Shown here in pieces: positions 1 through 64,000 of a DNA stretch of 64,000 nt. This DNA comes from Gimesia benthica. Lineage in GTDB: Bacteria; Planctomycetota; Planctomycetia; Planctomycetales; Planctomycetaceae. Positions within the stretch are counted from its first letter, which is position 1. Each line of letters starts with the position of its first letter. Below the pieces are notes generated by a model that did no database searches, had not been told where the DNA came from, and worked only from the letters and a program-made list of their open reading frames with translations. The stretch covers positions 2,884,501 through 2,948,500 of the forward strand of contig NZ_CP043930.1 of assembly GCF_009720525.1 (NCBI RefSeq), written 5' to 3'. Made by a program: the position numbers and the translations under genes.

Positions 1-453
1 GATAAAGGCCTTGATGGCATCTGCGTCGTTCAGATTACGGAGTGTGAATACATTCTCGGATTCAATGCCCGGCAAGGGGGGCGTGATCGGAGCCGCACCG
101 GTAGAGAGAATCAGCCGATCCCAGGGCTCTTCGCTCACCTCACCTGATTCCCGATTCAGAACCGAGACGGTTTTGTTTTCGACGTTGACTGATTGCACCA
201 GGTGCCGGGTACGGACATCGATGTTAAAGCGTTTTCGAAACAGCTCGGGTGTCGCGACGAGCAGCTTGCTGCGTTCGGTGATTTCCTCGCCGATAAAATA
301 GGGTAGACCGCAGTTGGCGAAAGAGACGTATTCGTCTTTCTCAAACAGAATAATTTCCGCGCGTTCATCGCAGCGACGTGCCCGGGCTGCAGCACTCGCG
401 CCCCCCGCGACTCCTCCGACGACGATGATTCTGTTTCCCTGCGACTCTGCCAT
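1..453 (-). CDS. CoA-disulfide reductase-like FAD-dependent oxidoreductase (N-terminal part, cut by window edge)
   Basis: The first 151 residues of a pyridine nucleotide-disulfide oxidoreductase; the rest lies beyond the left edge. The protein opens with a Rossmann FAD-binding segment, VVGGVAGGASAAARARR at residues 11-27. This is followed by SFANCGLPY at 44-52, in which Cys48 is the single redox cysteine typical of CoA-disulfide reductases and NADH oxidases of this family. A second segment (STGAAPITPPLPGI) matches the region after the first FAD domain. These enzymes use NAD(P)H to reduce CoA disulfide, polysulfide or oxygen, and many carry a C-terminal rhodanese domain. Whether this one does cannot be seen. 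The ATG at 453 was chosen because the FAD motif starts about ten residues later. Family assignment is firm; the exact substrate is not. Confidence 0.85.
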   Translation of the reverse strand, partial: MAESQGNRIIVVGGVAGGASAAARARRCDERAEIILFEKDEYVSFANCGLPYFIGEEITERSKLLVATPELFRKRFNIDVRTRHLVQSVNVENKTVSVLNRESGEVSEEPWDRLILSTGAAPITPPLPGIESENVFTLRNLNDADAIKAFI

Positions 454-529
454 TGCATCCCTTTCCGGTCATTCACTGTGTGTCATTAGATCACTGCAGC
501 GGCATTATAGACGCCGCGGGCGGATACCT

Positions 530-919
530 CTACTGACAGGCCATCACGATTGCGATGAAGCCGCCCACAAGCCAGAACGCACAAAGCCCCACGCAGAAAA
601 AGATCGAGCCAACGATCCAGCGTATTGAACAGGCACAGGCCAGAGACAGAGCCGGCAGGGCGGTACAGATTCCCAGTGCATAAATGGGAAACTGAAACAC
701 GAAGAAGCCGAGGATATCGGGAAAGTGCTGGCAGCCATCAGTCGAGAAAGCCAGCATGAGCAGAATCATCAATCCGGTGCCCGCGGCTGTGATGTAAGAT
801 GCGGTGAGCAGACAGAAGGCGAGCAGCAGACGCTTGAGCAGGCTCCAGCTGCGGAGTCGTTCATCGAATGTTTTCGGTCGTGCGGGCTCAGGTGGGAGAG
901 AATTCGGTTCGTCGTCCAC
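530..919 (-). CDS. small integral membrane protein, unknown function
   Basis: A 129-residue protein with a polar, proline-rich N-terminus (residues 1-30) followed by three or four hydrophobic segments, roughly 31-57, 64-84, 86-100 and 102-127. No catalytic motif or known domain is visible. It lies 24 bases downstream of the DUF1569 gene on the same strand, so the two may be cotranscribed. I do not recognise the family. The long hydrophobic stretches and the lack of a competing reading frame support a real gene. Confidence 0.6.
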   Translation of the reverse strand: MDDEPNSLPPEPARPKTFDERLRSWSLLKRLLLAFCLLTASYITAAGTGLMILLMLAFSTDGCQHFPDILGFFVFQFPIYALGICTALPALSLACACSIRWIVGSIFFCVGLCAFWLVGGFIAIVMACQ

Positions 920-943
920 GTCGATCCTCGATGGGGTGGGAGT

Positions 944-1417
944 TCAGGCTTCCGGTTCGGCGATGAAACTCATGTGCAGCTCAGCGTGTCGACGATGCAG
1001 CAGATCCCACTCTTCACGGGTCAGTTCCTCCAGAACGGGACTGGGGTGACGCTGCGATTCGTTCTGGAGACGGTGAATCGCCTGCAGCAGATGATCAAGC
1101 CCCGCCTGGTCTGCGACTGGATCTGGAAGGAGGACTCTGCCGGCATCCCCTTTCAATTTGAAACCGGCGGGCATGCCTTTCTTGAAAATCAGTGGTTTGA
1201 AGATCCACTTCGAAATCTTGCGCAATGGCCAGGCAGCGGTGAAGTCGAAGCCATCCAGAGAGCCATCCATCAATCGTGCCAGATGATCATAGATCTGGCC
1301 CTGCGACCAGTTTCCCGTGGTAGGGGCACCAGCAGCATGGAGACGTTGTGCGTCGTCAGCAATTTCCTGTAATGACGCATAAGATACGGTTCTGCGGGCT
1401 TTGGTCGGCGCAGACAT
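944..1417 (-). CDS. DUF1569 (DinB-like fold) protein
   Basis: A 157-residue protein matching DUF1569, a small family common in planctomycetes and related to the DinB/YfiT four-helix fold. The family signature is visible as NWSQGQIYDHLARLMDGSLDG around residues 37-57, where the histidine corresponds to the metal-site histidine of DinB-like proteins. The C-terminal part carries LTREEWDLLHRRHAELHMSF, another histidine-rich helix of this fold. The function is unknown; related proteins are metal-dependent thiol transferases, but nothing here proves that activity. It lies just upstream of the small membrane protein on the same strand. Confidence 0.75.
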   Translation of the reverse strand: MSAPTKARRTVSYASLQEIADDAQRLHAAGAPTTGNWSQGQIYDHLARLMDGSLDGFDFTAAWPLRKISKWIFKPLIFKKGMPAGFKLKGDAGRVLLPDPVADQAGLDHLLQAIHRLQNESQRHPSPVLEELTREEWDLLHRRHAELHMSFIAEPEA

Positions 1418-1499
1418 GACGGGTTCTCCAAAAGCGATTTGAGTCAGCAGCGCTATTGTGAGGCGCTGAACGAAAAATCACAAGCGTCTCCCAGGAAAT

Positions 1500-1880
1500 T
1501 CAGGTCTGTCGGGTCCAGCAATCTCCCAGACGGGGCAGCTGCGAGACATCATGCAGATAGAAGTAAGCATGCACTCCCGTGGAAATCAGCGGCGACTCGA
1601 GTTCAATGCTTTCCCGGGCATAGAGTTGTTCGGCAACCCCTTCGACTTCATCAAGGAGTTCCAGCCCCCGTGCATCCACGCGCCACAGTTCGCCCTGAAT
1701 GCGGATGCCTGTGGTGTTGTCTTTCACCAGTGCGGGGTACGCGCCACAATCATAGAGTGCGTAATGGGGCGCGGTGCATGCTTCTTCCAGAAACTGCTGA
1801 TCAGACAGAAACGGAGCCCGACAGAACCCCCGCTTGAGAGTACCGTAGACGAAGATCAGAGTCTGTGATTCATCATTCAT
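1500..1880 (-). CDS. gamma-glutamylcyclotransferase (GGCT/AIG2-like) family protein
   Basis: A 126-residue protein with the GGCT-fold signature FVYGTLKRG near its N-terminus (residues 9-17). The central LLDEVEGV supplies the acidic residue that acts as general base in gamma-glutamylcyclotransferases. The family cleaves gamma-glutamyl amides to 5-oxoproline, although many bacterial members have unproven substrates. The start at 1880 (MNDESQ) places the YGTL motif where the family expects it; an upstream in-frame ATG at 1913 would add 11 non-homologous residues. It stands alone, divergent from the membrane gene cluster that begins at 2132. Confidence 0.8.
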   Translation of the reverse strand: MNDESQTLIFVYGTLKRGFCRAPFLSDQQFLEEACTAPHYALYDCGAYPALVKDNTTGIRIQGELWRVDARGLELLDEVEGVAEQLYARESIELESPLISTGVHAYFYLHDVSQLPRLGDCWTRQT

Positions 1881-2131
1881 GCCAGTGTCTTCCCGGATGG
1901 AGCGGGATCTCATTCAACCGGTGCTAACAGATCCGCATGCTCGACCGGTAGCATTGTTGGCAGGTCGGCGTCTACTGTAAAGTGGCGGCGCACATTCATT
2001 TCCTGAATTGGAAGATTTGCAGGATGCGAGTCGCTTCGCTTCGTCCTCGATTTCACTTAAAATTGGTGTCTATCAACAGTTCGGTCACCTGCGTTCCCGG
2101 CTGCTATTCCGCATTTCGTCGAAAGTCCACC

Positions 2132-2560
2132 ATGGATTGGTTCACCTTTCTGATATTACTGCTGACTGCTTCGCTGACGGCGCTGGCTGTCTGGTGGGCC
2201 ATTCAGAAATGGTTTCGCGTCGAGTCCGAATCAATCGTCGAAGACTCAGCATCGATTGCCGGCAGTTATGAAGCACCTCAGCACGCGCTGTACTGGAACT
2301 TTACGACCGTATTGATTGCCGTCTGTATTCTGCTGCTGGTACTGGGAATCAGTGTGCAGACAACCTCACTGCGGGATCCGATCACCTGGACTCTGGGAGC
2401 GGCCCTGCTTCTGAGCTGGGGAATGGCACTCTGGTCGGGCATGCTGACCGCACCGAAAAAGCCGCAGACCGCTCCGGTGCCCTCTGATCCTGAATTGACG
2501 ATCTATGCGGAACAGGAATCAGCGTCCGCCGATGATCCGAATCCGACGGAGGCCACCTGA
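2132..2560 (+). CDS. divergent complex I subunit NuoA-like membrane protein
   Basis: A 142-residue protein with three predicted membrane segments (about 4-24, 56-78 and 85-104). By position it heads a cluster in the order NuoA-H-J-K-L-M. A short segment SYEAPQHALYWNFTTVL (about 47-63) aligns with the NuoA loop YECG...F.vrFYL: the tyrosine and glutamate are kept, but the cysteine of the quinone-site loop is replaced. NuoA normally helps build the junction between the quinone chamber and the membrane arm. Identity is too weak to call on sequence alone and leans on gene order. The stop codon overlaps the next start (TGATG), so translation is probably coupled. Confidence 0.5.
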   Translation: MDWFTFLILLLTASLTALAVWWAIQKWFRVESESIVEDSASIAGSYEAPQHALYWNFTTVLIAVCILLLVLGISVQTTSLRDPITWTLGAALLLSWGMALWSGMLTAPKKPQTAPVPSDPELTIYAEQESASADDPNPTEAT

Positions 2561-3606
2561 TGCTGTGGCAGATTCCCCTGTTCCTGGTTAGCACGCTCGT
2601 GTTTCTGTTTATCTCGCTGCTGCTGGCAGAGGCAGCCTGGTCTCCCCTGAATGCCTCTGTCAAAACGCGACTGCAACTCGCAGTGAAGCGGGTTGCCCGT
2701 TCCCAGGCAGAGATCACTCAACGGAGCGAACGCTGTCTGCTGCTGTTCTCACTGACCTGCGGTCTGCTGACCATTGCTTTTCTCCCCGGTTATATCACCA
2801 ACATGTGGTCCATACGGATTGAACCGGTCGAAGCGACCGGGCTCGTGACGTGCCGCTATGCACCGATGATGTATCTGGGATTGTTCTTGCTGCTACAGGC
2901 CGCGGGGCATATCAGTCTGGCGGTAACCGAGCGACAGAGGCACCCGCTGTCGGGACTGCTACTCAACGGCTATTTCTGGCTCCCGCTGCTGCTGTCTTTC
3001 GCCTCGGTGGCAGCCTATCTCCCCGTGCATGCGGAACTGGAACAGACTACAAGCGGCGCGACATCCACTGTCTGGTTGCTGCTGATACAACCGGTGGGAA
3101 TGCTGGCGTTGTTCCTGTCCCTGACCGGCCCTGTGATTCTCGTCAATGCCCAGGTACCCAAACCTGTCCGGCCGGTGCAGCACTGGATTCGCGAACTGCA
3201 TCTCATCAACACCGTCTTCGTGATGTCTATCATCATCCTCAGCCTGACCTGCTTCGGCCCGCGCGAGGAGATGAGCGTGCTACAGATTATCATGCGATTT
3301 GGTTTGTTTCCCGCCCTGCCCTTGGTGCTGGTGGGAGTCCATTATCGACTGATCCGTTTTCTGAAACGACGTCCCGTCTATGATCCGGAAGCGATCTGGA
3401 AGCTGTTGCTCTGGCTGTCGCTGGTTGCGGTTTCCGCTTCGTTTCTGGCGTTTCATGTGCTGGGTATGTCAGACCATTACATGCATCTGCTGCTCAACTT
3501 CAGTCTGCTGGCGATCTGGTGGGGCTTTGTGCTGCCCCGGTTTCCGTTCCCCTCTTCCACGAACGCACATGCGGAAGTGCAGACTGCAGGGGAGGTTCAG
3601 CCATGA
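2560..3606 (+). CDS. divergent NuoH-like (complex I subunit 1) membrane protein
   Basis: A 348-residue polytopic protein with about eight hydrophobic segments, the size and topology of NuoH. The hallmark NuoH sequences are absent: there is no recognisable ISYE segment, no AE-x-x-R-PFDL loop and few of the acidic residues that line the quinone-to-antiporter path. I call it NuoH-like because it lies between a NuoA-like gene and clear NuoJ/K/L/M-like genes and has the right length. It may instead be an unrelated anchor subunit that took the NuoH position. It overlaps the following gene by four bases (ATGA at 3603-3606). Confidence 0.4.
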   Translation: MLWQIPLFLVSTLVFLFISLLLAEAAWSPLNASVKTRLQLAVKRVARSQAEITQRSERCLLLFSLTCGLLTIAFLPGYITNMWSIRIEPVEATGLVTCRYAPMMYLGLFLLLQAAGHISLAVTERQRHPLSGLLLNGYFWLPLLLSFASVAAYLPVHAELEQTTSGATSTVWLLLIQPVGMLALFLSLTGPVILVNAQVPKPVRPVQHWIRELHLINTVFVMSIIILSLTCFGPREEMSVLQIIMRFGLFPALPLVLVGVHYRLIRFLKRRPVYDPEAIWKLLLWLSLVAVSASFLAFHVLGMSDHYMHLLLNFSLLAIWWGFVLPRFPFPSSTNAHAEVQTAGEVQP

Positions 3607-4409
3607 TTGACGAACTGTTATTCTACCTGCCCGGTACCGCGGATAACCTGCTGTTTTTAACACTGGCGGTACTAATTCTACTGATGCTGACCGGCGTGTA
3701 TGGTTATCTGAATTTAACAACGCATCAGGCACCAGAGACAGCGCCCCGCTGGGGCTGGCCGTTGCTCTCGATCGGGGCACTGCTGATCCTGCTCTACTGG
3801 TTCGGCTCTCCCTTCTCTTTTAAAACCGAGGGCAAGGCGGAGTCGCTGCTGGCGTTATTCAGTCCGATTCCCGTGGGTACGCTGGTCATCGTCAGTGGTG
3901 CTGCAGCGGTACTCGCTTCGCGAATGAGATGGGCCCTGGCAGCTGCGTCGGTTTCTCTGCTCTCCAGCGGTCTACTCTTCCTTCAGGCTCACATGCCTCC
4001 GCTGATGATTCTCAGCTGGCTGACTCTGGGAGGCCTGATCGTGTTGCTCTGCTATCACAACTGCACTGACGAGGAATCACCCGAATCAGTCTCGGCAGAG
4101 CAGGACGAAGAGGGCGCGTTCCGCGAACCGCTGCTTGCCTGCCTGGCGTGTGGATTTCTGTTATGTGTCTGTCTGTGGGTGGTCCAGCGGGACTGGGGGC
4201 CGGGAGCCGAAGTGACACCCGTACCGAAATCAGAATGGGCCGGGCTCTCCTTACCGGAACTGCTGCCCCGGTTCTTCAGTCAACACTGGCCGACGTTGCT
4301 GCTTCTGCTCTGCTTCGTACTACTGGTCTTTGTAGGCATGACCTGGCTGGTCTTTTCCCCGCGGGAGTCCCGCGTTTCACAGACAGAGGAACCGGGAGGG
4401 AACGCATGA
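3603..4409 (+). CDS. divergent NuoJ-like (complex I subunit 6) membrane protein
   Basis: A 268-residue membrane protein, longer than the usual 165-200 residues of NuoJ because of two extra N-terminal helices. The core matches the NuoJ pattern: two short helices followed by LMILSWLTLGGLIVLLCYHN, which aligns with the conserved NuoJ third helix (VYxGAImVLFLFV). A late helix near residues 228-255 corresponds to the last NuoJ helix. The tyrosine and glycines of the helix with the pi-bulge are largely replaced. The start at 3603 overlaps the previous stop by four bases, and the stop overlaps the next start at 4406 by four bases, giving a coupled operon. Confidence 0.55.
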   Translation: MIDELLFYLPGTADNLLFLTLAVLILLMLTGVYGYLNLTTHQAPETAPRWGWPLLSIGALLILLYWFGSPFSFKTEGKAESLLALFSPIPVGTLVIVSGAAAVLASRMRWALAAASVSLLSSGLLFLQAHMPPLMILSWLTLGGLIVLLCYHNCTDEESPESVSAEQDEEGAFREPLLACLACGFLLCVCLWVVQRDWGPGAEVTPVPKSEWAGLSLPELLPRFFSQHWPTLLLLLCFVLLVFVGMTWLVFSPRESRVSQTEEPGGNA

Positions 4410-4750
4410 TCCTGTTGCAGGCCACCGCCGTCCTCCACCAGAATTTGATGATCGGGATCATCCTGATCGCAGTCGGCTACCTGGGAATGCTGCTGCAGCG
4501 GCATCGCCTGGCGACCGTCTTTTCGCTGCTGATCTGGCTGCAGGGAGCGGGCCTCATGCTGGCGGCCTTTGCAGAGTATCAGGGTTCGCGGGCACAAACG
4601 GTGTTTTTTCTGTTCGTCCTGTTTCTGGTGATGCTGCCGGCCGCTGCGCTGGCGGTACTCAGCCTGCGCCGTAAATCACCTGATGCTGAAACCGATGCCC
4701 CTGCGGAAACGAAGTCCCCCGTGGAAAGGGGGGCCGGGTCTGGTGGATAG
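4406..4750 (+). CDS. divergent NuoK-like (complex I subunit 4L) membrane protein
   Basis: A 114-residue, three-helix protein. The segment IGIILIAVGYLGMLLQRHRL aligns well with the NuoK opening (FxiGxxGvLxRRN). The second helix (LIWLQGAGLMLAAF) and third helix (FLVMLPAAALAVLSLRR) follow the NuoK layout. In canonical NuoK, each of these two helices carries a conserved glutamate in the central proton-transfer axis. Here the aligned positions are leucine and proline, so both are missing. The charged tail after residue 90 is longer than usual. It is translationally coupled to the NuoJ-like gene before it and overlaps the likely GTG start of the NuoL-like gene. Confidence 0.65.
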   Translation: MILLQATAVLHQNLMIGIILIAVGYLGMLLQRHRLATVFSLLIWLQGAGLMLAAFAEYQGSRAQTVFFLFVLFLVMLPAAALAVLSLRRKSPDAETDAPAETKSPVERGAGSGG

Positions 4751-6623
4751 AACAATCACCCTGTTACTGCAACTCGGACTGGTCGTGCCCTTCGTCACGG
4801 TGCTGATGTCGGCCCTGGTCGCCTGTCGCATTCTCAAAGGGAATCCGCGCTGGCCCGCACTACTGGGAGTCTCAGTCACGACACTGGTCTCGGTGGTCGC
4901 GGCTGGTTACTTCAGTCCCCTGCTGGGAGAACAGTCTTATTCGTTCCCCCTGGTTCGCTGGCTGACGCTTCCCGGCGAAACCTCTCTGCCTCTGGAAATC
5001 GGTGTACTCTACGACTCACTGAGCCTGACATTCTATGCGCTGGTCTCGGCAGGCATGCTCTGCGTGCTGCTGTTGAGTCCGCCCGATTCAGCTGAGTCTG
5101 CAGATACCGTTGCGCCGCGCTACGGGGGTTTGCTGTTACTGATGGGTTTCTGCGCCACGACTGGCATCATCCTGGCAACGAACTTTCTGCAACTCTTTTT
5201 CTGCTGGTGCCTGCTCTCGATGAGTTTGAACCTGCTGCATGAAGTGCACCTGCGGACGACGCTCGCTCCGGAAACGGCACGCCGACACTGGTGGGGCTGG
5301 AATGCGCTGGGGGATGGGATGCTGCTGCTGGGACTGTTTCTCGTTCAGACCAATTTCACCAGTCTGGACTTTCTTACGATGCTGCAGCCGGCGGCGTTGA
5401 CCCAGGTTGCGGAAACCAATCGCACTGCCCTGCCCGGCATCAGCGTGCTACTCTTCTTTGCCGCCCTGCCTCGTCTGAGCCTGTTTCCTGCTTCGGCTCT
5501 GCTGGTGAGTCGGGAAGAGAACTGGTCGGCACGTTCGCTGGCCGGGATCAATCTGCTGGCGATGACCGCGGGACTGTTCCTGTTGCTCCGCTGCGCGCCT
5601 CTGATTCAGGCAGTTCCTGCGACCCGCACGCTGATGGTGCAACTCGGAACGCTCTCAGCTCTGCTGACTCTGTTTTCCGCTTTGAGCCTGCCTCGCGATG
5701 CGCACCCGGATCGCTGTCTGAGCTGGTTGACGGCGACGCTCGCGGGACTAGCGGTCGCGTCGGTGGGACTGGGCCAGGTGGGAACGCTGTCCGGCACACT
5801 GGCACTGGTGGTTCTCGAACTTCTGGTCCTGGTGATCCTGATTTTACTGGCAGCCTGGCGAGAGCAGAATGGGATTCCGACCGCAGCGCTGGCGTCTGTT
5901 AAGCTCTGCCTGATGCTGTTGATTCTGCTGGCGGTCTGTGGACTAACAGGACTGCTGCCCGCGCTGATCCTGTCCCGCGCCGCGACCGACGATTTACGCG
6001 TCAGCTTCTTTATCTGGTTGACCGTACCTGTAGCAGCAGGATATGTCGCAGGCCTGATGCGATTTTATTTTTCGCTGGCGGATTCAAACTCATCATCGAA
6101 AACTGGTAAATCCTTCCCGGTGCTCCCTCTGTGGAGTGCGACACTGGGGGTGAGTCTGCTGGGAAGCCCGTTACTGATTCCCTTCCCCTTTGTGCCATCT
6201 CTCTGGCCGGGACCTCTGCTGGAAATGCTGCCTCCGCTGTTCGAACATGACTGGCTGATGTGCAGCCTGTTCGGTCTGGCTCTGCTGGTGGCGATGATCC
6301 TCACCTGGATGACCGCGGGACGTTCCCATTCTGTCGCGACTACGGAACCGCCGGCTCTGCTGCAGTTAGGACGATCGCATTATTACCTGATGTCGCTGCT
6401 GGACCGTGTGTTGATTCAGCCACTCGAGTTGCTGGCCCGCACGGTGTCCCTGACTGAGGAGTGGCTCGTCTCCCGTCTGAGTCGGTTCTCGCTGGAGCGA
6501 CTGCCGCGGGCCTGGGGCGATCTGCTGCTGCACATGCAGAACGGCCAGGTCACCTTTCCGACATTGATTCTGGTGATGACCCTGTCCGTGTTAATTCTGG
6601 TGTTGATGGTGTTACAGATTTAG
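4743..6623 (+). CDS. divergent NuoL-like antiporter-type subunit
   Basis: A 626-residue polytopic protein of the complex I/Mrp antiporter family. Visible anchors are DSLSLTFYALVS in the N-terminal helices, NFLQLFFCWCLLSMSLNLL aligning with the NuoL helix NllqLFvGWELVGLCSYLL, NALGDGMLLLG aligning with NRVGDfGFlLG, and a C-terminal MQNGQV ahead of the last helix, which is specific to NuoL. Key changes: the TM5 glutamate is cysteine, the TM7 lysine is arginine (LPRLSLF), and the TM12 lysine aligns with arginine (LSRA). The GTG at 4743, preceded by a purine-rich AAAGGGGGG stretch, is preferred to the ATG at 4683 because it avoids a 20-residue charged extension and fits the coupled operon. Confidence 0.7.
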   Translation: MDRTITLLLQLGLVVPFVTVLMSALVACRILKGNPRWPALLGVSVTTLVSVVAAGYFSPLLGEQSYSFPLVRWLTLPGETSLPLEIGVLYDSLSLTFYALVSAGMLCVLLLSPPDSAESADTVAPRYGGLLLLMGFCATTGIILATNFLQLFFCWCLLSMSLNLLHEVHLRTTLAPETARRHWWGWNALGDGMLLLGLFLVQTNFTSLDFLTMLQPAALTQVAETNRTALPGISVLLFFAALPRLSLFPASALLVSREENWSARSLAGINLLAMTAGLFLLLRCAPLIQAVPATRTLMVQLGTLSALLTLFSALSLPRDAHPDRCLSWLTATLAGLAVASVGLGQVGTLSGTLALVVLELLVLVILILLAAWREQNGIPTAALASVKLCLMLLILLAVCGLTGLLPALILSRAATDDLRVSFFIWLTVPVAAGYVAGLMRFYFSLADSNSSSKTGKSFPVLPLWSATLGVSLLGSPLLIPFPFVPSLWPGPLLEMLPPLFEHDWLMCSLFGLALLVAMILTWMTAGRSHSVATTEPPALLQLGRSHYYLMSLLDRVLIQPLELLARTVSLTEEWLVSRLSRFSLERLPRAWGDLLLHMQNGQVTFPTLILVMTLSVLILVLMVLQI

Positions 6624-6689
6624 CGAGATCCGATTCCCCGGTTACGATTATGCCAGGATTGATTTGATTTTTTTGATTGAGCCCCGTTC

Positions 6690-8300
6690 ATGGACCTGTT
6701 TCTGAATTCCCTGATTTCGTTTTCGCCTGTACTGCTGGTAATGATGCCAGTCGCCGGGGCCTGCTTTGGCCTGGGCAGCGTGAAACTGGGTCTGGAATTC
6801 CATCGCTGGACCGCGTTCTCGAATACGCTCGTCTCCTGTCTGATCCTGGCACTGGTCCTCTTCGCTCCGGAACTGCAGGGAACCGGGGCGACCCGCATTA
6901 TCTCGATTACGCTCAAGCTGCCGGTACTGAGTACGGCTGGTCCCGACGCCGCCACACCCCGGAATTTTCAATGGGGCCTCGATGCGCTGTCTGCCTGGTT
7001 TCTGCTGTTGATTACCTGCCTCTGGCCGCTGTTAGTCTTCTTTTCGAATCGGCTGACGAGGGTCTCCCATCGGCATTACTTTCTGCTACTGATTCTGCAG
7101 TCACTGCTGGCGGGGCTGTTGATCTCGCATGATGTGATCAGTTTTGTGACATTCCTGTTTCTGTCAACGGTCTGCACCATCGGTCTGCTCCAGGTCTGGA
7201 ACGGTTCGCGGGCTCGTTCGGTGCTGGAAAGTACCTTATACCTGCAACTGCTGGGGGACACTTTGATTCTGGCGGGCCTGCTGCTGGCGGCGACGTCGTT
7301 TTCCTGGATGCAGGGCGTGCTGCTCGAGGCGCCGCAGGCACTCACGTTTCAGTTTGATGCCTTGTTCCGGGAGAGCAGGAGCGACGTCCGGCTCTACCCA
7401 CTGGCTGAGGCTTACTGGAGCACCAGTGCCCCGTGGATCCTGTTGCTGTTATTGGCCGGCTTTGCCTGCAAGGGTTTTCTGTTCCCCGCCTATTATGGCA
7501 TGACCCAGTGGCTGAAACAGCAGACGGCACAGACCGCATCCCCCTCGGTGATGACGGGCTGGTCGCTGATTCTATTATTGATCCTTACCAAGCTGAGCGT
7601 CTACGGCATGCTGCGTTGCCTGGTACCGTTGCAGCAGAGTGTGAGTGAGAGCCTGTATTCCCTGCTGGCCTTCTGGGGAATCATTGGTTTTCTGATCACG
7701 GCGTTACTGGCGTGTGCCCGTCGGGAGCTGCTACAGACTGTCGTCTGGTTCCTGGTGGGACAGGCGGCCTTAACGCTGACGATTCTCTCTGCCTCTCAAG
7801 AAGTCGTTGCTTACTTTGCTGTGTTAAATGTGGTACAGGGGCTGGCTGCGGGAGTGTTGCTGCTGGTCATTCCCTGCCTGTCACTGATACAAGGACATCA
7901 CTCAGAACGAGTGATGCACTGGCTGGGCTGGCTGTCGTTATTGACGCTGATCGGAGCTCCCGGCCTGGGTGGTTTCACCGCCTGTTTTGCGTTCCTGTGG
8001 AGTCTGACCAGCCAGCAGATGCTGCTGGCACTGGGCTATCTGCTGGGAACATTGCTGTTCAACCTGGCGCTGATTCGCGGAGGCTGGCAGCTGTTGACCG
8101 TTTCACATTCCGCTCCCGACAAAGCCGACAAAGAAACAGCACCCGCTGAGAAACGGGCGCTGGTCTGGCTGGCGCTGGCTCCAGCCGTGCTCTTGATTGT
8201 CAGCCTGGGGATCACGCCGGTTTATCTGCTGGAGCGGACTCTGTTCCCCCTGGTCAGCTATGAGGCCGCCCCGTCTACCGAGGCGGCCGTTGAAGAGTGA
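6690..8300 (+). CDS. divergent NuoM-like antiporter-type subunit
   Basis: A 536-residue polytopic protein, close to the usual NuoM length. GLDALSAWFLLLIT matches the N-terminal NuoM segment. FACKGFLFP aligns with FAiKvPLFP and keeps the TM7 lysine, and LTKLSVYGMLR aligns with LLKmGtYGllR and keeps the TM8 lysine. Two acidic positions are lost: in the helix DVISFVTFLFLSTVC the TM5 glutamate aligns with phenylalanine, and in PGLGGFTACF the TM12 glutamate aligns with cysteine. It lies 66 bases after the NuoL-like gene and ends the cluster; no NuoN-like gene follows. Its stop codon abuts the stop codon of the convergent hydrolase gene. Confidence 0.75.
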   Translation: MDLFLNSLISFSPVLLVMMPVAGACFGLGSVKLGLEFHRWTAFSNTLVSCLILALVLFAPELQGTGATRIISITLKLPVLSTAGPDAATPRNFQWGLDALSAWFLLLITCLWPLLVFFSNRLTRVSHRHYFLLLILQSLLAGLLISHDVISFVTFLFLSTVCTIGLLQVWNGSRARSVLESTLYLQLLGDTLILAGLLLAATSFSWMQGVLLEAPQALTFQFDALFRESRSDVRLYPLAEAYWSTSAPWILLLLLAGFACKGFLFPAYYGMTQWLKQQTAQTASPSVMTGWSLILLLILTKLSVYGMLRCLVPLQQSVSESLYSLLAFWGIIGFLITALLACARRELLQTVVWFLVGQAALTLTILSASQEVVAYFAVLNVVQGLAAGVLLLVIPCLSLIQGHHSERVMHWLGWLSLLTLIGAPGLGGFTACFAFLWSLTSQQMLLALGYLLGTLLFNLALIRGGWQLLTVSHSAPDKADKETAPAEKRALVWLALAPAVLLIVSLGITPVYLLERTLFPLVSYEAAPSTEAAVEE

Positions 8301-10925
8301 TCAGTTATCGGCGGCTTCGTAGAGCACGCCTTCCGGATGACCGGCTTCGGGCAGGAACTCGAAATGCGAACCGGAGGCGAGTGTGAAGACATGCAGTTGC
8401 CCATCGACTTTGCGTCGATAGGTGAGTGGCATCGCCGCATCAAAGGCATGCGACTCGCCGGGCTTGAGCTTGTACGGTCCGCCCCAGTCACTGTAGGGAC
8501 TTTTCAGTTCGTATTCGATGTCCTGTTTTGTGCCGTTGGTGATCTTCAATTCGGGTACGGAGAAGGTCGCCAGCAGCTGAGGTGCAGACCACTGGATCTG
8601 CTGAATACGATAACGGCCGAAGCCGAGCTCGATGTCGGGGATCTCTGCGACCGAAGCGGGGCCCTGTTTCGTCCAGCCATCCCAGGCCGCCTGGACCAGG
8701 GAACGCAGTTTTTCCTGGTCGATGTTCTTCTCCTGCGGTTTGTAATCCGGGGCGAAGCGGGCGAGACCACCAATGCGTGAATCCCCTTCCCAGTCCAGGC
8801 GAATGGCCCGTTTCGAGAAGCTCTGGTCGACGATCTCGGGATCGACATCCTGACTCAGTGAAAGTGAGAACTCGGCGTAAGGCGTCCACTGTTTCTCGGA
8901 GGCCGATTTTTTGATCGCCATCGAAATCGCCGCCCGGGGAACGACGAAGCGAAAAGGATCGTCGCTGGCGGACTTGGGTTTGTTGCTGTCTTCTACCTGA
9001 ATCGGTCGCGTGAGTACCAGTTCAGACCAGATCTGCAGTCCGTCGCTGTACTGTTTCAGATCGGGGAAGACCTGCTGCAATGTTTTGCGATCTGCCAGTG
9101 GATCGAACGAGTGACCAGGAATATCCAGAACGGGAATCCGCGCGACATCGTCTTTAACCAGCATCTCGGTCAGCGGTTTGAGAATCCCGGGTGCCACGCC
9201 GACCTGCAGATCGGTGACCTTGGGAATCTCATCCACGGGAGTTCCGAAGGCGTTGACCTGTTGAACGGTGGCCGGTGGATTGGTCGGATCAAGGGCTGCG
9301 ACGGTCAGACCGAAATTGAGTGAGACCCCCTGTTTATCGGTGACCACCTCGCGGGGCCAGAGTTTAATCCGCGGCTGATAGACGGGGAGTGGCCAGACGG
9401 CATCGACGACCTGGCTGGCTTCGCTGAAGCTGAGCTGCTTTTCGAGTTCTTCCACCAGACCGGGGACGATCGCTTTGACTTCATCTTCAATACGGCCCTT
9501 GCTCCCGTAAATACCGTCAATCAGTCCGCTGGAGACCTTTTCAGAAGTCATGCCGATTCCGCGGGTCGAAACGCCCGCCGGCCCGGAGACGTACCAGTTG
9601 TCCTGGGGAATCGTGAACCGCGTGCGGATCAGTTTGAGCTTGAGCTGATCCCCCTGAATAAAGGGCCGCACATCGAAACTGAGCCAGACCGGTCTTTGAT
9701 GACCGATGCTGACCGAGATCGGACCGGCGACCGCGGAATGTCGATTGCCGGTAACGTAGGTGTTGCTTATATAGAGGTTCACATCCTTGATCCCCAGTTG
9801 AATGTTCAAGGTGCCGGCAGCGTAGGCTTCCACGGCGGCGCGTTCCAGTGCTCCCTTATAGGAAATCCCGGAGAACTGCACGCTGAAGCTGCGTCCCTGG
9901 GCGGTGGTCCAGTCCTGAATGTCGGCGATGCGTCCTTCGAGCATATCCGCGGGAACCATGCTGGGAACCGCATCGGCGAGGGACTGCAGAAAACGATTGC
10001 CCAGTCGCACCGAGACAGCGTCGTTGATCATCAGTGCCGGTACGAAGGGAGTTTCACTGTCGACGGCAGCCGGTTGTTTACGATCCGGCTTGACCAGCAA
10101 GGGTGCCGCGGGATCAATCAGTTGAGTGGGATTCTGCATCCAGTCGAACAAAGGTTGAGAGTAGGCGACTTTCCAGACATCATGACCGGCCTCGGGAACG
10201 AGGGTGAAGCGCGGTTCGCCGCCTGCTTTCTTGACTGCATCGATCATCCGCTGTGATTCTTCCGGCAGGACTACCCGATCTTTGGCACCATGAAACGCCC
10301 AGACGGGCACGTCTTTGAGTTGCGCCGCCGATTCGGTTTTACCGCCGCCGGAGAGAGGTACTACGGCCGACCAGCGATTGGGAAAAGCGGCCGCCATGCT
10401 CCACGCGCCGTAGCCTCCCATAGACCAGCCGGTCAGGATCTGTTGATTCGAATTGGTTGAGTATTTCTGCAGCACCTGGTTGAGGATCTGCAGGGCCCGT
10501 TTGCCGTCGGAGGAGTCGGCCAGCCAGCCTTCGAGCAGACGTTCTTTCATATTCTCTGCCTGCGGGAAGACGGCGATGAAAGGAAATGTTTTTTCCTGCT
10601 GTTTGATGATCGGTCCCAAGCCGACCTGAGTCTGTTTGAGTCCGTCGTTACCCCGTTCGCCGGCACCGTGGAGAAAGAGGATGACCGGATATTTCTTCGC
10701 AGGGTTATAATCGAGGGGCACGAAGACAACGTAGCGATGTTCGCCGGCGTCATCCTTATAGACGGCATTCACAAAACCGGTTTTCACCGGAGCCGTTTGT
10801 GTGGACTCGGGTGTTTTGGATTTGGTTTGAGCCTGTAAAGCGTGGCCTGTCGTCAGGAGGCTGACGCAGCAGACCAGAAAAGCGGTGCGGAACGCAAACA
10901 GGAAGCGAGTTCGGAGAGTTTGCAT
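8301..10925 (-). CDS. secreted alpha/beta hydrolase with large C-terminal extension
   Basis: An 874-residue protein with a signal peptide (residues 1-32, ending HALQAQ). Residues 50-265 form an alpha/beta hydrolase of the esterase/prolyl-oligopeptidase-like type: FLHGAGERG at 84-92 is the oxyanion loop, GWSMGG at 166-171 holds nucleophile Ser168, and the likely acid and base are Asp216 (HGAKD) and His248 (AGHD). This resembles LpqC/PHB-depolymerase-like and phospholipase-type esterases. The remaining 600 residues match nothing I recognise. They are rich in predicted beta strands, contain paired sections on ligand- or surface-like folds, and end without a membrane anchor. The substrate is unknown. 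Export to the periplasm or outside is inferred from the signal peptide. Confidence 0.75.
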   Translation of the reverse strand: MQTLRTRFLFAFRTAFLVCCVSLLTTGHALQAQTKSKTPESTQTAPVKTGFVNAVYKDDAGEHRYVVFVPLDYNPAKKYPVILFLHGAGERGNDGLKQTQVGLGPIIKQQEKTFPFIAVFPQAENMKERLLEGWLADSSDGKRALQILNQVLQKYSTNSNQQILTGWSMGGYGAWSMAAAFPNRWSAVVPLSGGGKTESAAQLKDVPVWAFHGAKDRVVLPEESQRMIDAVKKAGGEPRFTLVPEAGHDVWKVAYSQPLFDWMQNPTQLIDPAAPLLVKPDRKQPAAVDSETPFVPALMINDAVSVRLGNRFLQSLADAVPSMVPADMLEGRIADIQDWTTAQGRSFSVQFSGISYKGALERAAVEAYAAGTLNIQLGIKDVNLYISNTYVTGNRHSAVAGPISVSIGHQRPVWLSFDVRPFIQGDQLKLKLIRTRFTIPQDNWYVSGPAGVSTRGIGMTSEKVSSGLIDGIYGSKGRIEDEVKAIVPGLVEELEKQLSFSEASQVVDAVWPLPVYQPRIKLWPREVVTDKQGVSLNFGLTVAALDPTNPPATVQQVNAFGTPVDEIPKVTDLQVGVAPGILKPLTEMLVKDDVARIPVLDIPGHSFDPLADRKTLQQVFPDLKQYSDGLQIWSELVLTRPIQVEDSNKPKSASDDPFRFVVPRAAISMAIKKSASEKQWTPYAEFSLSLSQDVDPEIVDQSFSKRAIRLDWEGDSRIGGLARFAPDYKPQEKNIDQEKLRSLVQAAWDGWTKQGPASVAEIPDIELGFGRYRIQQIQWSAPQLLATFSVPELKITNGTKQDIEYELKSPYSDWGGPYKLKPGESHAFDAAMPLTYRRKVDGQLHVFTLASGSHFEFLPEAGHPEGVLYEAADN

Positions 10926-11251
10926 CGGTCAATCCATTTCCAGATTCCGGAGAATCAATGGGACATATCATTCCTTGATTGAAGCGAAATCAGCGCCAGT
11001 CGTTTGTGACGGCGACTGCTGACTACTACGTTGATTCTTGTGAGCGCAGGGTGGACTGTCAACAGAACGACTGTCTGTGAGCCTTGGGAACATGTTTTCG
11101 GAGAGGCGACACCTGGTTTCATTTTGACAAAAAACAGATCAAAGCCAGTGGATTCCACGGTGCTCAGCCCGTTATTCAAACAGGTGAGAAGAATCCGTGA
11201 ATTTTTCTGGCGACGAATCGGGCCTGGTGAAAATGAGGTAACCCCTTGAAT
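10926..11251 (+). other. divergent intergenic region, no gene seen
   Basis: This 326-base stretch separates the start of the hydrolase (minus strand) from the start of the YHYH gene (plus strand). It should hold both promoters, but I see no convincing -35/-10 pair. The only clear signal is a GAGGT at 11235-11239 upstream of the YHYH start. No hairpin or repeat stands out. Confidence 0.5.
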
Positions 11252-12220
11252 ATGCAACTGCTTACGCTCTGCTGTTTCGCGACGCTCGGATGTGCCGCCC
11301 CCCTGTTTGGATATCCACCTCCCGGGTTCGGACCTCCGGGTTTCGGATCCTCGAATACCAGTGCGACGAATCAGGTCAAGGTGGTCATCAAGGGGAACTA
11401 CCGCTACATCTATTCCAACGGGATTCCGGATCACCAGCCGGGCCGGTTTCCGAATCGGAACAATCCGAATACGATTCGACCGCAGCAATATGAATTTCGA
11501 GTGACCATGGAACCGAAGGCGACCCGCAACCCTACGCCTGTATCGCATTCTCCATTTGGAGTCGCCAGCAATGGTGTGGTCTTCGATGCGGCGACTGCGG
11601 AGTTCTGGAACCGGAATCGCAGTTCAGGCTGGAACTATGAAGCCAAGTCGGGAAAGATCAATCTCGGATTGGATCAGAGCAATGCCCATGTCCAGCCGAC
11701 CGGCAGCTATCACTATCATGGTCTGCCGACGGGACTGATTCAGAAGCAGGGGAAAGTGGGAGAAGTCACGCTGATCGGTGTGGCCGCAGATGGTTTTCCA
11801 ATTTATGCCCAGTTTGGTTACAGCGATGCAAACGATGCTGAGAGCACGGTTCGCAAAATGAAATCGAGCTACCGAATCAAAAAAGGGAATCGACCGAGTG
11901 GCCCGCGCGGCAGGTATGACGGGACGTTTGTGGCTGACTATGAATATGTCGCGGATGCGGGTGACCTGGATGAATGCAACGGTCGCGTGGGTGTGACCCC
12001 CGAATACCCGGAAGGGATCTATCACTACTACATCACCGAAGATTTCCCCTATATCCCCCGTCTGTGGCGCGGGACGCCGGATCCGAGTTTTATGCGACGC
12101 GGCCCCGGACCGGGACAGCGTGGTCCCAGTGGACGACGTGGCTTTGGTCCGCCCCCCTTTGGTGGTCCTCCTCCGGGATTCGGACAGGGCCAGGGATCGG
12201 GACGGAGCTTCAGTAATTGA
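11252..12220 (+). CDS. secreted YHYH-domain protein with Gly/Pro-rich tail
   Basis: A 322-residue exported protein with an N-terminal signal (MQLLTLCCFATLGCAAP). It carries the YHYH family signature GSYHYHGLPTGL around residues 152-163, followed by IYAQFGYSDAND and LDECNGRVGVTPEYPEGIYHYY near 244-265, a second histidine/tyrosine cluster of the same domain. The fold is found in many marine bacteria; its function is not established, though metal binding is suspected from the histidines. The last 45 residues are Gly/Pro/Arg-rich (GFGPPPFGGPPPGFGQG) and probably disordered, mirrored by a PPPGFGPPGF stretch just after the signal. A TTG at 11246, six bases after a GAGGT, could be the true start and would add two residues. 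Confidence 0.85.
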   Translation: MQLLTLCCFATLGCAAPLFGYPPPGFGPPGFGSSNTSATNQVKVVIKGNYRYIYSNGIPDHQPGRFPNRNNPNTIRPQQYEFRVTMEPKATRNPTPVSHSPFGVASNGVVFDAATAEFWNRNRSSGWNYEAKSGKINLGLDQSNAHVQPTGSYHYHGLPTGLIQKQGKVGEVTLIGVAADGFPIYAQFGYSDANDAESTVRKMKSSYRIKKGNRPSGPRGRYDGTFVADYEYVADAGDLDECNGRVGVTPEYPEGIYHYYITEDFPYIPRLWRGTPDPSFMRRGPGPGQRGPSGRRGFGPPPFGGPPPGFGQGQGSGRSFSN

Positions 12221-12293
12221 ACCAGCAATAGAAACTGTCGGCGCGTAACGTGAGCGTCAGACTGAGTAAGAAGGAGGTGAACTCTATTATGAA

Positions 12294-12881
12294 TTAGAGC
12301 GTGCGTGTCCGGGATTTATTTTCCCGCATGCGATTGCGTGCCCGAGTGAGTGTGGGGCCGATCGAGTTTTCCGGGATGTCCAGATCACTGCTGATCTGCT
12401 GGTAAGACTTTCCCTGCAGGTGATATTGCTCCACAATCTGAGCGTCTGCCGGAGGTAGCTGGCGAATCATATTCTGGATCTCTTCCTGATCCTCAAGCGC
12501 CTGCTGTTGACGGGTCTGTTCGTCGGAGACACGTTCGATGCGCGAAGAGGTGGAGACATGCCCCAGCGCTTCAGCCATCCGTCGCTCGACCATTTTTTTT
12601 ACAATCACGCGACGGGAAACCACGGTCAGATAAGTGGCCAGGGAACTCTGTCCCCGGAAATTGCGAAGCACACGGTAGTCGTTGGCCAGCAGAACCAGAA
12701 AGACTTCGGACAAGAGATCGTCAATGTCGTTGTCGGTCACACGAATACTGCGGGCGTGAGCGGTGTGGTGGATGACGTGTGTAAACAGGCCGATAAACCG
12801 GTCTACGAAGTCTTTCCAGGCACCCGGCTCTTCTGCTAAGCAGCGTTTGAGCAAATTTTTATCAATATCCGTGAGAGCCAC
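12294..12881 (-). CDS. ECF-type RNA polymerase sigma factor
   Basis: A 195-residue sigma-70 family protein with only regions 2 and 4. Region 2 lies at about 24-105 and includes DDLLSEVFLVLLANDYRVLR, the -10 recognition and core-binding helices. Region 4 is at about 138-185, with AQIVEQYHLQGKSYQQISSD and a recognition helix ENSIGPTLTRARNRMRE. It would direct RNA polymerase to a small regulon, but no anti-sigma factor or known partner lies next to it; Lgt upstream is a housekeeping gene. Planctomycetes encode many such factors, so the specific target cannot be guessed. Confidence 0.9.
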   Translation of the reverse strand: MALTDIDKNLLKRCLAEEPGAWKDFVDRFIGLFTHVIHHTAHARSIRVTDNDIDDLLSEVFLVLLANDYRVLRNFRGQSSLATYLTVVSRRVIVKKMVERRMAEALGHVSTSSRIERVSDEQTRQQQALEDQEEIQNMIRQLPPADAQIVEQYHLQGKSYQQISSDLDIPENSIGPTLTRARNRMRENKSRTRTL

Positions 12882-13190
12882 AAATCGCCTCGATTCATTT
12901 TGAACACTGCCGTACTGGCAGCAAGCGAGTTAAAGCCTGCAACTCATTATACACCGATGTCCCACATTCGTGTTGAAAAAAAACGGCTGAATTCAAAATG
13001 TGAATTCCGCTCTGGTCATCAGTAGTAAAATCTGAGTATTTGGCACGCGGACTTTACAAGGATCTCTGATTTAAGGCAATACGATCCCGTAAAATATACA
13101 AAAGGCCACTTATTTTCAGCCCGCGAGTGTATTTATAGACGTTCTGTGTACACTTTTCTAACAGGACACATACATCCACATTCGCTGTTT
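12882..13190 (-). other. intergenic region upstream of the sigma factor, with a small palindrome
   Basis: A 309-base A/T-rich stretch between lgt and the sigma factor gene, both on the minus strand. It contains one perfect 7-base inverted repeat, GAATTCA at 12989-12995 and TGAATTC at 13001-13007, with a five-base spacer. This is about 110 bases upstream of the sigma factor start and could be an operator or a weak hairpin. No gene is visible. Confidence 0.4.
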
Positions 13191-14066
13191 TTATGCCTTC
13201 GCGGCTGGTTCTCGCGGCGTCTGCAGGGCGATTTCTTCTTCCAGAGGGGGCGCTGGTCTGCGATAAAGCAGGAATACGATGCCGGCAATCACGAGTGGAA
13301 TACTCAGCATCTGCCCCACACTGAGGGGGAGATTTTCCGCGAATGCTGCCTGACGGAGCTTGAAGAACTCCAGCACAAAACGGGCGGTGAAGACGGTGAT
13401 GAAGAAGAGTCCGATCAACAGTCCGCGAGGCGTGCGTTCCTTGTACTTCCGGTAAACGAGCAGCAGCAGAACAAAGATGAAGCCGTAACACAGAGATTCG
13501 TAAAGCATCACCGGATGACGGGGAATCAGCTTCTCTTCCGGACTGAGTCCGAGCCCATCTCTGAAGACCACAGCCCAGGGAACATCGCTGGCCCGCCCGA
13601 GAATTTCCGAGTTAAAGAAGTTACCGATGCGGATAAAAAAGCCGGCCAGCGCAACGGGGATGGCAAGTCGATCCAGCAACCAGAGCAGCGGTTGATCGCG
13701 GTGTCTGCGCGAGTAGAGCCAGGCCGAAAGGGTAATCCCGACTGCCGCACCGTGACTGGCCAGTCCCCCATTCCAGATCTGAAGTAAGCGGATCGGGTCG
13801 CTGAGATACTCCAGGGGATGATAGAACAGACAGTGACCGAGGCGGGCACCGATAATCGTTCCCAGCACCATGTAAATCAGCAGCGATTCCACATCGTCCA
13901 GGTTGCGTTTTTCGGTACGAAAGATCCAGCGAAGCAGCAGATAACCACAGATAAACCCGGCGGTGAAGAAGAGCCCGTAATATCGGATCTTAATTGGACC
14001 GACTTCAAACAGCACACGGTTGATGTCCCACTGGAGATAGGCAAGCGTTGGATATACGTGACTCAT
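13191..14066 (-). CDS. lgt: prolipoprotein diacylglyceryl transferase
   Basis: A 291-residue inner-membrane enzyme that attaches diacylglycerol from phosphatidylglycerol to the lipobox cysteine of prolipoproteins. Family motifs are clear: IRYYGLFFTAGFICGY near the N-terminus, IWNGGLASHGAAVG containing the conserved histidine, and RIGNFFNSEILGR, the Lgt signature with its essential arginine. The final helices follow at about 240-270, with a charged tail rich in proline and glutamate. The start at 14066 (MSHVYP) is chosen over a TTG at 14075. The gene stands alone between a sigma factor and a divergent glycosyltransferase. Confidence 0.97.
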   Translation of the reverse strand: MSHVYPTLAYLQWDINRVLFEVGPIKIRYYGLFFTAGFICGYLLLRWIFRTEKRNLDDVESLLIYMVLGTIIGARLGHCLFYHPLEYLSDPIRLLQIWNGGLASHGAAVGITLSAWLYSRRHRDQPLLWLLDRLAIPVALAGFFIRIGNFFNSEILGRASDVPWAVVFRDGLGLSPEEKLIPRHPVMLYESLCYGFIFVLLLLVYRKYKERTPRGLLIGLFFITVFTARFVLEFFKLRQAAFAENLPLSVGQMLSIPLVIAGIVFLLYRRPAPPLEEEIALQTPREPAAKA

Positions 14067-14258
14067 ATTTCCCAAATTCCAAAATGGGGGGATCTGCGAT
14101 TCAATTCTGTGATTTCAGAACACGGTTAATCTGTTATGATGATCAGACCGAAAGATAGACCATTCTGCCAGTTAAGCCTAGTCCGAATTGATGTTTCCTG
14201 CGGTGATGACGCCTGATCACCCCATTCTGACCTTCCCTGCTGAAAGCTGAATCAGACA

Positions 14259-15752
14259 ATGAACACGGTTCTGCCACGCATCATCTCGGGTGCAGTCGCC
14301 TGTGCCGCCGGCCTGGCACTCTGGGAGATTGTGGAAATCAAGGGAACAATGCTGGTGGCGAGTTTCTCGCTCTCCACGATCGCTGCTGCCTGTTGCATGC
14401 TGGCGGTCGTGATGGGTATCGCCGGCTGCCTGGCTACGAATTATTTCTGGGAAGCAATTCTGCCGGTCCTCGAGCGATTTCTGAAACGACTGTCTGCGCC
14501 CTGGCAACAGTTGGATCACTGGAGCGGTAGTCTGCTGCTTTCGTTTTCGTTGATTGTCTATTTTGTCATCATGCTGAATCTGCTGCCTGACCAACCGCTG
14601 CCGGAAGGCAATGATCAGGCGGCGTTTCTGACCCAGGCCCGGGATGTGCAGGAAGCGGGCGGTCCGTCTGTATTACTGCAGCAGCTGTTTGCGGGTGAGT
14701 ATACCGAGGCGAACCAGCACCCGCTCTATGTTGCAATCCTCTCGTACCTGCCCGATTACGAAGCGGGAAAACGTCTCTCGGCGATGCTGGGGCTGGCGGC
14801 TTTATTACTGTTCGCATTTGGAATCGCGCGTCGCTACGGAAACCTGGTGGGAGGACTGACAGGACTTCAACTGGCCGTCAATGCCGCCTGGTGCCGACTG
14901 ACAGGCCAGGTGGTCTGTGAAGCCCTGCTGCTGTTGATTGTCGCTGGCTTGTGGCTGGTTGTGTTGCGTGTCCCCACTGAAGGGACCTCTGAAACGCGTC
15001 CACGGTTTCTCTGGGTCGGCATCGGTCTGCTACTGGCTCTGGCCTGGTTGACCAAGGGGACGGCACTGCTGCTACTGTTGGGAGTGCTGTGCTGGCGACT
15101 TTCGTATGCGGTCGACTGGCGACGGTGTCTCCCTGCCCGATTCAAAGCGGAGACGACTGAATCGGAAACGGAACCGCGTGTGGGTCGGCTCTCCTGGAAA
15201 CAGGCGCTACTCAGCCTGGCACTGGTAGTGGGAAGCTTTTTTGTGATCGCGGCCCCCCTGCTGGTTCGCAATGCGCGGGTGTATGGCAGCCCGACATTCA
15301 ATGCGAATTCGTATCTGCTCTTTGAAGATGAATTCACGGAACCACACGCGTTGATCGAGGAACGGGGATCGCTGGGGAATGCGGTCCGTCACTACTGGCA
15401 GACGCATTCCCTCGCGCAGATGATCAAGCGGGAAGTCAAAGGACTGGCGTGGCAGGTTTTTATTTTTCTCCGCAGCCTGGGTCCCTTCCCTTTCCATGAG
15501 GGACGACTGTTCTTTGGCGTGCTGCTGCTTCCGTTTCTACTGACGGGACTGCTGACCGAGTCCGGACCGGCGCGGCGATTGTATCTGATCTGGCTCGTGT
15601 TGTTCTGGCTGGCGTTCGCCTGGTATCTGCCGATCGCTGCCGGGGAACGCTTCCTGATGCCGCTGCTGCTGCCGACGTTCGCGTTTATCGGTCTGGGACT
15701 CGCGCGGGCAGGTCAACTACTGAAAGCGCAACCTGCTGAATCGGGTGAATGA
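14259..15752 (+). CDS. GT39-like membrane glycosyltransferase
   Basis: A 497-residue polytopic protein of the GT-C superfamily (PMT/ArnT-like). About eleven hydrophobic helices are visible. The first large extracytoplasmic loop carries EGNDQAAFLTQARDV (about 111-125), the acidic catalytic loop of this class, followed by NQHPLYVAILSYLP, which is typical of the dolichol/undecaprenyl-phosphate-sugar users. It probably transfers a sugar from a lipid carrier to a periplasmic acceptor such as lipid A, a glycan or a protein. The acceptor cannot be predicted. The stop lies four bases from the stop of the convergent tctA gene. Confidence 0.75.
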   Translation: MNTVLPRIISGAVACAAGLALWEIVEIKGTMLVASFSLSTIAAACCMLAVVMGIAGCLATNYFWEAILPVLERFLKRLSAPWQQLDHWSGSLLLSFSLIVYFVIMLNLLPDQPLPEGNDQAAFLTQARDVQEAGGPSVLLQQLFAGEYTEANQHPLYVAILSYLPDYEAGKRLSAMLGLAALLLFAFGIARRYGNLVGGLTGLQLAVNAAWCRLTGQVVCEALLLLIVAGLWLVVLRVPTEGTSETRPRFLWVGIGLLLALAWLTKGTALLLLLGVLCWRLSYAVDWRRCLPARFKAETTESETEPRVGRLSWKQALLSLALVVGSFFVIAAPLLVRNARVYGSPTFNANSYLLFEDEFTEPHALIEERGSLGNAVRHYWQTHSLAQMIKREVKGLAWQVFIFLRSLGPFPFHEGRLFFGVLLLPFLLTGLLTESGPARRLYLIWLVLFWLAFAWYLPIAAGERFLMPLLLPTFAFIGLGLARAGQLLKAQPAESGE

Positions 15753-15756
15753 GACC

Positions 15757-17295
15757 TCAGGTTGTGGCGGACTTCTTGCGGATGAGAGGCATGATGACCG
15801 GTACCAGCCAGAGCGCGATGCAGAACAGTCCCAGTCCTGCGGAGATGGGACGATTGAAGAAAGAAAGCAGGCTGTCGTCTTTAGTCAGGTTCTGGACGAA
15901 CGACTGTTCCAGTTGTCCCCCGAGGATGATTCCAAGCACGACCGGACCGAGGGGAACATCGAAAACTTCGAGCACGAACCCGAGCATGCCCATGCCGAGC
16001 ATGACCCAGACGTCGAAGTAACTCCCGTTGATCGAGTAGGCACCGACAACGCAGAACATCAGAATCATGGGCATCAGAATGCGGCGGGGGATGCGGACCA
16101 GTTGTGAACCGCTGCGAATCGCCAGGAAGCCGAGCGGGATCAGCAGCAGGTTGGCGATGATAAACGTGAGATAGATGCCATGCACGAGCACCAGCTGCTC
16201 GGTGTTCTGAAAGATCTCCGGACCGGGGGTGATGTTCTTCATTAAGAGGACGCCGATCACAATCGCGGTGACCGAATCGCCGGGGATCCCCAATACCAGG
16301 GCGGGAATCCAGGCACCGGCGAGTGCCGAGTTGTTTGCACTGGTGGCATCACCGACGGCATCGAGGGAACCTTTACCGTACTCCTCGGGTGTGTTCGAGA
16401 ACTTCTTGGAGACCGCGTACGAAATCCAGGCCGCGATGTCGGCTCCCGCGCCGGGAATCATGCCGATGGTGGAACCGATGCAGCTCGAACGGAGCCAGCT
16501 GAATTTTCGCTTCCAGAACTGGGGCAGCACGCCGCCGAAGACCGGCTTCAAATGTCTGAGCAGTGAATGGTCATCTTCTTCTTTAACTGCTGACTGCAGT
16601 TTTTCCGCAGCTTCGTAGGTCTTTGAGGTCAGCGTATTGCGGAAGACTTCCGAGAGACCAAACAGTCCGATCATCGCGGGAATGAAGTTGATGCCGGTAA
16701 AGAGTTCATCGAAGCCGAAGGTGAAGCGGGGCATGCTGTGAACTTCACTCAAGCCGACGGTCGCGAACATCAGGCCGATCATCAGCGCCAGTGCGCCTTT
16801 GAGGCGGGAGCCGGTCGAGACAATGGCGGCACAGCTCAGGCCGAGCACATAGAGCCAGAAATATTCGTAGGTGGTAAACTGAAACGCGATTTTCGCCAGC
16901 TGCGGGGCAGCGAAGATCAGCACGAGTGCCCCGAACAGGCCGCCGAACACACTGAATACCAGTGAGATGCCGAGCGAAGTCTCGTGCAGTCCGCGGCGGG
17001 TGAGCGCATAGGCGTCGTCGGTATAGGCGGCTGAAGAGGGGGTCCCCGGTATGCGGACCAGCGTGGTGGGTATGTCTCCGGCAAAGATGCTGCAGGCTTC
17101 GAGCGTCACAATCGCGGCGATGGCGGAGAGGTTATCCAGATAGAACGTCAACGGGATCAGCAGCGCGACAGCCATGGTCGCCGTCAGTCCCGGGATGGAT
17201 CCCACAAACAGACCATAGACGGCCGAGAGAAAGATCACCAGCAGGACTTCGGGAGTTGCTATATTCTGTATCGCGGTAATGAATGTCGATTCCAT
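15757..17295 (-). CDS. tctA: tripartite tricarboxylate transporter, large permease subunit
   Basis: A 512-residue, roughly 11-12 helix permease of the TctA family. The N-terminal GSIPGLTATMAVALLIPLTF (residues 32-51) is the family signature loop, and a second similar motif, GMIPGAGADIAAWISYAVSK, marks the internal duplication. TctA forms the channel of a secondary transporter that takes up citrate-type or other carboxylates delivered by a periplasmic binding protein. It lies 57 bases downstream of the fused binding protein/TctB gene on the same strand, so the two form a complete transporter operon. Substrate specificity is not readable from the sequence. Confidence 0.95.
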   Translation of the reverse strand: MESTFITAIQNIATPEVLLVIFLSAVYGLFVGSIPGLTATMAVALLIPLTFYLDNLSAIAAIVTLEACSIFAGDIPTTLVRIPGTPSSAAYTDDAYALTRRGLHETSLGISLVFSVFGGLFGALVLIFAAPQLAKIAFQFTTYEYFWLYVLGLSCAAIVSTGSRLKGALALMIGLMFATVGLSEVHSMPRFTFGFDELFTGINFIPAMIGLFGLSEVFRNTLTSKTYEAAEKLQSAVKEEDDHSLLRHLKPVFGGVLPQFWKRKFSWLRSSCIGSTIGMIPGAGADIAAWISYAVSKKFSNTPEEYGKGSLDAVGDATSANNSALAGAWIPALVLGIPGDSVTAIVIGVLLMKNITPGPEIFQNTEQLVLVHGIYLTFIIANLLLIPLGFLAIRSGSQLVRIPRRILMPMILMFCVVGAYSINGSYFDVWVMLGMGMLGFVLEVFDVPLGPVVLGIILGGQLEQSFVQNLTKDDSLLSFFNRPISAGLGLFCIALWLVPVIMPLIRKKSATT

Positions 17296-17352
17296 GATGT
17301 TTCTTCAGAGCGCCAGAGAAGGAGACAGAATTCAAAACGATATGTAGCAGCG

Positions 17353-18732
17353 TTACCAGCCCAGGACGCCGCGTGGCAGCGGAACGCGAAGCAGGTTGGC
17401 AAACAGGGTATAGATGCCGGGAATCAGGCAGACTGTGATCAGGGCACTGATCCACCAGCGGGTTCCCAGTTTCCAGAGCAGCAGGAACATAATGGCCCCC
17501 GCTGTCAGCAGGAAGCCCAGTTGTTCGGCGAACAATTGATAGGCCACGATCCCCAGCAGCACCAGCGCGGTATTGACGATGCCCTGTGACGTGACCGTAT
17601 CCTTGGAGACATCGGGGGCCAGTGCGTGAACTTTCTTCTGCACAGCCAGGCAACCAAGAATGACACACATGGCAATCGCCAAAAGTCCGGGGAAGACCAG
17701 TGGCCCCGTCCCTCGGGAAGACATCTTCTTGAAGGCATCGCTGGTCAGCAGCTTGCCCAGCGTTTCGTCGTTCTCCTCCAGGAAGACAGCGAATTCGTCA
17801 TTGGCGCGGTAGCGGGTACTCAGGCCGGCGTCCCGCATCGATTCAGGAAAGGTTTTGCCCTGCACGGTAATTTCGCCGTCGGTGATTTTTTTGACCGCGG
17901 TGGAGATCTTCTCGACAATGGGTGCGGGCGTGCCTTTGGGAACCGCCAGTCCGTTCCAGCCGGAGATGTTCCAGTCCATGCCCTGAGAGGCGAAGGTGGG
18001 AACATCCGGAAATTCCGCCAGTGGCTCTTCGGCCATGACTCCCAGGCAGCGGACCTGACCGGACTCATATAAGGTCTTGGCTTCAGGCAGGCTGCAGCAG
18101 ACGAGGTCCACACCGCCACTGGCCAGTTCCTGCAATGAAGGGCCGGCACCGTTCATGGGAATCCATTTGATATCGCTGGCGTTAAGTCCACAGAAGTCGA
18201 GCCAGCCGGCCAGTGCCAGATGCCAGATCCCCCCGGCTGCGGTTCCGGTTGCCGTCAGCTTGCCGGGATTCTGTTCCACAAAGTCGCGGAGTTCCTTGAT
18301 GGTTTTGAATTGAGAATCCTGTTTGACGAACACGGCCCCTGCCCCATCGACGAGCGACATGATGGGTTCTGCATCGTGCCAGGTCAGCGAGGTCAGATCC
18401 TGCCAGTGCAGCATGTTGAGTTCGCCGGTGATGATGGCCACCGTATAACCGTCGGGACGGGCATTCAGGCCGCGACTGTGTCCGGTTACGCCGCGTCCGC
18501 CGGTGGCGTTGATGACGTTGACGGGAACTTTGAGTTCCTGTTCAAGGAAGACCGCCAGTTGTCGCGAAGTGCGATCGGTGGCACCTCCGACTGACCAGGG
18601 GCAGATGACGGTGATGGGTCGATCGGGATAATCTTCAATTGATTCCGCAGCACACCCGCTCATCAACAGGAGCAGGCAGCAGAGGATCGACCTGGACAGG
18701 ACACTAACTCTAATGATCGCGCGCAGATTCAT
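17353..18732 (-). CDS. fused TctC-type binding protein and TctB-type membrane subunit
   Basis: A 459-residue protein combining two transporter parts. Residues 1-27 form a lipoprotein signal with lipobox LMSGC, predicting lipidated Cys27. Residues 35-340 are a TctC/Bug-family solute-binding domain: YPDRPITVICPWSVGGATD is the family opening, followed by GRGVTGHSRGLNARPDGYT. Residues about 345-459 contain four hydrophobic helices with the TctB layout. In most bacteria, binding protein and TctB are separate. A lipid anchor on a domain already tethered to the membrane by TctB is notable. The ATG at 18732 is chosen because the signal peptide begins there; the frame extends 43 codons further but that part looks non-coding. 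Confidence 0.88.
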   Translation of the reverse strand: MNLRAIIRVSVLSRSILCCLLLLMSGCAAESIEDYPDRPITVICPWSVGGATDRTSRQLAVFLEQELKVPVNVINATGGRGVTGHSRGLNARPDGYTVAIITGELNMLHWQDLTSLTWHDAEPIMSLVDGAGAVFVKQDSQFKTIKELRDFVEQNPGKLTATGTAAGGIWHLALAGWLDFCGLNASDIKWIPMNGAGPSLQELASGGVDLVCCSLPEAKTLYESGQVRCLGVMAEEPLAEFPDVPTFASQGMDWNISGWNGLAVPKGTPAPIVEKISTAVKKITDGEITVQGKTFPESMRDAGLSTRYRANDEFAVFLEENDETLGKLLTSDAFKKMSSRGTGPLVFPGLLAIAMCVILGCLAVQKKVHALAPDVSKDTVTSQGIVNTALVLLGIVAYQLFAEQLGFLLTAGAIMFLLLWKLGTRWWISALITVCLIPGIYTLFANLLRVPLPRGVLGW

Positions 18733-19161
18733 CAGTTCAGTACCAGAATGCTTTCTCAGGCTATTTTTTTCAGGAAAAGTGACTGCCGGTGCAGTGGACT
18801 GGAATAACCTAGAATGCAGGGAGCAGAACCGCCTGTCAACGACCAGCAGGACCATGATCACCGGTTTCGTTAAGTTACCATGAATAACTTAAGAACCAAA
18901 AATATTGAAACGCATCAGGGTGTCGATGAGTACAATATATAACAGGCGGTTTGCAGATGATAAAATCGCCTGTCAGCAGGAGATCTGACGAGGACTGATC
19001 TTGCAAAATGGTCTCTCGGCAGGTTACGCTATATGTAGAGATTCCTGCCAACTTATATCCTCCCTCAGACTGATCGTGTGCTGACGCAGTGCTCCTTGCC
19101 TTCGATCTGGAGCGATCTGTTTGATCAACGTCTGAGTTTCCCGCCTGAAGGTTTTAATTGA
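18733..19161 (+). other. divergent intergenic region with repeated CGCCTGTCA-type motif
   Basis: A 429-base gap between tctCB (minus) and the DUF1592-type gene (plus). I see three related words: AACCGCCTGT at 18827-18836, its inverse ACAGGCGGTT at 18942-18951, and CGCCTGTCA at 18967-18975. The last two form a 7-base stem around an 18-base loop. They may be binding sites for a shared regulator or chance; no gene is visible. Confidence 0.35.
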
Positions 19162-21543
19162 ATGCGATTGTTGCCCACGTTAACTCGAATTCCCCTCCCC
19201 TGCTCCCCGCGAGAAATCTGTTTCGCTGTCTGTGGTCTGTTGTGCGTTTTCTCTGTCAACACGCTGCAGGCCGAAGTGTCGAGTGTCGAGAAGTCGGAAA
19301 AGCTGTTCAACACGAAAGTCAAACAGTTCATCAGTAAGTACTGTCTGGACTGTCACACGGGTCAGGGATCAGAAGCCGGGCTGGCGCTGGAGAAGTTCAC
19401 CACGCGGACCAGTATTCTGGAGAAGCGTGAAGAGTGGGAAAAGATCGTCCAGCGAATTCAGATTCAATCGATGCCTCCCAAGGATGCCGGCGAGCTGCCG
19501 ACTGACCAGGAACGCGAAGATGTTCTCGCCTGGTTCGATGACGCGTTGTACGGCGTTGACTGTTCGGGAGACATCAACCCCGGTCGTGTGACGATTCGTC
19601 GTCTGAACCGCAATGAATACAACAATACAATCCGGGACCTGGTCGGCGTGGACTTCTCGCCTGCCGAAAACTTTCCTTCGGACGATGTTGGCTACGGCTT
19701 TGATAACATTGGCGACGTCCTCTCACTGCCGCCGCTGTTGATGGAAAAATATCTCGATGCCGCTGAGCAGATTTCCGAGAAAGCAATCTTCGCGAATACA
19801 CCGGACAGCTATCCCTGGAACAAAATTTCGGACAAGCAGTTTAAAAAAGAAGGTGCTGTCACGGTTCGCAAGAGTGGCGCCGGGTTCCATTCGCGGGGTA
19901 CGCTGAAAGCGTCCTTGAATCTGCAACAGGATGGCGAATACGAAATCCGCATCATTGCCGGTTCGACACCAGCTGGAGATGAAGCGGCCAAGATGGAAGT
20001 CAAACTGGACGGTAAGCCGCTGAAAACGTTTGAAGTGGCAGCGGACCGGAATTCTCCCGAGAAATACATGCCGCCCAAGGCGATCAAGCTGCCCAAAGGA
20101 AAGCATGAACTGGAAATCTCGTTCCTCAATGATTTTTACGATCCCGATGGTCCAGCCAACAAACGGGACCGGAACCTGTACGTGAATGAAGTCGCGGTGC
20201 GGGGACCGATGGGTAAACTGCCCGATAACGTGCCTGCTTCGCATCACCAGATCATCACCTGCACGCCGGAGAAAGGTCGCTCAGAACGTTACTGTGCCGA
20301 GCGGATTTTCAAACCGTTCATGGAGAAAGCCTTCCGTCGGCCTGTTTCTCGAAACGAGATGAAGCCGATCGTGGAACTGGTCAACGCAACTGTGGAATCG
20401 GGTCGGACGTTTGAGCAGGGTGTGCAGGTCGGCATCCAGGCGGTTCTGGTTTCCCCCCACTTCCTGTTCCGCATTGAGGGACTGCAGGATTCAGCAGATG
20501 AATCGTACAGCATCGAGAATGTGGCTCAATACGAGCTGGCTTCGCGGCTGTCTTACTTCCTGTGGAGCACCATGCCCGACGAGCGACTGTTCAGCCTGGC
20601 CGGACAGGGACGACTGGACGATCCCCGCACGCTGCGTATGGAAATCAAGCGTATGCTGGCCGATCCCAAATCGAAAGCGTTTGTGGAAAACTTCGCTGGT
20701 CAGTGGTTGAACCTGCGAAACCTGGATGAACTGAATCCCGATCCCCGGAAGTTCCGGGGCTTCAACTCGCAACTCAAAGCAGACATGCGTCAGGAGACCG
20801 AAGAGTTCTTCGCTTACATCATGCGGGAAGATCGCAGCGTGGTGGAATTCATCAATGCTGACTACACCTTCATGAATGAAAACCTGGCGAAGTTTTACGG
20901 TAATGACAAAGTGAAAGGGGAAAAGTTTCAGAAGGTCAGTCTGGACAAATCCCGACGGGCCGGTCTGATTACCCAGGCCAGTATTCTGACGCTGACTTCA
21001 AACCCGGGGCGAACTTCTCCGGTTAAACGGGGTAAATGGATTATGGAAAATATTCTGGGAACCCCCCCCCCGACACCTCCGCCGAATGTGCCTGAGCTGG
21101 AAGAAGCGACCGAGGGCAAAAAGAACATGAGCCTGCGTGAACAGCTGGCTCTGCACCGCAAGATTCCCGGCTGTGCGTCCTGTCATGATCAGATGGATCC
21201 ATTAGGCCTGGGCTTTGAAAACTTCGATGCAGTCGGTCGCTGGCGCACCAAAGAAGGTCAGCATAAAATTGATGCCTCGGGTAAATTACCCGATGGTCAG
21301 ACATTTGAGAGCCCCGTAGAATTAATCGGGATTCTGGAACAGCAGAAAGACGGATTCTGCCGATCTTTAACAGAGAAGATGTTGACGTACGCCATTGGTC
21401 GAGGCACTGAGTATTACGATAAATGTGCCATCGATGCGATCACCGCGAATTTTACCGCCAAAGGGTATCGTTTTTCGGAGCTCGTCACCGAAATTGTTCT
21501 CAGCGATCCCTTCCTGAAACGTGAGAAAGGTTCTCGAAAATGA
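19162..21543 (+). CDS. planctomycete cytochrome c-type protein (PSCyt/DUF1587-DUF1595-DUF1592-DUF1588-DUF1585)
   Basis: A 793-residue exported protein with the standard planctomycete multidomain order. After the signal peptide comes a cytochrome-like domain with heme motif CLDCH (about 60-64). Then follow DUF1587 (RRLNRNEYNNTIRDLVG near 150), a carbohydrate-binding-like beta domain (about 235-345), DUF1595, DUF1592, and DUF1588 with a second c-type heme motif CASCH followed by QMDPLGLGFENFD. DUF1585 closes the chain. Such proteins are abundant in Planctomycetes and are almost always paired with a DUF1552 protein, as here. Their biochemical role is unproven; polysaccharide oxidation or degradation has been suggested. 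A run of ten Cs at 21062-21071 encodes the conserved Pro-rich linker and is a potential slippage site. Confidence 0.93.
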   Translation: MRLLPTLTRIPLPCSPREICFAVCGLLCVFSVNTLQAEVSSVEKSEKLFNTKVKQFISKYCLDCHTGQGSEAGLALEKFTTRTSILEKREEWEKIVQRIQIQSMPPKDAGELPTDQEREDVLAWFDDALYGVDCSGDINPGRVTIRRLNRNEYNNTIRDLVGVDFSPAENFPSDDVGYGFDNIGDVLSLPPLLMEKYLDAAEQISEKAIFANTPDSYPWNKISDKQFKKEGAVTVRKSGAGFHSRGTLKASLNLQQDGEYEIRIIAGSTPAGDEAAKMEVKLDGKPLKTFEVAADRNSPEKYMPPKAIKLPKGKHELEISFLNDFYDPDGPANKRDRNLYVNEVAVRGPMGKLPDNVPASHHQIITCTPEKGRSERYCAERIFKPFMEKAFRRPVSRNEMKPIVELVNATVESGRTFEQGVQVGIQAVLVSPHFLFRIEGLQDSADESYSIENVAQYELASRLSYFLWSTMPDERLFSLAGQGRLDDPRTLRMEIKRMLADPKSKAFVENFAGQWLNLRNLDELNPDPRKFRGFNSQLKADMRQETEEFFAYIMREDRSVVEFINADYTFMNENLAKFYGNDKVKGEKFQKVSLDKSRRAGLITQASILTLTSNPGRTSPVKRGKWIMENILGTPPPTPPPNVPELEEATEGKKNMSLREQLALHRKIPGCASCHDQMDPLGLGFENFDAVGRWRTKEGQHKIDASGKLPDGQTFESPVELIGILEQQKDGFCRSLTEKMLTYAIGRGTEYYDKCAIDAITANFTAKGYRFSELVTEIVLSDPFLKREKGSRK

Positions 21544-22883
21544 CAAATCTTCTAAAACGCCGTACATTCCTGAAAGGTCTCGGAACGACACTGTCGCTGC
21601 CGCTGCTGGATATCATGCAGCCTCAGCCCGGCATTCTGTCAGCCGCTACCACTGCGGGAAAACCACCGGTGAGAACCGCGTTCATCTTCTTCCCGAATGG
21701 CGTGATCGGACCATCCTGGTTCCCGACCTCAGCTGGTGCCGATTATGAAATGCCCCAGTCACTGAAGCCGCTGGCCGATCTGAAGTCGGACATCAATGTA
21801 ATTTCGGGGCTGGCCCAGATCAATGCCCGTGCTCTGGGTGATGGCCCGGGTGACCATGCCCGTTGTGCTTCGGTTTACCTGACCAGCGTGCACCCGACCA
21901 AGACCAGTGGTGCCGACATTAAAGCCGGTATCTCGGTCGACCAGGTCGCCGCACAGCAGGTAGGTCACAAGACACGCCTGCCTTCGCTGGAACTGGGTCT
22001 GACGCGCGGTCGTAACGCCGGCCAGTGCGACTCGGGTTACAGCTGTGCTTACTCGTCCAACGTCTCCTGGCGTTCGCCTTCTACGCCGACCTCGAAAGAG
22101 ATCGTGCCCAAACTGGCATTCGAACGTCTGTTTGGCGGCGGTGCTGAGCGGGAAAAAGAACGTGCCCGTCACCTGAAGGATCGCCAGAGTATTCTGGACC
22201 TCGTCAAGCACGACGCTGATCAGCTGAAGAAGCAGCTGGGCAAAAACGACAAGCGGAAGATTGACGAATACTTCACCAGTGTGCGTGAAATCGAACAGCG
22301 GATTGAACGCAGCACACAGCATGAAAAGATCAAACCGCCCGAAATGCGGCTGCCGGATGGAATCCCCACCGAACTGCAGGAACATGCCCGCCTGATGTAC
22401 GACATCCTGTTGCTGGCGTTCCAGACCGATTCCACCCGCATCGCCACTTTCATGGTGGGGAATGCCGGTAGCAACCGGACGTATCCAATGGTAGGCGTCA
22501 ACTCCGGTCACCATGCACTGTCGCACCATCGTAATGATGAGAAGAAGATCGCCGATATTCAGAAGATCGATGAATATCTGATTTCGCAGTTTGGTTATTT
22601 CCTGAAGCGTCTGAAAGCGACTCCCGAAGGAAACAGCAATCTGCTGGACAACTCGATGATCTGCTACGGCAGTGCCATCGGCGACGGAAACCGTCACACA
22701 CACCACGATCTGCCAATCATCCTGGCGGGTAAAGGGGGCGGAACGATTAAGACCGGCTTCCATCATCAGGTCAAAACCGAAACGCCGCTGGCGAACCTGT
22801 ATCTCTCGATGCTGGATCGGATGGGCACAGACGTGACCGCCTTTGGTGACAGCACCGGACGTCTGAGCATTATCGATTCCTGA
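21540..22883 (+). CDS. DUF1552 protein with Tat-type signal
   Basis: A 447-residue protein of the DUF1552 family, the obligate neighbour of DUF1592-type cytochromes in planctomycetes. The N-terminus KRRTFLKGLGTTLSLPLLD (residues 6-24) fits a twin-arginine signal, suggesting folding and cofactor insertion before export. FFPNGVIGPSWFP and the later MICYGSAIGDGNRHTHHDLP match the family and place it in or near the alkaline-phosphatase/sulfatase-like fold. Its start overlaps the previous stop by four bases (ATGA), so the two proteins are probably made in fixed ratio and act together in the periplasm. The reaction is unknown. Confidence 0.93.
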   Translation: MTNLLKRRTFLKGLGTTLSLPLLDIMQPQPGILSAATTAGKPPVRTAFIFFPNGVIGPSWFPTSAGADYEMPQSLKPLADLKSDINVISGLAQINARALGDGPGDHARCASVYLTSVHPTKTSGADIKAGISVDQVAAQQVGHKTRLPSLELGLTRGRNAGQCDSGYSCAYSSNVSWRSPSTPTSKEIVPKLAFERLFGGGAEREKERARHLKDRQSILDLVKHDADQLKKQLGKNDKRKIDEYFTSVREIEQRIERSTQHEKIKPPEMRLPDGIPTELQEHARLMYDILLLAFQTDSTRIATFMVGNAGSNRTYPMVGVNSGHHALSHHRNDEKKIADIQKIDEYLISQFGYFLKRLKATPEGNSNLLDNSMICYGSAIGDGNRHTHHDLPIILAGKGGGTIKTGFHHQVKTETPLANLYLSMLDRMGTDVTAFGDSTGRLSIIDS

Positions 22884-22916
22884 TATCCGGTCGTTTTCGA
22901 CTTTAATAAAACTTCA

Positions 22917-22951
22917 GGCCGCTGATCACTGCCGATCAGCGGCCTTTTTTT
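22917..22951 (+). terminator. rho-independent terminator after the DUF1592/DUF1552 operon
   Basis: A perfect 11-base-pair stem (GGCCGCTGATC at 22917-22927, GATCAGCGGCC at 22934-22944) with a six-base loop, followed by seven Ts. It lies 33 bases after the DUF1552 stop codon and ends the two-gene operon. Confidence 0.93.
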
Positions 22952-23057
22952 ATGGGAAATGATTCCTATAGACACAATTTGATAACTGCCATAACATTAC
23001 GACCCCGAGCACACTTCCTGTACAGACAATCCCAACTCTCCAGAACATGCAACTGGT

Positions 23058-23735
23058 ATGGAAACCTCCCTGCATCGTCAATTGAAATCGTATTACGCTC
23101 CCAATGCGGAGTGCGAAGAAGTCACGCTGGGCGATTACCGCATTGATGCCATCGACGGTGATCGGCTGATTGAAATTCAGCACGGTTCCCTGGGTGCGAT
23201 TCGGGATAAGGTACGCTGTCTGCTGGAAGATTACGACGTGCATGTGGTCAAACCAATTGCCGTCCGCAAGTACCTGGTCAAGCGCAAGAAAAAGAACGGC
23301 GAGACCATCTCGGCCCGGTTCAGCCCGCGGCGGGGTTCGGTGTTTGACCTGTTTGAAGACCTGGTGCATTTCACGAATGTGTTTCCGCATCCACGGCTGA
23401 CACTGGAAGTCGCGCTCACGATTCAGGAAGAACACCGCATCGCCAAAAAGCCGCGTCGCTTTCGGGGCAAAGATTACCGGATCGAAGATCGCGTCTTACG
23501 TTCGGTTGAAGAACAGATCGAATTGAATACGGCCGGCGACCTTTTGAATCTGATTCCCGGTAAACTGCCGAGCCCCTTTCATACGAAGGATCTGGCGAAA
23601 GCAGCGGGCATTCAGCGGTGGCTGGCACAGAAGATGGCGTACTGCCTGCGCAACACGGGTGCGATCAACCTGGTCGGTAAAGAGAAGAACGCCCTGCTTT
23701 ACGAAGTGGCGTCGGGAGATCAGGCCGCAGCCTGA
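23058..23735 (+). CDS. uncharacterised protein, possible PD-(D/E)XK-like fold
   Basis: A 225-residue soluble protein. The N-terminal half reads like a restriction-endonuclease-like core: YRIDAIDGDRLIEIQHGSLG (residues 27-46) has an Asp, a beta hairpin and an Glu-x-Gln, followed by a helix IRDKVRCLLEDYDVHVVKPI. This matches the D...ExK/Q spacing of PD-(D/E)XK enzymes, with glutamine instead of lysine. The second half is basic and ends in a winged-helix-like segment (HTKDLAKAAGIQRWLAQKMAYCL style, residues about 177-200) that could bind nucleic acid. Nuclease activity is inference only. The structured non-coding element at 23748 begins 12 bases after its stop. Confidence 0.6.
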   Translation: METSLHRQLKSYYAPNAECEEVTLGDYRIDAIDGDRLIEIQHGSLGAIRDKVRCLLEDYDVHVVKPIAVRKYLVKRKKKNGETISARFSPRRGSVFDLFEDLVHFTNVFPHPRLTLEVALTIQEEHRIAKKPRRFRGKDYRIEDRVLRSVEEQIELNTAGDLLNLIPGKLPSPFHTKDLAKAAGIQRWLAQKMAYCLRNTGAINLVGKEKNALLYEVASGDQAAA

Positions 23736-24474
23736 GCAAAAGAAAAAGGAAACTCCCGAAATGAAAAATTGTGAGCTTCAATCACAATAGATTTGACTAC
23801 CAACCAACTTACTCAAAATCCGTACAGAGCCATTAAGTCCTAGGCTGCCGCTGACACATCTGGCCATATTTTTCGGCAGTCAAAATAACCCAAGTCGCCA
23901 TCCGTATTGGCACAAGCGGTCTCTTTTTCGGGAGTTTCCCTGTTGAATCACATTGGCCTCCCCGAAGTCAAACCTGTCTGTCTGACCTTTGCAAATACTC
24001 ATCAATGTCTAGAACGCGACCGCAGTTATGAAGGTCCATAGACCTGAAACACACGAAAGCGAAACAGAAGTACGATGAGTGAAGTAACACCTCAACCTGG
24101 TTAAGAGTAATTCTTAAAGTAGAAAAATCTTAGTGGGTTCAAGTATCAAAAAAAGGTATCGACTGAAGACAGTCTCATTCGGAATGGCTTATTGTTTATC
24201 GTTTTTCTTAAACATGCCCGATCAGTAATTGTGTTTTGATTTCAGCAGAAATCAGAATGAATTACATCAGTTGTCGGGTGCTAATTCTCAGATTAACTTT
24301 TCTTCACAGAGAGTCAACAAAGATGAGAAGAAAAACCATGTGAAAAAAAAATTCGCTTTTTTCCGCTACACCATCTTACCGAAGATTGACATTCACACTC
24401 CCAAACGAAACGGCAACGACTTATGAAATCGTTCCCGAAAAGCTGGTGTGTCTGAATGAAAAACGGCGATACTT
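23736..24474 (+). other. 739-base intergenic region, A/T-rich, first 200 bases highly structured
   Basis: No supported gene occurs between the plus-strand gene ending at 23735 and hisB on the minus strand. The first part (23748-23939) contains the nested inverted repeats described separately. The remainder, 23940-24474, is A/T-rich with several A and T runs. A 65-codon TTG-initiated frame at 24229-24426 has no protein-like features. The window just before the hisB stop shows no clear terminator. Confidence 0.5.
23748..23939. ncRNA. candidate structured RNA or palindromic element
   Basis: A 192-base segment closed by a perfect 14-base inverted repeat (GGAAACTCCCGAAA at 23748-23761 and its complement at 23926-23939). 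Inside are a 7-base-pair hairpin (ATTGTGA 23768-23774, TCACAAT 23782-23788), a TTTGAC/GTCAAA pairing (23792-23797 with 23879-23884), a CTGCCG/CGGCAG hairpin (23845-23850 with 23874-23879, sharing one base with the previous helix) and a small GCCA/TGGC hairpin near 23898-23912. The nesting is compatible with one multibranched fold. It could be a non-coding RNA, a 3' UTR structure of the upstream gene, or a small mobile palindromic element. No Rfam family was recognised and strand is uncertain. Confidence 0.45.
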
Positions 24475-25062
24475 TTAGAGTACGCCTTTGGAAGAAGGCA
24501 CTCCCTGTTGACGCGGATCAATGCTGACTGCCTGCCGCAGTGCTCGCGCAGTGCCTTTGAAAATGCCTTCCGAAATGTGATGGCTGTTCGCACCATGATG
24601 CAGAACGTGATGCAGGTTGAGCAGACCGTTGGAAGAGAACGCCTGCCAGAATTCGCGGACGAGTTCGGTATCGAACTGCCCGATTTTTTCGGTGGGGAAC
24701 TCGACCTGAAAGACAAACCAGGGACGCCCACTCAAGTCGAGGGCCGCGGTGACCAGGGTCTCTTCCATGGGAATCGTCAGCGATCCGTAACGGGTGATGC
24801 CCTGCTTGTCGCCGAGTGCCTGGCAGAGTGCTTTGCCCAGACAGATCCCGACATCCTCGACCGTGTGATGATAGTCGACTTCCAGATCGCCGTTCGCTTT
24901 GATTGTCAGATCGAACAAAGCGTGGCGGGCCAGCAGGGTCAGCATGTGGTCGAAGAAACCGACGCCGGTCTGGATATCGGACTGGCCGGTACCATCCAGT
25001 TCCAGGGTGAGTTCAATCTGGGTTTCGGCTGTTTCACGTTTGATCGATGCTTTGCGGCTCAT
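24475..25062 (-). CDS. hisB: imidazoleglycerol-phosphate dehydratase
   Basis: A 195-residue enzyme of histidine biosynthesis that dehydrates imidazoleglycerol phosphate to imidazoleacetol phosphate. The metal-binding histidine and glutamate motifs are all present: [15 protein letters not shown] (about 34-48), [14 protein letters not shown] (about 63-76) and the C-terminal [17 protein letters not shown]. It is monofunctional, without the phosphatase domain of enterobacterial HisB. The start at 25062 (MSRKAS) fits the family; an upstream in-frame start at 25107 would add 15 residues. hisC lies 194 bases upstream on the same strand, and HisC uses the HisB product. Confidence 0.96.
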
Positions 25063-25256
25063 CTCTGTCAGTTCATGTCTAAAGGGATTAAGTGGGTCGT
25101 TTATCAAAGTTTACCGTGTGGCAGACGATTCACCAAAATGCTTCAGAGAGACAGGCCTGCCTGCCGCTAATTCCCCGGTGGGGGAACGGCGGGAAATGCA
25201 TAACCGTTTTAATCGCACCTCAGTGAAAGTAAAGCTGTGCCTGTTTTAACAGTCGC

Positions 25257-26318
25257 TCAGCCGATCTCCTGCAGTGCATCCAGCACGTGTTGAATCTCGG
25301 CATCGGTGCCGACGGTGATCCGCAAGCCGTCCAGAGTTCCCTCCGTCAGAGAAAACTTCATGTAACGCACGAGAATCTTCCGCTGCTTGAGTTCCTGGTA
25401 ACGCCGTTCGTGCTGTTTGTCGGCGTGTGTACACCAGACAAAATTCGTCTGGCTGTCGACCGCTTCAAAGCCCAGCTTGCGGAGTTGTTCGACGAGGTAG
25501 CGGCGGGTGGTGCGGACCTTCGCGGTATTTTCCTGCATCCACTCCTGATCCTTGAGGGCTGCGGTCGCTGCAGCCAGGGAGAGGGTGTTACAGTTGTAAC
25601 TGTCTTTGACTTTCCGCATGCCGCTGATCAGATCGGGATGCGCGACGGCGAAGCCAAAACGGATGCCTGCCAGGCTATAGGACTTACTCAGGGTGCGGGT
25701 CATGATCAGCTTCTCGCCCTGCTCCGATTTGAGCAGTTCTCCCTGGTGCGGCTGATCACAGAAATCACCGTAGGCTTCGTCGAGGACGAGCACTCCCCGG
25801 GCAGGAATCAGTGAGAGCAGTTGCTCGTCGGACCAGCGATTGCCCGAGGGGGCATTCGGGTTGGGAACGAACAGAATCTTACTATCGCCGATTTGATTCT
25901 GTGTGGCGTCGGGCCAGCTCCAGTCGTGATTGAGTTGAATCTTCTGAAAGCGGGCGCCCTGGATCTCAGCCAGCGTTTCATACAGCGTGTAGCTGGGATA
26001 AGGAGCCGATACCAGTTCGCCGGCATCGACAAAGGTTCGCATCAGAATCGTCAGAACTTCATCGCTCCCGTTGCCGGGCAGGATCCAGTCGGGATCGACG
26101 TCGAACAGTTCTGCAGCGACTTTACGAAACTCGGTTGCCAGCGGATCGGGGTAGATATTCAACCGACCTGACAGTGTCTGCTGCACTGCCTCGAGGACGC
26201 GTGGCGAGGGAGGATAAGCGTTTTCGTTTGTGTTCAGTTTGACCCAGCCGGACTCCTGGGGCTGTTCCCCGGGAGTGTAACCTTCCATCTGCTGAACCTG
26301 TGGTCGAAAGAGACTCAT
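25257..26318 (-). CDS. hisC: histidinol-phosphate aminotransferase
   Basis: A 353-residue class I/II PLP-dependent aminotransferase converting imidazoleacetol phosphate to histidinol phosphate. Visible motifs: NTNENAYPPSP at the N-terminus, GNGSDEVL (phosphate-binding loop), FVPNPNAPSGN, LDEAYGDF, and TLSKSYSLAGIRFGFAVAH with the PLP lysine in SKS. Length is typical. It is directly upstream of hisB on the same strand, so the two probably share a transcript, although the gap of 194 bases may hold a second promoter. No histidine-rich leader peptide was seen upstream. Confidence 0.95.
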   Translation of the reverse strand: MSLFRPQVQQMEGYTPGEQPQESGWVKLNTNENAYPPSPRVLEAVQQTLSGRLNIYPDPLATEFRKVAAELFDVDPDWILPGNGSDEVLTILMRTFVDAGELVSAPYPSYTLYETLAEIQGARFQKIQLNHDWSWPDATQNQIGDSKILFVPNPNAPSGNRWSDEQLLSLIPARGVLVLDEAYGDFCDQPHQGELLKSEQGEKLIMTRTLSKSYSLAGIRFGFAVAHPDLISGMRKVKDSYNCNTLSLAAATAALKDQEWMQENTAKVRTTRRYLVEQLRKLGFEAVDSQTNFVWCTHADKQHERRYQELKQRKILVRYMKFSLTEGTLDGLRITVGTDAEIQHVLDALQEIG

Positions 26319-26496
26319 GATACTTCTTCTCGAATGTTAGCGTTTCAATTGTGTATGTCCCTGCCTTCACCTGCGGCAATCCTGACCGGAACCTGTAACA
26401 GGACAAGTCGACCGCAACGGGAGTTCTCTCATTTCACAGGATTTCGTCACCTCAGCACAGAGATTCCTCCGTTCGGACGAGACGAGTCCTGGAAAT

Positions 26497-27588
26497 TTAG
26501 ACGTTGAACAGGAAGTGACAGATATCGCCATCCTGCATCACATATTCTTTGCCTTCCACGCGAAGCTTACCGGCCTCACGGATCGCTTTTTCCGACTGGT
26601 ACTGTTCGAGGTCAGCCACGGAGAAGATTTCCGCCCGGATGAATCCGCGTTCGAAGTCCGAGTGGATCACGCCGGCTGCCTTCGGTCCGGTCGCGCCGAT
26701 GGGAATCGTCCAGGCACGGATTTCAATTTTCCCGGCGGTGAAATAGCTCTGCAGACCCAGTGTACGATAGGCGGCACGTGCGACTGCGGCGAGGGCCGGC
26801 TCTTCCAGACCGACGCTCTCGAGCATTTCGTTGCGGTCTGCTTCGTCGAGTTCCGCGATTTCGGCTTCGAGGCGACCACAGACGACGACGACTTCGCCCC
26901 CCTCTTCTTCGGCTCGTGCCCGTACCCGCTGTACGAGTTCACTTTCGCCCTGGAGATCGTCCTCATCCACGTTCGCCAGATACAGGACCTGCTTGGCGGT
27001 AAGGAACTGATAACTCTTGAAGAGTTTCTGTTTTTCCGGATCGTCGAAGGTCAGACCACGGAGCGGTTTTTCTTCCGCCAACCATGCGGCACAGCTTTCC
27101 AGGACGGCCAGTCGCATTTTGGCTTCGGCATTCCCGGAGCGGGCGGTCTTGGCGGCCTTGTCTTTCGCCGAGTCGACAGTCTGCATGTCAGCCAGCATCA
27201 GTTCCATATCGATGGTTTCGATGTCGCTGATCGGGTCGACCTTGCCTTCGACGTGGATCACGTCGCTGTTCTCGAAACAGCGGACCACGTGCAGAATGGC
27301 ATCTACGTTGCGAATATGAGAGAGGAACTTGTTTCCCAGCCCCTCTCCTTCGGAGGCCCCCCGGACGATACCGGCAATGTCGACCAGCCTGAGAATGGCG
27401 GGGATGACTTTGTCGGTGGTAATGTATTTATGAATGATATTCAGCCGCGGATCGGGGACGTTGACGATTCCCACGTTGGGTTCAATCGTACAGAAGGGAT
27501 AGTTCTCGCTTGCGATCCCCGCCGCCGTTAAGGCGTTGAATAACGTTGATTTACCTACATTCGGCAGGCCAACAATACCAGCTTCCAT
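26497..27588 (-). CDS. ychF: YchF/Obg-family ribosome-binding ATPase
   Basis: A 363-residue, near-universal P-loop protein that binds the 70S ribosome and prefers ATP. The P-loop [14 protein letters not shown] is at residues 7-20, the G3-like segment [14 protein letters not shown] at about 66-79. The G4 position reads NVDEDD rather than NKxD, as expected for this ATP-preferring subfamily. A coiled-coil insertion (about 130-200) and a C-terminal TGS domain (about 280-363, ending [11 protein letters not shown]) complete the standard layout. It stands alone between hisC and the sulfatase. Confidence 0.97.
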
Positions 27589-27923
27589 AGCTCTTTTCAG
27601 TCATCAGAGAATATTGATATCAAACCGACCCGGCGGACGCTCCCGGTCGTAGACCTTTCAGGTTCTTTGATTTAATTCCGGCCCATCATAGCGAACTGGG
27701 GAATCAAAAGGAAATGATCGCCCGGCGTCCTTTTTGGCCTTGGTGGCGGGAATCGGGACAGTACAACCAACATAAACCCTCTAACGGGAGTTGAAATCTA
27801 AGACATGTTAAATTATTGCTACCCATCTCTCACGGTGCCAGTTAAAATAGGAGCGGGCTATTCGCACTAAATCGATTTATATCTGAATGACTTTCCGAAC
27901 AGAGAGACCTCAACGAGCACCCT
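27589..27923 (+). other. divergent intergenic region, no gene seen
   Basis: A 335-base gap between ychF (minus) and the sulfatase gene (plus). It should contain both promoters, but no convincing promoter, hairpin or repeat was seen. Confidence 0.5.
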
Positions 27924-29723
27924 ATGCGAGCGATTTTTCAGCTTGTGACCTGCACATTGCTGCTACTGGTCACCTTCACCGACTGTCGCGCTGACAGTAC
28001 CAATACCAGAAAGCCGAACGTTGTTCTGGTCATCACAGATGATCAGGGATACGGGGATATCGCCGCGCATGGGAACAAGATGATCCAGACGCCGAACCTG
28101 GATCAACTGTATCGCCAGAGTCTGCGTCTGACCAACTTCCATGTCGACCCGACCTGTGCGCCGACCCGCTCTGCTTTGATGACCGGACATTACTCCACGC
28201 GGACCGGCGTCTGGCATACGATCATGGGTCGCTCGCTGATGAATACCAACGAGGTTACCCTGGCTGAAGTAATGCAGAGTAACGGCTACAAGACCGGCAT
28301 GTTCGGGAAATGGCACCTCGGTGACAATTATCCGCTGCGTCCCCAGGACCAGGGATTTGAAACCGTCGTGCAGCATGGTGGTGGGGGAGTCACACAGACC
28401 CCGGACTACTGGCAGAACGATTACTTCGACGACACCTATCTGCGGAACGGCAAGCCGGAAAAGTTCAAAGGCTATTGCACGGACATCTGGTTCCAGGAAG
28501 CGCTGAACTTCATCGAGATGAACAAGTCGGAACCGTTCTTTGCTTATATCTCGACCAATGCCCCTCACAGTCCGTACCTGGTTGATCCCAAATACAGCGA
28601 TCCTTACGAGCGTAAAGGGGTATCAAAGCAGATGGCTGCCTTTTACGGCATGATCACCAACATCGATGAAAACATGGGGCTGCTGGAACGACGTCTCAAA
28701 GATTGGGGACTCGATGAGAACACGATCCTGATCTTCATGACCGATAACGGAACCGCAGCCGGTTTTAAACGTCCCCAGCCGGAAGACCTTTCCAAGAAAC
28801 AGCAGCGACGACTTTCCAAAGGCAAACCGATCGTGCTGGAATCGTGGCCCGGTTTTAACGCAGGCATGCGGGGTACGAAGGGTTCAGAATACGACGGTGG
28901 ACATCGCGTTCCCTGTTACATTCGCTGGCCGGCCGGCAAACTGGACGGGGGGCGGGATATCACCCAGCTCTCGGCTCATATCGACATCCTGCCCACTCTG
29001 GCCGAACTCTGTCACCTGACGATTTCCAGCGAACTCAAGCTGGACGGCACCAGCCTGGTGCCCATCCTCAAGGGGAAGAAAGACGCGTTACGAAATCGGA
29101 CTCTGATCGTCCACTCGCAACGGATTGAGACGCCGGAGAAGTGGCGGAAATCCTCGGTGATGACCGAACGCTGGCGACTGGTAAACCAGACGGAGCTGTA
29201 TGACATTCAACACGATCCCGGGCAGACCAAGAACATTGCCTCCGAATTTCCCGGCGTGGTGAAGTATCTGTCTGCGGAATACGAAAAGTGGTGGGAGAGT
29301 CTGAAGCCCCGCTTCACAGAATACGTGGCAATCGGCGTCGGTTCCCGGTTTGAGAACCCTGCCCACCTGACCTGTCACGACTGGCACGCCCCGATTCAGC
29401 AGGTCCCCTGGAATCATCAGCAGATCGCGAAGAACCCGATCGCCAACGGCTTCTGGATTGTGAATGTAGAAGCACCGGGCACGTATGAAATCACCCTGCG
29501 TTGCCGACCGGAATCGGCCCATCATCCACTGAAAAAAGGTGTCGCACGGATCCAGATTGGCGATCAGAAACAACAGCAGGACATCGATGAAGGCGATCTT
29601 TCCACGACCTTTACCCTGGACCTGACAAAGGGACAGAAGAAGCTGCAGACCTGGCTGGATGAAGGGAACGGCGTCTCACGGGGTGCCTTCTTCGTCGAAA
29701 TATTTCGCAAAGAAACGCCGTAA
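27924..29723 (+). CDS. secreted arylsulfatase-type sulfatase
   Basis: A 599-residue family S1 sulfatase with a signal peptide (about residues 1-22). VLVITDDQGYGD supplies the N-terminal metal aspartates (Asp39, Asp40). CAPTRSALMTG at 78-88 is the formylglycine motif, with Cys78 predicted to be oxidised by a formylglycine-generating enzyme. FMTDNGTAAGF near 280-290 gives the second metal site. The last 120 residues form an extra beta-rich domain (WNHQQIAKNPIANGFWIVNV onward), outside the core, often seen in planctomycete sulfatases. Planctomycetes have many sulfatases for marine sulfated polysaccharides; the substrate here is unknown. No formylglycine-generating enzyme gene lies in the window. 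Confidence 0.95.
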   Translation: MRAIFQLVTCTLLLLVTFTDCRADSTNTRKPNVVLVITDDQGYGDIAAHGNKMIQTPNLDQLYRQSLRLTNFHVDPTCAPTRSALMTGHYSTRTGVWHTIMGRSLMNTNEVTLAEVMQSNGYKTGMFGKWHLGDNYPLRPQDQGFETVVQHGGGGVTQTPDYWQNDYFDDTYLRNGKPEKFKGYCTDIWFQEALNFIEMNKSEPFFAYISTNAPHSPYLVDPKYSDPYERKGVSKQMAAFYGMITNIDENMGLLERRLKDWGLDENTILIFMTDNGTAAGFKRPQPEDLSKKQQRRLSKGKPIVLESWPGFNAGMRGTKGSEYDGGHRVPCYIRWPAGKLDGGRDITQLSAHIDILPTLAELCHLTISSELKLDGTSLVPILKGKKDALRNRTLIVHSQRIETPEKWRKSSVMTERWRLVNQTELYDIQHDPGQTKNIASEFPGVVKYLSAEYEKWWESLKPRFTEYVAIGVGSRFENPAHLTCHDWHAPIQQVPWNHQQIAKNPIANGFWIVNVEAPGTYEITLRCRPESAHHPLKKGVARIQIGDQKQQQDIDEGDLSTTFTLDLTKGQKKLQTWLDEGNGVSRGAFFVEIFRKETP

Positions 29724-29744
29724 CAGCGCAGACGAGATTCAGGT

Positions 29745-30566
29745 TCAGGCAGTTCGTGCCTGGGCGATCCCCATGCGGGCCTGAATGCGATCGGTCTCGA
29801 TCAACTGTTTGAGTCGCCGCTGATTCTCTTCCAGTTGATCCCGCGAATTCTCCGGGTGCCAGAGGTGAAATACCGGGGCTGCAAAACGGGCATCTTTGTG
29901 AAACACTCCATTACGGATCAGACGCAGGACGAGGTCGGAATCTTCCATGCCCCAGCCGGTGTAGTCTTCATCGAAACCATTCACGGCGAGCAGGTCTGCC
30001 TTCCAGGCGGAGAGATTACAGGTCTTGGCACCTTCCCACTGCCGGGCAGTACGGTGGCGGTAGTGTCGTCCCAGGGGCAGACGGCACAAAGGCAACAGAC
30101 GGTTGATACTCCCCTTGCGTCGGGCGGCGAACCATTGCGCCCAGGTCCAGACTTCCACGGGCAGATTCTCTTCGAGTACCCGTTTTGAAAATGACTCTGA
30201 CAGCAGTACCCGGTTTCCCGACAGGAACCAGCCGGCCTCCGCGTGCTGTTCGTGTTGGGCCAGGAACCAGGGGGCGGGAATGCAGTCCCCGTCGGTGAAG
30301 ACGATGTAGTCGGCCTCGGCAGCTTCGATGGCCCGATTCCGAATTGCTCCTGCGCGGAAGCCTTCATCGGGGTGCCAGATGTGTTTGACGGTGAACGACG
30401 CTGTTGCCTGGAATGCTTCGATCACCGTCCGGGTTTCGTCTCGGGAACCATCGTCGGCAATGAGCAGTTCATCCGGGGCACGCTGCTGACTCAAATAACC
30501 TGCCAGCACTGCTTCCAGGGCAGTGGGCCAATTGTAGGTGGTGATGACGACAGCAAGTCCGGCCAT
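29745..30566 (-). CDS. family 2 glycosyltransferase (galactosyltransferase-like)
   Basis: A 273-residue GT-A enzyme. VVITTYNWPTALEAVL (5-20) is the nucleotide-sugar domain start, IADDGSRD the first acidic motif, and FTDGDCIPAP the DxD-type metal site. GFDEDYTGWGMEDSDLVLRL near 200-219 is the conserved C-terminal acceptor motif of beta-galactosyltransferase-like GT2 members. It lies six bases downstream of the second GT2 gene on the same strand, so both are probably cotranscribed. They likely add sugars to an envelope glycan, given the nearby heptose genes; donor and acceptor are not predictable. Confidence 0.88.
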   Translation of the reverse strand: MAGLAVVITTYNWPTALEAVLAGYLSQQRAPDELLIADDGSRDETRTVIEAFQATASFTVKHIWHPDEGFRAGAIRNRAIEAAEADYIVFTDGDCIPAPWFLAQHEQHAEAGWFLSGNRVLLSESFSKRVLEENLPVEVWTWAQWFAARRKGSINRLLPLCRLPLGRHYRHRTARQWEGAKTCNLSAWKADLLAVNGFDEDYTGWGMEDSDLVLRLIRNGVFHKDARFAAPVFHLWHPENSRDQLEENQRRLKQLIETDRIQARMGIAQARTA

Positions 30567-30572
30567 GGAATT

Positions 30573-31331
30573 TCAGAGCTCTTCCTGTTTTTCCCGGTTG
30601 AGAACCATCAGCTTCAGGTACCGATAGTAGGTGCCTTCCGCGTTGGAAATCGCCAGCATGAAACCTTCTTTCCCATCCAGAAAACCGGCCCGCAGAAAGT
30701 AGGTGCGGATAAAGGTCCACGTGCCGTGACAGATGGCCTTGCACAGGCTGGCCTGCTGCCGTTCTTCCGCCATCATTTTTGCACCCGCGGTAGAATAGGA
30801 ATTCATCGTATTCAGAATCTGTTCCAGCGTGAGCAGAGATTCGTGAATGATGGGTTCCTTGAGTTTGCCTACTTTGCCCTGCACGACAATCCGCTCATGG
30901 ACCAGATCGTCGCTGAATTCGGCTTTGCCCCGGCGGAAGAGACGCACCACATGATCGGGCCACCAGCCACTATGCTTCATGTATCTCCCGCAGTAGTTGG
31001 ACCGGCGGGGCATGGAATAGGCATCGTAGCGTTTGGGCATCTGGATGACGCGTTTGATTTCGGTCTGCAGGTCGTAAGAGATTCGTTCGTCAGCATCGAT
31101 CGACAGGACCCACTCTTTGGTGGCATGATCGAGTGCGCGGTTCTTCTGAGGTCCAAATCCGGGCCAGTCGGTTTCGTAAACGTGCTCTGTGTATTCCTTG
31201 CAGATGGCCACCGTCTGGTCAGTACTGCCGGAATCCAGGACGATGATTTCATCTGCCCAGGCAACCGACGCCAGGCACTCGCGAATCGTAGATTCTTCGT
31301 TTTTAACAATGACGATAACCGATAACGACAT
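30573..31331 (-). CDS. family 2 glycosyltransferase, WaaE/KdtX-like
   Basis: A 252-residue GT2 enzyme resembling LPS core beta-glucosyltransferases WaaE/KdtX. It opens SLSVIVIVKNEESTIRECL, then VLDSGSTDQT, the donor motif DWPGFGPQKNRAL, and SIDADERIS, an acidic metal site. The middle YCGRYMKHSGWWPDHVVRLF is typical of this subfamily. In proteobacteria such enzymes add glucose to the first heptose, consistent with hldE and waaF nearby. It is the first gene of a two-gene minus-strand unit, divergent from the kinase gene at 31557. Confidence 0.85.
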   Translation of the reverse strand: MSLSVIVIVKNEESTIRECLASVAWADEIIVLDSGSTDQTVAICKEYTEHVYETDWPGFGPQKNRALDHATKEWVLSIDADERISYDLQTEIKRVIQMPKRYDAYSMPRRSNYCGRYMKHSGWWPDHVVRLFRRGKAEFSDDLVHERIVVQGKVGKLKEPIIHESLLTLEQILNTMNSYSTAGAKMMAEERQQASLCKAICHGTWTFIRTYFLRAGFLDGKEGFMLAISNAEGTYYRYLKLMVLNREKQEEL

Positions 31332-31556
31332 AAAGCTGGCTTTTAAACTTCAGTAAGAATGGTCTATGTTTCACAGGAAGGTCGAGCAAACATCAAGATT
31401 GTCAACCGCGCGCGATCCTGTTAAAAGAGGAATCCTGATCGATGTGAATACTATTATGATCAATTATGCCTTTTCCTGAAAGCTTGCCACGAGTTTGGCA
31501 GGAAACTGTAATCTGGAAAAGGGCAATCATCGAAATCATGAGATGCCAGGGTAAAA

Positions 31557-32303
31557 TTGTCTGAATCCCCTCCCGCAGCACTACACCACTTCTCGTTATT
31601 TGATGACAGCGTTCCCTATACAATCATTCGCTGTCTCAAAGAAGAAGACTTACGTTCCGTCTGGCTGCTCGATATTCAGGGACGCGGATTGACTACAGTC
31701 AAACGCTGGCCCCGCGACTGGAAGCTCCGCTGGAAGTCCCTCTTTGGTCAGTCACAGCCGCAACGCCAGGTGACAGGTGCCTGGCGACTGCTGCAGGCAG
31801 GCGTTAACACACCTCAGCCGGCGACACCCCTGTATCGTTCCGGTCCGTATTATCAGCTGGAAATGCCTTATATTGAGGGGACGACGGTTTACGAGGTCTT
31901 CAAATCAGTCGCTCTGGAATCCAAGTCAGAGCTCTACCCCATCGCGCGGGAACTGGGGTCGATTGTACGTCGCCTGGCTGATGCGCAGTTGCGGCACCGG
32001 GACCTCAAGCTGGAAAACATTGTTCTCAAGCCGGGTGAATCAGGGCAGAGTGTGCCCGCGCTGTGGCTGATCGATCCGGTGGGAATCCGTCGCTGTGCTT
32101 CGTTGGAAAAATCGCTGATCTGCATGCTGGACCGACTGGCGATTCAGCCACTCAATGAGGGGCTCCCCCTGCCCCTTTCGCTACAAGTCATCTGTATACG
32201 TGCAGCGATTGAAAATCTGCCCCGGGAACACCGCAGGCATTTCTTCTCAAAGCTCAAAAATCAGATGAAACACTCTACAGAACAGGCGGGAACCGCTGAT
32301 TGA
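31557..32303 (+). CDS. WaaP/Kdo-kinase-like lipopolysaccharide kinase family protein
   Basis: A 248-residue protein kinase-like enzyme. The catalytic loop HRDLKLEN lies at 147-154 and LIDPVGIRR at 172-180 supplies the metal-binding aspartate, the pattern of InaA/WaaP/Kdo-kinase proteins that phosphorylate sugars of the LPS core. A lysine-rich N-lobe (TTVKRWPRDWKLRW) may hold the ATP-binding lysine. It starts at TTG (31557) after an AGGGT sequence; no ATG gives a better start. Its setting among GT2, GT87, waaF and hldE genes supports a role in core modification. Confidence 0.8.
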   Translation: MSESPPAALHHFSLFDDSVPYTIIRCLKEEDLRSVWLLDIQGRGLTTVKRWPRDWKLRWKSLFGQSQPQRQVTGAWRLLQAGVNTPQPATPLYRSGPYYQLEMPYIEGTTVYEVFKSVALESKSELYPIARELGSIVRRLADAQLRHRDLKLENIVLKPGESGQSVPALWLIDPVGIRRCASLEKSLICMLDRLAIQPLNEGLPLPLSLQVICIRAAIENLPREHRRHFFSKLKNQMKHSTEQAGTAD

Positions 32304-32419
32304 TCTTGCCCTGTCTGGCGAAAAGCAATACAAGCGGGGGCGTCGTTTTTCCTGCATGATCTCCCCCCGTCTTAGCATGCCTGTCTTCGCATGTAAGGCA
32401 CCGATTCCTCAGGCCTGAC

Positions 32420-33682
32420 ATGAATCAATTGCCCGATAACCCACTCTATTTTAAATCTCCCCAGGTCGAAGCCACTTCCGGAGCCATCTGGCTGAAGCGG
32501 GCGCTGATCTTATGGGCCGTATTGTGGGTCGTGGTGAGTGTGAAATTCATTGTTCAACCCGAACGGAAATCGGTTTATCCCTGCTTTGCAGACTCTTCGA
32601 TCAACTGGTGGTCCGACCGGAACCTGTATGATAATGAAGCCTACAGTACCGGGTTTCGCTATAGCCCCACATTTGCGGTGGCATTCTCAGCTTTCGCAGT
32701 TTTTCCTCCGACCGTCGGGGGGATTTTCTGGTCCGCTTTGAATATCGGACTGCTGGTCTGTGCGCTGCGACTGTTGGTTAAGGAAATCTTCCCCGGCTCA
32801 TGGACACGAATGCAGGAAGCCGGCTTTCTGATCCTCTGTTTGGTCGGCTGTACGCGCGCGATCTGGTCAGCCCAGAGTAATGCCCTCGTCTTTGCCCTGG
32901 CGGCGCTGGCGGTCGTCTGTCTCAAAAAAGAGCGCTGGTGGGGAGCCGCTTTCATCCTGGCTGCCGCCGTGCATATCAAGCTCTGGCCGGCTGCGCTGGC
33001 GTTACTGTTGATGGCTCGATTTCCGTTTCAGCTGGGTCCCCGCTTTGCCACCGCCTGTGCGGTGCTGGTGCTGCCCCCGTTTTTGACACGCCCCTTGCCG
33101 GTCGTCGTTCAGCAGTACCAGAACTGGTATGACCTGCTCACCGGCCCGTATCGTACACTCAGACAGGCGGGATTGCGGGATGCTTACACGATTGCCGAGA
33201 ACTTCGGGACCTACATTGACGATCGGGTCTACACACTTCTGCAGTTAGGAATGGCCGGACTGGCGCTGTTGTGGTGTCTGCGTCTGGCCCGCATCGCCAC
33301 CTCGAAAGAAGCGTATTTCACCGGAGTCTTGACCACCTGGGTCTGCTGGCAGCTACTCGTTGGCCCTGGTACCGAGCGTTTGACGTTTCTGCTGGCCGCC
33401 CCCATCGCCAGTTGGGCGCTGATCGTGAGTATGCAGGAACGTTGCTACCGTGGACTCGCTCTGACAGCCTGGCTGTTACTCGTCCCTCTGGGAATGGGTG
33501 CAGTGGAACGCGTCCTGCTGCCGGTCGCTGCCTGGTCACCGGCGATTTTACCGCTGGGAATTCTCCCGTTGATGGCGTGGCAGATGGCCTATTTTGAAAG
33601 CCGGGCACGCGAAAACCGGATGAGCCAGTCAGAGGGAGCAGATACGACAGAGGCTGCTCAGAACGCTTCCCTGGCCGCTTAA
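32420..33682 (+). CDS. GT87-family (DUF2029) membrane glycosyltransferase
   Basis: A 420-residue polytopic protein, about ten hydrophobic helices, of the GT87/DUF2029 polyprenyl-phosphate-sugar mannosyltransferase class. Early loop segments YDNEAYSTGFRYSPTFAVAF and WSAQSNALVFALAALAV are characteristic. Such enzymes work on the outer face of the inner membrane using lipid-linked mannose or arabinose. It follows the kinase gene by about 115 bases on the same strand, and its stop is seven bases from the convergent waaF stop. Acceptor unknown. Confidence 0.8.
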   Translation: MNQLPDNPLYFKSPQVEATSGAIWLKRALILWAVLWVVVSVKFIVQPERKSVYPCFADSSINWWSDRNLYDNEAYSTGFRYSPTFAVAFSAFAVFPPTVGGIFWSALNIGLLVCALRLLVKEIFPGSWTRMQEAGFLILCLVGCTRAIWSAQSNALVFALAALAVVCLKKERWWGAAFILAAAVHIKLWPAALALLLMARFPFQLGPRFATACAVLVLPPFLTRPLPVVVQQYQNWYDLLTGPYRTLRQAGLRDAYTIAENFGTYIDDRVYTLLQLGMAGLALLWCLRLARIATSKEAYFTGVLTTWVCWQLLVGPGTERLTFLLAAPIASWALIVSMQERCYRGLALTAWLLLVPLGMGAVERVLLPVAAWSPAILPLGILPLMAWQMAYFESRARENRMSQSEGADTTEAAQNASLAA

Positions 33683-33689
33683 GAAGTAT

Positions 33690-34754
33690 CTATGCGGCTT
33701 TGGTCTGCTGTTGTTCCAGTAGAGAAACGACTGCTTCAAAGACCTGATTGGCGGATAAGTCTTTCATACAGCGATGGTGCCCCAGGGGACAGACCCGCTG
33801 CTGACAGGGACCGCAGTCCATCGCAAGCTGGAGGTGTTGTCCCCGTTCGTAAAACGTTTCACTCCACATGATATGTGTGGGACCGAACAGCGTCACCACA
33901 GGCACATCGAACGGAGCTGCGAAGTGACGGGGACCGGAATCGGTGGTCACCAGTAACTCGGCCTGTTGAATCGCGGCCTTCGTGAGCCCCAGATGTAACG
34001 GTTCATCCGCCAGCGAAGTCACCAGGGGATGCTTTGCCTGCGCGACGATCTGCAGGGCTTCCTCTTTTTCAGCGGGTCCACAGACCACCAGCACCGAACG
34101 CTGTAAGTCCGTGGCCAGGCGGCTTGCGAGTTCCGCGAAATTCGCGACCGGCCAGTGTTTGGCAGCGCCGAACGCGCCACCTGGATTCAGACAGATCAGT
34201 GGATGACGTTGAAGCTCCGCTGACTGTTTATTCCAGAAGCTTGACCAGCGCTGACGATCGGCGTCGGTCACAGCCAGTTCCATTTTCCGCGACAGTCCGG
34301 AACCCGGTTTTGAATCAGCTTGCTCTGTACCAATGATATGCGCGACGATCCGCAGGTATTCATCGATCGCCGGATGAGGAACCTGACGATCCCCGGCCGG
34401 AAGTGCATCGGTCAAGAGCCAGCCCCGCCCATCCCGCTGAATGCCCACACGCCTGGGGATCCCCGCCAGAAAGCTGAGACAGGCACTGCGAAAGGAATTG
34501 GGAAACAGCACGGCCAGATCGAAGCGTTCGCGTCTGAGTTGACTCAGCAACTGGAACTGTGATTTCAGACTTTTCTCATTGCCGCTGGCGAGGGAGTGAT
34601 CGACCAGATCGAGTCCATTGAGGACTTCAGCCACGTATGGCTTCTGAATCGCTGTAATTTCCGCGTTGTGAAACTCATCACGCAATGCCCGTAAGGCGGA
34701 GGTCGCCATGACGGCGTCTCCGATCCAGTTGGGTAGAAAGACTGCAATTTTCAT
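33690..34754 (-). CDS. waaF: family 9 glycosyltransferase, heptosyltransferase II-like
   Basis: A 354-residue GT9 enzyme transferring L-glycero-D-manno-heptose from ADP-heptose to the LPS inner core. Motifs: LPNWIGDAVMATSALRAL at the N-terminus, NPGGAFGAAKHWPVANFAEL in the donor domain, and TTDSGPRHFAAPFDVPVVTLFGPTHIMWSE, the family ADP-heptose signature. DCGPCQQRVCPLGHHRCM near the C-terminus matches the cysteine pattern of the WaaF branch. The start overlaps the hldE stop by four bases, so the donor-making and donor-using enzymes are translationally coupled. Confidence 0.93.
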   Translation of the reverse strand: MKIAVFLPNWIGDAVMATSALRALRDEFHNAEITAIQKPYVAEVLNGLDLVDHSLASGNEKSLKSQFQLLSQLRRERFDLAVLFPNSFRSACLSFLAGIPRRVGIQRDGRGWLLTDALPAGDRQVPHPAIDEYLRIVAHIIGTEQADSKPGSGLSRKMELAVTDADRQRWSSFWNKQSAELQRHPLICLNPGGAFGAAKHWPVANFAELASRLATDLQRSVLVVCGPAEKEEALQIVAQAKHPLVTSLADEPLHLGLTKAAIQQAELLVTTDSGPRHFAAPFDVPVVTLFGPTHIMWSETFYERGQHLQLAMDCGPCQQRVCPLGHHRCMKDLSANQVFEAVVSLLEQQQTKAA

Positions 34755-36295
34755 CCGGCTTTTCGTTTCGGAGGCTCGATAGGTTGATGGAGAGGCAGGA
34801 TATCGGGCTGCCCGGCGGCTTCACCGCGGATAATGCCCAGAATCTGTGTGGTGGAAATGCCCGGGGTAATTCCCAGTGCTTTGACTTCCCCGCCGTAGGC
34901 TTCGACCAGTTCCCAGCCGACAATTTCCTCTTTCGAGTAAGTGCCACCTTTGACGAGTAAATCGGGTTTGAGTTCATTGATCAGTTCGCAGGGCGTCGAC
35001 TCATCGAAGATGACGACATAGTCGATCCCTTCCAGGGCCGCCAGCATCAATGCACGATGTTCCTGTCCGAAGATCGGTCGATCCGGTGCCTTATTCAGAG
35101 AGCGTACGCTTGTATCACTGTTGAGTGCGACGATCAGGCAGTCCCCTTCGGCGGCCGCCTGTTCCAAGTAGGAAACGTGCCCCACGTGCATGACATCGAA
35201 ACAGCCGTTGGTCAGGACGACTTTCTGTCCCAGTTTCTGCCGGGCCGAAACGTGCCGTTTGAGCTCTTCCAGCGAGAGTACTTTTTCACTTGTCGCGCGA
35301 GCCCCCATGAGCAGGTCGGCCAGCATTTCTTCGCGACTGATCGTGACGACGCCAATCTGTTCGACTTCCAGACCGCCGGCCACATTCGCCAGGCGGGCAA
35401 GGTCCGCGGGGGCAATTCCAGCGGCACTGCCGACACCGATTGTCGCCAGCACCATATCTCCGGCACCGGTGATGTCATAAACTTCCCGTTTGCGGGTCGG
35501 CAGCAGTTCTGTTGCACCATCGGCTTGTGTTAAAGCGATGCCATCACTGTCGAGCGTCACAAAGACAAAGTCCAGGTTCAACTGTTCGCACAGCAGTTTG
35601 CCTGCACGAAAGGCATCGGATTCGTTTTCAATTTCAAATTCGACCGCCCGGGATGTTTCGAGTCGGTTCGGTGTGATCGCTGTGGCACCCGAGTAGATCT
35701 GATAATCGCGGCCCGGACAGGGATCTGCAATCACGGGCACATTTGCCTTGCGGGCTGCCTGAATCACACAAGCCAGCACGTCCGGAGTACAAACACCTTT
35801 GGCATAATCGCTGACCAGGATCGCCTGTTGTTCGGGAATTAAAGGCAGGATTACGTTGAGTAACTGTTCGGAAGCGGTCGCATCCAGGGGCGTATTCACT
35901 TCCCGATCGACACGTAGAATCTGGTGCGGATGACGCTGCTGCGCCCGTCCGATGAACCGCTGCTTAACCGTTGTGGGTCGACTCGCATCAGCGATGATGG
36001 CCGAGCAGTCAACGCCCCGCTTTTCGAGGGCTTCCCGGATCACAACGCCATCCAGATCGGTGCCTGTCACCCCGGCCATGGTTACTTCCGCTTCCAGACC
36101 GATCAACATGTTGGCTACGTTGGCGGCTCCGCCCAGGCGGACTTCCTGGGTATCTTCCCGCAATAGAATCACCGGTGCTTCCTGGCTGATCCGTTCGGCA
36201 TCTCCCCAGGTATAGCGGTCCAGAATCAGGTCTCCCAAGACGAGGATTTTCGGATGACCCAATTTTTGAATTGTATTGATTAAATGATATGACAT
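34751..36295 (-). CDS. hldE: bifunctional heptose-7-phosphate kinase / heptose-1-phosphate adenylyltransferase
   Basis: A 514-residue two-domain enzyme of ADP-heptose synthesis. Residues 1-330 are a PfkB-type kinase domain: LGDLILDRYTWGDAERISQE near the N-terminus and DITGAGDMVLA with the catalytic aspartate. Residues 340-490 are a nucleotidyltransferase: LTNGCFDVMHVGHVSYLEQA with the HxGH motif. Kinase and adenylyltransferase act on successive steps. gmhA and gmhB, the other pathway enzymes, are not in the window. It precedes waaF in one transcript. Confidence 0.95.
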   Translation of the reverse strand: MSYHLINTIQKLGHPKILVLGDLILDRYTWGDAERISQEAPVILLREDTQEVRLGGAANVANMLIGLEAEVTMAGVTGTDLDGVVIREALEKRGVDCSAIIADASRPTTVKQRFIGRAQQRHPHQILRVDREVNTPLDATASEQLLNVILPLIPEQQAILVSDYAKGVCTPDVLACVIQAARKANVPVIADPCPGRDYQIYSGATAITPNRLETSRAVEFEIENESDAFRAGKLLCEQLNLDFVFVTLDSDGIALTQADGATELLPTRKREVYDITGAGDMVLATIGVGSAAGIAPADLARLANVAGGLEVEQIGVVTISREEMLADLLMGARATSEKVLSLEELKRHVSARQKLGQKVVLTNGCFDVMHVGHVSYLEQAAAEGDCLIVALNSDTSVRSLNKAPDRPIFGQEHRALMLAALEGIDYVVIFDESTPCELINELKPDLLVKGGTYSKEEIVGWELVEAYGGEVKALGITPGISTTQILGIIRGEAAGQPDILPLHQPIEPPKRKAG

Positions 36296-36515
36296 TGATC
36301 GCGCGTTTCAGACGAAGTGATAAATCCAGTTCAGTCAACGTGATCTGAAGAGAACTTCAGCCGCGGAATCATCATCAGAACGCTGATTTGAGTCAATGCC
36401 TTTTTTGTCAACCTGGCGACTTTAGAAAGGATAGCGGCGAAGTTTTCGCAGGTGACTGATGCAGAGCCGTCTTGCCCCTGTGAAAACAGGAAGCAGACCG
36501 CCTTTTGTTGGTGAA

Positions 36516-37903
36516 TTACTCACCAAACTGAAGTTTGAGCAGCAGATCTTTGACTGCGGTCATGGGGATTTCATCCTGCTCGATGGCCTTGGAAGAGCTG
36601 ATAAAGACAGGCGCTTCCGCGTCCTCCCGCCCCGGTGTCGGCAGACGACCGTGGCTCCCCTTCACCAGCGTCGCATCCAGGCTGGTCAGATCCATGTAGT
36701 AGCGAAATCCGAGTTTCTTCCTGGCGAGACGACGGGCCAGACGAAGTTTGGGGAATTTGATTTCCGGGTCGATAAACAGTTCCACAGGATCGTAACCCGG
36801 TTTGCGATGAATATCGACGGTCCGTGCGTAATCGGGGGCGAGCCGGTCATCCAGCCAGAAATAGTAAGTGAACCAACTGCCGGTAGCCGCCACGACGACC
36901 AGTTCACCCGAACGTTCATGGTCGATTCCAAATTCGGCCTGTTGTCCTCGATCGAGGATCATCTCGATGCCGTCGATTTTTTCGAGTAGTGCTTTGACTT
37001 GTGTTACATCCTCAGGCTTTTGCACGTAAACGTGTGCCAGTTGATGATCGGCGACAGCAAAGGCAGGTGAGGCACCGCAGTCCATGGTTTCCCAACCCAG
37101 GGCTTCCTGTCTGACTTGAAGCCAGCCGTGTTCCCTTAATATGCGGTTTATGTGCACCGGCTGAGCAACATCCGTAATGGCATATTCGGACAGCACCACT
37201 ACGTCAGCGCCTGCGTTTTGAGCGACGTCTATCAGACGTCCCGCTTCGTGATCGATGTCGCGAATATCCTGATCGATAGCGGGATCCGATACGCCCAGAC
37301 GCTGCAGGTTGTAGTCCAGGTGAGGCAGGTAAACCAGATTCAGGTCTGGTTGCTTCTCCCGAAATACTTTGATAGAGGCATCTACAATCCATCGGGAACT
37401 GGAGATATCCGCACCGGGGCCCCAGAAGCGGAGTAAGGGAAAAACGCCCAGGTCAGACTGCAGTTCATCCTTGAGTGACGCGGGCTGGCTGTAGGAGTCG
37501 AATACCTTTCTGCCATCCGCAGGATAACTGGGGCGAGGCGTAACCGACCACTCTACCGGAGCATACATGTTATACCACCAGAACATTTTCGCTGTGGTGT
37601 AATCGGGGGCTCGTTTTTTAGCTGCTTCGTAGATCCGTTCCCCCGAACGAGTTTATTCGACTGTTTCCAGAACATGACCTCGGCCAGATCGCGGAAATAC
37701 CAGCCATTCGCCACGATGCCATGATCGCGCGGCATCAACCCGGTCAACAGGGTCGACTGAGCAGAACAAGTCACCGCAGGTAATACAGTCCCCATGGGGC
37801 GCGAAAACCCTTGCCTGGCGAGGCGAGACAAGTTGGGCGTTCGTTCTCCCAGCATTTCATGGGTCAACCCGACAATATTCAGCACGACCAGAGGTTTACG
37901 CAT
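36516..37903 (-). pseudogene. type I phosphodiesterase/nucleotide pyrophosphatase family gene split by a frameshift
   Basis: Two adjacent minus-strand frames together encode one 462-residue alkaline-phosphatase-superfamily protein. The first part (37903 down to about 37640) has VVLNIVGLTHEMLGERTPNL, the nucleophile region AVTCSAQSTLLTG and FRDLAEVMFWKQSNKLVRG. The second (about 37641 down to 36516) has FWWYNMYAPVEWSVTPRPSY, LPHLDYNLQRLG and VVVLSEYAITDV, the metal-site region. The break falls in a five-C run at 37640-37644 (five Gs in sense). Six would restore the frame as LVRGERIYEAAKKRAP. Everything else looks intact, so the loss is recent or a sequencing error. Related proteins are the EboF-type phosphodiesterases; substrate unknown. 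It lies 220 bases upstream of hldE. Confidence 0.85.
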
Positions 37904-38500
37904 GAATCAGACACTCTACAGAAAGCTTTAAATAGTTTTAACTTACCACATTGATCAGCCAGCATAGTCAATCAAAACGGAGATTGAAAGGTGTTCCTGT
38001 CTGGGTAAAAAAGAGATATTTTCCGCCAGAATAATTGTCATAGACAGTTAGATTCCAAAACTCGAAACGTCCCTCCCAAAGCCAATTGTCTGAATAATTA
38101 ATCTTAAGGAAATGAGTGTTCATCTTTTCAGATAAGTGATATACAGTAAAACTGAACTGACACCCAAACGGCTCATTCTCTCTATGTAACTACTATTTCT
38201 AAACTTATAACTTTATATTCCGGAGATCCTTATAGTTCCCGGTTCGAATATGCCCCAAGCCAGAAAAACTGTTTTTACAGAGATAAGCGTTTAACTGAGT
38301 AGATTTATATTGACTACTCATATTATCTATTTTAGCTTATTTGTCATTTGTGTGATAATTGGAAAATTCCACATTATCAAAAAGGTTAGCTTCTAAATTT
38401 GTAAATATTTGAGTGAGTACTGATAATAATTTGACCAATCTATAACGACTTGAATCCGCTTCTGGGATTCACGTAACAATTTGTTAGAGAGACTGAAACT
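37904..38500 (+). other. long A/T-rich leader region upstream of the giant gene
   Basis: A 597-base stretch between the phosphodiesterase pseudogene (minus) and the giant gene (plus). It is visibly richer in A and T than its surroundings, especially 38150-38460, and has no supported reading frame. It should hold the giant gene's promoter, but candidate boxes are too many in such sequence to pick one. The only ribosome-binding-like word is AGAGAG ending about ten bases before the ATG at 38501. Confidence 0.5.
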
Positions 38501-41500
38501 ATGGTTGTGGGCCGTCCATTCTTCGTGTCATATCTTCGCCGACCAATTTCTTTGCTGAACTGTCTTCGCAGAGGTCAAAAAAAACGACAAAGTCGTGAGA
38601 AACTTCGCAGTTATGTCAGTACTTACTCCACAGCGGAACAGTTAGAAGATCGCACGCTGCTGGCTGGTGCTTCGCTCGTCAATATCGAGCCGAACATCGA
38701 TCTCTCGCTGACTGATGGAGAGGTTTATAACCAGGCCCCCTCAGAGCTCACTTTCAAATTCACCCCCGGACAACAGATTAACCCTGATACCCTGGGCGCC
38801 ATTCAGATTGTCCGCAGCGGCCTGGACGGCACCTTCATAGACGGCAACGAAGTTCCCATTACTCCCGGCTACATCGGCATTGGTGAAAATCCGAATGAAG
38901 TGATTCTCCGCTTCGCTGAATCTTTGCCCGATGATCATTACCAGATCACGATTCTGGGAACCGGCGCAAATCCGTTACTGAATCAGAATAATGAAGCATT
39001 TCAGGACGGCGTGGATCAAATCATCGATTTCGAACTGGACCTGGGTGCGAAAGTGGTTGCTGTTGTCCCCCAGCCTGTCTCTGGAGGAGGAACAGGCAGC
39101 CTGACCCAGGCCAAGGATCAGATCGACGTCTACTTTAATGCAGATACCCTGGATCTGGCGTCTGCAGAAAACGTCCAGTTCTATCAGTTGATTGATACAT
39201 CGTCGAATACACTCATCAATCCTGACAGTGTGACTTATGATTCTGCTACGAATAAAGCCACGCTGACCTTCGCCGCCGATATCGCAGACGGTACCTACCA
39301 TTTACGGATCGGCGAATCCAATACACCTGATTTCACTACCGCCAACGTGGTAGCTGTTGGCGATGTGAATTCCAGCTTTGATGAAGCTGATGCAAATGCA
39401 GACCTCGGTGTTCTGGGAACGCAGACCATCCAGGTGAATGGAGTGATTCAACCGCAGTCTGTTTTGCAGCCACAATTACCCGGTGGGAATGACGAACCTG
39501 GTCACCGCGAAATTACGATTGAGCAACACATTGAATCAAACGCGACTGGTACAACACCCTCGGCTCCGTCAGCAATTCCTACAATTCAATTTTATTTCCC
39601 AGACTTCTATGGGAATGATTTGTATGGTAATCCACTATATAACGAGATTACGGAAAATCAAAAGCAGCGTACTCGCGAAATTTACGAACTCTACAGCTTC
39701 CTCACTGGGATCGAAGTTCAGGAAACCGCAAATAGTGGTACCGCCATCGTAACTGGTGACATCCGTGTTCTCGACCCAGGCACTCCACCATTAGCAGTGG
39801 GGGGGATCGCCAGTGGAAGCATGGCCATTATGAATGGCGCGCTCGACTGGGGTGACAGTCCCTATGGGGGGGGCTGGTTCGGTACCGCCTTTCATGAAAT
39901 TGGACACACACTGGGCTTAGGTCACTCATACGACCTCCCCTCGGTCATGGGGTCCTCCGGTGGAGATGTCGGCGGGACAGTAGCGGGAGAGCCGATTTTC
40001 CCCTCAAATTTTGACATTACTCACATCAACCGCATACACCCTGCTCTTGCCAATGATATTGATCTTCACAAGTTTGAGTTAGCAACTGCAGGTCGATTCA
40101 CTGCAGAAATCACTGCAGATCGTTTGCCAACAAAAAGTTTTCTGGACAGCGTGCTGACTCTGTATAAGGAAACTTCACTTGGAGTCCGTGAAATCATCGC
40201 TCGGAATGACGATTTCTTTGGCGAAGATGCGTTTCTGGATCTGGAACTGGAAGCAGGTAATTACTATCTGGCGGTCACCAGCGTCGGGAACATCGATTTT
40301 GATCCTAATGTGGCTGATTCCGGCTACGGCGGGCGGACCGATGGCTTGTACTCGCTGGACATCAACTTCACCCCAGATCCCATGGCGAACACCTTCATGG
40401 TGGATTCCACAGGCGTAGCTCTGGATGGAGACGCCGATGGGACACCTGGTGGTGTATTTGACTTCTGGTTCCAGTCAGGTGAGACCATCTTCGTCGATAA
40501 AGCGACTCAGTCAGCAGGCCCCGCGGATGGTAGCCTGTCTAACCCCTACACCAATATCGACGATGCTCTGCTTGCCGCAGGTAACAGCGCGACAGCGAAG
40601 ATTGTCCGCATTGTCGGTAATGGCGGAGTTGATGGTGACATCAGTACGATTGCAGACAATGATGCCTACCTCGTCGGTCTGACTGACAGTTTCCAGCCAC
40701 TCGAAGACGGGGCTACGTTTAACATTCCCAAAGATGTTACGGTCATGGTCGATGAGGGTGCGGTGATTAAACTGCAAAGGGCCAATATCGATGTGGGATC
40801 GAATAACCTGCTGGATGATCGCAGCCAGGGTGCGCTCCAGATTCTGGGTACGACCGAAAATCAGGTCTACCTGACAGCCTATGGCAATGATGCTATTGGC
40901 GGCGATGACGATGGTCTGAGTGATGGTGCCAATCCCGGCGACTGGGGGGGCATTGTATTCCGCGATGACTCCGGCCTTGAAGATCAGGGTATCTTCCTGA
41001 ACTCGGTCAACAATGCCAACATCAGTTATGGTGGGGGTAGTGTGTTTGTGAACTCGGTTCAGCAGGTCTTTTCAGCTATCCATGCTGAATCTGCCCGCCC
41101 CACGATCTGGCAGAACTCAATCACTTTCAGTGCCGACTCTGCCATCTCTGCTGATCCACGCAGTTTCGAAGACAGTCAGTTCACCAATGGCTCGTTTGTC
41201 ATGGACCGGCATGGTCTGGAGATCTTCGACAACAATATCGCAAACAACTCGGTGAACGGACTGTTTGTTCGCATCAACACCCCTTATGGCAGCACAATTA
41301 ACAAACTGGATGTGCCTGCCATTTTCAATGACAAAATCACTCACGTCGTCACTGAAAATCTGCAGATTTACGGAGCCCCCGGGGGACAGATGGACGAGAG
41401 TGGCAATCCGACAATCAATGGACGTCTGAAAATCGATCCGGGTACTGTGATCAAACTGTCTGGTGCACGTATTGAAGCAGAGCGTGGCAGTGCTCAGTTA

Positions 41501-44500
41501 ATTGCAGAAGGTACCGAAGCCAACCCGATCATCTTTACCTCACTCAGCGATGACCGTTACGGCGCAGGCACGACGTTTGATACATCGAATGACGGTTTTG
41601 ATACATCAGACCCGGCGAACCTGCCTTACGGCCCCGGCAACTGGGGGGGCATCATCTTTAATGCAGCTTCTTCCGGAAGCATCGATCACGCATTGATCAC
41701 CAACGCCGGCGGTCTGATTCCGATTGAGGGGGGCTTTGCGAACTTTAATGCCATCGAAGTTCATCAGGCTGAGTTTCGTATCTCCAACAGCATTCTGGAA
41801 AACAACGCCAGCGGTCAGACAGGATCCAACCGCAATGGTCGGGGATCAAACGATGACGCCACAATATTTGTACGTGGCGCTCAACCAATCATTGTCGACA
41901 ACATTTTCCGCGATAATGAAGGAACTGTCGTCAGCATTGATGCGAACTCGCTCAATTACAAGTTCAAAGGTGACTACGGACGATCAACGGGCTTTAGCGA
42001 AGCGTACACACAATACACGGACAACCACGGTGCACTGGTTCGGCTGAACCGGATGGAAAACAACGGCCTGAACGGTATGGAAGTCCGGGCGGCTCTGCTC
42101 GATACAGAAACCGTCTGGGATGACACTGATATCGTGCATATCCTGCGGGGGGAGATTCAGGTTCTCCAGCACCATACCTTCAGCGGCATTCGCCTGCAGA
42201 GCAACCTCGATGAAGGTCTGGTAGTCAAGCTGGACGGCGCTGATGCCGGCTTCACCGCCGACGGTGTACCACTTGACATCGAAGATCGAATCGGTGGTAC
42301 TGTCCAGATCATTGGACAGCCTGGCTTCCCTGTAATTCTGACATCGCTGGCAGATGATACAGCCGGAGCCAGTTTCACTCCCGCCGGTCTCCCCCAGACT
42401 GACACCAACAATGACGGAGATGCCTCCACCCCTTCCGCAGGTGACTGGCGCAGTATCCGGCTGGACCGCTACAGCAATGATCGGAACGTCGTAGAACGTT
42501 TTGAAACCGAAGGCAATAACACAGGCGGGGTCGATACCAACAGCAACCCTGGCTTCGCTCAAAATCTGGGAATCCTGGCACCGGATGAAATCAGCGGAGA
42601 CGAGAATCGCGCACTGGGCTTTAACGTTCATGGTAATATCAGTGCCGACGCACCGGACGATGTTGATGTTTACAGTTTCACGGGGACTGCTGGAACCCGT
42701 ATCTGGATTGACATTGATCGGACCTCTTCCGCTCTGGATACCATGGTCGAGCTGGTGGATCTCTACGGGAATGTACTGGCTCGTTCACTCAACTCGTTTG
42801 ACGATTTGACACTTAGTGGTCTGGCAGAACCTCTAAATCAGACTGCTCATCTCCTGGGAGACTTTTATTCCCAGAACATCAACGATGCAGGCTTCAGTGT
42901 CATTCTGCCTGGGTCTGCGGGTGCTACTGGTACCTTCTTTATCCGAGTACGCAGTCAACCTGTCGCCGGCGATGAAGCCAACCTGGAAGGCGGCCAGACA
43001 TCGGGACAATACCAGCTACAGGTTCGCCTGAGACAGGTTGATGAGAAACCTGGTTCCACAGTCCGTTATGCAGATATCCGCTACCCCACTAATGGGGTCG
43101 AGGTACTTGGTCAACCAGCCCATTCGCCGCTGTTGGGTGAATCATCCGAAAAAGCCGCGAATAACGAATCGATTGATAACGCTCAAGGCTTGGGGAACCT
43201 GCTGACCAGCGATCGCAATACGCTTTCGGTATCCGGCTCACTGTCCAGCGGCTCTGATGTCGACTGGTATACTTTCGAGATGGGCTACGACCTGATCCAG
43301 GTCATCGGTGGTCGTAGCGACGGCGGTAAAACCTTTGCCGCCATCTTTGATATCGATTACGCCGATGGCTTATCACGTGGCGATACTACGCTCTCCGTCT
43401 TTGACGATCAGGGGCGTCTGATTCTGGTCAGCCGCGACTCAGACATTCAAGATGATCAAGCAGACGGTGACACCGAGAACCTGGCCGCTGGCAGCTTCGG
43501 GAAACTGGATCCGTACATTGGCACTGTGCAACTGCCTTCAGCAACTCCCGGCAGCACATTCCGCTATCACGTCGCGATTTCATCCAATGCCCGTCTGCCA
43601 CAAGCTCTGAATGCAACCTTTGTCTCTGGCGCATTAAACTCTCAAATCCGCCTGGAACCGGTCAGTTCCGTCCAACGCATTGTTGAAGATCATATCGGTT
43701 TCAGTGGATATACTTCCGGCAATTCGCTGGCTGGCTCGACTTATGTTGTGCCCCCCACCACCAGCAGCATCTTTGATATTTCGAATGAGACCACTCTGTC
43801 GACTAATGTCACAGCTTTCACGCTGGAAGACGTGAACCTGTACGTTTCACAGAATGATCGCCTACGTATTGTGGATCCTTACGATGGCCGTGTTGCTGAG
43901 TTATATCCCGGAGCGAATGCGACCATTGATGTCGGCGCGCTTTCCACAGGGGGGAACGATAACACTTCAGATATTACGATTCGTTCAGACGGTCGTCTCT
44001 TCAGCTACGAAAGTCTGGGCGGTGTCGGTAACACCGTTGGTCGTTACCGGGAAATTGACCCCGGTAATGCCGGCACGATTTCTTCCAATAATGACGGCAT
44101 CCCCAGTATTCCCAATACAGGTGCAACTGATCCCGTCCAGATAAACTCTGACAGTGTGGGCGCCCTGGCATTCCAGAGAATTGGCGTTGCCACCTATAAC
44201 CTCTTCTATGCCGTCAATGATGGGGCGAACACCACACTCTATCAGGCGAATCCGGCGAATGGTGATGCAGGTGACAACCGTTGGACCAGTTCGACTGACA
44301 CAACCGATCCGCGTAATACTTTCACTGTTATCGGCGATATCACCGGTTACGGTAACATAACGGGAATGTCTTTCCGTGGCATCAATGCATCAGCAAGTCA
44401 GAGTATCCTCTACGCTGTCACTGACGATAATTACCTGCTAACAATTACATTTACCGACAGAAGCTGGGGGAGACGTGACGTAAACAATGTTACTGCTGTT

Positions 44501-47500
44501 GACTTATCCGGACAAATCAGTGGTACCTTGCAGGGTCTTACTGCAGCGCCCCAGAATCTGAACAACGGCGCCTTCCAAAATTATCTGTTTGGTATTACGA
44601 ATACGGGGAACCTCTATTGCATCGATCCCGCGACAGGCAGCCTTCTGTCCACAATTGATGATCCGGCATTAGGGACCATCAATATCTTTAATGGCGGTGG
44701 CGACTTCATAAACGTCGGGACTTCCGGTATCACCGGTCTGGCTTTCTCACCACTGGACTTTAATCTCTGGCATCCCACATTCCGACGGAACACCGATTCC
44801 GGACATGGGATCAACAACACATTTGACCAAACCAGAACAGATGTCGGCGGCAATGACCGTGACACCTTCCCGAATGGCCTGGAACAAAGCGAACAGCAGG
44901 GGGGAGCCAGTTTCTACTTTGGCTTTGAGCAATGGCTGCAGAATAATTCATCCACCAACGACTACATCGATTATGAGCCGAATGCGCAGTACGGTGTCCT
45001 CAGTTCTAACTTCCAGCGCGATCTCTCGACCAACCCGAACATCGGTGATAACTACAATATCGCTGGCGGTGCCCATGGCTCTCTGGTTTCTGGTGAATTC
45101 AGTCTGGCTGGCTACAATGGAACTGATCTGCCGACGCTCTACTTCAATTACTTCCTGGAAACAGAGAATGCCAACTCCATCACAGGTAACATGCGAGACG
45201 CTGCTCGTGTCTATATCACTAACGATGGTGGTATTACCTGGGAAGAACTGGCAACCAATAATTCGACCTTAGCCCCCGCTACAAATCCAAATGCGGGAGA
45301 GTTGTCTTCCTACCTCACCGTTTCTGAGAGAGAAGGAGTTGGAAATGCGAATCAACAAGTTCAGGAAATGTTTGACAACTCCGGTGTCTGGCGACAGGCC
45401 CGCATTGACCTGAGTAATTATGCCGGGGATGCCACTCTGCAACTCAGATTTGATTTCAGCACCTCGGGTACAGTAGAGGGTGAGAATATAACAACCTCTT
45501 CACCCATTACGCCTCCAGTCTCTGATTATCAGATCGATGTGCTCTTCACGGACTCAAGTCTGACTGCCAGCCAACAGGCCGTTTTCCAGCAGGCAGCTTA
45601 TCGCTGGAGCCAGATTATCCAAGGCGATGTTCCCGATGTTGATCTGAGTGGTATGGGTTATGGCATCGTTGATGACCTGGTCATTGAAGCCACTGCCCCC
45701 TTTATTGATGGTGTCGGGGGAATTCTCGGACAAGCAGGTCCAACTTCTGTACGGCCGGGGACATTCATTCCCTCATCTGGAATTATGCAGTTCGACAGTG
45801 CTGATATTGCGGACATGGAAGCCAGCGGTCGACTGTTTGACGTGATCCTGCACGAAATGGGCCACGTGCTCGGTATTGGAACGATCTGGGATGATCTGGG
45901 GCTGGTTACCGATCTTGGTACATCAGACCCGCGCTATACTGGTACAGAAGGGGTCACTCAATACAATGCTCTACTGGGTACCAGCCTGTCAGACATTCCT
46001 GTAGCCAACACGGGTGGTCCAGGCACCTTTGGTTCTCACTGGCGTGAATCAGATCTGGACACGGAACTGATGACCGGATACGCGGAGCCTGCCGGGGTAA
46101 ATATGCCCATCAGCACGATCACCATCGGAAGCCTGGCAGATCTCGGTTATGATGTCGATCTGGGAGCCGCTGATACTTATCCCCTGCAGGCACCAGAATC
46201 ACAAACAGAGGGACTGGTCTCCCTGGGTGAAATGCTGGAAGCCCCCACATTCCTGGTATTGGATGAAAGCTCGATTTTAGCCAGTGCCAATGATTCATCA
46301 CTGTCAAGCTTATTGCCGGGAGACCTCTTCGGAGATCCGGACGGCAACCGCCAGGCACAGAATAATAACTTTGAAGGGTTCTATATCGATGACATCATCA
46401 TCGGTTTCGCAGAGCGTGGGGAAATGGTCACGGGAGCCCAGGCTGATCAGACCGCCTTCTTCAACCTGCCTCAGAATCCAACATTCGGTGCGCCTACTCA
46501 GCTTCTCTCGGGTGGGTATCAATTGGAAATCCGACGTGGAACGGAATACGCAGCACCGCCCAATGGTCAATTACCTGACCTGACAATCTCTACGCAGTTC
46601 GACACCAATGACCGGCTCGTGCGAGAGGTCGTTGACCTCACTGACACGACAATCAACGCACAGCAGGGCGATCGGAATCTGGCCCGTCAGCAGGGTCATA
46701 TTTCGATTGAATCCAACTCGATCTCCAGTGCTTCCGAATATGGTATCAACATTGATGCCGGTCAGCGTGAATCTGTTGCAGCTGGTCCCAACGGCGGTGT
46801 GAGTGCCCGTTCTCAGGCTGGGGGCGTGATTAACGTTCCGGAACTGAATGACTTCTTCAATGGGGGCCTCGGCTTCGCTCCGGGTGTGACCATTCAGAAC
46901 AACGTGGTCACTGAGTTCACTAACGGACTCGGTGGTATCCGTGTGAGTGGCGATACGAACAGCAGCACTCAAAACAACCCGGCAGCAGTTTCCTACACGA
47001 AGGTTGTTAATAACACCCTGTCCGGGGCCAACGTCACCGTCACACAGTCTTCAGCTCAAATTGACGTGGTGTTCATCATCGATATTTCGGGCAGTATGGG
47101 ACCGGCGATTGCGAACGTACAGGCGCAATTGCTCAACTTTAACTCACAGATGCAGGCAGCAGGTATTGATGCCCAGTACGGGCTCGTTTTGATGCCTAGC
47201 CCTGTCGGTTTCAGTGATGATCCAACCCAGGTACAGGATATTGTTGACTTTGCCACGTTTACTGCCCCTGGAAGCCCGTTCCAGACAATTCCCATTACGG
47301 GAGCTACCGAACGCGGCAGTGATGCCATCCTGGAAGCCCTGAACCTCTTTGATCCTGATGCTGGCCCTACAACGTTCAACTACCGACCAGGTTCCCGCAT
47401 CGTCCCGATTCTTCTCACTAACGAGGATGACGACAGTACCACGCAAGCCGCCATTGATGCCCAGGCTGCCCTGCTTACAACGAACTCATTGTTCTATGCG

Positions 47501-50500
47501 ATTGCAGATCCGTTATTCTTTAACACGGCCAGCACGTATGGTACTTTCGCCACCTCGACCGGCGGTCAGCTCTTTGACATCAACAACTTCCTGCTCGATC
47601 CCACCAATTTCTTCAACACGATGACAGCCGACCTGATTGGTCAGATCGCAGTGGGGGCAGCCGGCCAAGGGATCCTCGTCGAAAATTATGCGACGACAAC
47701 CATCCTGAACAATATTGTTGCAAATACTTCTACGGCGATCGACCTGCAATCATCGGGGGGTATTCCGAATGTTGTCGGTGCTAACGTCTTCAAAGGTAAT
47801 ACTGCGATTGGCACCGCTGGAACGAATTCGATCCAGCTGGGAGCCAGTGATCCTCTGTTTGTGAATCCATCCAAAGGAAATTACTATCTCGCAGACAACA
47901 GCAAGGCCATCGACAGTTCTTTAAACAGTCTGGCCGATCGACCTGATTTCGTAAACGTCAAAGACTCTATCGGGATGCCCAACTCGGATATCTTTGCTCC
48001 GACATATGATGCGTTCGGGCAGTTACGCGTTGACGACCCAACTCAAACTCCGCCCCCTGGTTTAGGTTCCAACATCTTCAAGGACCGCGGAGCGATTGAA
48101 CGAGCTGACTTTGTCGGCCCGACTGCGATTATCTCGTTACCCGAAGATAATGATGTCGACGGCGTTGACCAGAACAGCGATCCCAACGCAGTTTACATCA
48201 CCAACCCCGAGCTGTTCACAACGATGATCGTGAAGCTGAAAGATTCAGGCATCGGCATTGACGATAGCCTGGTGAATTCACTGCAGTTCACTCTGACTGC
48301 ACGGACAAGCACTTCTACCCGCACGCTGGAAGAAGGTCTGGATTACATCTTCAGCTACAACCGCAACACTGACGAAGTCATCTTCACATCCATCGCCGGT
48401 GTCTTTGGAATGGACACGCTCTATACGATTGATGTTGACAATTCGACTTCGAACGCGGTCAAAGACCTTGCAGGGAATCTGTTACAGCCAAACCAGACGG
48501 ATGGTTCGACATCCTTCACAATCCTGGTGAGCGATGGTGTCAATGCACCGCCGATCAACCACTTCGACGCTACGCCGATTCCGGATTCCCCGAATGTCAC
48601 TGTGACGACAGATCCCGGGTTCTCGGTCGTGTTCTCGGCTGCCAACGGAAATGCCCTGACGGTTACTGACCAGGACTCCTTCCTTGGTACCCAGGGGATT
48701 CCGACTTCTCCTGCCACAGACGGCATGGTCACGGTCACTCTGTCGACGCTGATGACTGAAGGCAAACTGGCTGCAGGCCCCAATACCAGCAACGTCACCA
48801 TCAATCTTACCGATGATGGCACCAGCTATTTCCTGGAAATCACCGGTCTGATCGAAGATGTCAACACAGCCCTGGATGGAGTATCGTGGACACCTCTGTC
48901 AACACCGACAGACGGTACAACCTTCGCGGGAGCGACCGCATCACTGACGATGACCACTGATGATAATGGCAACTTCTTTGGTGATCCCTCTCAGACAGAC
49001 ACTGATGTGATCGACATCGTGGTAACAGCTTTGCCTGAAGTCTTCTTCAACACCCCTACCTACAGCCTGAATGAAGATGGTACAACTACCGTTACCGTTG
49101 AGCTGGAGCGGGATAAGATCGGGCTGGTAACCACCGTCGACCTTCTGTTCGGGGCCGGAGATACCGAAGGAATTGACTTCACCACCCCACCACCGGCACA
49201 GGTCATCTTCGCCGCCAATGAGCTGACGGCGGAAGTCGTGTTTACCATTTTCAATGATGATATCGTTGAGCTGGATGAACAATTCACTCTGACGATTGAT
49301 ACTGTCGACAATGGTACCAAGACCGACGGCCTCATCGATGACGGGCTGGGTGGAACACTGACAGTTTACGATCAGACAACGATCACGATTGTGGATAACG
49401 ACACAGCTACAATCACCTTCGTCGAGACCGATCTGACCGTCGCGGAAGATGTCGCCACCGGCTATGTCGAATATACGGTGCATATCTCCAACGCGGTTGA
49501 GAATGATGTCCAGTTCTTTGTCACTTCAGCTGATGGTACATCTCTCGTAGTCGACAACGCCAGTGACGAAAACACTGACGACGATTACACCAGTGTCAAT
49601 GAACTGGTCACTTTCGCCAACTCCATCACGCCGGCTGCTGACCAGACTTTCCAGGTGTTCATCACCGACGATAACAAGCTGGAACTGGATGAAATCTTCA
49701 ATCTTTACATGAACAGCCTGACCGCTGGCGGACTGGAGTCCAAGATCACTCTGGGCTCTCCTGTAGGAAATCCGGCACAGGTGACCATTACCGATGAAGA
49801 CACTGCCGTCATCAGCTTTGTTTCTGATGACCTGAGTGTAACGGAAGACGATGGTGCCACTGTCACGTTTAACATTCAGATCGACGATGGTTCAGGCGGA
49901 GCAATTACTCTCGCGAAAGATGTCAGTTTCTCTGTTTCGACCGCTGACGGCACCTCAATCGTCGATCGCAACGCGACTGTTGCCGACAACGACTACACAG
50001 CGAAAACGGAACAGTTCACCTTTGCGGGATCTGCAGATGCAGATCTGGCTACCGGAATTCAGAATTTTGTCATCACAATCAACAATGACGACAAGCTGGA
50101 ACTGGATGAAGTCTTCAATGTCTTCATGAGTCAACTGGCAGCCAATGGTCTCGATTCCAAGATCACGCTGTCCCATCCCATCACTGAGCCTGATTCCAAC
50201 AACTGGGCACAGGCGAAAATTACGGATGAACTGGACACCGCCAACATCACCTTCCTCAACAGCAATATCACCGTCAATGAACAGGCAGGGGCGATTGCAC
50301 TGTTGACCGTTCAGATTGACAAAGCGATTGCAGAAAATGTGAGCTTTGATCTGTTCACGCAGGATGGAACTGCCACTGACGAGCTTATCGATGACGACTA
50401 CTCATCCGATCGTCAGACCTTCACCTTCCTCGGAACCCCCGACACCGATGTGGTTCCCGGGGTCCAGACCTTTGTCGTTAACATCACCAATGACGACAAA

Positions 50501-53500
50501 CTGGAGCTGGATGAAATCTTCAACGTTCTGATGGACAGCCTGTCTGCCAACGGCCTGGACAGCAGAATCAATCTGGACGGTCCAGCTGATGTCACAATTA
50601 AGGATTTGGACACCGCGTTCATCTCTTTTGTCAACAACGATGTCTTTGTCGACGAAGAAGCGGGCTCGGTCACATTTAACGTCTACATCTCGAATGCGAT
50701 TGCAGTCGATGTTGGCTTCGATCTGACGACAAAAGACGGTACTCCTCCGTTACCCGCCGGTTCCGGAATTGCCACCGATGAGTCGCTGGATGATGACTAC
50801 AAATTCAAAACCCAGAGCTTCACCTTCACGGGTACTCCGGACACCGATAATGTCCCCAGTGCCCAGGCCTTCACCGTCACCATTACTCCCGACGAGAAAG
50901 TGGAACTGGATGAACTCTTCAATGTGTTCATCGACAACCTGAATGCCAACGGGCTCGACTCCCGAATTACTCTGGGGGCAGATGCCACCGGTATTATCCG
51001 CAACAATGACTCGGCTATCATCACGGTTGATCCTGTCATCTCCGGCGGTGTTAATGAAGGCAGTGGTACCGGCACTACCGATATCACTTTCAATGTGAAT
51101 ATTTCCAAAGCGATCGACACGAATGTCAGCTTCTTCCTCTCCACCGTGGACAATACAGCCACGGTGGCAGACAACGACTACATTGCGGTGCTGAACCAGC
51201 TGTATACATTCCTGGGTTCTCCCAATTCCGACGTTGTCCCGGGGCAGCAGACATTCACCGTGCAGATCGCCCAGGACAAAAAAGTCGAACTGGACGAAAT
51301 CTTCAATGTCATCGCGACCAATCTGAATGCGTCAGGACGCAACGTCACACTGGGACTGCCTGCAGCGGGTACGATCATCAATGATGACTCGGCGACTGTC
51401 ACAATCAACAACGTCTCCAAGCTGGAATCCGAAGGAAACTTTGTCTTCACCGCGACTCTCTCGAATCCGGTCGATTCTAACGTTTCCGTTGAAGTTTACA
51501 CTCAGCATGGGACGGGACTGATCACCGACAGCGACTACAACGCCGTTGATCCACTCACTCCAATCATCCTGAACTTCACTCCGAATGGTGCCCTGACTCA
51601 GAACTTCACGATCACCGTCAATGATGACAATCTCGTAGAAGGTGATGAGTTCTTCTCCACCATTCTGGCCAACCTGGACGCTGCCCTTCGCAATGTTTCG
51701 ATCATTAACGGAACCGACCAGGGACACATCCGGGATAACGACTCCGCGAAACTGTCAATCACTCCAGTCATCGACACCGAAAACCACAGTCCGTTCCAGT
51801 TCCTGGTCGAGTTGTCTAACCCGGTTGACGTAGCGATTACCGTGGATGCTTCAACCATCGACGGAACAGCCACATCCCCGGATGACTACCAGGGAATCTC
51901 TGGCCAGACTCTGACCTTCGGCCCCGGCGTGACGCAGGTTCCGCTGAACATCACTGTGTTCAACGATATCTTCACCGAAAGCCCGGAAACGTTCGAGGTC
52001 ATCCTGGACAATCTGGTTCCAAATGGACGTGCCGTCTTCCTGACCAGTGTCGAGTCGCTCAGCAGTGTCGCCACTTCTGACGCTGCAGTCGCCGTGGATG
52101 TTGTCGGTAACTACGCTTATGTGGCAGACCGCGATGGCGGCCTGCAGATCTACAACATTGCCAACCCGGCTGCTCCTTTCCATGTTGGTGAGTTTGACTT
52201 CAACAACCAGGGCATCGCCCAGGCGATCGATGTAGTCGGCAACCTGGCATACCTGGCGGTTGGTGAAGCAGGACTGCAGATCATCAACATTGCGAACCCG
52301 GCTGCTCCGGTCTTCGTCGGCAGTATCGCCACTCCCGCTCGAGCCCGCGGCGTCCAGGTCATCGGTAATCTGGCCTATGTCGCAGACGACAGTGGAAATG
52401 GTGGCGGTCTGCAGATCGTCGATGTCACCAACCCGGCCTCACCATCCATTCTGGGAAGCTTTGGAGTCTCTACTCCCGGCGGTCTGGCAGGGGGCGTCGA
52501 AGTCATTGGCAACATAGCCTACCTCACCGATGGAAATAACGGGCTGCAGATTGTCAACGTCACAGACTCATCCAACCCCACCCTGATCAAAAATGTTCTG
52601 ACTCCGGGTGGAGCTGCGATCGGCCTGGATGTAGTTGGAAACTACGCCTTTGTAGCGAACCGTGAAGGCGGTCTGCAGGTGATTGACATCTCGACCCCCG
52701 CCACCGCCTCAATTGTGGGTACACTGAATACTCCTGGCGTCGCCACGGGTGTCCAGGTAGACGGCAACTTCGCCTATGTGGCCGATGGAGCCTCCGGCCT
52801 GCAGGTGGTTGACATCACGAATCCGACCAGCCCGATTCTGATCAACACATTTAATACGCCCAGCAGTGCCCGCAGCCTGTTCGTGAACGGCACCCTGGCA
52901 TTCGTTGCTGACACCTTCAGCGGTCTGCAGATTCTGGAATTCTTCCCCTCGACTACCGCGACGGGAACGATTCTGGATCCCTCCGGCCCGCCATTGACGG
53001 GAACTGCTTCTCCCAATACCACCATCAGTACTTCGATCGTGAAATCACAGACAACTACTGATGCGAACGGCGAAACCGGTTCCGTACCGGAAAGCGAAGA
53101 TTGGGTTGATGAATGGGACAGTTTCTGGGTTGAAGTCTGGGGTACCACCACAGACGGCTCCGGTATCACCGGCGGTTCGTTTGACCTGGAATACAACACG
53201 GACTTCTTTACTGCGACCGCCATCGACTTCGGTTCCGCATTCGGCAGCAGCAGCTCGTCCAGCATCGATGACCAGACCGGCATCGTATCGGGCATCAGCG
53301 GTCAGAACGGCGTGGGCACACTGGGGTCCAGCAAGCAGGTTCTGCTGGCCCGCGTGAAGTTTGAATCGCTGGCCGATGATGGCGTTGCCATCGATACCGT
53401 CGCCGGCTTCCTCGGACCTCACAACCTGGGCATCCGCGTGATCAACGCTCAACTGGATGTGGCAGGTACCGGTGCAGTGACCGCATCAGTGGCGACTGCA

Positions 53501-54790
53501 CCGACCACCGATCTGTGGGCTGTCCCGTTTGACCTGGATGACAGTGGTGTCATCGACTTCAAGGATCTGCTCAAGTTCTCAACCTTCTATGGAACGTCAG
53601 TGGTCAACGCCTCCTCCGGGCTGGCCTGGTCACTCGACTTCGACAAGAGCGGCCAGATCAACTTCAAGGACCTGACCTTCCTGGCAATGAACTACAACCG
53701 TTCCAAAGCCAGCGGTCAGTCGGTTGTCTTCCCGCCGAACTTCCCACAGGAATGGTATGGTTCCTCCATCACCACAGACGGGGATGACTCACTGAATGAC
53801 CTGATCAACGCTGCCGTTGACGAATGGAAGACCGCTACCGGAAACCAGAACCTGTCAGTTCAGGTCGTGGTTACCGACCTGGGTGGTCAGCAACTGGGTG
53901 AAGGCCATATCCTGGAGCTTGACGAAAACGGGATTCCCGTCAAGGGACGCATTTACATTGACGACGATGCTGCCGGCCTCGGCTGGTACTCGTCTATCGA
54001 AGGGCTCTCCTTCGACAGCAATGGGGAAGCGATCTCCGGTTCTGCAGCCGACGGACACTACGACCTGTATACCGTCCTGCTGCACGAAATCGGTCACGCA
54101 GCCGGCTTCACGACGGGCTATTCTGCCTACGCCGACCATATTGAAACCAGCGGCTCCGGCCAGGTTCAGTTTGTCAGCTGGGATCTGATTGCACCGCTGA
54201 CCGACGACGGCCTGCACATCGATGAGAACTTCTATCCGGAGGACCTCATGGGCGAATTCCTCGACCCATCGGTTCGGAAGTCGATCTCAACCCTGGATGT
54301 TCGCATCCTGCAAGCTGCCTATGCAGACGCCGCAGGAGCCGTAATCAGCCCGCTGTCGGCTCCATTGACTGGTGCTGGACTCGATCCGACTCCGCTGATG
54401 ACCTCAGCACCTGTGGTTGATGCTCCGGCTGCAACCACTCGCACCAAGCAGTCTGTTGGGGTTGCTCCCGCACCTGCACTGGAGCCGGCATCCGAGCCAA
54501 CATCCGTCGAAACTGCTTCGGACTGGGGTTACACCTCGCTTACCGTACAGGATTCGGTACTGAACCTGGATCAGTCCAGCGGACTGGATCAGCTGGTTGG
54601 TTCGCTGCTCGATAACTCTTACGAGACGGATCAGCTGCTGACCAACGACTTCGACAGTTTCGAATCAGACGGATATGACCTTGGCTTCGAATTCGAAGAC
54701 GAAAAGGATCTGAACGCCGGCTTCGAACTGGAAACCGCAGGCGAAGAAGTGGATGACCTCTTCGCAGACTGGTCAGGACCGCTGATCTAA
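38501..54790 (+). CDS. giant secreted mosaic protein (5,429 aa): LEPR-XLL-like, metalloprotease motifs, beta-helix, vWA, Calx-beta, LVIVD, cohesin-like, dockerin
   Basis: One uninterrupted frame. The basic N-terminus ends in QLEDRTLLA (47-55), the planctomycete LEPR-XLL-like sorting motif. In order: Ig-like beta domains (to ~330); a matrixin-like zinc protease with HEIGHTLGLGH at 465-475 and Met-turn SVMG; PPC-type domains (~510-620, ~1380 and ~1570); right-handed beta-helix repeats (~800-1300); a second zinc motif HEMGHVLG at 2451; a vWA domain with MIDAS DISGS at 2861-2865; eight Calx-beta repeats (~3511-4513); seven LVIVD repeats (~4527-4815); a cohesin-like domain (~4864-5004); a dockerin (Ca loops at 5011 and 5046); a third zinc motif HEIGHAAGF at 5195; and an acidic tail. 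Export and an adhesive or matrix role are inferred. Codon use and frame are continuous, arguing for a functional gene. Confidence 0.9.
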   Translation: MVVGRPFFVSYLRRPISLLNCLRRGQKKRQSREKLRSYVSTYSTAEQLEDRTLLAGASLVNIEPNIDLSLTDGEVYNQAPSELTFKFTPGQQINPDTLGAIQIVRSGLDGTFIDGNEVPITPGYIGIGENPNEVILRFAESLPDDHYQITILGTGANPLLNQNNEAFQDGVDQIIDFELDLGAKVVAVVPQPVSGGGTGSLTQAKDQIDVYFNADTLDLASAENVQFYQLIDTSSNTLINPDSVTYDSATNKATLTFAADIADGTYHLRIGESNTPDFTTANVVAVGDVNSSFDEADANADLGVLGTQTIQVNGVIQPQSVLQPQLPGGNDEPGHREITIEQHIESNATGTTPSAPSAIPTIQFYFPDFYGNDLYGNPLYNEITENQKQRTREIYELYSFLTGIEVQETANSGTAIVTGDIRVLDPGTPPLAVGGIASGSMAIMNGALDWGDSPYGGGWFGTAFHEIGHTLGLGHSYDLPSVMGSSGGDVGGTVAGEPIFPSNFDITHINRIHPALANDIDLHKFELATAGRFTAEITADRLPTKSFLDSVLTLYKETSLGVREIIARNDDFFGEDAFLDLELEAGNYYLAVTSVGNIDFDPNVADSGYGGRTDGLYSLDINFTPDPMANTFMVDSTGVALDGDADGTPGGVFDFWFQSGETIFVDKATQSAGPADGSLSNPYTNIDDALLAAGNSATAKIVRIVGNGGVDGDISTIADNDAYLVGLTDSFQPLEDGATFNIPKDVTVMVDEGAVIKLQRANIDVGSNNLLDDRSQGALQILGTTENQVYLTAYGNDAIGGDDDGLSDGANPGDWGGIVFRDDSGLEDQGIFLNSVNNANISYGGGSVFVNSVQQVFSAIHAESARPTIWQNSITFSADSAISADPRSFEDSQFTNGSFVMDRHGLEIFDNNIANNSVNGLFVRINTPYGSTINKLDVPAIFNDKITHVVTENLQIYGAPGGQMDESGNPTINGRLKIDPGTVIKLSGARIEAERGSAQLIAEGTEANPIIFTSLSDDRYGAGTTFDTSNDGFDTSDPANLPYGPGNWGGIIFNAASSGSIDHALITNAGGLIPIEGGFANFNAIEVHQAEFRISNSILENNASGQTGSNRNGRGSNDDATIFVRGAQPIIVDNIFRDNEGTVVSIDANSLNYKFKGDYGRSTGFSEAYTQYTDNHGALVRLNRMENNGLNGMEVRAALLDTETVWDDTDIVHILRGEIQVLQHHTFSGIRLQSNLDEGLVVKLDGADAGFTADGVPLDIEDRIGGTVQIIGQPGFPVILTSLADDTAGASFTPAGLPQTDTNNDGDASTPSAGDWRSIRLDRYSNDRNVVERFETEGNNTGGVDTNSNPGFAQNLGILAPDEISGDENRALGFNVHGNISADAPDDVDVYSFTGTAGTRIWIDIDRTSSALDTMVELVDLYGNVLARSLNSFDDLTLSGLAEPLNQTAHLLGDFYSQNINDAGFSVILPGSAGATGTFFIRVRSQPVAGDEANLEGGQTSGQYQLQVRLRQVDEKPGSTVRYADIRYPTNGVEVLGQPAHSPLLGESSEKAANNESIDNAQGLGNLLTSDRNTLSVSGSLSSGSDVDWYTFEMGYDLIQVIGGRSDGGKTFAAIFDIDYADGLSRGDTTLSVFDDQGRLILVSRDSDIQDDQADGDTENLAAGSFGKLDPYIGTVQLPSATPGSTFRYHVAISSNARLPQALNATFVSGALNSQIRLEPVSSVQRIVEDHIGFSGYTSGNSLAGSTYVVPPTTSSIFDISNETTLSTNVTAFTLEDVNLYVSQNDRLRIVDPYDGRVAELYPGANATIDVGALSTGGNDNTSDITIRSDGRLFSYESLGGVGNTVGRYREIDPGNAGTISSNNDGIPSIPNTGATDPVQINSDSVGALAFQRIGVATYNLFYAVNDGANTTLYQANPANGDAGDNRWTSSTDTTDPRNTFTVIGDITGYGNITGMSFRGINASASQSILYAVTDDNYLLTITFTDRSWGRRDVNNVTAVDLSGQISGTLQGLTAAPQNLNNGAFQNYLFGITNTGNLYCIDPATGSLLSTIDDPALGTINIFNGGGDFINVGTSGITGLAFSPLDFNLWHPTFRRNTDSGHGINNTFDQTRTDVGGNDRDTFPNGLEQSEQQGGASFYFGFEQWLQNNSSTNDYIDYEPNAQYGVLSSNFQRDLSTNPNIGDNYNIAGGAHGSLVSGEFSLAGYNGTDLPTLYFNYFLETENANSITGNMRDAARVYITNDGGITWEELATNNSTLAPATNPNAGELSSYLTVSEREGVGNANQQVQEMFDNSGVWRQARIDLSNYAGDATLQLRFDFSTSGTVEGENITTSSPITPPVSDYQIDVLFTDSSLTASQQAVFQQAAYRWSQIIQGDVPDVDLSGMGYGIVDDLVIEATAPFIDGVGGILGQAGPTSVRPGTFIPSSGIMQFDSADIADMEASGRLFDVILHEMGHVLGIGTIWDDLGLVTDLGTSDPRYTGTEGVTQYNALLGTSLSDIPVANTGGPGTFGSHWRESDLDTELMTGYAEPAGVNMPISTITIGSLADLGYDVDLGAADTYPLQAPESQTEGLVSLGEMLEAPTFLVLDESSILASANDSSLSSLLPGDLFGDPDGNRQAQNNNFEGFYIDDIIIGFAERGEMVTGAQADQTAFFNLPQNPTFGAPTQLLSGGYQLEIRRGTEYAAPPNGQLPDLTISTQFDTNDRLVREVVDLTDTTINAQQGDRNLARQQGHISIESNSISSASEYGINIDAGQRESVAAGPNGGVSARSQAGGVINVPELNDFFNGGLGFAPGVTIQNNVVTEFTNGLGGIRVSGDTNSSTQNNPAAVSYTKVVNNTLSGANVTVTQSSAQIDVVFIIDISGSMGPAIANVQAQLLNFNSQMQAAGIDAQYGLVLMPSPVGFSDDPTQVQDIVDFATFTAPGSPFQTIPITGATERGSDAILEALNLFDPDAGPTTFNYRPGSRIVPILLTNEDDDSTTQAAIDAQAALLTTNSLFYAIADPLFFNTASTYGTFATSTGGQLFDINNFLLDPTNFFNTMTADLIGQIAVGAAGQGILVENYATTTILNNIVANTSTAIDLQSSGGIPNVVGANVFKGNTAIGTAGTNSIQLGASDPLFVNPSKGNYYLADNSKAIDSSLNSLADRPDFVNVKDSIGMPNSDIFAPTYDAFGQLRVDDPTQTPPPGLGSNIFKDRGAIERADFVGPTAIISLPEDNDVDGVDQNSDPNAVYITNPELFTTMIVKLKDSGIGIDDSLVNSLQFTLTARTSTSTRTLEEGLDYIFSYNRNTDEVIFTSIAGVFGMDTLYTIDVDNSTSNAVKDLAGNLLQPNQTDGSTSFTILVSDGVNAPPINHFDATPIPDSPNVTVTTDPGFSVVFSAANGNALTVTDQDSFLGTQGIPTSPATDGMVTVTLSTLMTEGKLAAGPNTSNVTINLTDDGTSYFLEITGLIEDVNTALDGVSWTPLSTPTDGTTFAGATASLTMTTDDNGNFFGDPSQTDTDVIDIVVTALPEVFFNTPTYSLNEDGTTTVTVELERDKIGLVTTVDLLFGAGDTEGIDFTTPPPAQVIFAANELTAEVVFTIFNDDIVELDEQFTLTIDTVDNGTKTDGLIDDGLGGTLTVYDQTTITIVDNDTATITFVETDLTVAEDVATGYVEYTVHISNAVENDVQFFVTSADGTSLVVDNASDENTDDDYTSVNELVTFANSITPAADQTFQVFITDDNKLELDEIFNLYMNSLTAGGLESKITLGSPVGNPAQVTITDEDTAVISFVSDDLSVTEDDGATVTFNIQIDDGSGGAITLAKDVSFSVSTADGTSIVDRNATVADNDYTAKTEQFTFAGSADADLATGIQNFVITINNDDKLELDEVFNVFMSQLAANGLDSKITLSHPITEPDSNNWAQAKITDELDTANITFLNSNITVNEQAGAIALLTVQIDKAIAENVSFDLFTQDGTATDELIDDDYSSDRQTFTFLGTPDTDVVPGVQTFVVNITNDDKLELDEIFNVLMDSLSANGLDSRINLDGPADVTIKDLDTAFISFVNNDVFVDEEAGSVTFNVYISNAIAVDVGFDLTTKDGTPPLPAGSGIATDESLDDDYKFKTQSFTFTGTPDTDNVPSAQAFTVTITPDEKVELDELFNVFIDNLNANGLDSRITLGADATGIIRNNDSAIITVDPVISGGVNEGSGTGTTDITFNVNISKAIDTNVSFFLSTVDNTATVADNDYIAVLNQLYTFLGSPNSDVVPGQQTFTVQIAQDKKVELDEIFNVIATNLNASGRNVTLGLPAAGTIINDDSATVTINNVSKLESEGNFVFTATLSNPVDSNVSVEVYTQHGTGLITDSDYNAVDPLTPIILNFTPNGALTQNFTITVNDDNLVEGDEFFSTILANLDAALRNVSIINGTDQGHIRDNDSAKLSITPVIDTENHSPFQFLVELSNPVDVAITVDASTIDGTATSPDDYQGISGQTLTFGPGVTQVPLNITVFNDIFTESPETFEVILDNLVPNGRAVFLTSVESLSSVATSDAAVAVDVVGNYAYVADRDGGLQIYNIANPAAPFHVGEFDFNNQGIAQAIDVVGNLAYLAVGEAGLQIINIANPAAPVFVGSIATPARARGVQVIGNLAYVADDSGNGGGLQIVDVTNPASPSILGSFGVSTPGGLAGGVEVIGNIAYLTDGNNGLQIVNVTDSSNPTLIKNVLTPGGAAIGLDVVGNYAFVANREGGLQVIDISTPATASIVGTLNTPGVATGVQVDGNFAYVADGASGLQVVDITNPTSPILINTFNTPSSARSLFVNGTLAFVADTFSGLQILEFFPSTTATGTILDPSGPPLTGTASPNTTISTSIVKSQTTTDANGETGSVPESEDWVDEWDSFWVEVWGTTTDGSGITGGSFDLEYNTDFFTATAIDFGSAFGSSSSSSIDDQTGIVSGISGQNGVGTLGSSKQVLLARVKFESLADDGVAIDTVAGFLGPHNLGIRVINAQLDVAGTGAVTASVATAPTTDLWAVPFDLDDSGVIDFKDLLKFSTFYGTSVVNASSGLAWSLDFDKSGQINFKDLTFLAMNYNRSKASGQSVVFPPNFPQEWYGSSITTDGDDSLNDLINAAVDEWKTATGNQNLSVQVVVTDLGGQQLGEGHILELDENGIPVKGRIYIDDDAAGLGWYSSIEGLSFDSNGEAISGSAADGHYDLYTVLLHEIGHAAGFTTGYSAYADHIETSGSGQVQFVSWDLIAPLTDDGLHIDENFYPEDLMGEFLDPSVRKSISTLDVRILQAAYADAAGAVISPLSAPLTGAGLDPTPLMTSAPVVDAPAATTRTKQSVGVAPAPALEPASEPTSVETASDWGYTSLTVQDSVLNLDQSSGLDQLVGSLLDNSYETDQLLTNDFDSFESDGYDLGFEFEDEKDLNAGFELETAGEEVDDLFADWSGPLI
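49030..52040 (+). repeat. array of eight Calx-beta repeats inside the giant gene
   Basis: Eight consecutive units of 110-145 codons. Each begins T/SAxIxF, passes a D-D-Y turn and ends in a KLELDEIFN-type strand plus a DxD-rich linker such as TIVDNDT or IKDLDT. Units 2-5 are the most alike, repeating NDDKLELDE and ANGLDSRI almost unchanged, which points to recent internal duplication. Calx-beta domains bind calcium and stiffen extracellular proteins. Confidence 0.85.
52080..52945 (+). repeat. seven LVIVD repeats, likely one beta-propeller
   Basis: Seven units of about 40 codons, each with GNxAYVAD...GLQIVDITNP. Seven is the number expected for a closed seven-bladed propeller, directly after the Calx-beta array. 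The pattern GLQI is kept in all seven copies (GLQV in copies 5 and 6). Confidence 0.8.
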
Positions 54791-54823
54791 GCAATCGCCT
54801 GGCAATTGGAATAATGAGAGACG

Positions 54824-54858
54824 GAGAGGTGTGAGCGAAAGCTCCACCTCTCTTTTTT
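54824..54858 (+). terminator. rho-independent terminator of the giant gene
   Basis: GAGAGGTG (54824-54831) pairs with CACCTCTC (54845-54852). A bulged T and an inner GAGC/GCTC stem capped by a GAAA tetraloop complete the hairpin, followed by six Ts. It lies 33 bases after the giant gene stop. Confidence 0.92.
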
Positions 54859-55060
54859 ATCTCATAGTCAAATGCCAGGCATCGGCTGGAATCACTCCTC
54901 CTGTTGAAATTCCTCCAGAAGTGCATCTATCCACCACTTCTCTATTTTCATCTACGGGCTCATGTGGCTAATCAGTAAAATGCCGGATTCGTTTTTCGGA
55001 TTTCGAGTCACGGATCATGTTTCCCTTGGAAGTCTTGTTGATGTTGGAAGTCAACAGGCG

Positions 55061-55082
55061 GGAGGACACACGGGTCCTCCCC
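55061..55082. repeat. short hairpin repeat (GGGAGGAC type)
   Basis: Perfect 8-base inverted repeat, GGGAGGAC at 55061-55068 and GTCCTCCC at 55075-55082, with a six-base loop. No T-tract follows, so it is not a typical terminator. It is the first of three closely spaced hairpins in this intergenic region. Confidence 0.65.
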
Positions 55083-55153
55083 TACATTGATGGAAATCGG
55101 ATTCAGGTTCTGGGTATTTCGTCTCCACAGTCAGTTTCCTGCTCGCTGCGCTC

Positions 55154-55174
55154 GGCCCGAATTGCATTCGGGCC
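55154..55174. repeat. short hairpin repeat (GGCCCGAAT type)
   Basis: Perfect 9-base inverted repeat, GGCCCGAAT at 55154-55162 and ATTCGGGCC at 55166-55174, with a three-base loop. It lies about 70 bases from the preceding hairpin. Confidence 0.7.
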
Positions 55175-55186
55175 CACCCGATGCTG

Positions 55187-55263
55187 TGAGCGGAATGGCG
55201 CTAGCCACCGGTTCTGTTGTCCGCGTCACCCCGTGTTACCGGCGGCTGACGCCTTGCCGCTCA
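55187..55263. repeat. REP-like imperfect palindrome
   Basis: TGAGCGG (55187-55193) pairs with CCGCTCA (55257-55263). Inside, a 16-base arm at 55197-55212 (GGCGCTAGCCACCGGT) pairs with 55238-55253 (ACCGGCGGCTGACGCC), with 13 Watson-Crick pairs, one wobble and two mismatches, around a 25-base loop. The form is that of a bacterial REP element; genomic copy number cannot be checked here. Confidence 0.55.
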
Positions 55264-55398
55264 TGAGGATGTGTCATATGAACTCCCATTATGAATTAAA
55301 GCATGTGGACTGTGGTGAGGCAGACCGTCTCACGCCTGCTGTCTCTGGGTGCTGCTTGAGGAGCGATACTGATTGTGTTGAACGGCACCGGCGGGTCA

Positions 55399-55480
55399 AG
55401 ACAGAATTTTGTCCCGTTGTGACCGGATTTTGTCCACGTCTGTCCCAGATTTTGTCCTGGTCTGACCGGTTTGTGTCTCA
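55399..55480. repeat. degenerate ~21-base tandem repeat
   Basis: Three copies of TTTTGTCC begin at 55407, 55428 and 55450, and a weaker fourth (TTTGTGTC) near 55470, each in the context (C/A)(G/A)xTTTTGTCCxxGTCTG. Spacing is 20-22 bases. No coding frame uses them. Confidence 0.55.
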
Positions 55481-55754
55481 GTCTGCCCTGAACAGCGGAG
55501 ACCGAACATCGCGAACCGGTTCGAAATACTCCAGTAAGCATCAGGTGAAAAGCCACTCAGATTCAGGTGCTGTTTCGTCAGTGGTGCGCCTGCATGCAGT
55601 GCACGCTGCACCCGTCTCGCGCGCGAGCCAGAAGGGAACCAGCATACGCTTCGGGATGCGCGGTTCAAGTTCAATCTGTTCAGAGGAGCGGCGCAGATTT
55701 TCAGTGGGGCATGTCACTCGACGGGATCAACGAAGTCACGGCTCTGCGTTTTCG

Positions 55755-56861
55755 TCAGACACAAAACTCGTGGTATTCCAGACCAAAGGTGGCGGCGACT
55801 GCGCGGTTGGTCACCTGTCCGTTGTGCACGTTGACCGCAGACAACAATCCGCGGTCCTGCCCACAGGCGGCTTCCAGTCCCTGGTTCGCCAGTCTGAGTG
55901 CATACGGGAGCGTGACGTTACACAGGGCATAAGTGCTGGTACGTCCCACGGCGCCAGGCATGTTGGCGACACAGTAATGCACGACGCCATCCACGACGAA
56001 AGTGGGATCCGAGTGCGTCGTCGGCCGGGATGTTTCGATACAGCCTCCCTGATCGACGGCGACATCAATCAACACCGCGCCCGGCTTCATCATCTTCAAA
56101 GCAGACTGGGGAACGAGCATCGGAGCCCGGGCGCCTGGGATCAGGACGGCTCCGATCACCAGGTCCGCCAGCTCGAGTTGCTCGCGGATGTTGTGTTTGT
56201 CGCTGTAAAGCGTATTCACGTTGGCAGGCATGATATCTTCGAGGTAACGCAGACGATCTACGCTGATATCCAGAATAACGACGTCCGCCTGAAAGCCGGC
56301 TGCGATCTGGGCCGCGTTCTTGCCGACCACACCTCCGCCCAGAATCAGGATGTGCGCCGGCGGGACTCCCGGTACGCCTCCCAGCAGAATGCCGCGTCCC
56401 AACTGGGGGCGTTCCAGATACTTGGCGCCTTCCTGAATGCTCATGCGTCCGGCGACTTCACTCATGGGAGTCAACAGCGGGAGCTGGCCGTTTTTCCCCT
56501 CAAGCGTTTCGTAAGCGACGGCGGTGGCGCCCGTTTCCAGAAAGCCGCGGGTGAGTTTTTCGTCGGCGGCGAAGTGGAAGTAGGTAAACAGGATCTGGCT
56601 CGGTCTGAGCAGGGGCCATTCGGAGGGCTGCGGCTCTTTGACTTTGATAATCATGTCGGCGCGGGAGAAGATTTCTTGAGCCGTTTCGACGATTTCGGCC
56701 CCGTTTTCTTCGTAGAGTTCATCGGGAATCCCACTCCCCTGCCCGGCTCCCCGTTCGACCAGGACGGTATGCCCGGCGGCCGTCAATTCCTCGGCTCCAA
56801 CCGGAATCAGGGCGACGCGGTACTCGTCCTGCTTGATTTCACGAGGGACTCCGATAATCAT
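55755..56861 (-). CDS. ald: alanine dehydrogenase
   Basis: A 368-residue NAD-dependent enzyme interconverting alanine and pyruvate plus ammonia. The N-terminus MIIGVPREIKQDEYRVALIP is the family signature; IKVKEPQPSEW and MSEVAGRMSIQEGAKYL follow. The Rossmann core is HILILGGGVVGKNAAQIAAGFQ, and the C-terminal DVAVDQGGCIETSRPTTHSD holds catalytic residues. The start at 56861 begins with this signature; the frame extends eight codons upstream. It is divergent from nadC, with 165 bases between. Confidence 0.96.
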   Translation of the reverse strand: MIIGVPREIKQDEYRVALIPVGAEELTAAGHTVLVERGAGQGSGIPDELYEENGAEIVETAQEIFSRADMIIKVKEPQPSEWPLLRPSQILFTYFHFAADEKLTRGFLETGATAVAYETLEGKNGQLPLLTPMSEVAGRMSIQEGAKYLERPQLGRGILLGGVPGVPPAHILILGGGVVGKNAAQIAAGFQADVVILDISVDRLRYLEDIMPANVNTLYSDKHNIREQLELADLVIGAVLIPGARAPMLVPQSALKMMKPGAVLIDVAVDQGGCIETSRPTTHSDPTFVVDGVVHYCVANMPGAVGRTSTYALCNVTLPYALRLANQGLEAACGQDRGLLSAVNVHNGQVTNRAVAATFGLEYHEFCV

Positions 56862-57026
56862 GTGCTTCTCCCGATTACATGTCAAACTGCAGACTGCTAT
56901 GATACGATAAGTACTTATAGCTATTATCGTTTAATTCTACGTCTGATGTTAGTCAGATGCTGGATTCAGAATCGGAATGCCCTTGAATCGGCGCGTTCCC
57001 AGACCCCCGAATACAGAGATGCGCAC

Positions 57027-57917
57027 GTGACAGTTCCCTTTACACAGCCCCACGAGGCAGCAGCCCTTACCCTCATCAAATTGAGCCTGGCAGAAGATCT
57101 CCAGGAGACCGGCGACCTGACCTGTCAGGCCCTGATTGAAGATACCGACCAGGCCGAGATTCAGATTGTCGCCCGCCAGAGTGGAATCCTGGCTGGCTCT
57201 CCGATTACCTCACTGATTTTTGCAGAACTCGATCCGCGAGTGACCTGCGAGCATCATCTGGCTGATGGCGCTGCCCTGGAACCGGGATCCGTTATTTCAA
57301 CGTGTGCCGGGCCCCTGGCATCTTTGTTGACTGGGGAACGCACCGTCTTGAACTTTCTGACACATCTGTGCGGCGTAGCTTCACAGACAGCGGAGTACGT
57401 GAAAGCCATTGAGGGAACCCGGGCCTGTATTCTGGACACGCGGAAAACGCTGCCCGGCTGGCGGGTACTGGAAAAATATGCGGTCGCAGCCGGCGGGGGA
57501 ACGAATCACCGGATGGGCCTGTATGACGGGATCCTGATTAAAGATAATCACCTGGCGGCCTGGGCCAGCCGCAATTCGCATCCCACCATCGCTGCTGCGG
57601 TGCAACAGGCGCGGGAATCGGTGAACGGGGAAAAGGGAGTGGAGGTCGAAGTCGACACGCTCGAACAGTTGGCCGATGCTCTTGAAGGGAAGCCTGAGAT
57701 CGTACTGCTGGATAACATGTCACCCGAGACCATGCGGGAGGCGATCCAGATGCGTGATGCCCAGTCACCCGCGACGCTGCTGGAAGCATCGGGGGGGATT
57801 AACCTGGAAACAGTACGGGCCGCTGCGGAGACGGGAGTGGAACGGATCAGCGTGGGTGCGTTGACTCACTCTGTCATCTCGCTGGATATCGGTTTCGACT
57901 GGAAACGCCGCACCTGA
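57027..57917 (+). CDS. nadC: nicotinate-nucleotide pyrophosphorylase (quinolinate phosphoribosyltransferase)
   Basis: A 296-residue enzyme converting quinolinate and PRPP to nicotinate mononucleotide in NAD synthesis. Motifs: LAEDLQETGDLTCQALI near the N-terminus, GERTVLNFLTHLCGVA, DTRKTLPGWRVLEKYAV (PRPP/substrate loop), GGGTNHRMGLYDGILIKDNH and the C-terminal LEASGGINLETVRAAAETGV. The GTG at 57027 gives the usual NadC N-terminus; an in-frame ATG at 56946 would add 27 residues with no family match. nadA and nadB are not in the window. A GT gene follows 50 bases downstream. Confidence 0.95.
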   Translation: MTVPFTQPHEAAALTLIKLSLAEDLQETGDLTCQALIEDTDQAEIQIVARQSGILAGSPITSLIFAELDPRVTCEHHLADGAALEPGSVISTCAGPLASLLTGERTVLNFLTHLCGVASQTAEYVKAIEGTRACILDTRKTLPGWRVLEKYAVAAGGGTNHRMGLYDGILIKDNHLAAWASRNSHPTIAAAVQQARESVNGEKGVEVEVDTLEQLADALEGKPEIVLLDNMSPETMREAIQMRDAQSPATLLEASGGINLETVRAAAETGVERISVGALTHSVISLDIGFDWKRRT

Positions 57918-57967
57918 TTTTGAAAAGACCCGATTTTTAATTTCGTTGAAGACACTGATTACTGCCA

Positions 57968-60310
57968 ATGAATAAGCCATCTGTAGACAGACCGCTGGAG
58001 TCACTGGAGAAAGATTCCCCGCTGTTCCTGAACGGGGCCCTGGTCTGGCTGCTGCTGTTTTTTCTGATCTACCTGTCCGTTCCACTGACGAATAACAGGG
58101 AGATCGACCGCTGGTATATCGTGCCCGAGATGCCTTTCCTGCTGCTGGATCTGGTCGATCCGCTGCCCGAAGAGAATCCGCATCCTGCTGGCTGGGCTTA
58201 TTTTCCGCAGCGGATTCCGTTGATCGGAGTCGCGTCGATCATTCTGCTGGGCGCCTGGGGACTGGGACAACTCGTAACAAGGTTGATCCGCGTACCGCTG
58301 GCCCCCTTCACTGCCGAACGGACGGTCTTCGCCGCGGGCCTGGGAATATCATTCGTCACACTGCTGACACTGGGAGGGGGCCTGATGGGCATTCTCTCCC
58401 AGGGTCTCTGTTACGCCGTACTGATATTCACCGCGATCGCAGGCGTAGCCTCGGCGCTACAGGAAACGAAACAGAAAACGGGCTCGCTGGGTTCTTTGAA
58501 GCTGGCGCTGCCGGAAGCGATCACGGTCGACACACTGTTCCGCGTGGGCTGCTGTCTGCTGATGAGCCCGTTTGTGTTGAGCATGTTTTTGGGTTCGATG
58601 CTGCCTTCGACTGACTATGATGTACTCGAATATCATTTCGGAGGGCCCAAAGAATATTATCTGCAGGGATATATCAGCTTCCTGCCACATAACGTGTATA
58701 CCAGCTTTCCGTTTCTGACCGAGATGGTGACGCTGCTGTCGATGACGCTCAAAGGGGACTGGTTCACGGGAGCCCAGGCGGGCAAACTGGTACTGATGAG
58801 TTTCGCGCTATTTACCGCGCTGGGAATCTTCACCACGGCACGGCACTGGTTTGGTTCGACAGCAGGCTGGATTGCAGCCACGGTCTTCCTGACGAATCCC
58901 TGGACTTACCGGATGTCGATCATCGCGTATACTGAGGGAGCACTCTCCTTTTATCTACTGGCGAGCCTGCTGAGTCTGATCCTGACGATAGCGGTTCTGC
59001 AGAAATGGAAAGCGAACGCGAACGACTCAACGGACGCATCCACTGCCGACACATCCCGGTTGCCGGGCGAACTCTGGAGCTTTACGCTACTCACGGGCCT
59101 GCTCTCCGGTTCGGCGATGGCGAGTAAATATCCAGGCGTGCTTTCGGTTGTGATTCCTTTGGGACTGACGCTGCTCGGTTTCAGCTGGTTCCTGCTCCGG
59201 GAGAATAAATCGGTCTGCTGGTCTACGACATTGAAGCTGGGCGTGCTGTTCGCAGTCGGGACCCTGATTACCATTGGTCCGTGGCTGCTGAAGAACCTGG
59301 TGGAGACCGGCAATCCGGTTTATCCGTTGTTGTATTCGGTATTTGGCGGACGCGATCTGACTGATGCTTTGAACGCCAAGTGGAAAAACGGGCACGGCAT
59401 GCGACCGATTGGCCTGCATGAGTTCAAAGACAGTCTGCTGGATGTCACGATGACCAGCGACTGGATCAGTCCGCTGCTGTTCTGCCTGGCACCGCTGGCC
59501 TTTCTGAACCGACAACACCGGCGGCTGATGTACTGGCTCTGGATATATATCGGATTTCTATTCTTTTCCTGGTGGTTCCTGACACATCGGATCGACCGGT
59601 TCTGGGTGCCGATGCTGCCGGTGGTTGCGGTACTGGCGGGCATTGGTGCGACGTGGAGTTCGAAACTGCTCTGGCGTTCTGGTGTGACTGTCGCGGTGCT
59701 GTTTGCTGTGATGTTCAATCTCTGTATCGTCACCAGTGGTCTGGGAGGTAATAACGCGTACCTGGATGACTTCGCTTACGCGCGAAAGTTCACAGGCAAT
59801 CTGACGGCTCCTGAAATTGAGTTACTGAATCAGATGAAGCTCGACCCTGACCAGGTCGTGTTATTTGTGGGAGAAGCGAAGGTCTTCAACGCCGAGTTCC
59901 CGGTGATCTACAACACGGTCTTCGATGAAGATATTTTCCAGCAGTGGACGGCGGAAGCAAATCCTGAGTTACCTGCGAAACAACTCAAGATGAAACCGGC
60001 TGAAGCAATCAAAAAGAAATTCCAGGATGAGCATATCGCGTTTGTGTATGTGAACTGGTCAGAGGTGTTACGTTATCGTCTGCCGGGATCTTACGGTTAC
60101 ACAGACTACGTGACGCCGCTACGTTTTCAGAAACTGGTAACCGAAGGTGTACTGCGTCCGCCGCTGGAAAATCAATACGGTTATCAGAAGTTTGAATCGT
60201 TATCTGATAACAAGAAAAAAGAAATTGAACAGTGGGCGCCGGAACTGATTGTGGAACGCGACGGCGAGCGTTACTTCGTCTCGGCGCAGATTTTCCCCGT
60301 AGCGAAATAG
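57968..60310 (+). CDS. large GT-C-type membrane glycosyltransferase-like protein
   Basis: A 780-residue protein with about twelve hydrophobic helices in the first 620 residues and a soluble C-terminal domain. The large extracytoplasmic loop STDYDVLEYHFGGPKEYYLQ (about 216-235) has the acidic and histidine residues typical of GT39/PMT-like enzymes. GVLSVVIPLG and PWLLKNLVETGNPVYPLLY (about 438-456) match conserved loop regions of this class. The C-terminal 150 residues (from PEIELLNQMK) resemble the periplasmic domain often seen in these enzymes. Sugar donor and acceptor unknown. It follows nadC by 50 bases, but a functional link is unlikely. Confidence 0.75.
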   Translation: MNKPSVDRPLESLEKDSPLFLNGALVWLLLFFLIYLSVPLTNNREIDRWYIVPEMPFLLLDLVDPLPEENPHPAGWAYFPQRIPLIGVASIILLGAWGLGQLVTRLIRVPLAPFTAERTVFAAGLGISFVTLLTLGGGLMGILSQGLCYAVLIFTAIAGVASALQETKQKTGSLGSLKLALPEAITVDTLFRVGCCLLMSPFVLSMFLGSMLPSTDYDVLEYHFGGPKEYYLQGYISFLPHNVYTSFPFLTEMVTLLSMTLKGDWFTGAQAGKLVLMSFALFTALGIFTTARHWFGSTAGWIAATVFLTNPWTYRMSIIAYTEGALSFYLLASLLSLILTIAVLQKWKANANDSTDASTADTSRLPGELWSFTLLTGLLSGSAMASKYPGVLSVVIPLGLTLLGFSWFLLRENKSVCWSTTLKLGVLFAVGTLITIGPWLLKNLVETGNPVYPLLYSVFGGRDLTDALNAKWKNGHGMRPIGLHEFKDSLLDVTMTSDWISPLLFCLAPLAFLNRQHRRLMYWLWIYIGFLFFSWWFLTHRIDRFWVPMLPVVAVLAGIGATWSSKLLWRSGVTVAVLFAVMFNLCIVTSGLGGNNAYLDDFAYARKFTGNLTAPEIELLNQMKLDPDQVVLFVGEAKVFNAEFPVIYNTVFDEDIFQQWTAEANPELPAKQLKMKPAEAIKKKFQDEHIAFVYVNWSEVLRYRLPGSYGYTDYVTPLRFQKLVTEGVLRPPLENQYGYQKFESLSDNKKKEIEQWAPELIVERDGERYFVSAQIFPVAK

Positions 60311-60331
60311 CAGCAGGAACTCACTGAGGAA

Positions 60332-60535
60332 TTAACCTACAGGAGGTGTGAAGTCATTGAGCTCGCGATGGGCAGAACGGAGGATGTGAGCGAAATCCGG
60401 AATGATGATATCGCTGTCATCCAGATTCTGGTAGCCATGGGTTTTGTCATCCAAAAGACAGAAACGTTCCTGTTCATCGATATGAATCGAATTGGAATTG
60501 ATGGCTTCGTCGAGTTTTTGATTAGAAGTGTTCAT
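60332..60535 (-). CDS. small acidic protein, unknown function
   Basis: A 67-residue protein, acidic and without membrane segments or cysteine pairs (a single Cys). I recognise no family. It is supported by a strong ribosome-binding site: on the minus strand AGAGGGGGAG stands eight bases before the ATG at 60535, unusually good for this region. It lies between the convergent GT-C gene end and the region upstream of trpB. Confidence 0.6.
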   Translation of the reverse strand: MNTSNQKLDEAINSNSIHIDEQERFCLLDDKTHGYQNLDDSDIIIPDFAHILRSAHRELNDFTPPVG

Positions 60536-60846
60536 ATTTAATTCTCCCCCTCTTAAGTTGTGAAACAGATCGTTCCACAGAACGCGTCCTGTATTTTATC
60601 GATCTTTTGAGGAAAATCCTACTAAATTACGACTGGACACCACATTTTCCAGGCCTACAACGACAGAAGAGCATGATACAAAAGCAGATACAGCAAAACG
60701 ACCGGCTAGAAAAATGGAAAAACCGGATCGAACCTTTTCCGATTCTGAAGGGTCCTGTGGGCGGGCATTGACCATTGCCACGCGGAATTCAATAATGGTC
60801 ACTACCGCTGTTTTTTTGATATTTTACTAGAGAATTTGAGCCAGAT
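60536..60846. other. intergenic region upstream of trpB
   Basis: A 311-base gap between the small acidic gene (minus) and trpB (plus). I see no trp leader peptide, attenuator hairpin or recognisable operator. A 68-codon GTG-initiated minus-strand frame at 60596-60802 lacks a ribosome-binding site and protein-like features. Confidence 0.5.
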
Positions 60847-62052
60847 ATGACAACCAGTTTATCGAATGTGCCTGATGCCTCCGGTCGCTTTGGAGAATTC
60901 GGCCGCCGTTTCGTCCCCGAAACTCTGATGCATGCCCTGGAGGAACTGACCCAGGAATACGAGAAGGCCAAACAGGATCCATCATTTCAGGCGGAGCTGG
61001 ACGACCTGCTCAAGAATTATGTGGGCCGCCCAAATCCGCTCTATTTCGCGGAACGCCTGACCGAACATTGTGGCGGCGGCAAGATCTACTTCAAGCGCGA
61101 AGATCTGAATCACACCGGTGCTCATAAGATCAACAACACCATGGGCCAGGCGCTGCTGACCATGCGGATGGGTAAAAAACGCGTAATCGCCGAGACAGGA
61201 GCCGGCCAGCATGGCGTGGCTTCTGCTGTGGCCTGTGCCCGCTTCGGGCTGGAATGCATCGTCTACATGGGCGAGGAAGACATCCGCCGCCAGAAGCTCA
61301 ATGTGTTCAATATGAAAATGATGGGCGCTGAAGTCCGCGGCGTCTCCAGCGGTTCCAAGACGCTACGCGACGCCGTCAATGAAGCGATGCGGGACTGGAT
61401 GTCGAGCGTGGAGACCACCCACTACATTATCGGTTCCGTGATTGGACCGCACCCCTTCCCGATGATGGTTCGCGACTTCCAGTCGGTCATCGGAAAAGAG
61501 GCCCGCGAACAGTGCCTGGCGCAGACAGGTAAACTCCCCGATCAAGTGATTGCCTGTGTCGGCGGCGGTTCCAATTCTGCCGGCATGTTCTATCCCTTTA
61601 TCGACGATGAGGGTGTGAAGCTGACCGGCGTGGAAGCGGGTGGCCGCGGTCCTGAACCGGGAGAGCATGCGAGTACGCTGAGCTATGGAGCCAAGGGTGT
61701 GCTGCATGGCAGCTTCGGATATGTGCTGCAGGATGATGACGGCCAGACGATGGACGTGCATTCGATCTCTGCAGGCCTTGACTATCCCGGCGTGGGTCCC
61801 GAACACAGTTACTGGAAAGACTCCGGCCGCGTGAATTACACCGCGATCACCGACGATGAAGCCCTCGAAGGCTTTCAGACGATGGCCCGCCTGGAAGGGA
61901 TCATCCCGGCGATTGAATCGTCGCATGCGATCGCTTACGCCGTCAAAGCAGCCCGCCAGGCCAGCCCCGATGAGACGATCGTTGTCTGTCTGTCCGGTCG
62001 TGGCGACAAAGACGTGAATGAAGTGGCCCGCCTGCTGGAACGGGAAATTTAA
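60847..62052 (+). CDS. trpB: tryptophan synthase beta chain
   Basis: A 401-residue PLP enzyme joining indole and serine to give tryptophan. The PLP lysine lies in [17 protein letters not shown] (about 89-105), the PLP phosphate loop in [12 protein letters not shown], and [12 protein letters not shown] and the C-terminal [13 protein letters not shown] are family hallmarks. Length and N-terminus ([15 protein letters not shown]) match the TrpB1 class that pairs with TrpA. trpA follows 71 bases downstream. Confidence 0.97.
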
Positions 62053-62123
62053 TCCCCGGCCGGTTTTGTCGTAACAATAAATATCATCCCTCTGAAATTC
62101 AGTTAAAAGCAGTACCCCCCATC

Positions 62124-62945
62124 GTGACAACTTCGATCTCTGAAACTTTTGCGACGTTAAAATCTGAAAACCGCATGGCGTTCATGCCTTTCATCACGGC
62201 CGGCGATCCGGATCTGGCAACCACCGTTGATGTATTGAAAGAACTGTCACGACAGGGAGTCGACCTGATCGAAGTGGGCTTCCCGTATAGTGATCCAATT
62301 GCAGATGGTCCGGTGATTCAGGAATCGTATACGCGGGCTCTCAATAACGGCTTCCACGTACACGACCTGTTTGAAGCTTTGAAAGCACTCTCAGCAGATG
62401 AGTCCGTCGATCTCCCGGCCCTGGTCGGCATGGTTTCGTATGCGATTATCTTTCGTTATGGTGCAGAGCGTTTCCTGAAAGAAGCCGCTGAAGCCGGATT
62501 CTCAGGTCTGATTGTTCCCGATCTTCCCGGAGATGAAGCAGCGGAGTTTGTGGAACTCACCAAGGCAGCTCAACTGGACCTGGTACAACTGGTCTCCCCA
62601 CTCACGCCTGAAGATCGCACGAAGCGAATCGTGCAGTCTGCCTCGGGTTTCATTTACTGTATCGCTGTCGCCGGTACGACAGGTGTTCGTGATGAACTGC
62701 CTGGGGAACTGACCGCGCATCTGGAGTCGTTACGCTCGCTGACGGATCTGCCTTTAGCAGTGGGCTTCGGCATCAGTAAGCCCGCGCATGTCGACACGCT
62801 CCGCGGTAAAGCCGATGGATTCATTATTGGTTCGGCGATCGTCAAACAGTTCGCTGCTTTTTCTGATCCAGACCAGACGCGGGAAGCCGTGATTGCGTCG
62901 ATCGGAAAATACGCAGGTGAGATGGCAACCGCAACAAAAGGCTGA
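62124..62945 (+). CDS. trpA: tryptophan synthase alpha chain
   Basis: A 273-residue TIM-barrel enzyme cleaving indole-3-glycerol phosphate to indole, which is channelled to TrpB. LIEVGFPYSDPIADGPVIQ (about 49-67) holds the catalytic glutamate and aspartate. GLIVPDLPGDEA and GTTGVRDELPGEL match the remaining loops. The GTG at 62124 is the only sensible start. It ends in a convergent hairpin shared with the ASCH gene. Confidence 0.97.
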   Translation: MTTSISETFATLKSENRMAFMPFITAGDPDLATTVDVLKELSRQGVDLIEVGFPYSDPIADGPVIQESYTRALNNGFHVHDLFEALKALSADESVDLPALVGMVSYAIIFRYGAERFLKEAAEAGFSGLIVPDLPGDEAAEFVELTKAAQLDLVQLVSPLTPEDRTKRIVQSASGFIYCIAVAGTTGVRDELPGELTAHLESLRSLTDLPLAVGFGISKPAHVDTLRGKADGFIIGSAIVKQFAAFSDPDQTREAVIASIGKYAGEMATATKG

Positions 62946-62968
62946 GGAACGGTTCCTTAACCGTTCCT
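62945..62968. terminator. shared convergent hairpin between trpA and the ASCH gene
   Basis: Perfect 10-base-pair stem, AGGAACGGTT at 62945-62954 and AACCGTTCCT at 62959-62968, with a CCTT loop. It starts on the last base of the trpA stop codon and reaches into the stop codon of the ASCH gene (62967-62969). It lacks a long T-tract on either strand, so termination may be partial, or it may act on both transcripts. Confidence 0.6.
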
Positions 62969-63410
62969 ATTTCTGGCGAGTCCCGGTCTGCTTGCGGACG
63001 AAGGGATAGAACCAGACTCCGTAAGGCAGGAACTGCGGCACGATAGGCGATTTGATGCGTTTGGGATTCGCGAGTTTCCAGCCGAACTTTCCCTTGAGCA
63101 AAGACGCGGGGACGCCTGACGCTTCCGCATGTTCAGCGGTCGCGGGGAAGGAATCGACGATCTCAACGGTGCCGATCAAGGTGCCCGTCGGGAGGGTCTC
63201 AGTGGTGATTTCCGCTTGCGCTGCTGCTTCGATCGCGTGCGGTGTCTTCGCGAGAGTCTTTGAAGCATAGACATAGATCGTCCCGCGGATCTTCGTCTGA
63301 CTGGAACGGAGCTCAATTGTTTTCACGCCCCGCATGATCAGTTCTGCCCACGGCTGCCTGATTCCGAGAGCCGGCAGACTCTTGTCGGGATGTTGAATCA
63401 CTTTCGCCAT
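62967..63410 (-). CDS. ASCH-domain protein
   Basis: A 147-residue protein. LPALGIRQPWAELIMRGVKTIELR at the N-terminus is the ASCH signature, and YVYASKTLAK plus GTLIGTVEIVDSF (strand with the conserved acidic residue) complete the PUA-like barrel. ASCH domains bind RNA or nucleosides; some act as RNases or cytidine-derivative amidohydrolases. The start at 63410 (MAKVIQ) is seven bases after the beta-CASP ribonuclease-like gene stop, so the two are probably cotranscribed; an RNA link is plausible but inferred. Confidence 0.85.
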   Translation of the reverse strand: MAKVIQHPDKSLPALGIRQPWAELIMRGVKTIELRSSQTKIRGTIYVYASKTLAKTPHAIEAAAQAEITTETLPTGTLIGTVEIVDSFPATAEHAEASGVPASLLKGKFGWKLANPKRIKSPIVPQFLPYGVWFYPFVRKQTGTRQK

Positions 63411-63417
63411 TGTCGCA

Positions 63418-64000
63418 TTAAACCTCGAACGATTGCTGATACTGAGGGATGATCGGTTCCTCATCGACTTCATCACGGATCAAGGCTGCGAGCGCCGTCG
63501 CCGATTCCGGTTCTCCGTGGACGAGGAAGACCTGGCCAATGTTTCCCCGTTTCGCGGAGGTTTCATACCACCATTTAAAATCTTCAACGTCGGCATGGCC
63601 TGAGAGACCGCTGAGCTGTACGACCCTGGCTTTGACCTGGTAATAACGATCAAAGATTTTCACTTTGGGATCGCGCTGCTGCAGGCGACGGCCCAGGGTA
63701 TGCTCCGCCTGGTAGCCCATCAGTACAACGGTATTCTCCGGATGTTCCAGGCCGTTCTTGAGGTGATGGCGGATACGACCGTTCTCACACATCCCACTCC
63801 CGGCGATGACGACGAACGCTCCTTCCCGTTTATTGAGTTCGATACTCTGCTGACGGGTCGAAACGTAATCCAGCAACGAGAAGCCGAAGGGATCCTTGTC
63901 TTCTTTCAAAACATCGCTGACATCCTGATCCATATCCTGCAGATGATGGCGGTAGACTGAAACCAGACGCGTGGAGAGGGGGCTGTCGACAAAAATCGGA
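63418..64000 (-). CDS. beta-CASP metallo-beta-lactamase ribonuclease-like protein (C-terminal part, cut by window edge)
   Basis: The C-terminal 194 residues of a metallo-beta-lactamase RNA-processing protein (the gene's start lies beyond the right edge). Present are SPLSTRLVSVYRHH (beta-CASP entry), AGSGMCENGRIRHHLKNGL (motif A-C region), MGYQAEHTLGRRL, and the RMMBL motifs LSGLSGHADVEDFKWW and VFLVHGEPESATALA with the terminal HGE. Homologues are CPSF-73-like or ribonuclease J-related enzymes; the exact activity cannot be assigned without the N-terminal HxHxDH region. Confidence 0.9.
   Translation of the reverse strand, partial: PIFVDSPLSTRLVSVYRHHLQDMDQDVSDVLKEDKDPFGFSLLDYVSTRQQSIELNKREGAFVVIAGSGMCENGRIRHHLKNGLEHPENTVVLMGYQAEHTLGRRLQQRDPKVKIFDRYYQVKARVVQLSGLSGHADVEDFKWWYETSAKRGNIGQVFLVHGEPESATALAALIRDEVDEEPIIPQYQQSFEV

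What the first reader, a model, noticed from the sequence alone, without database searches (positions are those of the whole stretch)
2132..8300. Stripped, highly divergent complex I membrane arm (A-H-J-K-L-M-like genes) lacking hydrophilic subunits and key acidic residues
Seen: six coupled genes in the canonical order of complex I membrane subunits with no NuoB/C/D/E/F/G/I or NuoN. Seen by alignment to family motifs: TM5 glutamate is Cys in the L-like and Phe in the M-like protein, both NuoK glutamates are absent, NuoA keeps YE but loses the cysteine, and the M-like TM12 glutamate is Cys. Lysines in the L-like protein are Arg, while the M-like TM7 and TM8 lysines are kept. Family knowledge: these acidic residues carry protons in complex I and Mrp. 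Inference: this may be a distinct ion-handling or redox-linked membrane complex, or a decaying copy. Intact overlaps and full lengths argue against decay.
Basis: partly seen in the sequence, partly recalled or inferred. Interest (0 to 1): 0.8.

Follow-up and report, generated by a model that had tools for sequence, protein, structure and literature searches.

The report
Complex I's orphaned membrane arm
Bacteria of the genus Gimesia keep most of the membrane half of the respiratory enzyme complex I as intact genes although its quinone-reducing core subunit NuoD was not found in the genomes checked; this orphan arm is predicted not to pump protons in the usual way and likely does something else in the membrane, so it would show what that half can do without its electron-transfer half.

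Summary
Window 2132-8300 carries six intact, tightly packed genes: K, L, M and J match NuoK/L/M/J by profile; H has no sequence match but its predicted fold is NuoH; A is unproven. The order is intact in all 15 Gimesia contigs that span it, and M is in 17 of 17 Gimesia genomes. A NuoN cut short at its N-terminus sits elsewhere, also in 17 of 17. NuoD is in 0 of 15 Gimesia genomes but in 130 of 135 relatives; the 12 sister operons read run A-B-D-H-I-J-K-L-M-N. The window's genome has nqrA-F instead, though some relatives have both. The TM5 Glu of L and M, both NuoK Glu and TM12 Lys/Asp of L are gone genus-wide; M keeps both lysines in 16 of 16. dN/dS is 0.04-0.48, so this is not decay. Best reading: the arm of the family's own complex I, orphaned once Na+-NQR served NADH oxidation, predicted not to pump protons by the known route and likely a redox-independent ion pathway around M. 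Identity is well supported; function is inferred. NuoC/E/F/G/I were not searched genome-wide.

The parts
2132..2560 (+). A-like gene (142 aa small membrane protein); NuoA identity unproven
   Evidence: Position in front of H, as nuoA stands first in the sister operons that reach it; no profile match to NuoA (0.26 %); model poor (pLDDT 55.5); intact in the 15 Gimesia contigs that span the cluster, window included
2560..3606 (+). H-like gene (348 aa), NuoH fold by prediction, with one extra, highly conserved C-terminal helix
3603..4409 (+). J-like gene (268 aa), NuoJ relative
   Evidence: hhalign 71.8 %, E 3.5e-5 to sister NuoJ, next best 8.7 %; 5 BLAST pairs at E 1e-3 or better; shared REPLLSCL-type motif with L062 NuoJ
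4406..4750 (+). K-like gene (114 aa), NuoK relative without its two membrane glutamates
   Evidence: PF00420 1e-7; hhalign 97.4 %; Glu columns: Leu in 15 of 15, and Leu in 10 plus Pro in 5 of 15
4743..6623 (+). L-like gene (626 aa, GTG start), NuoL relative; C-terminal lateral-helix region retained
   Evidence: NDH_I_L 2.4e-23; hhalign 99.7 %, 595 columns; residues; C-terminus; tree
6690..8300 (+). M-like gene (536 aa), NuoM relative; TM7 and TM8 Lys kept, TM5 and TM12 Glu lost, TM6 Asp190 gained
   Evidence: NDH_I_M 3.1e-20; hhalign 99.7 %; profile hits to solved NuoM chains (8qby_M 1.7e-13); residues; lowest dN/dS of the set, 0.04-0.14

Best explanation
The genes at 2132-8300 encode a remodelled membrane arm of respiratory complex I (J, K, L, M, by predicted fold H, and likely A) that Gimesia genomes keep although NuoD was not found in those checked; it is predicted no longer to pump protons by the known Glu-Lys route and likely works as a redox-independent ion pathway centred on its M subunit. 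Shown here: homology of J, K, L, M and a separate N; conserved order and purifying selection; absence of NuoD; a complete nqrA-F operon in the window's genome; loss of the named residues. Predicted: the NuoH fold of H. Inferred: the ancestor of Gimesia had the family's ordinary complex I; Na+-NQR took over NADH oxidation; the NADH/quinone modules were lost and the arm was kept and diverged fast. Inferred: the proteins still assemble (L keeps its lateral-helix region, and all are co-conserved). Inferred: L has become mainly a strut (TM5 Glu and TM12 Lys/Asp gone), while M, with both central lysines, a new TM6 Asp and Gln in place of two His, plus N, with its TM5 Glu and an Arg for the TM7 Lys, keep a polar axis through which ions would move, driven by the membrane potential rather than by electrons.
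For: Genus-wide conservation: M 17 of 17, N 17 of 17, six-gene order intact in the 14 other contigs that span it plus the window. NuoD: 0 of 15 Gimesia, 130 of 135 other genomes of the sample; own genome: no NuoH-family or NuoD hit. Canonical operon order in the 12 sister loci read, as far as each stretch reaches. Homology; fold of H. L, M and N each have their best BLAST pair with the same sister genome (L062), and L sits inside the family's own NuoL clade (100/99; with L062 and L080 98/94). dN/dS, window strain against the four nearest genomes, both methods: M 0.04-0.14, J 0.10-0.17, L 0.15-0.23, H 0.17-0.30, K 0.045-0.20, N 0.08-0.30, A 0.28-0.48. NqrB-family hit over cut-off in 16 of 17 Gimesia; nqrA-F in own genome. 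Residues. Changing the conserved Glu of E. coli L or M to A or Q, or mutating the conserved Lys of L, M or N, abolishes function (PMC3046159, discussion section read).
Against: No functional, expression or assembly data exist here. Charged residues conserved in sisters are not lost markedly more than others (charged kept against hydrophobic kept: L 6 of 36 and 29 of 124; M 8 of 26 and 32 of 83; K 1 of 7 and 6 of 25; N 4 of 12 and 13 of 41; J 0 of 4 and 8 of 33), so the lost carboxylates may only reflect fast divergence. The canonical TM5 and TM12 acids of L and M are gone, which speaks against transport as much as for a new kind. Some relatives hold both NuoD and an NqrB-family gene (G007, G040, G042), so Na+-NQR does not by itself explain the loss. 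K and J have their best BLAST pairs with other sisters than L062. A is not shown to be NuoA. NuoC/E/F/G/I were not searched genome-wide; NuoB and the NuoH family only in the window's genome. H diverged beyond profile detection, so a peripheral subunit could have too.
Confidence: 0.5

Rival explanations
1. The same orphan arm, but it moves no ions: it serves as a membrane scaffold or anchor, for instance for another respiratory complex.
For: Loss of the TM5 Glu in L and M and of both Glu in K, and deletion of the TM12 Lys/Asp stretch in L; L lateral-helix region kept.
Against: M keeps both central lysines in 16 of 16 and gained an invariant Asp in TM6; N keeps its TM5 Glu in 17 of 17. A pure scaffold would not need them.
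Confidence: 0.3
2. The arm is still redox-driven, through a peripheral module that was replaced or has diverged beyond recognition; the quinone-reductase-like MDR protein encoded directly before the NuoN-like gene is one candidate.
For: The MDR gene precedes N in 17 of 17 loci and its best NCBIfam match is quinone_pig3 (7.7e-37, under the cut-off). H itself escaped all profile searches, so other subunits could too. H keeps invariant charged residues (R211, E212).
Against: No hydrophilic gene in the six-gene cluster; NuoD 0 of 15; working Fe-S subunits would be expected to keep recognisable cysteine motifs (inference; not searched).
Confidence: 0.13
3. A non-functional remnant drifting to loss.
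For: Long branch (3.2 changes per column to the Gimesia clade); N is shortened at its N-terminus; the A-like gene has dN/dS up to 0.48.
Against: All six genes are open and near full length in the 15 spanning contigs; dN/dS 0.04-0.30 for the rest; 17 of 17 genomes keep M and N.
Confidence: 0.05
4. Not complex I at all, but an Mrp-type antiporter or an energy-converting hydrogenase-type membrane module.
For: Redox-free and rich in antiporter-like subunits, as Mrp is.
Against: H takes the NuoH fold in its model, and NuoH is absent from Mrp (PMC7419157, passage read); M and L pick NuoM and NuoL and L falls among the family's own NuoL; gene order is that of nuo minus the hydrophilic genes. Mrp and hydrogenase subunits were not put into the tree.
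Confidence: 0.02

Closest known systems
Respiratory complex I (NDH-1), membrane arm NuoA-H-J-K-L-M-N, of other genera of the same family
   Same: Gene order; homology of J, K, L, M, N; predicted fold of H; L tree places it inside the family's own NuoL
   Different: No NuoD found; no NuoB in the cluster; key membrane Glu/Lys lost; N split off and shortened; A unrecognisable
Mrp (CPA3) cation/proton antiporter
   Same: A redox-free membrane complex of antiporter-like subunits plus a NuoK-like one
   Different: Has a NuoH-type and an additional NuoM-type subunit, which Mrp lacks, and lacks the TM5 Glu and, in L, the TM12 Lys described as essential there (PMC7419157, passages read)
DAB inorganic-carbon pump (DabA/DabB)
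   Same: An antiporter-like NuoL relative without an NADH module; the same genome holds such genes (DabA C-terminal part 4.6e-121 beside an antiporter-like gene)
   Different: No DabA-type partner in or beside this cluster; multi-subunit with NuoH, J, K
Loss of complex I with Na+-NQR retained, as in Stieleria SV_7m_r (PMC11588811, passages read) and apparently in genome G018 here
   Same: NADH oxidation apparently left to Na+-NQR
   Different: There the membrane subunits went too (in SV_7m_r only a nuoL annotation stayed); Gimesia kept and remodelled the arm

Membership tests
Complex I (NDH-1) | Membrane subunits NuoH, J, K, L, M (and N) | tested here: met
Complex I (NDH-1) | Subunit NuoA | tested here: inconclusive
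   No profile match, no BLAST match at E 1e-3 in 15 x 11 comparisons, poor model; only position and size fit
Complex I (NDH-1) | Quinone-module subunit NuoD | tested here: not met
   PF00346 0 of 15 Gimesia genomes, 130 of 135 others in the same call; a subunit diverged beyond the profile is not excluded
Complex I (NDH-1) | Quinone-module subunit NuoB | tested here: not met
   Window's genome alone: the one PF01058 hit lies directly before a NiFe hydrogenase large-subunit gene
Complex I (NDH-1) | NuoC, E, F, G, I somewhere in the genome | not tested
   None recognised among the ORFs read in and around the cluster; no genome-wide search made
Complex I (NDH-1) | TM5 Glu with TM7 Lys in L and M; two Glu in K | tested here: not met
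   L Glu 0 of 15, Lys replaced by Arg 15 of 15; M Glu 0 of 16, Lys 16 of 16; K both Glu 0 of 15
Complex I (NDH-1) | NADH:quinone oxidoreduction coupled to proton pumping | not testable with these tools
   Needs biochemistry
Mrp antiporter | No NuoH-type subunit; TM5 Glu in the antiporter-like subunits | tested here: not met
   NuoH-fold protein present by prediction; TM5 Glu absent in L and M
Mrp antiporter | MrpE, F, G subunits | not tested
   No further gene in the cluster, but no Mrp profile was searched
DAB | DabA beside the antiporter-like gene | tested here: not met
   Flanking genes are others (the downstream neighbour is hydrolase-like); the genome's DabA part lies at about 6.89 Mb

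The most novel reading that the evidence does not exclude
[quoted passage not shown] Two unnamed NuoL-like proteins (P0064, P0026) with the same TM5 Glu loss and TM7 Lys-to-Arg change suggest a wider group.
Probability: 0.3. Interest if true: 0.88.

Novelty: new variant of a known kind. Interest (0 to 1): 0.7.

Why it matters
How the complex I membrane arm moves protons, and which residues it truly needs, is still argued. A natural arm that seems to have shed the electron-transfer half and residues thought essential, yet is kept intact across a genus, is a natural experiment: what is left conserved shows what the arm can do without redox drive. It would also be a clear case of complex I being dismantled in modules, with NADH oxidation left to Na+-NQR while the membrane half was reused.

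Tried and rejected
Decay: rejected on open frames in 15 spanning contigs and dN/dS. A second, complete nuo operon elsewhere in the window's genome: rejected for NuoD and the NuoH family. Mrp or DAB identity: rejected (membership table). Relatives outside the genus: the 36 H-like proteins found are Gimesia where named, bar one 'Planctomycetota bacterium', and many have no name. P0026 and P0064 are the only further L proteins seen to group with Gimesia; I could not reach their contigs, and searches of 392 phylum and 170 family genomes gave only NuoL-like matches of 26-37 % to them, whose residues I did not check one by one. Long-branch attraction is possible in the tree, and it flags unlike letter make-up for many Gimesia rows and P0064. 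A-like fold: model too poor; Foldseek gave one meaningless hit. H by Foldseek alone: best E 0.26, unrelated chains first, complex I chains from rank 19; the NuoH match rests on VIA-align plus gene position. H, J and A against PDB sequences: no meaningful match. Conserved operon partner: the convergent downstream gene is beside the cluster in 15 of 16 loci, the 16th contig ending there, but it is on the other strand. A claim that charged residues were lost selectively: not supported by the counts. dN/dS with the distant L063 was also run: one method failed for the six cluster genes, the other gave 0.13-0.36 with saturated dS, and none for M.

Literature: eight answered searches. In their listings I saw no report of a complex I membrane arm kept without its peripheral arm; (nuoAHJKLMN) listed 10 papers, of which I opened none. 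Subscription journals are mostly not held. Papers seen in part: PMC3046159 (passages and the discussion section), PMC11588811, PMC7419157, PMC10945688 (passages).
Full report
What is there. The window lies in an 8.03 Mb genome of one contig (G000:C1:2884501-2948500). Its L-like protein is 72 % identical to a Gimesia panareensis protein and its H-like protein 93 % to a partial Gimesia chilikensis one, so it is a Gimesia. Six genes run in one direction at 2132-8300: A-like, H-like, J-like, K-like, L-like (GTG 4743) and M-like. The first five overlap by 1 to 8 bases, and M follows after 66 bases. The nearest recognised neighbours on both sides are on the other strand and look unrelated.

Who has it. 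M is in 17 of 17 Gimesia genomes. The six genes are open and in the same order in the window and in the 14 other contigs that span them; one further contig ends inside the cluster (L, M only), and one genome shows only a fragment of M. Among 60 other genomes of the family, one of them a Gimesia, only that one had a close L (47 %); 26 others matched at 24-33 % and 33 had no match at E 1e-5. Canonical NuoD is in 130 of 135 non-Gimesia genomes but in 0 of 15 Gimesia. Of the five other genomes without it, four are broken assemblies (75-93 % complete, 250-950 contigs) and G018 is a one-contig genome that seems to have lost complex I altogether: its NuoM-family hits are a few neighbouring antiporter-like stretches within 3 kb, which I read as the kind found beside DabA. 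In the window's genome the NuoH family and NuoD are absent, and the one NuoB-family hit sits directly before a NiFe hydrogenase large-subunit gene.

The missing NuoN. There is one, alone, at G000:C1:4165554-4166870, and in 17 of 17 Gimesia genomes, behind an MDR-type reductase gene in 17 of 17 (best family quinone_pig3, under cut-off). It is 381-392 aa in the other genomes and lacks the first helices of NuoN: the NDH_I_N match begins at profile position 168, and the alignment begins at about TM5. Many metazoan ND2 proteins have also lost N-terminal helices (PMC3046159, discussion read).

Residues. From (columns at least 90 % conserved in sisters). L: TM5 Glu 0 of 15 (Cys, Phe, Leu, Met, Ile), TM7 Lys replaced by Arg 15 of 15, TM6 Asp kept 15 of 15, TM12 Lys/Asp stretch lost (a gap in 15 of 15 at the Lys; one search shows it). 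M: TM5 Glu 0 of 16, TM7 and TM8 Lys 16 of 16, TM12 Glu lost (Gln, Cys, Leu, Gly, Phe), two His replaced by Gln in 16 of 16, and an invariant Asp190 in TM6 where the five sisters shown have Ser or Gly. K: both Glu 0 of 15. N: TM5 Glu 17 of 17; the TM7 Lys is Arg in the Gimesia rows shown, as it already is in some sisters. TM numbers follow family knowledge, not a structure of these proteins. In E. coli, changing the conserved Glu of L or M to A or Q, or mutating the conserved Lys of L, M or N, abolishes function, while E133A in N had modest effects (PMC3046159); what Arg does at that Lys was not in the passage. The canonical proton route is therefore unlikely to work here. Against over-reading: the charged conserved residues were not lost far more often than others, and the Gimesia L branch is very long (3.2 changes per column).

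Still under selection. Between the window's strain and its four nearest genomes dN/dS, taking both methods, is 0.04-0.14 for M, 0.10-0.17 for J, 0.15-0.23 for L, 0.17-0.30 for H, 0.045-0.20 for K, 0.08-0.30 for N and 0.28-0.48 for A; one comparison each of H and K failed under one method. The MDR gene beside N gives 0.04-0.13. The set is constrained, A least.

Origin. L groups inside the NuoL of its own family (100/99), with L062 and L080 (98/94), together with two unnamed proteins, P0026 and P0064 (100/98). Both have lost the TM5 Glu (Tyr, Gln) and carry Arg for the TM7 Lys (read by eye for P0064); P0064 still has a Lys in the His-Lys stretch that Gimesia lost, which looks like an intermediate, though long-branch attraction could also pull them together. 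L, M and N have their best BLAST pairs with L062, while K and J pair best with other sisters; so the separate N most likely came from the same operon, but this is inference.

Who oxidises NADH? A complete nqrA-F operon, each gene over a curated cut-off, followed by an apbE-like gene, lies at about 4.274-4.281 Mb in the window's genome, and an NqrB-family hit over the cut-off is present in 16 of 17 Gimesia; the 17th is a 74 % complete genome. Some relatives have both this family and NuoD (G007, G040, G042), so the take-over is inferred. Absence of complex I with Na+-NQR kept has been reported for a Stieleria strain (PMC11588811, passages read); there, only a nuoL annotation remained.

Reading. 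The identity (a complex I membrane arm of the family's own type, kept without NuoD) is well supported. Assembly and function are inferred. I favour a redox-independent ion pathway around M, because M is the most constrained subunit and keeps its central polar residues, while L looks like a strut. A pure scaffold is a serious rival. A hidden peripheral module cannot be excluded until NuoC, E, F, G and I are searched across the genus.

Noticed in passing
G000:C1:4165554-4166870 (L006:8551-9873, strand -): NuoN-like gene lacking its N-terminal helices, directly behind an MDR-type, quinone-reductase-like gene in 17 of 17 Gimesia genomes; in the window's genome its reading frame runs about 50 codons past the stop used by its nearest relatives.
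   Followed up: partly
window 3603-4409 (J-like, residues 180-188): Invariant C-x2-C-x4-C in a predicted membrane helix of the J-like protein in all 15 Gimesia sequences; could be a metal site or structural.
   Followed up: no
window 3454-3540 (H-like, residues 299-327): H-like C-terminal helix motif with invariant H299, S304, D305, H309, N313, at and beyond the part that aligns with NuoH.
   Followed up: no
P0064 and P0026 (unnamed proteins, contigs of 10609 and 6178 bases): NuoL-like proteins with TM5 Glu replaced (Gln, Tyr) and TM7 Lys replaced by Arg that group with Gimesia L; possibly further orphan arms in unsampled relatives.
   Followed up: partly
G007 (L061:8794-10044 and G007:C1:2840741-2842252): In this sister genome the NuoD gene (4.906 Mb) lies about 2 Mb from its best NuoM gene (2.841 Mb), so membrane and quinone modules can be split in the family; its NuoD is of a second, more distant type common in the sample.
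   Followed up: no
G000:C1:1445179 and 6886535-6890154 (L001, L002): Two further places with antiporter-like NuoL relatives; beside the second lies the C-terminal part of DabA, so inorganic-carbon uptake genes of the DAB kind seem present.
   Followed up: partly
L008:4857-15752 (G000:C1 about 6.831-6.842 Mb): [NiFe] hydrogenase cluster with small and large subunits and, by recall from their sequences, maturation genes.
   Followed up: no
window 8301-10925 (strand -): 874-aa hydrolase/esterase-like protein, convergent with and next to the cluster in 15 of 16 Gimesia loci, the 16th contig ending there.
   Followed up: no
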